Source: Candidatus Omnitrophota bacterium (GTDB lineage Bacteria; Omnitrophota; Gorgyraeia; Duberdicusellales; 4484-171). Taken from it: DNA of 37,564 nucleotides. The DNA lies in the NCBI GenBank assembly GCA_028703535.1, contig JAQVMQ010000008.1, positions 1-37,564 of the forward strand, in the 5' to 3' direction. The translations under genes and the position numbers were made by a program. This document shows positions 1 to 37,564 of this stretch, piece by piece. The first letter of the stretch is position 1. Every line of letters starts with the position of its first letter. The notes beneath the pieces were generated by a model. That model had not been told where the DNA came from. It did not search any database and was given only the letters and a program-made list of their open reading frames with translations.

Positions 1-311
1 GACTCTTCGCTACTGCTGATGAAACAGAAACGGAAGGCCCTTCTTCCTATCTCTGGCATCCATGCCGTCTTGAACGGATCGTCGTTCTCATAACGCATAG
101 GCTCAAGCCCAAGCAGCTCTATTCTTGAACTGTCCATAGGCACACAGACAAGCCCGCGGCCTTGAGTTATCATGAAATTTATTATCTCAGGAGTAGCAAA
201 CTGTGCGGCAACGACTATATCACCCTCATTTTCACGATCTTCGTCATCAACGACAATAACCGGCCGGCCAGCCTCGATCTCGCTTAAAATGTGCTTAATT
301 GGAGTAATCAT
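1..311 (-). CDS. ribB: 3,4-dihydroxy-2-butanone 4-phosphate synthase (RibB), partial
   Basis: RibB converts ribulose 5-phosphate to dihydroxybutanone phosphate and formate for riboflavin synthesis. The ATG at 309-311 opens a frame of 103 codons that runs off the left edge. Residues 1-85 look like the family: VVDDEDRENEGD (residues 20-31) supplies the metal-binding acidic residues, followed by QGRGLVCVPM (50-59) and NDDPFKTAW. After about residue 85 the frame no longer resembles RibB: the expected VSVDA and TTGISAxDRA segments are absent in all three frames. A short match (DAR) in another frame suggests a deletion or frameshift, or poor sequence at the contig edge. Whether RibA is fused behind it cannot be seen. 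The identity of the N-terminal part is fairly sure; whether the gene is intact is not. Confidence 0.75.
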   Translation of the reverse strand, partial: MITPIKHILSEIEAGRPVIVVDDEDRENEGDIVVAAQFATPEIINFMITQGRGLVCVPMDSSRIELLGLEPMRYENDDPFKTAWMPEIGRRAFRFCFISSSEE

Positions 312-335
312 AATAATCCTAATATAAAGTAAAAT

Positions 336-391
336 AACTTACCCCATAACAAAGGGCTTGTCAAGATATATTAGCCATTGGATAGTGTCAA
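336..391 (-). promoter_or_regulatory. Two tandem sigma70-type promoters before ribB
   Basis: Reading leftwards, TTGACA (386-391) is followed after 17 bases by TATCTT (363-368). A second TTGACA (359-364) is followed after 17 bases by TAAGTT (336-341). The distal promoter's -10 overlaps the proximal -35. Both would give short leaders before the ATG at 311. No riboswitch-sized leader fits between them and the gene. Confidence 0.45.
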
Positions 392-544
392 GATTCATTC
401 GCAAATTCTAAATAAGCGTTTTCCTCTTTTGTTATTGGCATATCCTAAAAAATTCTATTTATAACGCGCCCTCCTATATTCGTGCGGCTATTGCAACAAC
501 CTGAATCTGCCTGAACACCTTTTTATCACAGCTTAAAACTATTC

Positions 545-577
545 CGACCAATTCCATCCCCGGGTTGGAATTGGTCG
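545..577. repeat. Perfect 12-bp inverted repeat
   Basis: CGACCAATTCCA (545-556) and its exact reverse complement (566-577) flank a 9-base loop that itself contains CCCGGG. No T-run follows closely on either strand, so this is not an ordinary terminator. It could be a remnant of a small element or a protein-binding site. Confidence 0.6.
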
Positions 578-691
578 CTTATTGTAGCACCCAATATATT
601 ATTTATTTCAAAAATACGCTTTCAAATTAGCTTTTCAAGTGAAGAGTAATCCATATCACGAAAGTTTAAACTCAAGAAATTCTTTTAAGAT

Positions 692-704
692 AGGGTCAGG
701 CCCT
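692..704. repeat. Short REP-like dyad
   Basis: AGGG-TCAGG-CCCT forms a short stem. The sequence type (GGGTCAGGCCC) resembles REP elements that flank Y1 (TnpA-REP) transposase genes. No such transposase is present in the window. Confidence 0.3.
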
Positions 705-752
705 GCTATTCTGCACCCACTTTTTTAATTCCACGCTCGCTTCTGAAAGACA

Positions 753-778
753 TATAAAAGGGCGCTGTCCCCTTTATA
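753..778. repeat. REP-like imperfect palindrome
   Basis: TATAAAAGGG (753-762) and CCCCTTTATA (769-778) pair at 9 of 10 positions around the loop CGCTGT. The core GGGCGCTGTCCCC resembles REP-type stems. The pairing is seen directly; the REP assignment is inference. Confidence 0.4.
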
Positions 779-918
779 CTACATGGTGAAAAGTTAACAT
801 CTTGACTTAGTAATAACAGATTTTATTAGCCGCTGGTCTTTAGCCATTAGATAATTTGTTTTTAAGTAAAAAAACAAATTACTCCTAATTAATCAAATGC
901 ATCGACGTTTTATTTCTC

Positions 919-947
919 AAAAAAAAAGGACCGGATATTTCCGGCCC
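919..947 (-). terminator. Rho-independent terminator of the pilin-like operon
   Basis: On the minus strand a stem GGGCCGG/CCGGTCC (928-947, one G-U pair) is followed directly by a run of nine T (919-927). It lies about 125 bases past the stop codon of the last pilin-like gene. Confidence 0.85.
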
Positions 948-1020
948 TTTACTACTATTTTCCCATTTTATCCAATTAGCCTAAGGTTAACTCAAAACTA
1001 AAGACTATCACCTAACGACT

Positions 1021-1066
1021 ACCCGCCACACCATTATTTTATTTAGGCGGGTCCGCCTTTGGCAGA
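1021..1066. repeat. GC-rich inverted repeats after the pilin-like gene
   Basis: ACCCGCC (1021-1027) pairs exactly with GGCGGGT (1046-1052). It is followed at 1052-1066 by TCCGCC-TTT-GGCAGA, an almost perfect mini-palindrome. A perfect version of the second element lies inside the last codons of mnmG (31746-31760). Such short GC-rich palindromes at gene ends look like a dispersed repeat of this genome. Confidence 0.5.
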
Positions 1067-1070
1067 AAGA

Positions 1071-2159
1071 TTAATTAGATTCTTTAACTATTTGACCTGA
1101 AAATCTGCTGTCAGAAATCTCAAGTCTCGAATCCGGCCAATTAATCTCTATATCGTAAGTATTATCCTCAAATTTACATTGATTTATCGATACTGTAACG
1201 TTGCTCCCTGAACCCGGATCAGGAACAGCAATTGCCGAGCTTGACTTACGAAATAAGATACCATCAAAGACAACGGTTATAACGCTCGGACCAGCATCAA
1301 TATTAAACAATGCAGACCCGTCGCCATCAATATATGTTCTGTTGTTTGTAACATCACGGGCCGGTATATCAGAAGTATTAATAAGGTCAAATGCTCCGTA
1401 ACCACCCTTAATCGTTAAAGTTTTGTTGTCTATATCTAAAGCATTTTCTTTAAAAACGCCATCTTCAAAACCTATACCTGTTACTGTATTCCCCACACAA
1501 AGAAGTATATCTTCGGAGTTGATCAAAACATTTCCGGCACTGTCGGTATTGGCTTCTGAAAGAGCATCTTTTAAAGTAAAATAATCTTTTATGAAATTAT
1601 TACTTTTATCCAAACGTCTTACAACAACCATATTAGGTATATCTTGTAATTTTGACTTTATTTCGGTAGGTGATGGTTTATCTTCCATATCCTCCTGCTC
1701 CCATTCAGTCTTTGAGCTGACATAAAAACTCAACATATCAAAATCAACAGTAACCGAACTGTCGACTCTGTTCTTAAACGTTACGTCAACATTTTTAGCA
1801 AGAAGTGTCTTTGTCGCCTCAATACACTCAGCAGATGCATTCATTTCGCAAAACATAAGATTAAAATTACCACTATCAGATACCAAATAAAACTTCCGTT
1901 CAGGATTACCGTCAGCATCATTCAACAACAAAGTCTGATTTGAATCTTCAACAGACATTGAATACGAATTACTGACCTCATCAGATATAAACCTTGTAGC
2001 ATAAGCAAGATCTGTCTGCTGTATACCTGCAATATCCGTCTTTTTGAATACCTGATTGTTCTTATTGATTACCGCAAAAAATGCACTAAATACTACACCT
2101 AACAATACCGACGCAATCAAAACCTCTAATAATGTTATCGCTTTTTTTATAGAAAACAT
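1071..2159 (-). CDS. Pilin-like protein with beta-helix-like C-terminal half
   Basis: The N-terminus has a short basic leader and the prepilin signature AITLLEVLIAS followed by a hydrophobic helix (residues 7-30). Glu is present at mature position 5, but the residue before the predicted cleavage is Ala, not the usual Gly. Residues to about 180 resemble PilW/PilJ-type minor pseudopilins. From about residue 190 the sequence changes character: LTIKGGYGAFDL, RDVTNNRTYIDGDGS, then repeated beta-strand-like segments typical of right-handed beta-helix (Pmp-like) surface proteins, with only a few turns before the stop. A strong AAGGAGGT ribosome site precedes the ATG. It is the third gene of the small operon. 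A role as a minor component of a type IV pilus or type II secretion-like fibre is inferred; the ligand and partner are unknown. Confidence 0.75.
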   Translation of the reverse strand: MFSIKKAITLLEVLIASVLLGVVFSAFFAVINKNNQVFKKTDIAGIQQTDLAYATRFISDEVSNSYSMSVEDSNQTLLLNDADGNPERKFYLVSDSGNFNLMFCEMNASAECIEATKTLLAKNVDVTFKNRVDSSVTVDFDMLSFYVSSKTEWEQEDMEDKPSPTEIKSKLQDIPNMVVVRRLDKSNNFIKDYFTLKDALSEANTDSAGNVLINSEDILLCVGNTVTGIGFEDGVFKENALDIDNKTLTIKGGYGAFDLINTSDIPARDVTNNRTYIDGDGSALFNIDAGPSVITVVFDGILFRKSSSAIAVPDPGSGSNVTVSINQCKFEDNTYDIEINWPDSRLEISDSRFSGQIVKESN

Positions 2160-2255
2160 ATGTTACCTCCTTGAAATACTAAAAAATATCTATCATATAT
2201 CCATTTGATATTTTACCGTAATAACACCAAAATAAAAGAACTGTTAAAATATATC

Positions 2256-2663
2256 TTATTCAATCCGCTTCAGATCATAATAAGTAATTATCCCTGAATC
2301 AAAGTCAACCGTCAATTGAACATCATCGGTCTCTGCTATACCGGTCTTTGCGACAATAACAACGTTAAAAATATCCATATCAGCAGGGTCACCGGAAATT
2401 GTTGCCGTCGTTTCAATATCTTCGTCCGGCCCAAAAAAACAAGTCGTGGTATAACTATAATCACGGTCCATCGCATACAACTCATCAATTGACCCTCTAA
2501 CAAAGGTAAGCATAGAATGTGCCGCATTTTTTAGTTCAATAAAATCTATGCGGTTTTTTATCAATCTATATCTGTTATAGGTCAACCGCAACGTAGTAGC
2601 CGCGTATATTGCCGCCACTAAAGAAAGTCCGATAATAATAATCAAAACTATAGATTTTTTCAT
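2256..2663 (-). CDS. Small membrane-anchored protein of the pilin-like operon
   Basis: This 135-residue protein has a hydrophobic N-terminal helix (residues 4-24, KSIVLIIIIGLSLVAAIYAA) with one short basic leader and then a soluble, acidic, beta-rich region. It lacks the Glu-5 prepilin signature of its neighbours, so I do not call it a pilin. Its ATG overlaps the stop of the upstream gene (ATGA), which suggests translational coupling. Position and architecture suggest a minor pilus assembly subunit that has lost, or never had, the peptidase site. No family is recognised. Confidence 0.65.
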   Translation of the reverse strand: MKKSIVLIIIIGLSLVAAIYAATTLRLTYNRYRLIKNRIDFIELKNAAHSMLTFVRGSIDELYAMDRDYSYTTTCFFGPDEDIETTATISGDPADMDIFNVVIVAKTGIAETDDVQLTVDFDSGIITYYDLKRIE

Positions 2664-3160
2664 TCTTCAATTTTACTTGCTATAAGCGTCCTTGTTTCAG
2701 ACTCCTTAAGATAGGGTTCTGTCCATGTAAAATCAACTTCAATATCTTTATAATTAAATCCGGCATTTATAGACGGCATGGTCGGCGACAAACTAGACCA
2801 CAAAAGATACGGCACTCCGGCCGCCGTGTCCGGGACTGTCTCAACCGTAACGGTTATAGAACGGGAAGCATCAAAACTAACCACTCCTGTGGAATTATCA
2901 TAAAAAGCGGAATCGTCAGGAAAAAGCGGATCACCCGATACTATTTCAGCATCCGTCACCACGCTGGCATAGTCCATATCAAATACCGCATGTTCCAAAA
3001 TACCGTCAGACTCAGATACAGCCTGCAATCGCCGCAAACCTCTGGCTAATATGGCCTGCGAAAAAACAGTCACTGTCATTAATGAAACAAGGACACTGGA
3101 TATTATCACAGTAGCCACAAGGACTTCAATTAATGTTACTGATTGCTTTATTTTATACAT
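2660..3160 (-). CDS. Prepilin-like protein (PilV/pseudopilin type)
   Basis: The N-terminus MYKIKQSVTLIEVLVATV is a class III prepilin leader: basic residues, cleavage before VTLIEV, Glu at mature position 5 and a hydrophobic helix to about residue 32. The residue before cleavage is Ser rather than Gly. The remaining 130 residues are a small beta-rich domain with no motif I can name, as is usual for minor pilins. It is the first gene of the operon. The strong ribosome site GGTGGGG lies just before the ATG. No pilus ATPase, platform protein or prepilin peptidase is in the window, so these proteins must work with machinery encoded elsewhere. Confidence 0.8.
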   Translation of the reverse strand: MYKIKQSVTLIEVLVATVIISSVLVSLMTVTVFSQAILARGLRRLQAVSESDGILEHAVFDMDYASVVTDAEIVSGDPLFPDDSAFYDNSTGVVSFDASRSITVTVETVPDTAAGVPYLLWSSLSPTMPSINAGFNYKDIEVDFTWTEPYLKESETRTLIASKIEE

Positions 3161-3176
3161 ATAACCCCACCATATA

Positions 3177-3205
3177 AGTATATAATCTTATTAGTTAAAA
3201 AGCAA
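3177..3205 (-). promoter_or_regulatory. Possible promoter of the pilin-like operon
   Basis: TTGCTT (3200-3205) and TATACT (3177-3182) are separated by 17 bases on the minus strand. The implied start is only about 10 bases before the ATG, so the ribosome site would sit at the very 5' end. The boxes are good but the leader is unusually short. Confidence 0.35.
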
Positions 3206-3477
3206 ATTATATTAGTCATTCTCATGCCCGTAGATTATTTACCGGAGATTTGAATGAGATTTCTGACAGGGAGATTATTTTTAAGATACAAAAAACTCGT
3301 TATTTCCATTAATAGAAATTGATTGTTCGCCAAGGGCAACACTGCTGAAACAAGAAAATGTAAAAAAAGAATATTATTTATTGATTATATAATAAACAAT
3401 CATAAAGCAACTATGCTTGTTTGGGATAAACAATAATATGGTCGATAACCGAACTAAAACTTTGATTGACTAAACGC
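3206..3477. other. Gene-free spacer between rpsI and the pilin-like operon
   Basis: I find no coding sequence. Apart from the hairpin at 3394-3422 and the promoter boxes at its lower edge, I see nothing I can name. Confidence 0.5.
3394..3422 (-). terminator. Hairpin after rpsI, possible terminator
   Basis: AAACAATCATA (3394-3404) pairs with TATGCTTGTTT (3412-3422) at 10 of 11 positions around a 7-base loop. On the minus strand it is followed only by AT-rich sequence, not a clean T-run. It is the best candidate end of the rplM-rpsI transcript. Confidence 0.4.
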
Positions 3478-3888
3478 TTAACGTTTGGTCCACTGGAAGC
3501 TCTTTCGTGCGCCTTTATGTCCGAACTTCTTCCGTTCTCTTACACGGGGATCGCGGGTAAGAAGATCTTCTTTACGTAAAACAGGCCTTAATGCAGGATC
3601 CATCTCAACAAGACAACGCGATATACCAAGACAAACCGCACCGGCTTGACCCGAATTACCACCGCCGCTTACATTGATCGTAACATCAAATTTCTGATCT
3701 TGTTGTTCAAGAACGTTAAAAGGCTTTATTATCTGCATCTGTTGGTCAATAGTGCAAAAATATTTATCATAATCTCTGCCGTTAACAGTTATTTTACCTT
3801 TTCCGTTAGGTTTGACCCTAACTCTTGCTATAGCTTCTTTTCTTCTGCCTGTCGCAATATAAACACTTTTTAACGATTGATTTGACAT
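3478..3888 (-). CDS. rpsI: Small ribosomal subunit protein uS9
   Basis: S9 is a 30S head protein whose basic C-terminal tail reaches the P site. The 136-residue sequence shows the family pattern: ATGRRKEAIARVRV near the N-terminus, the GGGNSGQAGA segment in the middle, and a basic tail with DPRVRERKKFGHKGARK. The last residues are FQWTKR where many bacteria have FSKR; the terminal Lys-Arg that contacts tRNA is kept. It follows rplM after 4 bases, the common bacterial L13-S9 pair. Confidence 0.97.
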   Translation of the reverse strand: MSNQSLKSVYIATGRRKEAIARVRVKPNGKGKITVNGRDYDKYFCTIDQQMQIIKPFNVLEQQDQKFDVTINVSGGGNSGQAGAVCLGISRCLVEMDPALRPVLRKEDLLTRDPRVRERKKFGHKGARKSFQWTKR

Positions 3889-3892
3889 AATT

Positions 3893-4318
3893 TTAAACTT
3901 CCTTTACCGTTGGATTTTGAGCGATATGGTCATGCTGCTCACCGGCATATATTTTTAAACTTTTTTTCATTTGTTTGCCCAGCCAATTCTTAGGCAACAT
4001 ACCACTTACAGATTCATATAATACTTTTGTAGGGTTCTTCTCTCTTAATTCTTTATAAGTGATCTCTCGACGCCCGCCGGGATAACCTGTATATTTATCA
4101 TATATCTTTTGGTTAACCTTACGGCCTGTAAGACGCACTCTGTCCGCATTGATAACAATAACTTTGTCACCTACCAATGCGTTTGGCGTATATGTGGGTT
4201 TATCCTTACCCTGCAGTATCTTAGCAATACGCGTGGATAAACGACCTAATACTTTGTCTTTTGCATCAATCAACACCCATTCACGAGCTTCATTATTAAA
4301 AAATTTAGTAGTTTTCAT
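3893..4318 (-). CDS. rplM: Large ribosomal subunit protein uL13
   Basis: L13 is an early-assembling 50S protein. The sequence carries EWVLIDAKDKVLGRLSTRIAKIL, KDKPTYTP, GDKVIVINADRVRLTGRK and GMLPKNWLGKQM, all typical. I start it at the ATG at 4316-4318 (MKTTKFF), 141 residues. An ATG two codons earlier (4324) is possible, but L13 proteins normally begin MKT, and the promoter -10 ends only three bases before the upstream ATG. There is no Shine-Dalgarno sequence before either codon, which fits a nearly leaderless mRNA. It lies 22 bases after hisA and 4 bases before rpsI. Confidence 0.96.
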   Translation of the reverse strand: MKTTKFFNNEAREWVLIDAKDKVLGRLSTRIAKILQGKDKPTYTPNALVGDKVIVINADRVRLTGRKVNQKIYDKYTGYPGGRREITYKELREKNPTKVLYESVSGMLPKNWLGKQMKKSLKIYAGEQHDHIAQNPTVKEV

Positions 4319-4326
4319 AGACATCT

Positions 4327-4354
4327 TTTATAACATAAGTTTAAAAATTGTCAA
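4327..4354 (-). promoter_or_regulatory. Internal promoter for rplM-rpsI at the end of hisA
   Basis: TTGACA (4349-4354) and TATAAA (4327-4332) lie 16 bases apart on the minus strand and overlap the last codons of hisA. The predicted start, near 4320, is about two bases before the natural L13 start codon. This would let ribosomal protein genes escape control of the histidine genes. Confidence 0.6.
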
Positions 4355-5057
4355 TATTAATATTTTCTATATTTATCCTGTTCTCATAAAAAGCCTTACC
4401 GACTATTACACCCCAAAGAGCCGGCATAGCCTCTTTAATATTGTATAAGTCCTCTGTAGACGACACACCCCCTGAAAGTACAAAATTCATATCTGTTTGA
4501 GCCATAAGAGCTTGTGCCTCTTTAATGTTCGGGCCTGCTAATGTGCCGTCCCGCGAGATATCAGTATAGACAACCCATTTTATACCCTTACCTTCTAGTT
4601 TTTTCAAAATATCCAAACTGCCGGTAGCAGTGTTCTTCCGCCATCCGTCAACAGCCAGGTGAGAATTAAAAACATCAAGGCTAATGACTATTTTTTCCGC
4701 GCCTACACGTGATATAGCCGCATCAAGAAAGGTCTCGTCAGTGATCATTGTCCCTAACGCAAGCCTGTCTATACCATATCCTAATAATTCTTCCATCTCA
4801 GATATGGTTCTTATCCCTCCGCCAAACTCAACCTTAAGGCCGGTTTCTTCTACTATACGCTTTACGATCTGACGATTATCGGACTTACCAAAAGCCGCAG
4901 ATAGATCAACTATATGTATATATTTTGCTCCGTATTTTTCCCAATCTAAAGCTGTTTTAACCGGATCATCACTATACACCGTCATATCTTCCTGCCGGCC
5001 TTTAAATAAACGAACTACTTTACCGTCATATAAGTCTATTGCAGGTACTATCTTCAT
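4341..5057 (-). CDS. hisA: Phosphoribosylformimino-5-aminoimidazole carboxamide ribotide isomerase (HisA)
   Basis: HisA is the (beta/alpha)8 isomerase that converts ProFAR to PRFAR in histidine synthesis. The catalytic Asp near the N-terminus is in AIDLYDGKVVRLFKG (Asp8), the second in VYTDISRDGTLAGPN, and the phosphate-binding segments FGGGIRT and LSGGVSS are present. At 238 residues it has normal length. It differs from HisF, which would begin with a KRIIPCLD-like strand. It follows hisH after 12 bases, but hisF, normally the next gene and the partner of HisH, is not here: the ribosomal protein gene rplM follows instead. Confidence 0.95.
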   Translation of the reverse strand: MKIVPAIDLYDGKVVRLFKGRQEDMTVYSDDPVKTALDWEKYGAKYIHIVDLSAAFGKSDNRQIVKRIVEETGLKVEFGGGIRTISEMEELLGYGIDRLALGTMITDETFLDAAISRVGAEKIVISLDVFNSHLAVDGWRKNTATGSLDILKKLEGKGIKWVVYTDISRDGTLAGPNIKEAQALMAQTDMNFVLSGGVSSTEDLYNIKEAMPALWGVIVGKAFYENRINIENINIDNF

Positions 5058-5069
5058 GAAAAATATCCC

Positions 5070-5690
5070 TTATTTACAATATTGAACAAAATTCTCTATA
5101 ATCTTCAAACCGGCTGACTGACTCTTTTCAGGATGAAATTGTACTGCCCAGATATTATCTTTATACATAGCCGAAACATATTCTTTACCATAATCCGTAA
5201 CAGCAAGAACAGCTTTTTTTTCGGGTACACAATAGTAAGAATGAGCAAAATAAAAAAAATTATTATCTTTTGTTCCGCTAAACAATCTGTATTTTTTCTC
5301 ACGTCTGTTGCCGGGAAACCTTACTTTTCTCCAGCCCATATGAGGTATAACAATCTCCCCTTTGAATTTTTTTACTTTACCTTTTATGACACCCAATCCT
5401 TTCAGTCCGGGTGCTTCCTCACTTTCTTCCAATAAAAGCTGCATACCGACACAAATCCCTAAAATCGGGACACCACGTTTTATCATCTCTTTTATCACAG
5501 AAACAAGCTCGCGCTTTCTCAATTGTCTGACACATTCTCCGAAATGCCCCACACCCGGAAAAATCAATTTATCGGCTTTTCTTATAATTTCTTTCGATTC
5601 AGTTATAACAGCGTTTATACCCGCCTTGATTAAAACGTTCTTAACACTGCCCAAATTACCCATACCGTAATCTACTATTACAACTTTCAT
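5070..5690 (-). CDS. hisH: Imidazole glycerol phosphate synthase, glutaminase subunit (HisH)
   Basis: HisH hydrolyses glutamine and passes ammonia to HisF. The class I amidotransferase triad is visible: Cys80 in GICVGMQLL, and His186 and Glu188 in QFHPEKS. The N-terminus VVIVDYGMGNLGSV and the FPGVGHFGE segment are typical of HisH rather than of other glutaminases. Length 206 is normal. It lies 11 bases after hisB and 12 before hisA. HisH has little activity without HisF, so hisF must lie elsewhere in the genome. Confidence 0.95.
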   Translation of the reverse strand: MKVVIVDYGMGNLGSVKNVLIKAGINAVITESKEIIRKADKLIFPGVGHFGECVRQLRKRELVSVIKEMIKRGVPILGICVGMQLLLEESEEAPGLKGLGVIKGKVKKFKGEIVIPHMGWRKVRFPGNRREKKYRLFSGTKDNNFFYFAHSYYCVPEKKAVLAVTDYGKEYVSAMYKDNIWAVQFHPEKSQSAGLKIIENFVQYCK

Positions 5691-5701
5691 TTATATCGTC
5701 T

Positions 5702-6319
5702 TTAATCTATAATCCCTTTAGTTGAAGGAACACCTAAACGTCTCGGTTCTATCAATATGCTTTGTGCTAATGCCTTAGCAAACCCCTTAAACAAACACTC
5801 AAGTATATGATGTAGATCGCCTTGCCCGGATTTAATAACACATACCATACTAATACCCGCGTGCTGAAGAAAGCTTTCGAGAAAGTCCTCCGCCTGCTTA
5901 TATGTAAAACTGGAATCATCAAAAGTCCCTGTTTCCAATACATTATTCACCTCGGCAAATCCATTATCAGTAATTTTTAAACAGAACGAAGGGCGTCCGC
6001 TAATATCTATTGCCGTTTCAACCGCGACTTTATCCATAACCATAGTGAAACACCCATAGCGGTTAATGCCCGTCTTCTCGCCTAACGCCGATTTGAGGGC
6101 TTTTCCCAACGCAATCGCAGTATCCTCAATTATATGATGCTGAAGGTCACCTCCGGCCTTTATCTCAAGGTCAAATAAACCATGGAACGCGAATAAAGTA
6201 AGCAAATGATTTAACGGCTCTGCCCCTACATTGATATCGGTTTTTCCTGAACCATCGATGTTGATACTCCCTGTTATATCCACTTCATTTGTTTTACGTT
6301 CTATCCGGGCTTTTCGCAT
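5702..6319 (-). CDS. hisB: Imidazoleglycerol-phosphate dehydratase (HisB)
   Basis: This enzyme dehydrates imidazoleglycerol phosphate in histidine synthesis. It is the monofunctional 205-residue form without the phosphatase domain found in enterobacteria. Metal-binding His/Glu clusters are visible as DLQHHIIEDTAIALGKAL and DLHHILECLFKGFAKAL, and the start RKARIERKTNEVDI is typical. It lies 43 bases after hisD, the largest gap inside the his run. Confidence 0.95.
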   Translation of the reverse strand: MRKARIERKTNEVDITGSINIDGSGKTDINVGAEPLNHLLTLFAFHGLFDLEIKAGGDLQHHIIEDTAIALGKALKSALGEKTGINRYGCFTMVMDKVAVETAIDISGRPSFCLKITDNGFAEVNNVLETGTFDDSSFTYKQAEDFLESFLQHAGISMVCVIKSGQGDLHHILECLFKGFAKALAQSILIEPRRLGVPSTKGIID

Positions 6320-6362
6320 ATTAAATTCTCCTTTTATTGGCAGCCTTATCTTTTTATACTTA

Positions 6363-7583
6363 TTAGGTCTCTAAACGTTTTTTTATACTCTGATAATGTT
6401 TCACCATACCTTCAAGAGAAGAGATAGCTTCAACAACAGGAGCTTCTTCCTGTAAAGCCTTTTTAGTATACTGCATAATATGCATTTCTTTCATAAATTC
6501 ACGAGTAGATAACGCCGAGAAAAATCTGGATGTACCGCCCGTAGGTAAAATATGGCTCGGTCCCGCGGTATAATCGCCTAACCCGACAGGTGTATATTCA
6601 CCCAAGAAAACAGCACCGGCATTTGTTATTTTCTTTAATAAAGGCAGCGGTTTTTTCGTCAATATCTCAAGATGTTCAGGCGCTATCCGATTAACGACAT
6701 CACAGCCTTCCTCAAGATTTTTAACACGTAAAGCGAATCCATTAAATCGTTTGTCTCTAAGTTCACGTATGATCTTACGTGAATTAGTAATAACTATACC
6801 TACACCATTATGATGCTCCATCTGAGCTTCAAGATCAGCACATATATAATCAATATTTGTTTCTTTAGATGCCAATATAACTACTTCGGACGGGCCGGCA
6901 AGCATATCAATATCGACCTCACCGAAAAGCTGTCGTTTACTTTCAGTAACATATTCGTTACCCGGGCCTACAATTTTATCAACCTTTTTTATTGTCTTAG
7001 TACCACAAGCAAGTGCGGCTATTGCCTGCGCACCGCCTATTTTATATATTTCTTTTATTTTCAATAAAGACGCAATAGCCAAAACAAAAGGATTAACATT
7101 CTTATTTTTGTCAGGCGGTGAAACCAAAACGATATCTTTTACACCGGCAGCCAAGGCAGGTATAACACCCATATAAACCGAAGAAACTAACGGTGCCGTT
7201 CCGGCAGGGACATATACTCCGACACGATCTAAAGGCACATACCTATTAATGATTATCTTACCGTTTTTTTCTTTAAAACGCTGCGCTTTGGGCATCTGCC
7301 ATTTATAAAATTTCGTTACGTTGTCTATTGCTACTCTAAAAGCACTTATAAGCTCAGAGTTCAATACATTAAACGCCGCGCTTATCTCGGTTTCACTGAC
7401 TTTAAGCTCTTTAGGCAGTAATTTTACTCCGTCAAATTTTTTCGTAAACTTTACGACAGCCTCATCGCCCAAACGGCGTACTTCATCTATAATTACGCCT
7501 ACCCGCTCACTGACATTATCTTTTTTAACACGGTTCTTAAGAATAAGCTTTTCAAGATTTTCAACATTTCTGGCAACACGCAT
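6363..7583 (-). CDS. hisD: Histidinol dehydrogenase (HisD)
   Basis: HisD performs the last two oxidations to histidine with NAD and zinc. Signature segments are YVPAGTAPLVSSVYMG, GPGNEYV (about residue 208), the zinc-binding QMEHH (about 256) and APEHLEIL (about 304). At 406 residues it is slightly shorter than the usual 430 or so, mainly at the N-terminus. The ribosome site AAGGAG lies within the last codons of alaS, and only one base separates the alaS stop from this ATG, so the two are probably translationally coupled. Confidence 0.96.
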   Translation of the reverse strand: MRVARNVENLEKLILKNRVKKDNVSERVGVIIDEVRRLGDEAVVKFTKKFDGVKLLPKELKVSETEISAAFNVLNSELISAFRVAIDNVTKFYKWQMPKAQRFKEKNGKIIINRYVPLDRVGVYVPAGTAPLVSSVYMGVIPALAAGVKDIVLVSPPDKNKNVNPFVLAIASLLKIKEIYKIGGAQAIAALACGTKTIKKVDKIVGPGNEYVTESKRQLFGEVDIDMLAGPSEVVILASKETNIDYICADLEAQMEHHNGVGIVITNSRKIIRELRDKRFNGFALRVKNLEEGCDVVNRIAPEHLEILTKKPLPLLKKITNAGAVFLGEYTPVGLGDYTAGPSHILPTGGTSRFFSALSTREFMKEMHIMQYTKKALQEEAPVVEAISSLEGMVKHYQSIKKRLET

Positions 7584-7584
7584 C

Positions 7585-10203
7585 TTAGCTTTCTCCTTTC
7601 AAGAAATCAATAATACATCCTTTGACCTTTTCTTTTAAGCCTTTACATTCTCCAATAACAACACCTTGAGCCGTGTTAAGATTGCCCCCGCCTTTTAAAG
7701 GTAATTTATCCTTAAAATATCCCATTAACGACTTAGCATTAAGGTCTTTATTGGCAAGATCGCTTGACACACCAAACAAAAATATATTGCGCCCTTGAAA
7801 CGATGAGTTTAGGAAAATTATATAGTTACCCTTCTTTCGTCTGATAATATCGTTAAAATACAATAGAGCCGGATAATCTTTATCCTGAAAATTCGCAAAG
7901 ATAAAATCCAAATCATCTATTTTCTCACCATCAGACAATACAGTCTCGGAATATAATTCTAACTCCTTACTTTCAAAAGATTTAATACGTTCATTAACGG
8001 TGATAAGCTCACTTTGAAGCCTGACAACAGAGTCGATTACGCTGACTTCGGGAACTTTAAGCATGCCTGAAATTTTCGATATTTTATTTCTTAGCCCTAA
8101 GAAATAGTTATACGCTTCCCTGCCTACAACCGCTTCTATACGGCGCACACCACTGCTTATCGACGATTCACGCAATAACACAAAAAATCCTATCTGCGAA
8201 GTTTTTTCAACATGTGTACCTCCGCAAAGTTCTTTACTGTAATCATCTATATTAACTAAACGAACTTTTTGAGAATATTTATCTTTAAAAAAAGCCAACG
8301 CGCCTTTCTGCTTAGCCTCATCTAAGGACATTTCGTTAACACATACTGCGCCGTCATTCATTACCAGCTCATTAACTTTTTTTTCTATAGCCGACAATTC
8401 AGACTCTGCAAGGCCTTTAAAATGTGTAAAATCAAAACGCAACTTGTCTTCATCTAAAAAAGAGCCCTGCTGTGACACATGGTCACCCAAGACTTTACGT
8501 AATACCGACTGAAGCAGATGCGTTGCAGTATGCGCACGCGCTAAAGCCTGTCTTCGATGTATATCTATCCTGGCCATAACTTTACCTTTAGCCAAAGTGC
8601 CTTCTAATAGCCTTCCGTGATGTAATATGACATCACCTGATCGTGTAACGTTCTCAACCGAAAATTTTCCTTTATCAGAGAAAATAATACCTTTATCACT
8701 TAACTGACCGCCTGATTCAGAATAAAACGGTGTCTTATCCAAAACCAAGATCGCTTCCTTGTCGTTATTAATTTCGCCGGATTCTATACCGTTTAAAACT
8801 ATATGTATAACATTCGCCTTAATATCATGATCGGAATAGCCTACAAAGTCACTTTTAATATCAATATTTATATCTCTTTGCGAAAAAATATTATCTTCAA
8901 ACATACTTTTTTTGCGCGATTGGGCCTGCTGATCTTTAAGTATGTTTTTCGCGCCGCTAATGTCGACTTTAACGCCAAGCTCGTCAGCTACAAGCTTTGC
9001 CGTGTCAAATGAAAGTCCATAAGTGTCATACAAGACAAAGATATCCTGCGCGGATATCTGTTTATCTGCGGCACGGCTTGCTTCTTTGGCTATAGCCGTA
9101 AGCTTCTTTTTACCTTCCTTATATGTAGTGAAATACGACTCTTCCTCTGACTTTATCACTTTTGAAATAACCTCATTTTTTATTTTTATCTCCGGATAAA
9201 CATCACTCATAGTCTCAATAAAAAAATTCGGCAAAGTGTATAAAAATGGTTTCTGACGTCCTAAAATAACCGCAAAAGATAAAGCACGCCGTATAATTTT
9301 ACGAATAACATAGCCCCGTCCTTCATTTGAAGGATAAACCCCGTCAGATATAGAAAACATCGCAGCCCGCGCGTGGTCGACTATAGCATTCACATACGAG
9401 CGGTTATCTTCACCGTTGATAGAAAATAATTTCTTAACCGCAGCAACAGCCGGCGCAAAAATATCTATATCAAAATTAGACTCTTTACCCTGCAAGACAG
9501 ACGCCATACGTTCCAGCCCCATACCCGTATCAATATTTTTTTGGGGTAATTCGTTTAACTTGGCCTCATCCACACGGTTATATTGGATAAAAACCAAATT
9601 CCAAATTTCGACAAACCTGCCGCAATCACAATCAGGATTGCAATTTTTATTACCGCATCCTACATTATCACCTCTGTCAAAAAATATCTCAGAACACGGG
9701 CCACACGGACCGTTAGGACCGTCTTTAGGGGCGTTAGCCGGCCAAAAATTACTTTTATCGCCCAACCTGACAGTCCTTTCTATCGGGACACCTACCGTCT
9801 CTGTCCAAATGGAATAGGCTTCTTCATCTTCCTTATATACCGAAACCCAGAGCTTTGTTTCATTGATATTAAGTTCTTTTGTCAAAAACTCCCACGCATA
9901 CAATATAGCTTCTCTCTTAAAATAATCACCAAACGAAAAATTGCCCAGCATCTCAAAAAAAGTATGGTGGAATAATGTTTTACCTACTTCTTCTATATCT
10001 CCGGTACGCAGACATTTCTGACATGACGTAGCTGTCTTTATATCATCTTTCTCACCAAAATAATAAGGCTTAAACTGGTTCATCCCGGCCGAAGTAAAAA
10101 GCACAGACTCATCATCCGGCACAAGGGTATCGGACGCGATATATTTATGTCCTTTATTTATGAAAAAATCCAAATATTTTTTACGTAACTCCGATGTCTT
10201 CAT
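7585..10203 (-). CDS. alaS: Alanyl-tRNA synthetase
   Basis: AlaRS charges tRNA-Ala and proofreads mischarged products. In order: the class II core with motif 1-like LFTSAGMNQFKPYY, a Cys-rich insertion (CGNKNCNPDCDCGRF) seen in many bacterial enzymes, the editing-domain zinc motif HTATH (about residue 555) with CGGTH (about 659), and the C-terminal DHHA1 segment ending KGGGNLNTAQGV. At 872 residues it is full length. I start at the ATG at 10201-10203; the TTG just before is less likely because GGGAG lies nine bases upstream of the ATG. It overlaps recX by 23 bases. Confidence 0.97.
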   Translation of the reverse strand: MKTSELRKKYLDFFINKGHKYIASDTLVPDDESVLFTSAGMNQFKPYYFGEKDDIKTATSCQKCLRTGDIEEVGKTLFHHTFFEMLGNFSFGDYFKREAILYAWEFLTKELNINETKLWVSVYKEDEEAYSIWTETVGVPIERTVRLGDKSNFWPANAPKDGPNGPCGPCSEIFFDRGDNVGCGNKNCNPDCDCGRFVEIWNLVFIQYNRVDEAKLNELPQKNIDTGMGLERMASVLQGKESNFDIDIFAPAVAAVKKLFSINGEDNRSYVNAIVDHARAAMFSISDGVYPSNEGRGYVIRKIIRRALSFAVILGRQKPFLYTLPNFFIETMSDVYPEIKIKNEVISKVIKSEEESYFTTYKEGKKKLTAIAKEASRAADKQISAQDIFVLYDTYGLSFDTAKLVADELGVKVDISGAKNILKDQQAQSRKKSMFEDNIFSQRDINIDIKSDFVGYSDHDIKANVIHIVLNGIESGEINNDKEAILVLDKTPFYSESGGQLSDKGIIFSDKGKFSVENVTRSGDVILHHGRLLEGTLAKGKVMARIDIHRRQALARAHTATHLLQSVLRKVLGDHVSQQGSFLDEDKLRFDFTHFKGLAESELSAIEKKVNELVMNDGAVCVNEMSLDEAKQKGALAFFKDKYSQKVRLVNIDDYSKELCGGTHVEKTSQIGFFVLLRESSISSGVRRIEAVVGREAYNYFLGLRNKISKISGMLKVPEVSVIDSVVRLQSELITVNERIKSFESKELELYSETVLSDGEKIDDLDFIFANFQDKDYPALLYFNDIIRRKKGNYIIFLNSSFQGRNIFLFGVSSDLANKDLNAKSLMGYFKDKLPLKGGGNLNTAQGVVIGECKGLKEKVKGCIIDFLKGES

Positions 10204-10666
10204 CAATATCTACTCCCATACTTGATAATTGCTTGTATATATCCACCAAATAAAACCCTTTACGCTTTAAATGCAAAACTAATTTAAAAACTGCGCGTTT
10301 ATTCTTATCTGCATACAATCTGCTTTCTATTATCTCTGACAGTTTTATGTCAAACTCAGACTTGTCAACCAGGGTACAGGTTATAATTTTTTTGGACACA
10401 CCCAATTGTTTAAGTTTCTCATAAACACGAATTTGCCCAAAACCTCTGGATATATAATCTGAAAGAAATAATTGCGCAAATTTTTTATCATCAATATAAC
10501 CTTGTTTCCTTAAAATTCTCATTACCTGCTGTACAATCTTTACAGGAAATTTTTTATTTGTCAGCCGTTCTTTTATCTCACGTTCACTCCTGGCTCTATA
10601 TCTTAACAAAGTAAGTGAATACCGCAAAGCGCTTAACTCTACATCTTTCTTCAAAATAAGACCCAA
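10181..10666 (-). CDS. recX: Regulatory protein RecX
   Basis: RecX binds RecA filaments and limits their activity. The 161-residue protein shows the family's three-helix tandem repeats: SLTLLRYRARSEREIKERL, then RILRKQGYIDDKKFAQLFL and RGFGQIRVYEKLKQLGVSK. The frame opens with a TTG at 10664-10666 and I see no clear ribosome site, so the exact start is uncertain. In many bacteria recX directly follows recA; here degP stands between them (recA, degP, recX in transcription order). Its end overlaps the start of alaS. Confidence 0.85.
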   Translation of the reverse strand: MGLILKKDVELSALRYSLTLLRYRARSEREIKERLTNKKFPVKIVQQVMRILRKQGYIDDKKFAQLFLSDYISRGFGQIRVYEKLKQLGVSKKIITCTLVDKSEFDIKLSEIIESRLYADKNKRAVFKLVLHLKRKGFYLVDIYKQLSSMGVDIDEDIGVT

Positions 10667-10668
10667 CT

Positions 10669-12078
10669 TTATTCTTTAACTACAAAGTAACCGCGTATAG
10701 TTTTGACCAGACAATTACTTTTGACTTTTTTTACAACTTTATCAAAATCATCTTTGCTCTCCACAGATTCACCTTCGATTTTTAAGATCACATCACCAAC
10801 GATCAAGCCTGCCTTATCAGCGGGTGACCCTGGCTCAATATAAGTTATAATCAATCCTTTTTGTTCTTTTATCCCAAAACGCTGTTTTAGTATTTCATTT
10901 ATAGGTTCAACTTCCATACCTCTAAAATCTGTAGAACTTTCATTCTCTTTAACGCTCTCGTCTTCCGGACGTTTGCCTATCTTGATCTTCAAAGTCTTTT
11001 CTTTACCTTCACGTTGTATAAGAAGCTGCGAGCTATCGCCAATATCTGCAACTGAAACTAACCTTATCAGATCTTTAGTTGTAACAATTTTCTTCCCATT
11101 AAACGACAATATAAGATCCCCTTCTTTTATCCCCACATCTTCGGCAGGTGAATCTTTATATATCTTAACTACAATAACACCTTCCCTTTCTTTTATCCCA
11201 AAATAACTCCGCAAATCATCATTAAGATCCTGGATGCTCACACCCAGCCAGCCATAAAGAATCTTTTCGCCTTTGATAAGTTTATCAATAATACGACCAG
11301 CTTTATTACTGGGTATAGCAAACCCTAACCCCTGAAAACCACCTGATGTAGAGATTATAGCCGTATTTATCCCAATAACCTCACCGGTAAGATTAACCAA
11401 CGGCCCGCCGCTGTTCCCGGGATTTATCGCAGCATCCGTTTGTATAAGATCATCGTAACTACGCTCACGTTTGCCTAACGCAGGAACAAATCTTTTAAGA
11501 CCACTTACCACGCCTACTGTTACCGTGGGTTCGGAATTTTCTATGGCAAACCCGAAAGGATTACCTATCGCGACTACCCACTCACCTATACTAAGATTAT
11601 CCGAATCGCCCAGGACAGCTACAGGTAAATCATCGGCATTGATTTTTATTACCGCCAAATCACTTACGGCATCCGTACCTTTTATTTCAGCGTCATATTC
11701 ACGGCCATCTGGCAGCTTGACCTTAACTTCACTCGCGTCGGATACAACATGCTCATTTGTAAGTATATATCCTTCTTTATCAATAATCACGCCACTGCCT
11801 ATGCCGCGTCTGCTATATTCACGTTCAGGCAAATCACCAAAAAACTCACCGAAAAATTGGCTAAAAATATCATCATCAAAATTATCAGAAAACGGCGAAC
11901 CGTTGAAACTGAAAGTACGACTGCCTTTTGTTTTAACAACACTATTGATAGAAACCACAGCAGGCCCGACATCCGCAGCTACTTTAACTGTTGCTTTTTG
12001 TAAAGTTTCATATGAATAGACATTACTTGAAAACCCTGAAAATATTAAAATTAAAAAAGCTAAAAATGTTTTCTTCAT
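10669..12078 (-). CDS. degP: HtrA/DegP-type periplasmic serine protease
   Basis: This trypsin-like protease with two PDZ domains degrades or refolds damaged envelope proteins. A signal peptide covers about residues 1-22. The catalytic triad is visible: His in LTNEHVV (about 107), Asp in SDLAVIKI (about 140) and Ser in INPGNSGGPLV (about 224). PDZ1 spans about 270-355 and PDZ2 about 385-465, each with the ligand-binding glycine-rich turn. Length 469 matches two-PDZ DegP/DegQ/MucD proteins. GAGGTGA precedes the ATG. It lies between recA and recX. DegP and DegQ cannot be separated from sequence alone. Confidence 0.93.
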   Translation of the reverse strand: MKKTFLAFLILIFSGFSSNVYSYETLQKATVKVAADVGPAVVSINSVVKTKGSRTFSFNGSPFSDNFDDDIFSQFFGEFFGDLPEREYSRRGIGSGVIIDKEGYILTNEHVVSDASEVKVKLPDGREYDAEIKGTDAVSDLAVIKINADDLPVAVLGDSDNLSIGEWVVAIGNPFGFAIENSEPTVTVGVVSGLKRFVPALGKRERSYDDLIQTDAAINPGNSGGPLVNLTGEVIGINTAIISTSGGFQGLGFAIPSNKAGRIIDKLIKGEKILYGWLGVSIQDLNDDLRSYFGIKEREGVIVVKIYKDSPAEDVGIKEGDLILSFNGKKIVTTKDLIRLVSVADIGDSSQLLIQREGKEKTLKIKIGKRPEDESVKENESSTDFRGMEVEPINEILKQRFGIKEQKGLIITYIEPGSPADKAGLIVGDVILKIEGESVESKDDFDKVVKKVKSNCLVKTIRGYFVVKE

Positions 12079-12181
12079 ATCTCACCTCATTTAAAATGTT
12101 TAATATTTCGTTTTACCTCGATTTTGAACAAGTCTATCACCGTGATCACCAAACTCCGGGCGTTTTCATCTTATTCTCTTT

Positions 12182-12204
12182 TAAAAAACAACTCCCAAGC
12201 TGTC
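12182..12204 (-). terminator. Possible terminator after recA
   Basis: On the minus strand GACAGCT-TGGG-AGTTGTT (two G-U pairs) is followed by a T-rich run (12182-12187). The stem is modest. It separates recA from degP. Confidence 0.4.
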
Positions 12205-12239
12205 GGAATAAATATCATAAAACAATACTAACGCTTATC

Positions 12240-13253
12240 TTAGCTGACTTCCGGATAAATATTCGCTTTAACTTCTGTCTCTATCTCCTGATAGAGTTTA
12301 TCATCTTCTTTAAGTAATTTACGTAATTGTTCTTTCCCCTGCGCAAGATTTTTACCTTTATAAGAAAACCAGCTGCCGGCTTTCTTTATTACTTCAGAAT
12401 CAATTGCCGCGTCTATTAAAGCACCTGTCTTTGATACACCCTCATTATACATTATTTCAAATATCGCTTCTTTAAACGGCGGCGCAACTTTGTTTTTAAC
12501 TATCTTGGCTTTGACTCTATTGCCTACAATACCATCATCGGAAGTTATACTGGCAATTTTGCGTAAATCTATCCTGACCGACGAATAAAATTTTAAAGCA
12601 CGCCCGCCCGGCGTAACTTCAGGATTACCAAACATTATACCTACTTTTTCTCTTATCTGATTAATAAATACAACACATGTTTTTGATTTACTTATCGCGG
12701 AAGTAAGTTTACGCATGGCCTGGCTCATAAGTCTTGCCTGTAAAGCAACATGTGTATCACCCATATTCCCCTCGATCTCGGCTTTAGGCACAAGCGCTGC
12801 CACAGAATCAACAACTATCATGTCAATAGCATTCGACCTTACCAAAGATTCCACTATCTCTAAAGCCTGTTCACCTGTATCAGGCTGAGAGACAAGCAGA
12901 TCTTCCAAGTTTACGCCTATCGTTTTGGCATATGTAGGATCAAACGCATGTTCAGCGTCAATAAACGCCGCTATCCCGCTATTTTTTTGAGCCTGCGCAA
13001 TAACACTTAAAGTCAACGTAGTTTTACCTGAAGATTCCGGCCCAAAGATCTCTATCACTCTACCGCCGGGTAAACCGCCCACTCCAAGTGCTTTATCTAA
13101 GGATATTATACCTGTAGATAAAGCCGTAACGTTAAGCTTAATGTCTTCGCCAAGACGCATAATCGCGCCTTTACCAAATTGTTTTTCTATCTGAGCTAAC
13201 GCCAAGTCCAACGCTTTTTTCTTGTTATCACTCTCTATCTTCCCCTTACCCAT
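12240..13253 (-). CDS. recA: Recombinase RecA
   Basis: RecA forms filaments on single-stranded DNA, pairs homologous strands and triggers SOS cleavage. Walker A is GPESSGKT (residues 71-78), followed by [10 protein letters not shown], the Walker B strand [10 protein letters not shown], and the loop 1 and loop 2 regions containing [19 protein letters not shown] and [15 protein letters not shown]. At 337 residues the acidic C-terminal tail is short. There is no intein. AAGGAGGT precedes the ATG. A consensus promoter lies 167 bases upstream. Confidence 0.98.
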
Positions 13254-13346
13254 AAAACCTCCTTAAGTTATAAAGTACTTAAATCAACCGTCTATCCGCA
13301 TAAATGAAAAGATGTACCCGGATATAGCCTTTATTAAACATTTTAT

Positions 13347-13363
13347 ATACTGGTTAAAAGTAT
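13347..13363. promoter_or_regulatory. Short dyad in the recA leader
   Basis: ATACT (13347-13351) and AGTAT (13359-13363) form an inverted repeat around 7 bases, downstream of the recA promoter. It is the only operator-like dyad I see there. It does not match known LexA boxes, so a role in SOS control is speculative. Confidence 0.2.
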
Positions 13364-13419
13364 AGAGTATAAATTTCCATACCTAAAATATACACATAAA
13401 AATATCTACAATAAGATTG

Positions 13420-13448
13420 ATTATACTCTGCCGGATATATACTGTCAA
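13420..13448 (-). promoter_or_regulatory. Consensus sigma70 promoter of recA
   Basis: TTGACA (13443-13448) and TATAAT (13420-13425) are separated by exactly 17 bases on the minus strand: a full match to the bacterial housekeeping consensus. It predicts a leader of about 160 bases before recA. Confidence 0.8.
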
Positions 13449-13488
13449 ATTCGTTTTATGCAGTAAATATAAGAATAATTAGCATAAA

Positions 13489-14091
13489 TTAAAACGAGCT
13501 CTCTTCCTTCTTTAACAATTTTATTATATTGTCTTTATGACGCATAAAAACGAATATGAATATAGTAAAAGCGAACAGCTTAAATATATTACCTACAGGT
13601 AAAAAAAGCGAAGAGATAAAAAAAACAGATATCGCCGACAATGATGCCACCGATACTATTTTAAGAGCATAAAATACACTTACCCAAACACAAACCGCTA
13701 TTAAGAAACTTAGAAACGATACAGGATAGACTAAACAAAGACCAAAAATAACACCAAGACTGGTAGAAACACCTTTGCCGCCTTTAAAATCCAAAAAAAC
13801 ACTCCAGTTATGCCCGCAGATAACAAGCACCGCACAAAAAGCTAATAAAAATTCACCGGCAGACGGCACAAATAAAGGAACAATAGATATAACCACACCG
13901 CCTTTAAGAAAATCTAATAAAAATGTCAAAACGCCCCATCTTTTACCTACAACACGCGTAACGTTAGTTGCCCCTACGTTACAAGATCCCAAAGCTCTTA
14001 TATCGACACCTTTGACAAAACGTGCAATGATATAACCGAAAGGGATACTGCCAACCAAATAACTGATTATTAATATCGTTAGCTTATTCAT
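13489..14091 (-). CDS. plsY: Glycerol-3-phosphate acyltransferase PlsY
   Basis: PlsY is an integral membrane enzyme that transfers acyl groups from acyl-phosphate to glycerol 3-phosphate, the first step of phospholipid synthesis. The three conserved loops are visible: GSIPFGYIIARFVKGVDIR with SCNVGATNV, GHNWSVFLDFKGGKGVSTS, and the last near the C-terminal helices. About five hydrophobic segments and 200 residues match the family. Its ATG overlaps the stop of pgsA by eight bases, so acylation and headgroup steps are coupled genetically. Confidence 0.95.
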   Translation of the reverse strand: MNKLTILIISYLVGSIPFGYIIARFVKGVDIRALGSCNVGATNVTRVVGKRWGVLTFLLDFLKGGVVISIVPLFVPSAGEFLLAFCAVLVICGHNWSVFLDFKGGKGVSTSLGVIFGLCLVYPVSFLSFLIAVCVWVSVFYALKIVSVASLSAISVFFISSLFLPVGNIFKLFAFTIFIFVFMRHKDNIIKLLKKEESSF

Positions 14092-14647
14092 TTACAAACC
14101 TCACCTTTTTAAAAAAATAATCTATTCCCGATATAACAGTTGTAGCAACTGTTATATAACATACATACTCAAAATAAATAAAACCCGATAGAAACCATAT
14201 CACCGTCAGCATTTGCAAAAAAGTCGTAGCTTTGCCCAAAAAAGACGGTTTTATCTTTATTTCATATTTAAACAATAAAAACACCGACACAAAAACCAAA
14301 AGACAAAAATCTCTCAAAAAAATTATCAAAATAACCCATAATCGCAAAGTTCCATAAGTGTTATAAAAAAAATATAACGACAAAAACGCACTGATAAGAA
14401 GCAATTTATCAGCGATAGGATCCAACATTTCACCTATCCCCGAACTTTCTTTTCTTAATCTTGCGACAAATCCGTCAAAAAAATCTGTCAAAACAGCCAA
14501 AATGAACACTATTAATGCATACCATCTAAAATTCTGATAAAAAACGGCATTTCTAATCAAAAGTATGAACAAAGGGATAAGTAATACTCTGATAAGCGTT
14601 ATTTTATCCGCTAAACTGATTTTATTATTACAAATATTCTTAAACAT
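14084..14647 (-). CDS. pgsA: CDP-alcohol phosphatidyltransferase (PgsA-like)
   Basis: This membrane enzyme transfers a phosphatidyl group from CDP-diacylglycerol to an alcohol, most likely glycerol 3-phosphate to give phosphatidylglycerol phosphate. The family motif DGxxAR-x8-GxxxDxxxD is complete (DGFVARLRKESSGIG then EMLDPIAD). The N-terminus SLADKITLIRVLLIP is typical of PgsA. Length 187 is normal and several hydrophobic helices follow. The substrate is inferred from similarity; a related headgroup is possible. Confidence 0.88.
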   Translation of the reverse strand: MFKNICNNKISLADKITLIRVLLIPLFILLIRNAVFYQNFRWYALIVFILAVLTDFFDGFVARLRKESSGIGEMLDPIADKLLLISAFLSLYFFYNTYGTLRLWVILIIFLRDFCLLVFVSVFLLFKYEIKIKPSFLGKATTFLQMLTVIWFLSGFIYFEYVCYITVATTVISGIDYFFKKVRFVNE

Positions 14648-14724
14648 TTATAAAAATCTCTGCACCAGCTTCTCGTCCGAAAAGATATCAGCCCTTTAAC
14701 AATCGAAAACCGCGAAATATCGTA

Positions 14725-15027
14725 CTATTTTTGAACTTCTTTGAGCAGCTCACCGTCATAAGGACAATATAAAGTATCCGCCTTGAACCTTCTTCCGCAA
14801 ACCGGACAATATTTTGTTTTCTCCATATTATTGCCGACTGCCGCGCCGGTCACACCGCCAAGAGCAGCGCCTATCAAGGCCCCTTCAGTAGTATGCCCGG
14901 ACTGATGTCCCAGAATAGCTCCTAATCCTGCACCTGCTGCTGTACCGCCAACTGTTGTTTTTTGCATAGTAGTACAGCCAATAGCAAATACGCAACAAAT
15001 AGCAAATAAAAACATTCTATTTAACAT
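14725..15027 (-). CDS. Glycine-zipper lipoprotein with C-terminal zinc ribbon
   Basis: This is a 100-residue protein. Residues 1-18 form a lipoprotein signal ending in FAIGC, with Cys18 the predicted lipidated residue. Residues about 25-66 are a glycine zipper (GGTAAGAGLGAILGHQSG, then GALIGAALGGVTGAAVGN), as in SlyB/17-kDa-antigen and YMGG-type outer membrane proteins. The tail then has CPVCGRRF and YCPYDG (Cys74, Cys77, Cys88, Asp91), a zinc-ribbon pattern that is unusual in an exported lipoprotein. It sits between lepB and pgsA. Its function is unknown; a structural role in the envelope is the likeliest. Confidence 0.8.
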   Translation of the reverse strand: MLNRMFLFAICCVFAIGCTTMQKTTVGGTAAGAGLGAILGHQSGHTTEGALIGAALGGVTGAAVGNNMEKTKYCPVCGRRFKADTLYCPYDGELLKEVQK

Positions 15028-15044
15028 ATCGCACCTCCCGTATT

Positions 15045-15674
15045 TTATTCTATTACCCCAAATCTTTTATACGGCCACCAAATAAAAACTGCTCGTCCTA
15101 TTATATCACTCTCGTCAACAAAACCCCAAAATCTGCTATCATATGATGATATACTATTATCGCCTAAAAAGAAATACTTATTCTCAGGCACATTTATTTC
15201 AACATTATCGTCAGCATAAGCACCCTGATTATAGTAATAATTGCGGGCATATCTGGGATCTGTGACTATCTTATCATTAACATAGACATTGCCGTCTTTT
15301 ATTAATACTCTGTCACCGCCTACAGCTATAAGCCTCTTAACATATCTTTTACGCTGAAAAATATTTTTTTCTTTCTCTATAGGTGGAACAAAGACTACAA
15401 TATCTCCGTGATCCGGTTTGCGCGAACCCGGTATACGTTTATGCATAAAAGGTATCTTAGGACCATAAGTAAGTTTCGTAACAAATATTTTATCACCCGG
15501 CATAAGTGTCGGCACCATTGAGGTAGTCGGTATTTTATACATCTGAAATAAAAATGTTCGGGCTATAACAGCAAGTATAAGGGCTATCCATAAAGCATTC
15601 CACCATTCCTTAAGTTCTTTTTTTACTTTATTCTTTATCGTTGTCGTTTTATTATTTTTCTCTTTTTCTGGCAT
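15045..15674 (-). CDS. lepB: Signal peptidase I
   Basis: LepB removes Sec and Tat signal peptides on the outer face of the inner membrane. One hydrophobic helix (about residues 27-45) anchors it. The catalytic Ser52 is in IPTTSMVPTL, the general-base Lys is in RYVKRLIAVGGD, and box E is GDNSISSYDSRFWGFV. Length 209 matches the short bacterial form. It follows lepA after 34 bases, the classic lepA-lepB pair. Confidence 0.96.
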   Translation of the reverse strand: MPEKEKNNKTTTIKNKVKKELKEWWNALWIALILAVIARTFLFQMYKIPTTSMVPTLMPGDKIFVTKLTYGPKIPFMHKRIPGSRKPDHGDIVVFVPPIEKEKNIFQRKRYVKRLIAVGGDRVLIKDGNVYVNDKIVTDPRYARNYYYNQGAYADDNVEINVPENKYFFLGDNSISSYDSRFWGFVDESDIIGRAVFIWWPYKRFGVIE

Positions 15675-15708
15675 AAATCTCCATTTTTTACATATTAAGT
15701 TAACACTA

Positions 15709-17502
15709 TTACATACGTAAGACTTCTAAAAATGCTTCTTGCGGAACATTAACATTCCCCAGTTGTTTCATTTTTTGTTTGCCTTTTTTCTGCTTTTCCC
15801 AAAGTTTACGTTTACGGCTTATATCACCGCCGTAACATTTGGCAGTAACATTTTTCTTCATCGCGCCTATTTTTTCAGAGGCTACTACCCTTGAACCTAT
15901 GCTTGCCTGTATATGCACTTCAAACATCTGGCGCGGCAATAACTCCCTAAGCTTAGAAACAACTGCCCGTGATTTTGTTTCTGCTTTATCTTTATGCACA
16001 AGCAAAGAAAACGCTTCAACCTGATTACGGTTAAACAATATATCCACCTTAACAATCTCTGTCGGCCGATACCCGATAAACTCATAATCTAAAGACGCGT
16101 ATCCTTTAGTCAATGACTTTATTTTATCATAAAAATCGACTATTATCTCGCTAAGCGGAAGTTCAAATGTTAAATTCAATCTATCCTTGCCTAGATACTC
16201 CATATTGATAAACTGGCCCCTGCGTGATTTTGACAGATCACATAAAGGTTCCATCCCCTCAACAGGTGTTACAACAAACGCCCTGACAAACGGTTCATAT
16301 ACTTGTTCAATATATGTAGGGTCGGGTAAATGATGCGGACTATCAATTTTTTTTATCTCACCCTTCTTGGTCTTAACTTCATACATAACATTAGGTGCCG
16401 TCAAAATAAGACTAAGATCAAATTCTCGTTCAAGCCGCTCTGTAATAACTTCCATATGCAGCATACCCAAAAAACCACATCGAAAGCCATAACCTAAACT
16501 ACCCAAATTATCCGGTTCATAGACAAAAGACGGATCAGATAATCTTAGTTTTTCTATCGCACCGCGTAACACCGCATAATCTTTAGGGGTCGATGGAAAA
16601 ATACCGCAAAAAACCATAGGCGGGAGCTTTTTGTATCCCTTAAACGGTTCCTTTGTAGGATTTTTGGATAGAGTAACCGTATCCCCTACATCAACAGCCA
16701 TAGGGTCTTTTATATTACAACCTATAAAACCAACTTCACCGCAGGATAAACTATTAACCTTAATCGCATGCGGTAAAAAAGCGCCTATTTCATCTACTTT
16801 ATATCTTACATCCTGATGCATCAAAAGAATCGTATCGCCCGGCAATAATGTACCATCGAAAATACGTAAAAATAGAACTACACCTTTATAAGAATCATAT
16901 AACGAATCAAAAAGCATGGCCTTCAAAGGCATATCGGGATTACCTTCAGGCGGCGGTATCTGACGAATAACAGCCTCAATAACATCTTTAACACCGGTGC
17001 CTTCTTTAGCCGATACCGTCAGCATCTCATCTCGCTTAAAACCGAATATCTCTTCAAGCTGAGTTTTTGTTCGTTCCACATCAGAGCCGGGCAAATCTAT
17101 TTTATTCAATACAGGTATAACTTTAAGATTTGTGTCAAGTGTAAGATAAAAATTCGCTACAGTCTGAGCTTCAACGCCCTGCGACGCATCGACAAGAAGT
17201 ATTGCACCTTCACACGCTTTGAGCGATTTAGCAACTTCATAGGCAAAATCAACATGCCCCGGGGTATCAATAAGATTTAAAACATACTCCTCACTATTAA
17301 AAGTATAATTTAATCTTACGGCTTTTGCTTTTATCGTTATGCCACGTTCTTTTTCCAATTCCATACTGTCAAGCATCTGGTCGGAAAACTTGCGTTCATC
17401 ATAACCCGTTGACCGCTCGATAAACCTATCGGCAAGAGTCGACTTGCCATGGTCAATATGCGCTATAATAGCGAAATTACGTATATTTTTCTGTTTAACC
17501 AT
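15709..17502 (-). CDS. lepA: Elongation factor 4 (LepA)
   Basis: LepA is a ribosome-bound GTPase that can back-translocate tRNAs and affects initiation and assembly. The G domain is clear: AHIDHGKST (residues 14-22), DTPGHVDF, and NKIDLPGSD. Domains II, III and V resemble EF-G, and the LepA-specific C-terminal domain ends with AKCYGGDISRKRKLWEKQKK. At 597 residues it is full length. Its first eight bases overlap the end of cmk. Confidence 0.98.
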   Translation of the reverse strand: MVKQKNIRNFAIIAHIDHGKSTLADRFIERSTGYDERKFSDQMLDSMELEKERGITIKAKAVRLNYTFNSEEYVLNLIDTPGHVDFAYEVAKSLKACEGAILLVDASQGVEAQTVANFYLTLDTNLKVIPVLNKIDLPGSDVERTKTQLEEIFGFKRDEMLTVSAKEGTGVKDVIEAVIRQIPPPEGNPDMPLKAMLFDSLYDSYKGVVLFLRIFDGTLLPGDTILLMHQDVRYKVDEIGAFLPHAIKVNSLSCGEVGFIGCNIKDPMAVDVGDTVTLSKNPTKEPFKGYKKLPPMVFCGIFPSTPKDYAVLRGAIEKLRLSDPSFVYEPDNLGSLGYGFRCGFLGMLHMEVITERLEREFDLSLILTAPNVMYEVKTKKGEIKKIDSPHHLPDPTYIEQVYEPFVRAFVVTPVEGMEPLCDLSKSRRGQFINMEYLGKDRLNLTFELPLSEIIVDFYDKIKSLTKGYASLDYEFIGYRPTEIVKVDILFNRNQVEAFSLLVHKDKAETKSRAVVSKLRELLPRQMFEVHIQASIGSRVVASEKIGAMKKNVTAKCYGGDISRKRKLWEKQKKGKQKMKQLGNVNVPQEAFLEVLRM

Positions 17503-18142
17503 TACGCTTGATAAGTTGTGATAATTTTTCGATTACTTGATCTATATTAAAGTCGGAAGTATCAAAATAATACGCGTCATCTGCTATTTTTAATGCACCA
17601 ACTTCACGCGTAGTATCCGCTATATCCCGTTTACGCATACTGGCTGTAAGTTCTTCTTTAGTAATATTCATTCCTTTAGTCTCTATCTCCATCCATCTGC
17701 GTTTAAATCGTATCTCAAATTTAGCGTCCATATAAAATTTATGTTCAGCGTTAGGAAAAACAACCGTAGTGATATCTCTGCCTTCAACAACATAATCACC
17801 TTTTTGGGCTATCTCACGCTGCAAATTCACCATGGCTTTACGTACCCCCGGATGCGCTACAACCGGAGAAATATTATTGTTTATCTCCGGCATACGTATA
17901 GCATCAGTAACATCCTCACCGTCAAGTAATACCCTGGTACCGTCAAAATTTATATTCAACTTTAAAGCAAGTTCTGATAATGCTTTTTCGTCGTTAACTG
18001 AAACACCATCACGTAATGCCTTTAACGTTAATGTCCTGTAAGTCGCGCCTGTGTCTAAATAATCTAAACCTAACTTCTCCGCAAGTTTTTTTGCTATTGT
18101 TGTTTTTCCGGAACCAGCAGGCCCATCCATCGCAATAATCAT
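17495..18142 (-). CDS. cmk: Cytidylate kinase
   Basis: Cmk phosphorylates CMP and dCMP. The P-loop GPAGSGKT is at residues 7-14, followed by LDTGATYR, VVEGRDITTVVFPNAEHKFY and the LID-like RFKRRWMEI segment. At 215 residues it is normal length. It sits between tyrA and lepA; in many bacteria cmk follows aroA (EPSP synthase), which is absent here. Confidence 0.95.
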   Translation of the reverse strand: MIIAMDGPAGSGKTTIAKKLAEKLGLDYLDTGATYRTLTLKALRDGVSVNDEKALSELALKLNINFDGTRVLLDGEDVTDAIRMPEINNNISPVVAHPGVRKAMVNLQREIAQKGDYVVEGRDITTVVFPNAEHKFYMDAKFEIRFKRRWMEIETKGMNITKEELTASMRKRDIADTTREVGALKIADDAYYFDTSDFNIDQVIEKLSQLIKRNG

Positions 18143-18153
18143 ATGTTATACCT

Positions 18154-19011
18154 CTAAGAAGTTAATAATTTGCTATTTTTATTCCCACGGCGTTGGGCCG
18201 TAGTAATAAATTTAATAAATTTCTGATAATCTTTTGCTTTAAGATATTTTTTAACTGTAATCAGCTTATCAACAAAGCTGTCTATTTCATCTATTATATT
18301 TTCTCTATTAGTAAAACATATATCCGCCCAAACCTCAGGCGAGGAATCCGCTATCCTGGTCAAATCTTGAAAACTACGTAAAGTTATATTTTTAGGGCTG
18401 TATTTAACACTCTTTGCCAGCACGTAAGCTATAATATGCGGCAAATGAGACAGCCCGGCCAACAATTTATCATGTTGTGCCGCTGTCATGAAAATTACAT
18501 ACGACCCCAAACAATTCCATAACGCGGCAATATTTTTTACGGCAGCTTTATTTTTAGAGCCTGTTATTATACACGCTTGTTTCTCAAACATATCTGAGTC
18601 ACTGTATTTAGCACTACTTTTTTCACTTCCGCAAAGCGGATGACACCCTATAAATTCATTATTCAAAAAAATCTTTTTTGCTTGATTCTGCACAGTTACC
18701 TTGGTACTACCCAGATCAATAATAACAGCTCCGCTCTTCAGAAAAGGTACGGACTTTTTAAAATAATCCATGGACACCCTCACAGGCAAAGAGAAGACTA
18801 CAAGGTCAGCGTCGTTAACCACCTCTTTTATTGAGAGACTGACTAGGTCCATGAACCCGTACTTTTTATATTCACGCACTTTGTCCAACGATCGGGCATA
18901 TCCGGAAATATAAACATTCCTTAAACGTTTCCTGACAGCACTGCAAAAAGACCCGCCCATAAGGCCTACACCTATAACTGCTATTTTTTTAATATTATTT
19001 ACTTTTGACAT
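18154..19011 (-). CDS. tyrA: Prephenate dehydrogenase
   Basis: TyrA oxidatively decarboxylates prephenate (or arogenate) on the route to tyrosine. The Rossmann motif GVGLMGGS begins at residue 14, VVFSLPV and IDLGSTK follow, and the catalytic-region histidines appear in GCHPLCGSE and LSHLPHIIAY. At 285 residues it is the monofunctional form without chorismate mutase or ACT domain. The start lies inside the end of hisC (17-base overlap). NAD versus NADP preference, and prephenate versus arogenate, cannot be told. Confidence 0.93.
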   Translation of the reverse strand: MSKVNNIKKIAVIGVGLMGGSFCSAVRKRLRNVYISGYARSLDKVREYKKYGFMDLVSLSIKEVVNDADLVVFSLPVRVSMDYFKKSVPFLKSGAVIIDLGSTKVTVQNQAKKIFLNNEFIGCHPLCGSEKSSAKYSDSDMFEKQACIITGSKNKAAVKNIAALWNCLGSYVIFMTAAQHDKLLAGLSHLPHIIAYVLAKSVKYSPKNITLRSFQDLTRIADSSPEVWADICFTNRENIIDEIDSFVDKLITVKKYLKAKDYQKFIKFITTAQRRGNKNSKLLTS

Positions 19012-20080
19012 ACTTCTTCAATAGCTTAATAAATTTAACATTTTCTTTTCTTAACCCGACAGTTACTCTAAAGAAATTAGGCAGCCCCCAACCTGATAAA
19101 GGTCTTACAATAAGCCCTTTTTTGATAAAAAAATCAAACAAGTCTTTTGTATCTTTTTTAAAATCTATTGTTATAAAATTCGTAGCACTCGGTAAATAAA
19201 TAATACCCATTCTATCAAGCTCAGCATATATATACTTCTTCTCCCTAACAGTAAATTTAACAACTTTCTCCACAAACCCCGGATTATCAAGCACCGCTTT
19301 AGCCGCGGCCTGTGCCATCCTATTAACATTAAAAGGATCACGCACTTTATTCATAACAGCTACAAGCTCAATATTGGTTATACCATAGCCTATACGCAAA
19401 CCTGCCAGTCCATAAACCTTTGAAAACGTACGGGCAATAATAACGTTACTGTAACGTTCCATTAGCCTGCGACTATCCGGAAAATCTTTAGGCGCAAATT
19501 CATAATAAGCTTCATCCAGAAAAACCAATATATCTTCAGGCACTTTGCTTAAGAAAACTTCAATTTCAGAATGAGTTAAGTATGTGCCTGTAGGATTGTC
19601 TGGGTTAGCTATAAAAATAATTTTTGTTTTATCCGTAACCGCTGCCAGCATAGTATCCAGATCATACCGATAATCTTTAAGCGGCACTTTAACTACCTTA
19701 GCCCCACATACCCTCGCCTGCAGCTCATACATTAAGAATGTCGGATAAGCTACAATAACTTCGTCGTCCTGATCAATAAAAGTCCTTAGCGCCATGACTA
19801 TCAGTTCGTCAGAACCGTTACCAAAAATTACCTGTCTTATATCCACATCAAACTTATCAGCTATTCTATTTGCTAAGGCAAAAGAATCAGATTGCGGGTA
19901 GCGGTTAATATTCTTCAATTCTTTCAATACAGCTTTCTGTACAAAAGCAGGGACAAACGGATTTTCGTTAGAAGCTAATTTATAAACGTCCTTAAGCTTA
20001 TACATCCGCTTGACATCTTCTATCGGCATACCGGAAACGTAAGGTTTAATTTCATTTAAAATCTTTCTGTAAGACCGCAT
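18995..20080 (-). CDS. hisC: Histidinol-phosphate aminotransferase family (HisC)
   Basis: This is a class I/II PLP aminotransferase of the HisC family. KLASNENPFVP near the N-terminus, ANPDNPTGTYL, FLDEAYYEFAP, and the PLP-lysine segment ARTFSKVYGLAGLRIGYG are all present. At 361 residues it is normal length. It lies between pheA and tyrA rather than with the other his genes. It may therefore serve both histidinol phosphate and aromatic amino acid transamination, as some HisC enzymes do. That dual role is inference from position. Confidence 0.92.
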   Translation of the reverse strand: MRSYRKILNEIKPYVSGMPIEDVKRMYKLKDVYKLASNENPFVPAFVQKAVLKELKNINRYPQSDSFALANRIADKFDVDIRQVIFGNGSDELIVMALRTFIDQDDEVIVAYPTFLMYELQARVCGAKVVKVPLKDYRYDLDTMLAAVTDKTKIIFIANPDNPTGTYLTHSEIEVFLSKVPEDILVFLDEAYYEFAPKDFPDSRRLMERYSNVIIARTFSKVYGLAGLRIGYGITNIELVAVMNKVRDPFNVNRMAQAAAKAVLDNPGFVEKVVKFTVREKKYIYAELDRMGIIYLPSATNFITIDFKKDTKDLFDFFIKKGLIVRPLSGWGLPNFFRVTVGLRKENVKFIKLLKKYVKSK

Positions 20081-20114
20081 TTTTATCTCTATTCTTCTTT
20101 AATATTTAAATTAG

Positions 20115-21176
20115 TTACATGACATTATTAGGATAAGATCCTAAAATTTTAACTAAAAAACAATGCCGCTCAAGATCTTTTATCAATTCCATGACCTTAA
20201 CATTATCACGATGCCCCTGAAAATCAATAAAAAACTTATATTCCCACGCTTTTTGTTTAGACGGGCGCGATTCTATTTTAGTTAGATTTATGTTTTTCTT
20301 CTTAAACAAAGATAAAACTTCGCATAATATGCCCGGCTTATCTTTAACAGACAACATAACAGACGTTTTATCTTTGCCGGTACGCACACTCGGTGATTTT
20401 GAAATTATGAGAAAACGGGTTATATTAGTTAAAGAATCTTCTATACTGCGTTCAATTATTTTAAGCCCGTAAAGTTCAGCCAAACTTTTGTTCCCTATAC
20501 AAGCTGCATCTTTATCTTTACTCGCAAGCTCAGCAGCAATAGATGTTGCAGGCACTTCTATCCGCTGCGCGTTAAGATGATTATACGAAAGCCATTTTCT
20601 ACACTGTCCGAAAACCTGCGGATGTGAATATATTTTCTCTATTTTCTTACCTGTTAATGCCATAAGGAAATGTTCAACCCGCATAGTCAACTCTGATACT
20701 ATAAACAGCTGAGTATCTGCAAGCATATCAAGCGTGTGATTAACCGCTCCTTCTATAGAATTCTCAATAGGCACTATCCCGCAATCGACTACTCCTTTTT
20801 CCACAAAATCAAAAACTTCCGATATATTATTTGTCCCTATGTAAGAAGCTTTTTTACCGAAAACTTTTAACCCCGCGGCATAACTAAAAGTTCCTTCTGA
20901 TCCCAAAAAGGCTACTTTCAAATTCACACTTACATCCCGGCATACAGAAATTATCTCATTAAAAATATTAATCAAATCATTTTTATTAAGTTTACCTTTA
21001 TTTTTAATCAATCTTCTGTAAATCTCTGTTTCGCGTTCCGGCCAAAAGACCTTGGCCGCCCCTTTTTGTTTCATCTTGCTGATTTTCTCCGCGCAGATCA
21101 ATCTCTTATTTATACAGGCCAATATCGTATCATCCAACTTATCTATATCCTGTCTGATTTTATTTATGTTTCCCAT
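20115..21176 (-). CDS. pheA: Bifunctional chorismate mutase/prephenate dehydratase
   Basis: The P-protein converts chorismate to prephenate and on to phenylpyruvate. Residues 1-90 are an AroQ chorismate mutase (IRQDIDKLDDTILACINKR). Residues about 95-265 are prephenate dehydratase (VAFLGSEGTFSYAAG, the NITRF catalytic motif). Residues about 272-345 are an ACT domain with the ESRPSKQKAWEYKFFIDFQG segment that binds phenylalanine for feedback inhibition. At 353 residues it is full length. The start overlaps the end of the nucleotidyltransferase gene by 17 bases. Confidence 0.96.
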   Translation of the reverse strand: MGNINKIRQDIDKLDDTILACINKRLICAEKISKMKQKGAAKVFWPERETEIYRRLIKNKGKLNKNDLINIFNEIISVCRDVSVNLKVAFLGSEGTFSYAAGLKVFGKKASYIGTNNISEVFDFVEKGVVDCGIVPIENSIEGAVNHTLDMLADTQLFIVSELTMRVEHFLMALTGKKIEKIYSHPQVFGQCRKWLSYNHLNAQRIEVPATSIAAELASKDKDAACIGNKSLAELYGLKIIERSIEDSLTNITRFLIISKSPSVRTGKDKTSVMLSVKDKPGILCEVLSLFKKKNINLTKIESRPSKQKAWEYKFFIDFQGHRDNVKVMELIKDLERHCFLVKILGSYPNNVM

Positions 21177-21909
21177 CAGAAAAAATCCTTTCCGCTTCTT
21201 CTAACGCGTCTTTGTGGCCTATATCAAGCCATTTGCCGTTTATATAATACCCAAAAACTTTATCTTGTTTTATAAGCCATGCAATAAACTTACCTGACTC
21301 ATCCGCACCTTTTGTCTGGTCAAAAAACTTATTCATCAAAAGAGAAATACCTTTAGGGAAATAATACACGCAAGTCCCTATAATAGACGTTTTAGGGTCA
21401 GCAGGCTTTTCTTCTATCTCTACAACTTCATTATTATCAGTCATTGAAACAACCCCGAAACGTGATGCCTTAGTTTTTTCTAACAAGTCATAAATAAGAA
21501 TTGACGGGCACGGACGTTTCGACATGGCAAATTTAACAAAATCTCTAAGGTCATCTTCAAAAAGATTATCGCCTCCAAGCACAAGACAATCATCATCGTC
21601 TCTGCCTTTTAAAGATACCGCTATATCTTTTATAGCGCCCAATCTATCCTGAGGCGATTTAGTCCCGTCATTAATTATCTCAATATCTAAATCTATATTT
21701 TTCGACCATTTTTTAAAATGGTCGAAAAATTTATCATTTGATATCAAGATGACCTCATCAATAGATATAATTTTTTTAAGATTTATTATCTTTTCTATAA
21801 TGTGATTTAAGATGGGTTTGTTATCAACCAACAATAACGGCTTAGGCTGATCTTCAGTTAGCGGATATAACCTTGTACCATATCCCGCAGCCAAAATAAT
21901 TACTTTCAT
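21160..21909 (-). CDS. Sugar-phosphate nucleotidyltransferase family protein
   Basis: The N-terminus carries the NTP-transferase signature GYGTRLYPLTEDQPKPLL, and LVLGGDNLFED supplies the metal-binding Asp region, followed by EIEEKP and a C-terminal DIGHKDALEEA. This matches RmlA/GlmU-N-like enzymes that activate sugar 1-phosphates with NTP. The exact sugar and nucleotide cannot be told. It lies between ptsI and pheA in the long operon; neighbours give no clue to the substrate. It may feed envelope polysaccharide. Confidence 0.85.
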   Translation of the reverse strand: MKVIILAAGYGTRLYPLTEDQPKPLLLVDNKPILNHIIEKIINLKKIISIDEVILISNDKFFDHFKKWSKNIDLDIEIINDGTKSPQDRLGAIKDIAVSLKGRDDDDCLVLGGDNLFEDDLRDFVKFAMSKRPCPSILIYDLLEKTKASRFGVVSMTDNNEVVEIEEKPADPKTSIIGTCVYYFPKGISLLMNKFFDQTKGADESGKFIAWLIKQDKVFGYYINGKWLDIGHKDALEEAERIFSDGKHK

Positions 21910-21959
21910 ACTTAAGCCCCGTTAATCTGCTTATATTAAAATTATACGAATACCACAAC

Positions 21960-23717
21960 TTAAGACATACCTAAAAGACGATAATACTCTTCGTTCATTA
22001 TTTTTTTAAGTTCACCTTTCAGATATTTATTCACCTGTTTTGCTGTGCCATAAGTAATAGCTTTTTGTGCTATACCCTGAGCAAGTTCGAAACTTATCTG
22101 CCTTATTATCATTTTAACTTTAGGAACCATAGGCGGCGGCATACTAAACTCGTCAAGCCCAAGGCCCAATAATAACAAAACAAACAACGGGTCACCTGAC
22201 ATTTCCCCGCACATAGCAACCGGTATAGAATTGGCATGCCCCGCATCAATAATCATTTTTATCAACTTTAAAACAGCCGGATGCGCCGCTTCATATAAAT
22301 AAGCGACTTTTTCATTCACCCGGTCAACCGCCAATGAATACTGTATAAGATCATTTGTCCCTATACTGAAAAAATCACTCTCTTTAGCTAATATATCGGC
22401 AGTAAGCGCAGCTGACGGAACTTCTATCATTACACCGACCTTTATATTCTCATCATATTTTGTACCTTCGTTTTTAAGCTCTTCTTTGCATTCTTGCAAA
22501 ATATCTTTGGCTTTTCTCAACTCTTCAATTCCGGAGATTAAGGGAAACATAACTTTAACATTTTTATAAACTGACGCGCGCAATATAGCTCTTAGCTGCG
22601 CTTTAAACAAATTAATATTAGCCAAAGAAAACCTTATGGCTCTACAGCCTAAAAAAGGGCTGTTTTCACGCTGAGAAGCCGTATGCGATAAGAATTTATC
22701 GCCGCCTATATCAATAGTTCTGAACACAACCTTTTTAGGTGCCATCTTTTTGGCAACTAACGAATACGCCCTATACTGCTGTTCTTCACTGGGAAGTTCC
22801 CTCTGACTTAAGAAAAGATATTCGGTCCTATATAACCCCACACCTTCTGACCCATACTCAGATACCATTGAAAGTTCCTCTGGAAACTCTATATTACTTT
22901 CAACAAAAACTTCATGGCCATCAACAGTCTTGGCGCTTACATTACGCATATCATATATTATTTTACGCGTTTTATAAAAATCATCAGCTTTGCCGGTATA
23001 TACCCTCAAACTGTCTTTAGTCGGATTAGCTACAATATCACCTTTATTGCCGTCGACTATAACGGTTGAGCCGACAGAAATAGATGATATGGAGTCAACA
23101 CCTACTACAGCCGGGATACCGAGACTCCTTGCGATAATAGCAGTATGAGAAGTCCTCCCTCCTACTTCAATAACAAAAGCCAAGATTTTATCTTTCGGTA
23201 ACGTAGCGACCTGTGAAGGTGAAAGATCATGTGCGACTATAACTACCTTTTCTTTCACATCATCAAGTGAAATCATCTCTTTTTGAAGCAAATAACGTAA
23301 AACTCTCCTTGCCACATCCTCAATATCAACAACACGTTCACGCAAATATTCATCATTAAGTTTAAGTAAAGTATCTATATATTTCTTTATACTATGCCAA
23401 AAAGCATATTCAACATTGATTCGTTTAGTTTTTATCTGCAATAAAACATCCTCTATCAATACCCTATCCTCAAGCACAAGTAAATGCGCTTCAAAGATCT
23501 TGGCATTTTCACTCCCCAGATTTTTACTTATTTTTTTCTGCAAAGAATTGATTTGTTTACGCGTTTCGATAAGCGCTTCTTCAAATCTGTATATCTCTTT
23601 AGAAACATCTTCGTAAGGTATACTTTGTTCAGAAACAGAGAACTCTTCCCTGCCTATGCAATAAGCTTTCCCAACGACAATACCTCCCGATACCGGTATA
23701 CCTTTAAGCCTATTCAC
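21960..23717 (-). CDS. ptsI: PTS enzyme I (phosphoenolpyruvate-protein phosphotransferase)
   Basis: Enzyme I takes phosphate from PEP and passes it to HPr. The phosphohistidine segment is GGRTSHTAIIARSLGIPAVVG (His about residue 188). The C-terminal PEP-binding barrel has TNDLIQYSLAVDR and the catalytic Cys in MCGEMSGDP. At 585 residues it has no N-terminal GAF domain, so it is PtsI rather than PtsP. The start is a GTG (23715-23717) with GGAGG six bases before it, overlapping the end of ptsH. Confidence 0.96.
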   Translation of the reverse strand: MNRLKGIPVSGGIVVGKAYCIGREEFSVSEQSIPYEDVSKEIYRFEEALIETRKQINSLQKKISKNLGSENAKIFEAHLLVLEDRVLIEDVLLQIKTKRINVEYAFWHSIKKYIDTLLKLNDEYLRERVVDIEDVARRVLRYLLQKEMISLDDVKEKVVIVAHDLSPSQVATLPKDKILAFVIEVGGRTSHTAIIARSLGIPAVVGVDSISSISVGSTVIVDGNKGDIVANPTKDSLRVYTGKADDFYKTRKIIYDMRNVSAKTVDGHEVFVESNIEFPEELSMVSEYGSEGVGLYRTEYLFLSQRELPSEEQQYRAYSLVAKKMAPKKVVFRTIDIGGDKFLSHTASQRENSPFLGCRAIRFSLANINLFKAQLRAILRASVYKNVKVMFPLISGIEELRKAKDILQECKEELKNEGTKYDENIKVGVMIEVPSAALTADILAKESDFFSIGTNDLIQYSLAVDRVNEKVAYLYEAAHPAVLKLIKMIIDAGHANSIPVAMCGEMSGDPLFVLLLLGLGLDEFSMPPPMVPKVKMIIRQISFELAQGIAQKAITYGTAKQVNKYLKGELKKIMNEEYYRLLGMS

Positions 23718-23976
23718 TCACATCCTCCAAAAATTTCTTAAGCACCTCAAAAGCGATCTCGGCATCTTCTCCTTCAACCACAAGTTTGATCGTAGTCCCG
23801 TTATTAATGCCTAAGCTTAATATCGCTATTATAGACTTGCCGTCTACAGCTTCATTATCTTTAACCAACAACACGGAAGAATCATATTTAGACGCAAGTC
23901 TTACAAATTCCGCCGCAGGACGTACATGCAGCCCATGCACATTAGTCACTATTATATCTTTTTCTAAAAAATGCAT
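23710..23976 (-). CDS. ptsH: PTS phosphocarrier protein HPr
   Basis: HPr relays phosphate from enzyme I to EIIA proteins. His17 in GLHVRPAAEF is the phosphorylated residue (Val replaces the usual Ala after it). A serine equivalent to regulatory Ser46 is kept in DGKSIIAILSLGI (Ser48). This would allow control by HPr kinase, though none is encoded in the window. Length 88 is normal. It lies between the EIIA gene and ptsI. Confidence 0.95.
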   Translation of the reverse strand: MHFLEKDIIVTNVHGLHVRPAAEFVRLASKYDSSVLLVKDNEAVDGKSIIAILSLGINNGTTIKLVVEGEDAEIAFEVLKKFLEDVSE

Positions 23977-23997
23977 ATTATTTCTCTCTATTCTCTT

Positions 23998-24474
23998 TTA
24001 AACGACTGCCAGTTGCTGTTTGCTTATCAGTTTCAATAATAAGTCCTTATCCTCAATTTTTCTCAATCTCTGAATAAAATATTTATCTTTAAGCAACTTG
24101 GCCAATAACGCCAAAGTTTTAAGATGCAGGCCCGCCTGTTTCTGATTGGACAACAATAAAACCACAACATGTACAGGCGCTTGGTCTAACGAATCAAACT
24201 CAATGCCGGAATCAGAAACACCAAAACAAATTACTACATCTTTTACCTGATCGGTCCGGACATGCGGTAAGGCTATATGCCCGCCAATAGCCGTAGACCC
24301 CATATCTTCTCTTTGCATAATAAGCTTAAGAAGATCTTTTTTACTATCCGGCTTAATTTTTTTAGTTACTATAAGATTATCTAGCAAAAACGAGATTGTA
24401 TTTTTCTTATTTTTCTGATTAATTCCTAAAATAACATTCTTTTCTTCAAGATAATCTAGAATGTTGATATCCAT
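23998..24474 (-). CDS. ptsN: PTS EIIA domain protein (PtsN/fructose type)
   Basis: A single EIIA domain of the nitrogen/fructose superfamily. The active histidine is His71 in GGHIALPHVR, preceded by REDMGSTAI. It lacks a detectable EIIB or EIIC. With HPr and enzyme I encoded just downstream, it is probably the output of a regulatory phosphorelay like PTS-Ntr. I start at the ATG at 24472-24474 (MDINILDYLEE), 158 residues. An ATG at 24483 (MFIM) is possible but lies inside the promoter -10. Neither has a ribosome site. Confidence 0.85.
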   Translation of the reverse strand: MDINILDYLEEKNVILGINQKNKKNTISFLLDNLIVTKKIKPDSKKDLLKLIMQREDMGSTAIGGHIALPHVRTDQVKDVVICFGVSDSGIEFDSLDQAPVHVVVLLLSNQKQAGLHLKTLALLAKLLKDKYFIQRLRKIEDKDLLLKLISKQQLAVV

Positions 24475-24480
24475 GATGAA

Positions 24481-24532
24481 CATTTTAAAACAAGGGCTCT
24501 AAAAGTCAACAAACAATTAAGCTTTTAAAATG
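24481..24532. repeat. 10-bp inverted repeat at the ptsN promoter
   Basis: CATTTTAAAA (24481-24490) and TTTTAAAATG (24523-24532) are exact reverse complements flanking the promoter. The left arm overlaps the -10 and the first ATG. It could be an operator, or chance in AT-rich DNA. Confidence 0.35.
24482..24509 (-). promoter_or_regulatory. Promoter of the pts operon
   Basis: TTGACT (24504-24509) and TAAAAT (24482-24487) are 16 bases apart on the minus strand. The predicted start, near 24475, coincides with the ATG that best fits the EIIA protein, so the mRNA would be leaderless or nearly so. It probably drives the run ptsN to plsY, which has no larger gap than 77 bases. Confidence 0.5.
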
Positions 24533-24578
24533 TAAAATATTATTTATTGATGAACATCAACCAAAGATGAAATAATAA

Positions 24579-24650
24579 GCGGGGAAAGGGGATCGAACCC
24601 TCGACCTTCACGTTGGCAACGTGACGCTCTACCAGTTGAGCTACCCCCGC
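24579..24650 (-). tRNA. tRNA-Gly (anticodon GCC)
   Basis: The 72-base gene folds as a cloverleaf: acceptor GCGGGGG pairing with the 3' strand TCCCCGC, a D-arm with AGCTCAACTGGTAGAG, an anticodon loop TTGCCAA, and a T-arm GTTCGATCC. The 3' CCA is not encoded. It lies downstream of tRNA-Leu on the same strand. Confidence 0.97.
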
Positions 24651-24746
24651 ATAAATGAAGACTGGAGACTAACCACTACAGTTTCTTAAATCCACTATTT
24701 TACAGAGCATCATACTAACCACATTTATCTCCACTTCTAAAACGAA

Positions 24747-24776
24747 TGTATAAGTGTGTTTTTTTGAAATAAGCAA
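24747..24776 (-). promoter_or_regulatory. Possible tRNA-Gly promoter
   Basis: TTGCTT (24771-24776) and TATACA (24747-24752) are 18 bases apart, about 95 bases upstream of the tRNA. The rest of the spacer between the two tRNA genes shows nothing else I can name. Confidence 0.3.
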
Positions 24777-24846
24777 AAATATCTTAGCATATTTATGCAT
24801 ATTTTCAATTAAATTTGAAAAATGAAAATAACTTAAATAAAACAAT

Positions 24847-24927
24847 GCCGCGGGGGAGAGTCGAACTCCCACCTCCGAAGAGACATGATCCTAAGTCATG
24901 CGCGTCTGCCAATTCCGCCACCACGGC
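24847..24927 (-). tRNA. tRNA-Leu (anticodon TAG)
   Basis: The 81-base class II tRNA has acceptor GCCGTGG, D-arm GGCGGAATTGGCAGACGC, anticodon loop CTTAGGA and a long variable arm before the T-arm GAGTTCGACTC. CCA is not encoded. Confidence 0.96.
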
Positions 24928-24948
24928 TATTTAGTCGCCAGTTATTAG

Positions 24949-24978
24949 TTTATAGTCGTTAGTAAGAATTTGGTTCAA
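24949..24978 (-). promoter_or_regulatory. Promoter of tRNA-Leu
   Basis: TTGAAC (24973-24978) and TATAAA (24949-24954) are 18 bases apart; the predicted start is about 15 bases before the tRNA. Part of this promoter region (24941-24964) matches, inverted, the edge of the tandem repeat near tRNA-Lys at 20 of 24 bases. Confidence 0.5.
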
Positions 24979-25238
24979 AAGGTAAAATCCCTAGTTCTTA
25001 CAACCTCTATCTAACTTTAATTAACTAAACATAATATATTTAAAAACCCAAATTATCACAAAGAACAATTCAGTCGAGAACCTTTATAATCCACTAAAAA
25101 AACAAAAGACCTCTACCCTATCTAATGAATAAATTCAATTCATTAGACTATAAACATAATTTATTATAAAAACAACCATTGTTAAAACTACGACTATTTA
25201 TATCTTCAAAGAACTACTTTAAATCAAATTACACTATA
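24979..25238. other. Gene-free AT-rich spacer
   Basis: I see no gene, stable hairpin or repeat here beyond simple AT-rich sequence. It lies between the tRNA-Leu promoter and the tandem repeat array. Confidence 0.4.
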
Positions 25239-25278
25239 AACTAACTACTATTAACTATGAACTAATAACTAATAATAT

Positions 25279-25534
25279 GAGCCGCCCAGAGAATGCAAAC
25301 TCATCGCTTACGCTCTTCATAAAAGAGAACCTACGGTTCTCCTCTCTGACGCTCGTTATTCCTTCGGATTAACTCGCTGTCACTCCTCTCCCTTCACTGA
25401 AGAGAATTTGTTTTGAGGAAAAATCCTTTTCCCTCAAACTCCCTTTGCGAGTTCGTCCTCGTGCTTATATATCAAATATCTTTAAATCAATATCAACTAG
25501 CTACTATTAACTATGAACTAATAACTAATAATAT
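25279..25534. repeat. 256-bp tandem repeat, unit 1
   Basis: This unit is identical, by eye, to unit 2. It begins (plus strand) with the 9-base tRNA-Lys end. On the minus strand it can form hairpins at 25412-25438 (12 bp, 3-base loop) and at 25325-25341 (7 bp, GAGAACC/GGTTCTC), the latter followed by TTTT. The open reading frames crossing it are chance frames. Confidence 0.9.
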
Positions 25535-25790
25535 GAGCCGCCCAGAGAATGCAAACTCATCGCTTACGCTCTTCATAAAAGAGAACCTACGGTTCTCCTC
25601 TCTGACGCTCGTTATTCCTTCGGATTAACTCGCTGTCACTCCTCTCCCTTCACTGAAGAGAATTTGTTTTGAGGAAAAATCCTTTTCCCTCAAACTCCCT
25701 TTGCGAGTTCGTCCTCGTGCTTATATATCAAATATCTTTAAATCAATATCAACTAGCTACTATTAACTATGAACTAATAACTAATAATAT
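25535..25790. repeat. 256-bp tandem repeat, unit 2
   Basis: This is the second copy, directly abutting the 3' end of tRNA-Lys. The same hairpins fall at 25668-25694 and 25581-25597. If tRNA-Lys transcription reads through, these structures would lie in its 3' trailer. Confidence 0.9.
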
Positions 25791-25862
25791 GAGCCGCCCG
25801 AGGATCGAACTCGGAACACCCGCCTTAAAAGGGCGGTGCTCTACCAATTGAGCTAGCGGCTC
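25791..25862 (-). tRNA. tRNA-Lys (anticodon TTT)
   Basis: The 72-base gene has acceptor GAGCCGC pairing with GCGGCTC, D-arm TAGCTCAATTGGTAGAGC, anticodon loop CTTTTAA and T-arm GAGTTCGATCC. CCA is not encoded. It lies nine bases after frr and may be co-transcribed with it. Its last nine bases recur in the two repeat units downstream. Confidence 0.97.
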
Positions 25863-25871
25863 GATAATATA

Positions 25872-26432
25872 CTAAAAGTCTTTTAGATCTTTCTCTTTTT
25901 CTTCAAGAAGCTTATCTATCTCGGCACAATACTTATCTGTAAGTTTCTGGACCTTATCATCAGCTTGGAATCTATCATCCTCCGAAATAACCTTGTCTTT
26001 TTCTAATTTTTTTATCTCATCTTTAGCATCACGCCTTATGGTACGTATTGAAACTTTATTCTCTTCAGCAACTTTTTTGACTATTTTGACCAGCTCCTCT
26101 CTGCGTTCCTGAGACAACGCAGGCACTACTAATCTGATGATCTTACCGTCGGTCATAGGCGTAATACCCAGTTCTGATTGTAAAATAGCTTTCTCTATCT
26201 CTTTAACCGCCGAAGGATCGTAAGGATTAATAACAATAAGTTTAGCTTCCGGAACACCGATAGTCGCTATCTCCCTCAATAATGTAGGAGTACCATAATA
26301 ATTCACTCTTATCCCTTCAACCATTTTAGGGTTAGCTCTACCTGAACGCAGCTCAGAAAATTCACGCTTAGTAGAGGCCAATGTTTTATCCATTTTCTCT
26401 TCTATTTTTGATAAAAGTTCTTTAGCACTCAT
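25872..26432 (-). CDS. frr: Ribosome recycling factor
   Basis: RRF splits post-termination ribosomes together with EF-G. The 186-residue protein has the full two-domain pattern: FSELRSGRANPKMVEGIRVNYYGTPTLL, then VINPYDPSAVKEIEKAILQS and the long C-terminal helix region with VRTIRRDAKDEIKK-type sequence. It ends the cluster rpsB-tsf-pyrH-frr, a gene order conserved in many bacteria, and lies 11 bases after pyrH. tRNA-Lys follows directly. Confidence 0.97.
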   Translation of the reverse strand: MSAKELLSKIEEKMDKTLASTKREFSELRSGRANPKMVEGIRVNYYGTPTLLREIATIGVPEAKLIVINPYDPSAVKEIEKAILQSELGITPMTDGKIIRLVVPALSQERREELVKIVKKVAEENKVSIRTIRRDAKDEIKKLEKDKVISEDDRFQADDKVQKLTDKYCAEIDKLLEEKEKDLKDF

Positions 26433-26442
26433 ATTTACCTCA

Positions 26443-27171
26443 TTATTTGATTGTAGTTCCTATAGTTTTATCGCCACAAACAATATTTTCAAAGTTCCCG
26501 GCTATCATTGCGTCAAATACTTTTATAGGCAAATTATTCTCCATACACAAAGTAACAGATGTCGGATCCATAACCTTTAACTCTTTGTTAAGTACATCTT
26601 TATAGGTCAAAATGTCAAATTTCTTAGCATCTTTTTCTTTGAGCGGATCTGCAGTATAAACACCATCTACTCTTGTAGCTTTTAAAAGTATATCGGCATT
26701 TATCTCAACACTTTTCAATGCTGCGGCGGTATCTGTAGTAAAATATGGATTACCTGTACCAGCAACAAAAATTATAACCCGTTTTTTCTCCAAATGACGC
26801 ATGGCACGCCGCCTTATATAAGGTTCACCTACTTTGTCCATCTGAATAGACGTCATAACACGCGTTGGTACACCTATATTTTCAAGCGCATTCTGTAAAG
26901 CTAAGCCGTTTATAACAGTCGCAAGCATGCCCATATAATCACCGACCGTACGTTCCATCTCAAATTCGCCGGATTTAGGGGCACCACGGAAAATATTACC
27001 ACCACCCACAACCACGGCTACTTCAACACCAAATTCAAAGACCGTTTTTATCTGTCTGGCAAAATATGCACAGACTGAAGCGTCAATACCATGCGCTCTA
27101 TCGCCTAGAAAAGCTTCTCCGCTAAGTTTCAATAAAACTCTTTTATATTGAGCTTTTTTGGATAGATTCAT
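26443..27171 (-). CDS. pyrH: UMP kinase
   Basis: PyrH is the hexameric bacterial UMP kinase of the amino acid kinase fold. VLLKLSGEAFLG near the N-terminus, VVVGGGNIFRG, the DYMGMLATVINGLALQ helix and the ATRVDGVYTADPL segment are typical. At 242 residues it is normal. It follows tsf after 13 bases in the standard cluster order. Confidence 0.97.
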   Translation of the reverse strand: MNLSKKAQYKRVLLKLSGEAFLGDRAHGIDASVCAYFARQIKTVFEFGVEVAVVVGGGNIFRGAPKSGEFEMERTVGDYMGMLATVINGLALQNALENIGVPTRVMTSIQMDKVGEPYIRRRAMRHLEKKRVIIFVAGTGNPYFTTDTAAALKSVEINADILLKATRVDGVYTADPLKEKDAKKFDILTYKDVLNKELKVMDPTSVTLCMENNLPIKVFDAMIAGNFENIVCGDKTIGTTIK

Positions 27172-27184
27172 CTTGAATATTATT

Positions 27185-27700
27185 TTACTCCCCTATAGCA
27201 AAACGCACAAATCTTTTTACAACTATATTCTCACCTGTTTGTGAAACAATTTCTTTTAAATACTCGGATATAATTTTTTTGCTTTCCTTAATAAACGGCT
27301 GTTCCATCAAACAAGCCTGTTTAGCATAATCGTCAATATTCCCTATATCTTTGAGCTCACTTTCAGGAATGTCCTCGCGCGTTAAATATTGAGCATTTGC
27401 TGCTACGACCTGCATAGCCAAGTCCTTGACAAATTTCTTAAAAACATCTGTCTTTGCGACAAAATCCGTTTCACAATTAACCTCTACCAACGCACCCATA
27501 TTACCGCTGAAGTGAATATAGGAATCAACAAGGCCTTGAGATGTCTCTCTCTGACTTTTCTTGGCAAGCATCTGAGCGCCCCTTTTCTTCAGAACTTTAA
27601 GCGCCTCATCAAAATCACCATTAGCTTCTTTAAGCGCGTTTTTGCAATCATTTATCCCTAAAGAAGTCATATCTCTTAATTGTTTAATTTTATCAAGCAT
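27185..27700 (-). CDS. tsf: Elongation factor Ts, short form
   Basis: EF-Ts exchanges GDP on EF-Tu. The UBA-like N-terminus IKQLRDMTSLGINDCKNAL and the EF-Tu-contact segment VEVNCETDFVAK are clear. At 171 residues it is shorter than the roughly 280-residue enterobacterial protein and resembles compact forms such as that of Thermus, with one core subdomain missing. I start at the ATG at 27698-27700: AAGGAGG lies nine bases before it, but touches the alternative ATG at 27709. It overlaps rpsB by eight bases. Confidence 0.94.
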   Translation of the reverse strand: MLDKIKQLRDMTSLGINDCKNALKEANGDFDEALKVLKKRGAQMLAKKSQRETSQGLVDSYIHFSGNMGALVEVNCETDFVAKTDVFKKFVKDLAMQVVAANAQYLTREDIPESELKDIGNIDDYAKQACLMEQPFIKESKKIISEYLKEIVSQTGENIVVKRFVRFAIGE

Positions 27701-28496
27701 CTGGACCATCCTCCTTTACACTATCCACATTCAAATTATCAGCTTGTGTCTCTTCATCTTTCTTTTCCTCATTTTCTTGTAAAGGCACAACAGCTTCTTT
27801 TTCTTTTTTAATATTCCCCACTGTCTCCTTTATTACATCTACGATAAATGAAGTTATATATCTTACTGATTTTATAGCATCATCATTACCCGGGATAGGA
27901 CAATCCAACATCTCAGGATCAGCATCTGTATCAATAAGGCCTATTACGGGTATCCCCAATTTCTTGGCTTCTTTAACACACGCAGATTCTTTCTTCGGAT
28001 CAATAACGTATATCGCACCCGGCAAACCCCGCATATCAACTATACCTTTATAATTCTTTTCAAGACGTGTTATATCGCGGTTAACACGCACTCTTTCTTT
28101 ACCGGGCAGTTTATCCAACTCGCCTGATTCACGTTTCTCTAATAGAGAAATATATTTTCTAACTCTTGACTGTATAGTCTCAAAGTTCGTCAAGAACCCG
28201 CCAACCCAGCGTTCAATAACATAAGGCATTGCGCATGACACTGCCAGCTCACGAACAAGTTCTTTAAGCTGTTTCTTTGTTGAAACGAAAAGCACCTGCT
28301 TGCCTTCAGCTATTATTTTACGCATAAAATCTTTAGCTTCATTCAACTGCTGCTCCGTTTTCTCAAGATCAATGATATAGATATTTTTCTTCTTACCGAA
28401 AATAAATCTTTTCATCTTTGGGTTCCAATGCTTACTAAGATGTCCAAAATGAACACCATTTTCGAGCAGACCCTTAATTACTTCAGGTATTGCCAT
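27693..28496 (-). CDS. rpsB: Small ribosomal subunit protein uS2
   Basis: S2 binds late to the 30S near S1. The sequence has the S2 signatures LLENGVHFGHLSKHWNPKMKRFIFG, NFETIQSRV and VIGLIDTDADPEMLDCPIPGNDDA. After about residue 228 there is a charged, acidic C-terminal extension (KKDEETQADNLN and so on) with no recognised fold, a common S2 feature. It is the first gene of the cluster, with its own promoter and a 5' leader hairpin. Confidence 0.97.
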   Translation of the reverse strand: MAIPEVIKGLLENGVHFGHLSKHWNPKMKRFIFGKKKNIYIIDLEKTEQQLNEAKDFMRKIIAEGKQVLFVSTKKQLKELVRELAVSCAMPYVIERWVGGFLTNFETIQSRVRKYISLLEKRESGELDKLPGKERVRVNRDITRLEKNYKGIVDMRGLPGAIYVIDPKKESACVKEAKKLGIPVIGLIDTDADPEMLDCPIPGNDDAIKSVRYITSFIVDVIKETVGNIKKEKEAVVPLQENEEKKDEETQADNLNVDSVKEDGPDA

Positions 28497-28529
28497 AGTT
28501 TCTCCTTACTTATATTAACAATCTTTCTC

Positions 28530-28547
28530 TGTCAGCCCCTGCCGACA
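28530..28547 (-). promoter_or_regulatory. Hairpin in the rpsB leader
   Basis: On the minus strand TGTCGGC-AGGG-GCTGACA forms a 7-bp stem (one G-U pair) within the predicted leader of about 50 bases. No T-run follows, so it is not a terminator. Ribosomal protein leaders often bind their own protein; S2 autoregulation here is a possibility only. Confidence 0.35.
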
Positions 28548-28556
28548 AGAATGATA

Positions 28557-28584
28557 AGTATATCATATTTCATTCTCTTTTCAA
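28557..28584 (-). promoter_or_regulatory. Promoter of rpsB-tsf-pyrH-frr
   Basis: TTGAAA (28579-28584) and TATACT (28557-28562) are 16 bases apart on the minus strand, just after the stop codon of msbA. Confidence 0.55.
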
Positions 28585-28609
28585 CTATATTCTGAACAAC
28601 AAGTTAAAA

Positions 28610-30427
28610 TCAGGATTTAAACTGTATATCGTACAGTTTTTTGTACATCCCGTTTTTGGCTATAAGTTCGTCATGCCGGCCTTTCTCAATTATAGAGCCG
28701 CTATCTATGACTAATATTTCATCAGCTTTCTGAACAGTAGATAAACGATGGGCAATAACAAAAACTGTCTTATTTTTCATGAGACTGTATAAAGCATCCT
28801 GCACCAGCTGTTCCGACTGTGAATCCAGCTGGCTCGTTGCTTCGTCTAAAATCAAAATAGGTGCATCTTTCAAAATAGCCCTGGCTATGGAAAGTCTCTG
28901 TTTCTCTCCACCCGAAAGACAAAAGCCCTTATCACCTATAACACTATCAAACTTCTTAGGTAAAGACATTATGAAATCATATGCATTAGCTTTTTTTGCA
29001 GCAGAGATGATCTCTTCATCCGTTGCCCCGCTTTTCCCATACTCTATGTTTTGACGAATGGTAGAATTAAATAAAACCATATCCTGAGAAACAATAGCGA
29101 TAGATGATCTTAAAGACTTTAAAGAAAAATCTTTTATATCCGTACCGTCAATTCTTATACTGCCTTTGGCTAAATCATAAAATCGGGGCAATAAACCCAC
29201 AATAGTGGTCTTCCCGGCACCCGAATGTCCGACTAAAGCCGTTATATTACCTTTTGGAACCTTGAATGAAACAGCCTTTAATACATAATCATCGCTTGGT
29301 ACGTATTTAAACCATACCTCATTAAACTCTATACCATTGCTTACACCGTTGAATACCTTCGGATTATCAATTTCCCGGATAATCTCATCCCTGTCCAATA
29401 CAGAATAAATACGTTCAGAAGAAACAAGCGCCTGTAGGTTAATCGCATGTACATTGGATATTTTTTTTATAGGCCGCATCATAGAAAGCAAAGAGCCGAG
29501 AAATAACCCGAACACGCCAAAAGAAAGACTGCCGGTTATGACTTCCCGCCCTACAAGCCACAAAACCGTTACTGCCCCGCAAACACCGACGAATTCAGTC
29601 AACGGCGATAAAACCAGGATTCTTTTTGACATCTTCACGCTGAACTTATAATAATTATAATTTATTTTTTTAAAACGTTCTAATTCATAATCTTCACGAC
29701 AAAAAGCTTTCACGATCTGCATACCCTGTATCGTTTCAGATAATAGAGTGTTAAGATCAGCCATTTTTTCCTGCATAAGTTTTGAAAAATTCTTTATACG
29801 TTTACCTATCCTCACTACCGGGATCATTATGGCAGGAAAAATTATGAAAGCAAAAAATGACATTTTCCATGATATTTTAAGAGCAAGATATATGGCGATA
29901 GTACCTAAGAAACACAGACGCATACCCTCATATATCAAATCGGTAAGAGCATACGACAACGCGTTAGTTAATGTTAATACATCGTTAGTAACCCTTGCCA
30001 TCAACTCACCTGTACGCTGCTTGGAATAAAAAGATAATGATAACGACTGGAATTTGGCATAAAGCTTATTTCTTACGTCACGTACAACTGACTGGCCCAT
30101 AACGTTCATAAAATAACCCTGTAAATATATAAATATCCCTTTAAGAAAAAAGACACAAATCATGAATACGGCGATATATTTAAGAACAAGCATTGAATCT
30201 GTATTGTTAAGCCAATCAACCAAATCCTGAAGGAACTTAGGCACACCGCCGGGCACTACTATCTTCTTATTTGTCAATATCCTATCGGCAAGAGGAACAA
30301 TCATGCCAAGCGAAACGCCTTCAAAAAGCGTTGAAACAAGCATACATGCCGATGCCAACCCCAATAATCCAAGGTGTGATTTAGTAAATTTTAGAAGCTT
30401 AAAATATTCCTTAAAGTATTTGCTCAT
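28610..30427 (-). CDS. msbA: MsbA-like ABC exporter (lipid flippase family)
   Basis: A half-transporter with a membrane domain of about six helices (residues 15-320) fused to an ATPase domain. The ATPase shows Walker A GHSGAGKTT, signature LSGGEKQR, Walker B ILILDEATSQLD and the switch histidine in VIAHRLSTV. Length and N-terminal fold match MsbA, which flips lipid A core across the inner membrane. The adjacent divergent lpxB supports that substrate, though drug or other lipid export cannot be excluded. I start at the ATG at 30425-30427; the TTG three codons upstream is less likely. Confidence 0.88.
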   Translation of the reverse strand: MSKYFKEYFKLLKFTKSHLGLLGLASACMLVSTLFEGVSLGMIVPLADRILTNKKIVVPGGVPKFLQDLVDWLNNTDSMLVLKYIAVFMICVFFLKGIFIYLQGYFMNVMGQSVVRDVRNKLYAKFQSLSLSFYSKQRTGELMARVTNDVLTLTNALSYALTDLIYEGMRLCFLGTIAIYLALKISWKMSFFAFIIFPAIMIPVVRIGKRIKNFSKLMQEKMADLNTLLSETIQGMQIVKAFCREDYELERFKKINYNYYKFSVKMSKRILVLSPLTEFVGVCGAVTVLWLVGREVITGSLSFGVFGLFLGSLLSMMRPIKKISNVHAINLQALVSSERIYSVLDRDEIIREIDNPKVFNGVSNGIEFNEVWFKYVPSDDYVLKAVSFKVPKGNITALVGHSGAGKTTIVGLLPRFYDLAKGSIRIDGTDIKDFSLKSLRSSIAIVSQDMVLFNSTIRQNIEYGKSGATDEEIISAAKKANAYDFIMSLPKKFDSVIGDKGFCLSGGEKQRLSIARAILKDAPILILDEATSQLDSQSEQLVQDALYSLMKNKTVFVIAHRLSTVQKADEILVIDSGSIIEKGRHDELIAKNGMYKKLYDIQFKS

Positions 30428-30483
30428 ATTTCTCAAACAGTCCAGGATTTAGATATATAATATATAAGATGCAATAAATTGCT

Positions 30484-30531
30484 TGATTTTATCATACGGT
30501 TTGACTTTTAACAAGCTCTTTGATAAAATCA
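30484..30531. promoter_or_regulatory. Mirrored divergent promoters of msbA and lpxB
   Basis: For lpxB: TTGACT (30501-30506), 17 bases, TAAAAT (30524-30529). For msbA on the minus strand: TTGTTA (30509-30514), 17 bases, TAAAAT (30486-30491). The two -10 boxes sit in an exact 11-bp inverted repeat, TGATTTTATCA (30484-30494) and TGATAAAATCA (30521-30531). The -35 of each promoter lies in the spacer of the other, so two polymerases could not bind at once. Confidence 0.75.
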
Positions 30532-30570
30532 GTGAACAACAAGATATCTAATAGGTATAAATACCATAAA

Positions 30571-31662
30571 ATGAAAAAAATAATAATAATTGCCGGTGAT
30601 AAATCAGGCGATATCTACGGCGGATTGCTGGCAGAAAAAATAAAACTAAAAACCGACAATATCGAGATAATATCTTTCGGCGGTGAAAATCTTGCCCGCA
30701 CGACAAACCAGAAAATAAACCTTACCTCAATCGCCGTATCAGGAATAACCGAAGTTTTTTCCCAAATAAAAAACATATTTAAGATTTTCTATAAATGCCT
30801 TGGTGTAATCAAAGCAGAAAAACCCGATCTTATAATACTAATTGATTTCCCTGACTTTAATCTGCGCCTGGCCAAAAAGCTTAAAAAGCAATTCCCTGTT
30901 TTTTACTACGTAAGCCCGCAAATTTGGGCATGGCGAAAAAGCCGAATAAATATAATCAAAAAATATATTGATAATATGATAGTCCTTTTTAAATTCGAAA
31001 AAGACTTTTACGCGCGAAATAATATGGAAGTATTATATTTTGGTCACCCTCTTTTAGAAATAATTCCCGTGATAGACTGTAATGAGAAAAACATCATATC
31101 GTTAATGCCTGGCTCACGTAAAAACGAAATAGAAAAACATCTGCCCATTATGTTACAGACCTACACTCTTTTGAAAGATAAACTTCCCGATTACAAATTC
31201 AGAATAATACGGCCTGAAAATATAAATATAGGATATTATGATAAATTTCAAACAAACCTAGCCATAGAAACACACAGCTACGAAAAACTAAAAGAATCTA
31301 AATTCATCATAGTCTGCTCCGGAACCGCGACGGTTGAACTAGCGATATTAAACACACCATTCTTGATTATCTATAAAGCGTCATCGCTAAGCTGGTTCAT
31401 CGCAAGATTATTAGTAAATCTTGATTTCGCCGGGATGGTGAACATTTTAGCCAAAAAAGAAATCGTGCCTGAGCTGCTTCAAAATAATGCTACTCCGGAA
31501 AAAATAGCTGAAAAAACTTTGGAATATTTACAATGTTCGAACAAGATCAAAGATATGAAAACAAATTTATCAAAAATAAGAAATATATGTCTTCCTGAAA
31601 ACGCTACAGAAAAATTTTCGATGTTCATAATTGACTTTCTTGAAAACAGCCGCAAGTCTTAG
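30571..31662 (+). CDS. lpxB: Lipid A disaccharide synthase
   Basis: LpxB (GT19) joins UDP-diacylglucosamine and lipid X to form the lipid A disaccharide. The N-terminus KKIIIIAGDKSGDIYGG, LIDFPDFNLRLAKKLKK, FYYVSPQIWAWRKSR and the nucleotide-binding LMPGSRKNEIEKHLP are characteristic. I start at the ATG at 30571, giving 363 residues. A longer frame opening at a TTG (30520) is rejected because that codon lies inside the promoter. It is the only clear plus-strand gene of the window and shows that the cell makes lipid A. Confidence 0.95.
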   Translation: MKKIIIIAGDKSGDIYGGLLAEKIKLKTDNIEIISFGGENLARTTNQKINLTSIAVSGITEVFSQIKNIFKIFYKCLGVIKAEKPDLIILIDFPDFNLRLAKKLKKQFPVFYYVSPQIWAWRKSRINIIKKYIDNMIVLFKFEKDFYARNNMEVLYFGHPLLEIIPVIDCNEKNIISLMPGSRKNEIEKHLPIMLQTYTLLKDKLPDYKFRIIRPENINIGYYDKFQTNLAIETHSYEKLKESKFIIVCSGTATVELAILNTPFLIIYKASSLSWFIARLLVNLDFAGMVNILAKKEIVPELLQNNATPEKIAEKTLEYLQCSNKIKDMKTNLSKIRNICLPENATEKFSMFIIDFLENSRKS

Positions 31663-31736
31663 GTCTTCACACCACATGACACAACACATTATTACACTAT
31701 TTAAAACAATTTCACTTTTAGCGAAATAAATATTAT

Positions 31737-33581
31737 TTAGACAGATCCGCCCTTGGCGGAATGTCTTACGTCTTTCTTCCTGTTTTTATTAATAAACCTA
31801 TAGATATTAACGATTGCCGAAGGTGTTATTCCGCTGATATTCAATGCATCCCCTAAAGTGTCAGGCTTATACTTGAACAATAGTCCAACAACTTCATTTG
31901 ACAAAGACGGGACTTTTTTATAATCCATTTTAGGTATCTTTATTCTATGCAGATTCTTTAGCTCTTTGGTCCATATATCTTCGCGTTTTATGAACCCTTC
32001 ATATTTTATCATAATCTCTACTTCCCGCGCTCTCTGACAAGAGCTTCTTTTAAAACCGCATTTCTCTATCACCTCATCATAGGTGACATTAGGCCTTTTA
32101 ATATAATCCATAGCTGAAATTTTTTTATTATTTATATTTATTTTAAAAACCGAAAGCTTCTTTATTTCACGCTTTATTGCAGCCGCTTTTTTCATCACCC
32201 TATCATACTTGACAGAATCTATCAGCCCTAACAAATAGGCCTTATCCGCAAGCCTTATATCCGCGTTACTCTCCCTTATCGATAAACGAAATTCTGAACG
32301 GGAAGTAAACATCCTATACGGCTCATTAACCCCTTTGTTTACCAAATCATCTATTAATACACCGATAAATGACTCTGTACGAGGGAATATTACAGGCTTT
32401 TTATGCTTAACCTTTAACGCGGCATTTATGCCCGCGACCAACCCTTGCGCAGCCGCTTCTTCATAACCCGTTGTACCATTAACCTGGCCCGCAAAAAACA
32501 ACCCTGGAATATTTTTCGACTCCAATCCATAAGTAAGCTCCCTTGCGTCTATTACACCATGCTCAATTCCATATCCGGGTCTTAATATCTTTACCTTCTC
32601 AAGGCCCGGGACAGTTCGGATAAATCTCTCCTGTATATCATACGGTAAAGACGTGGATAATCCGTTAGGATATATCTCTAAAGAATTTGCACCCTCGGGT
32701 TCAATAAAAACCTGATGCCGTATTTTATCCCTAAACCTGACTAGTTTGTCCTCAAGTGAAGGACAATACCTTACCCCGGTGGATTTTATCTTACCGGTAT
32801 ATAAAGGCGACCTATCTAAATTTTTCAAAATTATATTATGTGTTTTTTTATTTGTATAGGTTATATAACAATTTTCTCCCGTGCCGCGTATTTTTTTTGT
32901 ATAAGATGAAAACGGCATAACATCAAACTCAGGTTTTTGCACTTCCATTTTGCTATAATCAATTGTACGCCTATCCAGCCTGGCACAAGTCCCGGTCTTG
33001 AAATGGAAAAATTTAATACCAAGTGCTTTTATCGATTCGCCTAAAGCATCAGCCGAAATCTCATATAGCCGACCTCCGGAAAAATGGTCTAACCCAATAT
33101 GTATTGTACTTTTTAAAAATGTACCCGCACATACAATAACCGTTTTGGCATATATAGTTTGTCCAAAATTAGTAATAACACCTTCAATCTTTTTATTGTC
33201 AACAACGAAACCGGAAACTTCAGCCTGCACGATCTCTATGTTAGGATTATTGATAAGATAAGTTGCCGCTATGCGCGGATACAAATCTTTATCCACCTGG
33301 GCACGGGTTGCCCATACAGCTTTACCTTTACTTCTATTTAAAATGCGATAACTTAACGCCGCTCGGTCAGCTATTCTGGCCATAAGCCCGCCCAACGCGT
33401 CAACTTCACGCACTAAATGGCCTTTAGCTATTCCCCCTATCGCGGGGTTACATGACAGTTTACCTATATTATCGAGCTCAATGGTCAATAATAAAACTTT
33501 AAGTCCCAAATTAGCCGTACTCCATGCAGCCTCAATACCAGCATGTCCTGCGCCGATAACTATACAATCATATTTTTTCAT
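31737..33581 (-). CDS. mnmG: tRNA uridine-5-carboxymethylaminomethyl modification enzyme MnmG
   Basis: MnmG (GidA) works with MnmE to modify the wobble uridine of several tRNAs using FAD. The FAD motif GAGHAGIEAA begins at residue 10, followed by SCNPAIGGIAKGHL (redox Cys), GTGTCARLDRR-like sequence (second Cys) and EIYPNGLSTSLP. At 614 residues it is full length. Its last codons encode HSAKGGSV from an inserted GC-rich palindrome (31746-31760), which probably extended the C-terminus. MnmE is not in the window. It follows gpmA after 57 bases. Confidence 0.96.
   Translation of the reverse strand: MKKYDCIVIGAGHAGIEAAWSTANLGLKVLLLTIELDNIGKLSCNPAIGGIAKGHLVREVDALGGLMARIADRAALSYRILNRSKGKAVWATRAQVDKDLYPRIAATYLINNPNIEIVQAEVSGFVVDNKKIEGVITNFGQTIYAKTVIVCAGTFLKSTIHIGLDHFSGGRLYEISADALGESIKALGIKFFHFKTGTCARLDRRTIDYSKMEVQKPEFDVMPFSSYTKKIRGTGENCYITYTNKKTHNIILKNLDRSPLYTGKIKSTGVRYCPSLEDKLVRFRDKIRHQVFIEPEGANSLEIYPNGLSTSLPYDIQERFIRTVPGLEKVKILRPGYGIEHGVIDARELTYGLESKNIPGLFFAGQVNGTTGYEEAAAQGLVAGINAALKVKHKKPVIFPRTESFIGVLIDDLVNKGVNEPYRMFTSRSEFRLSIRESNADIRLADKAYLLGLIDSVKYDRVMKKAAAIKREIKKLSVFKININNKKISAMDYIKRPNVTYDEVIEKCGFKRSSCQRAREVEIMIKYEGFIKREDIWTKELKNLHRIKIPKMDYKKVPSLSNEVVGLLFKYKPDTLGDALNISGITPSAIVNIYRFINKNRKKDVRHSAKGGSV
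31746..31760. repeat. GC-rich mini-palindrome inside the end of mnmG
   Basis: TCCGCC-CTT-GGCGGA is a perfect 6-bp stem with a 3-base loop, lying in the last eight codons of mnmG. A near-identical element sits just after the last pilin-like gene (1052-1066). It probably belongs to a dispersed repeat family of this genome. Confidence 0.55.
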
Positions 33582-33638
33582 ATAAAAAAAAGATGTCTTT
33601 CAGATAATAATCAGACAAGTATCTGTATCAGATATAAC

Positions 33639-34385
33639 TTACGTCTTCTTTTTTGTCTGATTGGCTACTGAATTTATAGCTTTATTTACTACCTCAGGAT
33701 CACCCAAATAATAATGCCTAATAGGTTTAAGGTTATCATCCAGCTCATATACAAGCGGTATAGCAGTAGGTATATTTAGTTTCACAATTTCCTCATCAGA
33801 AACATTATCAAGATATTTAACTAACGCACGCAAGCTATTACCATGAGCTGCTATAATAACTTTTTTATTTGCTTTAAGTTCAGGCACTATTGTCTCATGC
33901 CAATAAGGTAAAAAGCGTTCGACAGTATCTTTAAGACATTCCGTTAAAGGCACATTATCGCCAAGCTCACTATAGCGAGGGTCATTACCCGGAAATCGTT
34001 CATCGTCACGAGTAAGCGGATTGGGCGGCACATCATAACTTCTACGCCAGATAAGTACCTGCTCATCACCATATTTCTGAGCAGTTTCAATTTTATTTAA
34101 TCCCTGTAACGCACCGTAATGTCTTTCATTCAAACGCCATGTACGATAAACCGGTATCCACATAAGATCCATATGTTCCAAAGTTATCCATAAAGTCTTT
34201 ATCGCGCGTTTAAGCACAGAGGTAAACGCAATATCAAACGTATAGCCTTCTTCTTTAAGCCAACGGCCTGCTCTTTCCGCCTCCTCAACACCTTTCTCGG
34301 AAAGTCCAACATCAGTCCATCCGGTAAACCTGTTCTCCAAATTCCAAATACTTTCGCCATGTCTTAATAAAACCAATTTTATCAT
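33639..34385 (-). CDS. gpmA: 2,3-bisphosphoglycerate-dependent phosphoglycerate mutase
   Basis: GpmA interconverts 3- and 2-phosphoglycerate in glycolysis and gluconeogenesis. The phosphohistidine motif is VLLRHGES (His9), followed by [25 protein letters not shown] and the second histidine in [11 protein letters not shown] start at the ATG at 34383-34385, which has AGGGAG seven bases upstream. The resulting 248 residues match the usual length. A longer frame to 34433 would overlap the LacI gene and lacks a signal. It follows the regulator gene by 10 bases. Confidence 0.96.
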
Positions 34386-34395
34386 TTTTTTCTCC

Positions 34396-35403
34396 CTAAG
34401 ATTTTTTATAAAAAGATACCGTATCCCTGACAATAACTTCAGGCTTAAGCATTACCCCGCATTTTTTTTTCATCTTACCGTTCACTATTTCCATCAGCAT
34501 TTTTACACCTTCTTCTGCCATTTCTATTAACGGCTGCCTTACAGTCGTTAACATATAATGGCCGTACGACATAAGCTGATTATCATCAAATCCTATTATG
34601 CTAAGGTCATCGGGTATCTTTATCCCTTTTTCCTCCGCAAATATCAAGACTTCTCTCGCGACCTTATCACTACAACAAAATATAGAACTAGGAAATTTTC
34701 TCAATTCAAACATCTCTTCAAGCGCAATTCTTGTTTCCCTGTCAGAGAAATTAATTATTTTAACCAATTCTTCTTTATAAGGCAAACCCGCTTTTGCTAA
34801 CGCCGCCTTATAACCTTCCAAACGTTCCATAGCACACTGCACACGCAAATCACCCGCCAAATGCACTATATCTCTGTGTCCATGCTGAATAAGAAATTCC
34901 GTGGCATCATATCCACCTTTAAAATTATCTATCGCCACATAAGAGACGTCTATATCTTCTATCTTTTTATTGATAACAACTATAGGCACGTTTTCTCTTG
35001 CCAAACGTCTAAGCTGTTCCATATTTTCAATAACATCAGCAAAGATAATACCTTCAACTAACGAACTGTTATAGCTATCCTTACTGCCGGCTATATGTAA
35101 GTGTAAATCTACACCTCTCTTATTTAACGCGGCAGCAACACCCCGTATAGTTTCCAAAGCATAAAAACTGTAAAAAATATCTTCATAACCCGGGATTATC
35201 AATCCATAAGTATTCATCTTTCCACCGGCAAGACGTCTTGCATAAAGTAACGGCTTATAATTAAGATCTTTAACTATCTGCTCAAGCTTGACACGATTTT
35301 TTCCTTTAACAGAACTCGGATTATTCATGTACCTTGACACCGTCGCGATTGATACCCCTGCTTTTTTTGCTACATCTTTGATCGTTATACTTTTGGTTCT
35401 CAC
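34396..35403 (-). CDS. LacI-family transcriptional regulator
   Basis: Residues 5-27 form the LacI helix-turn-helix ([21 protein letters not shown]), with the hinge region to about 60 ([16 protein letters not shown]). Residues about 62-330 are a periplasmic-binding-protein-like sensor domain ([48 protein letters not shown]). The start is GTG with AGGGGG upstream. The effector cannot be told. Being directly before gpmA, with an operator-like site at the upstream gene's promoter, it may control this operon in response to a sugar or glycolytic signal. That is inference. Confidence 0.93.
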
Positions 35404-35426
35404 CTCGCTACCCCCTTAAAATTAAG

Positions 35427-35452
35427 AAGCGGCACATATCGATGTGCCGCTT
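35427..35452 (-). terminator. Perfect 11-bp hairpin between coiled-coil gene and lacI-type gene
   Basis: AAGCGGCACAT and its exact reverse complement flank a 4-base loop. On the minus strand it is followed by TTCTTAATTTT, a weak U-tract, so partial termination after the coiled-coil gene is likely. Lying 24 bases before the regulator's GTG, it could also be an operator or an mRNA-stabilising stem. Confidence 0.55.
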
Positions 35453-35483
35453 AGATAATCATAATAACACTATAAATAGCTCA

Positions 35484-36653
35484 CTATTTACAGGAAACAA
35501 TATCCCCTTCCTGAATAGAATAATTACCAACAATCGAGCTTATATCAGCTGCCGCTATGTCTTTCCTTACCTCAATAACATCGATAGTCGCAATTTCTTT
35601 TGTACCGCGCAACACAGAGAATTTCATACCAGGTCTGACACCTGTCGTCTCACCTAAATCCATTACAACAAAATTCTCATTCATATTAACGGCTAAAATT
35701 TCGCCACGCAGTCCTTTTAACCCTACAATCTCAGGTTTGATCACTATAGGCGGAAGCTCAACCGACGAATTAGAGTTCACCATTTTACCGCCTTTAATAG
35801 CATATTTAAGGTCGTCCTGTAATTCATCTAAGGCCATTGATTTATCTCTTAAAATGTTATCTATCTCACTGATACGTGTCTCTAAAGATTCTTTTTTGGA
35901 AATGATCTCTTTCAATTTCATCTGGAGATTTTTCTTATCGGCATTAACAACCAATATCTCACGCTTCAACCCGACATTATCACCGCGTAACTTATCCAAT
36001 TCAAGTATAGCCGTCTTGCGGGACTCACGTTCAGCAACAAGATCACGACTCATTATACTCAAAGTACGTTCTTTTATTTTAATAGCATCCGTTAAACGTT
36101 CTTTCTCTTTAGATAGCTCATCTATCTTAATACCAAACTCTTTATTTAACTTAGTAAGCTCAGCTATGTCAGTCTTAGAGTCAAGTAATTCTTTACGCAA
36201 AGTTTCCAGCTGAACTTCAAGATCAGCTTTAGCCCTTACAAAATCTACCCAATATTCTTCAGACCCTTCATTACCCGCATAAGTCTGGCCCATCTGTGTA
36301 GATGCCGATTTTTCAACAACAGCTACTTTAGGTTTAGATTTTAATTTTTCGACTAAAAGATCACGTTCTTCTGTAAGTTGAGTAAATTTCTGATTAAGTG
36401 TGTCTCTTTCCATCTGTATACGGGAAAGCTCAGCACTTATTTTTTCTTTATCTTCTTTTAACTGGCTCTTCTCTTTAGTTATAAGACGGTTCTCGTCCCA
36501 TAAACGTTTTTTCTCCTGCGTAACAGTCTCAACCTGCTTATTCAGATCAAGGTTTTTACTTTTCAACGTGGTATTTTGAGTTGAATAATTATAACAGAGA
36601 AAACCTAACCCGCAGACTACTAAAAAGAAAAATATCGGAATAATTTTATTCAT
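35484..36653 (-). CDS. Membrane-anchored coiled-coil protein
   Basis: A single N-terminal hydrophobic helix (residues 4-24) is followed by a long predicted coiled coil from about residue 28 to 285, rich in Lys/Glu heptads such as KERLTDAIKIKERTLSIM. A small C-terminal beta-rich domain (about 305-389) has LGETTGVRPGMKFSVLRG and a closing QEGDIVSC. That domain resembles C-terminal modules of envelope proteins with a V-LG-GVRPGM pattern, but I cannot name a family. Likely topology: anchored in the inner membrane with the coil in the periplasm. It has its own strong promoter. Its function is unknown; a structural or spacer role in the envelope is plausible. Confidence 0.75.
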   Translation of the reverse strand: MNKIIPIFFFLVVCGLGFLCYNYSTQNTTLKSKNLDLNKQVETVTQEKKRLWDENRLITKEKSQLKEDKEKISAELSRIQMERDTLNQKFTQLTEERDLLVEKLKSKPKVAVVEKSASTQMGQTYAGNEGSEEYWVDFVRAKADLEVQLETLRKELLDSKTDIAELTKLNKEFGIKIDELSKEKERLTDAIKIKERTLSIMSRDLVAERESRKTAILELDKLRGDNVGLKREILVVNADKKNLQMKLKEIISKKESLETRISEIDNILRDKSMALDELQDDLKYAIKGGKMVNSNSSVELPPIVIKPEIVGLKGLRGEILAVNMNENFVVMDLGETTGVRPGMKFSVLRGTKEIATIDVIEVRKDIAAADISSIVGNYSIQEGDIVSCK

Positions 36654-36681
36654 TAAAACCCCCTTTTAATATTTCAATAAA

Positions 36682-36710
36682 ATTATAACAATACATATTT
36701 ATATTGTAAA
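36682..36710 (-). promoter_or_regulatory. Strong promoter of the coiled-coil gene
   Basis: TTTACA (36705-36710) and TATAAT (36682-36687) are 17 bases apart on the minus strand. AAAAGGGGG lies shortly before the ATG as ribosome site. The promoter probably also serves the regulator, gpmA and mnmG when the hairpin at 35427 is read through. Confidence 0.65.
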
Positions 36711-36720
36711 GCGTTTTCTA
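36705..36720. promoter_or_regulatory. LacI-type operator candidate over the -35 box
   Basis: TGTAAAGCGTTTTCTA has the AAA-n-CG-n-TTT core around a central CG that is typical of LacI/CcpA-family operators, though the outer bases are only partly symmetric. It overlaps the -35 of the coiled-coil gene promoter, the position for repression by the regulator encoded downstream. Confidence 0.35.
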
Positions 36721-36722
36721 TT

Positions 36723-37564
36723 TTATGATTGTTCAATTTTATATTTTTGTTTTTTTATTTCGTCATTAGGCTGTGATTTCCATCTTTTATGTATCCAACT
36801 CCACTGTTCCGGAACAAATCTTATCCAACTTTCTATTATCCCGGTAAGCGTTATAACATTCTTTAATATGGTTTCATTTTTATCGTCGCATAATATCATG
36901 TCATGCTCTTTTTCAAACTTAATGTAATGCTTTAACTTATTATCTTTCTCAACTCTATACATATAGCCCGGAACAATCGGTGCCCCTGATCTCAACGCAA
37001 AGACCACAGCACCAACAGGCGTCGCCGCGAGCTTACCGAAAAACTTCACCCATACCCCGCCTGTCCCAAAGTTCTGATCCATTTGTATTATTATAATTTC
37101 GTTATTCCTTAAAGATCTCAAAATATTAGAAATACATTCTTTGCGTGGATATGAATGTATTGTCTTCATCCCGCATTTTTCTCGTAACGTAGCTAAATAC
37201 TTTTCAGCTTTAGGGTCACGCATCGGCCGTGCGACTATATTTACATTATATCCTGATTTAGCCATCATAAGACTCATAAGCGGGAAATTACCCATATGTC
37301 CGGTAACAACAATAACACCTTTACCTTTTTTAAGAGCATTTCTTAAATTCTCTTCATTTTCAAAATATATATTGTCAAATTTATCGGGGTTTTTAGAGAA
37401 TTTCAAAAGCTCAAAGGCACACTGCCCCATAAAAATAAAACTGTCTCTTATTATTTTCTTCTTTTCATCAATAGTTTTTTCAGGATAAGCAATTGTCAGA
37501 CTTTCCATAGCATTCTTCGTATGTTTGGAAACAAAAAATGAGACTAGCCTGCCTAAAAAACCTC
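36723..37564 (-). CDS. lpxL: LpxL/HtrB-type lipid A acyltransferase, partial at the 5' end
   Basis: The frame is open to the right edge (upstream codons read GFLGRLVSFFVSKHTKNA before the first in-frame ATG at 37508), so the start lies outside the window. The sequence has the family layout: GVIVVTGHMGNFPLMSLMM, NIVARPMRDPKAEKYL, IIIQMDQNFGTGGVWVKFFGK with PVGAVVFALRSGAPIVPGYMYR, and EQWSWIHKRWKSQP near the end. The catalytic HxxxxE motif reads HMGNFP, with Pro where Glu is expected. It may be a natural variant subfamily or have altered activity. With msbA and lpxB nearby, secondary acylation of lipid A is the likely role. Confidence 0.85.
   Translation of the reverse strand, partial: GFLGRLVSFFVSKHTKNAMESLTIAYPEKTIDEKKKIIRDSFIFMGQCAFELLKFSKNPDKFDNIYFENEENLRNALKKGKGVIVVTGHMGNFPLMSLMMAKSGYNVNIVARPMRDPKAEKYLATLREKCGMKTIHSYPRKECISNILRSLRNNEIIIIQMDQNFGTGGVWVKFFGKLAATPVGAVVFALRSGAPIVPGYMYRVEKDNKLKHYIKFEKEHDMILCDDKNETILKNVITLTGIIESWIRFVPEQWSWIHKRWKSQPNDEIKKQKYKIEQS

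Follow-up and report, generated by a model that had tools for sequence, protein, structure and literature searches.

Organization of the tRNA-Lys Locus

Why is a tRNA-Lys gene followed by two further copies of its own 3′ end? The window analyzed here, 37,564 bp in length, is one entire contig of a MAG of a Candidatus Omnitrophota bacterium (1.41 Mb, 90 contigs). Tandem Repeats Finder delimits a repeat at 25235-25799, with a period of 256, 2.2 copies, and a 99% match. From the sequence alone, an earlier note had described three 49-bp direct repeats spaced 256 bases apart, each carrying the last nine bases of tRNA-Lys. The period is correct, but the outermost 49-bp copy has one base unlike the other two, and the 56-bp copies are 95% identical. 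Direct repeats of the tRNA 3′ end are indeed found at each unit boundary, but the exact match is 10 nt long (GGGCGGCTCA, discriminator included) and, with a diverged T-arm 3′ part, the tRNA-Lys-derived end reaches 26 nt (TGAGTTTGCATTCTCTGGGCGGCTCA, against CGAGTTCGATCCTCGGGCGGCTCA in the tRNA). The two units are identical, as the note had stated: those in repeat phase, 25288-25543 and 25544-25799, do not differ, and a 265-bp query matches both at 100%. They also hold no gene, at least by the measure of an ORF of at least 80 aa in the 256-bp unit. The parts of the locus are as follows.

25790..25862 (−): tRNA-Lys(ttt), by ARAGORN; Rfam tRNA model, 67.3 bits
25790-25813 (−): T1, the T-arm 3′ part and acceptor 3′ strand of tRNA-Lys
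25534..25789 (−): tRNA-proximal unit, 256 bp, consisting of trailer, alpha, core, and T2; from repeats and sequence identity
25717..25789 (−): AT-rich trailer of the proximal unit; from sequence and repeats
25703..25716 (−): proximal alpha, GAGGACGAACTCGC, close to the tRNA-Lys T-arm in reverse complement; from sequence and the class-wide alpha test (p = 5e-12)
25567..25701 (−): proximal structured core; model R1, 129 bits, E = 1.4e-27, for a sequence that belongs to the R1 training set
25534..25559 (−): proximal T2, diverged copy of the T-arm 3′ part and acceptor 3′ end of tRNA-Lys; from sequence and the class-wide T2 test (p = 7e-17)
25278..25533 (−): distal unit, same sequence as the proximal unit; 265-bp match at 100%
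25447..25460 (−): distal alpha, same as the proximal alpha
25311..25445 (−): distal structured core; model R1
25278..25303 (−): distal T2; from sequence
25232..25277 (−): third trailer copy, partial; three mismatches across the 56-bp repeat

The tRNA-proximal ~46 bp of the trailer is seen again behind every T2 at this locus. By inspection, GAGGA of alpha pairs with TTCTC of T2 (one G-U), and ACTC with GAGT. AT-rich short repeats of the TTAGTTA type are found at 24940-24964 and 25232-25280 of the window and in contigs C19, C40, and C63 of the same genome, both in trailers and in other intergenic DNA.

A Family of Repeats at tRNA 3′ Ends

In other genera of the window's family, tRNA-Lys is followed by the same ~200-bp insert and then by a second tRNA 3′ end; the duplicated trailer there differs from that of the window. 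Elsewhere, most Blast matches to the insert alone follow a different tRNA (Thr, Phe, Asn, Gln, Met, Pro), and all relatives with an exact match to one 33-base stretch of the core belong to Candidatus Omnitrophota. A covariance model, R1, was built from just the ~130-nt core, with tRNA, alpha, and T2 left out. R1 matched 42 of 147 genomes of the class, with first-look filters that miss weak matches, and in the phylum sample one genome outside the class; some matches sit at contig ends. The positional count was limited to 55 distinct matches of at least 36 bits. Thirty of them follow a tRNA encoded on the same strand, 5 are upstream, 3 are convergent, and 17 have no tRNA within 260 bp in the DNA examined. 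By our estimate, assuming ~45 tRNAs per 1.6 Mb, about 0.2 same-strand downstream positions are expected by chance, against the 30 seen. Weaker matches, below ~36 bits, are left out of this positional claim; some of them form a subgroup, maybe false or inverted, located at terminators that face tRNAs.

The repeated tRNA end can also be counted independently of the core. Among 187 distinct tRNA genes in the loci examined, a set enriched for such loci and so no measure of prevalence, 56 have a copy of their own 3′ end (at least 12 nt) within 600 bp downstream. The corresponding controls gave 2 (upstream 600 bp) and 4 (the tail of another tRNA), and chance is therefore excluded. Later matches outside the discovery set comprise five loci from the phylum sample and one further copy in genome G066 found by DNA similarity. 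Those downstream of tRNAs are at Leu (L182, the one outside the class), Met (L185), Leu (L187), and Leu (L170), and alpha is readable in three of these four; at L185 it is 21 nt long with a GA-GAACC motif, and the entire trailer is repeated. L183 and L184 are not downstream of a tRNA.

The family thus occurs at 20 or so tRNA types or isoacceptors in Omnitrophota, at many tRNAs and in many genomes, which bears out the minimal mobilizable cassettes suggested in the earlier note. Its occurrence is patchy: most tRNAs, and most of the sampled genomes, are without the element. The same note held that units at random non-tRNA sites would count against its reading. This applies only in part: some matches have no tRNA in the DNA examined, and no fewer than two (L091, L117) sit at an apparent 5S rRNA 3′ end, whereas other copies are tRNA-linked. 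Rfam places a 5S gene in L091; both cores have CCTACTCTCCC on their left, and L117 also has GGAGAGTAGGTCGG on its right. A core-like sequence at L010 (1217-1410) lies upstream of tRNA-Gly, between the copies of a 32-bp direct repeat; the first 7 nt of the tRNA form part of this repeat. Phage carriage was set aside after viral contigs gave no match to an exact 30-base pattern, a narrow test. Literature searches on tyrT repeats, rtT RNA, and tRNA-associated repeats returned no account of the Omnitrophota family. It is large, made up of structured elements, and apparently undescribed. The reading that we favor, with some reservation, is that the unit is a non-coding, structured, non-autonomous mobile element of tRNA 3′ ends, doubled in the window by unequal exchange.

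Structure of the Core

In an alignment of 12 sequences not fitted to the model (A1), 96% of cells are paired and double changes occur in 8 of 34 pairs, against 2.8 in shuffles; none of 500 shuffles reaches 8. With 53 distinct sequences fitted to R1 (A2), 94% are paired and double changes reach 27 of 34 pairs (17.7 when shuffled). Helix 2, a long-range helix around the last two hairpins, has many G-U pairs (66, versus 5 A-C) and therefore points to RNA, read in the direction of the tRNA, although A2 is fitted to the model and favors G-U over A-C by construction, which makes this strand argument supportive only. The same wobble pairs of helix 2 are present in the unfitted A1. The strong covariation and the G-U-rich long-range helix indicate that the core probably acts as RNA.

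A folded RNA may serve the host rather than itself. It could be a beneficial trailer RNA with a part in processing or termination, or a small RNA, roles that have been proposed for E. coli rtT; selection would keep it at tRNA 3′ ends, and gene conversion would make its copies alike in each genome, without its being mobile. The covariation and the G-U content of helix 2, the location mostly on the tRNA-sense strand, and the RNA gene rttR annotated for the similar repeats at E. coli tyrT would all suit such a trailer. However, one would hardly expect a host RNA to be so patchy, to have a core type unlinked to the identity of its tRNA, or to stand at different tRNAs with alpha and T2 matched to each, and we consider this explanation unlikely, if worth keeping in mind. 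In the mobile element that we prefer, the folded core would be selected as RNA for its own spread, for a host role as tRNA trailer, or for both.

Ends Matched to the Local tRNA

The left end of the element, alpha, is an inverted copy of the T-arm of the local tRNA. The right end, T2, is a direct copy of its 3′ end, and usually stops exactly at the last base of the tRNA, including CCA where this is encoded. Class-wide, alpha fits its own tRNA with 25.3 versus 18.1 for other tRNAs (p = 5e-12), and T2 with 35.6 versus 14.5 (p = 7e-17); these p-values are indicative only, as the elements are related and kinship inflates significance. Family-wide, the alpha:T2 duplex is stronger than that with T2 of other elements (p = 5e-8). 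Alpha complements the functional tRNA better than T2 in 29 of 33 elements, partly as the tRNA segment extends further. Opposite a T-loop with TTCGA, alpha has GAGAA in 13 of 30 cases, giving two G·A mismatches. Opposite TTCAA, GAGAA never occurs, and alpha has TTGAA, the exact complement, in 7 of 11. The starts of alpha and T2 on the tRNA correlate, but moderately (rho 0.50, p = 0.008), because T2 is often interrupted. The direct repeats vary from about 18 to 60 bp (~18-22 bp in G066, ~55 bp in G025), and the target duplications are short in places, for example TCCCATCACCCGCTCCATATAA at the G066 tRNA-Gly. Pairs between alpha and the tRNA are without G-U excess (18 G-U, 23 A-C), and alpha therefore looks like a copy made at the DNA level.

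How such ends are made can be imagined in other ways. The element might be RNA-mediated, like a bacterial SINE or an RNA-guided insert. It would enter tRNA 3′ ends by pairing or priming at the T-arm, and with every insertion it would duplicate the target and copy part of it in inverted orientation; the repeats at E. coli tyrT (RtT) might belong to the same anciently widespread class. To this we give a rather small probability. A smaller one still goes to the view that ordinary intergenic DNA was simply repeated, through slippage or unequal duplication or as an assembly loop, with alpha and T2 derived from template switching between inverted repeats. The identity of the two window units would suit this view, as would the lack of G-U excess in alpha:tRNA and the better fit of alpha to the tRNA than to T2, which correction against the nearest inverted repeat would give. 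Against it, the core is a conserved, covarying family across the class, related units are seen at other tRNAs, and GAGAA opposite TTCGA is kept in those 13 of 30 cases as well as in E. coli RtT, although blind correction should remove such mismatches. The slippage duplication named in the earlier note, or unequal exchange, explains how one unit became two, but not the origin of the unit itself.

Similarity of Cores Within Genomes

The median core identity is 0.80 (up to 0.98) within the same genome at different tRNAs, 0.65 at the same tRNA in different genomes, and 0.63 where neither is shared. For example, cores at Thr and Gly tRNAs are 98% identical in G066, and those at Thr, Gly, and Met are 90-96% identical in G046; both genomes, like G109, carry many recent copies. 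The core tree has many weakly supported branches, and elements of the same genome are not independent observations. Core type has no link to tRNA identity. Since cores are alike within genomes and not by tRNA, they have spread or been homogenized within genomes. Judged from these sequences, transposition with target copying would be the simplest reading, while gene conversion without transposition could be an alternative source of the similarity. Since near-identical cores at different tRNAs each have the 3′ end of their own tRNA, the target, rather than an attP brought along by the element, is the source of the duplicated end.

This last observation speaks against the att-site reading of the earlier note, and against minimal cassettes moved by a tyrosine recombinase that crosses over inside the tRNA 3′ end. 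Such a reading is very unlikely and was rejected as the main one: it would give direct repeats of the tRNA 3′ end and tandem accretion, such as the G010 tRNA-Phe array with its two cassette types, but near-identical cores are flanked on both sides by their own tRNA's end, so that each tRNA regains its own 3′ end; the inverted alpha is unexplained, and no integrase lies inside the unit.

For the mobile element, which would depend on an enzyme supplied in trans, no clean polymorphic pair of empty and filled sites was found within one species, G066 being without a congener among the genomes compared. Same-genus pairs in the window's family have spacers without the element, too diverged for a clean junction, and in G003 the Lys and Leu tRNA genes are 2 nt apart with the element absent. 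No mobilizing enzyme was identified when Y1 (RAYT-type) transposases were looked for in the 147 class genomes. Y1_Tnp is present in 119 of them without visible enrichment among R1-positive genomes (presence compared), and is absent from the R1-positive G091, G101, and G136.

Comparison with Known Systems

The closest parallel is offered by the 178-bp repeats of E. coli tyrT/tyrV (Rfam RtT, RF00391; rttR RNA). These are also tandem units directly behind a tRNA, and the final 19 nt of that tRNA are repeated at the end of each, just as the Omnitrophota units end in their tRNA 3′ end. Both have an inverted T-arm/acceptor segment at the left end, paired in the RtT model with the 3′-end copy, and share GA-GAACC in alpha; before T2, the copy in the E. 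coli tyrT-tyrV spacer has TGAGGAGCGAAGCGACGA, like TATGAGGAGCGAAGCGACGAG in Omnitrophota. However, the cores have no detectable sequence relation (R1 reaches at best 3.4 bits on E. coli), the big domain lies on the opposite side of the T-loop copy, and the E. coli units are at tRNA-Tyr only in the comparison made here. The RtT model, whose curated cut-off is 45 bits, gave no match up to E = 1 in the window at 24500-26000 and none in 39 relatives, while the E. coli positive control matches. As R1 has no match to E. coli either, membership in RtT was rejected; judged by these models, the element appears to work like RtT without being a member of it.

Integrative elements and satellites with tRNA 3′ ends as attB share the duplicated tRNA 3′ end and tandem accretion with the Omnitrophota units. 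The latter differ in having no integrase (no ORF of 80 aa within the unit), a size of about 200 bp, target-derived ends at each tRNA, and the inverted alpha. A tyrosine integrase should leave the same carried tRNA 3′ end at each site, but T2 agrees with the local tRNA, whereas it is within genomes that cores agree.

REP/RAYT elements and MITEs are small, non-coding, hairpin-rich, and multi-copy in a genome, and so are the Omnitrophota elements. The window's own genome has five matches to RAYT-type transposases; a RAYT link was rejected, as the presence of the element is not associated with RAYT genes. The Omnitrophota elements differ from both groups in the variable length of their target duplications, inverted ends that match the local tRNA, linkage to tRNAs, and the long-range RNA helix. 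Neither the fixed TIR nor the fixed-length target duplication of a MITE or DNA transposon is found; alpha differs by tRNA, and the direct repeats vary. Casposons and Cas1-type integration use tRNA 3′ ends, duplicate targets of some 14-27 bp, and give arrays of repeat-insert-repeat. The Omnitrophota unit lacks a TIR-bearing, gene-rich body, and the likeness is an analogy only.

Tandem Doubling and Other Arrays

The outermost trailer copy differs by three bases over the 56-bp repeat, while the other two are identical, and it is therefore older than the unit duplication. A single insertion thus came first and its doubling later, and the two identical units of the window are most simply explained by recent unequal exchange between direct repeats.

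The same genome, sampled via 30 tRNA loci, has arrays at tRNA-Arg(tct), tRNA-Glu(ttc), tRNA-Phe, tRNA-Pro(ggg), and tRNA-Ser(tga), with cores unlike that of the window. Three units of 148 bp follow tRNA-Glu(ttc) on contig C76 (L155), and three of 125 bp follow tRNA-Arg(tct) on C63 (L007); each unit is closed by the 3′ end of its own tRNA, with few SNPs between copies. Since the copies of these Arg and Glu arrays differ by SNPs, arrays of this kind are not simply assembly loops. The 185-bp insert at tRNA-Ser(tga) on C64 (L163) starts with GGGGGTAGGGTGAGAAG, near the left end of E. coli RtT, GGAAGGGTGAGAACC.

One spacing recurs in several genomes. At L010, L018, L020, L021, L023, L033, L041, and L007, a tRNA 3′-end copy (Gly, Leu, Phe, Arg) lies 124-126 bp downstream, with widely different intervening sequence. 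The G010 tRNA-Phe array has 3′-end copies at 125, 375, and 500 bp and two different cassette types. A second insert type, GGGGAACAAC ... GTTGTTRCCC, occurs at tRNA-Gly and tRNA-Phe 3′ ends (L010 1466-1720, L041, L021, L023). Here too the tRNA 3′ copy forms the closing end, and a mismatch recurs beside it.

A Model and Its Meaning

In the model that we favor, the element would lodge at the 3′ end of a tRNA gene and would probably be transcribed with the tRNA. The target's own 3′ end, that is T2 with 0 to about 50 nt of trailer, would be duplicated on the far side, which would leave the tRNA whole, and an inverted copy of the T-arm would be placed at the left end as alpha. In the window, one insertion behind tRNA-Lys, probably old, would recently have been doubled between direct repeats, giving the two identical 256-bp units.

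With units that begin anew at the tRNA 3′ end, the repeats of E. coli tyrT have stood alone as a curiosity since the 1970s. This layout has so far been known mainly from that one tRNA locus, and the Omnitrophota family is a phylum-wide instance of it. Its RNA fold covaries and its layout follows a simple rule (inverted T-arm, core, direct 3′ end), so that comparison can now test where such repeats come from and what they do. The family also hints at a class of small elements, distinct from integrase-borne islands, that resides at tRNA 3′ ends.
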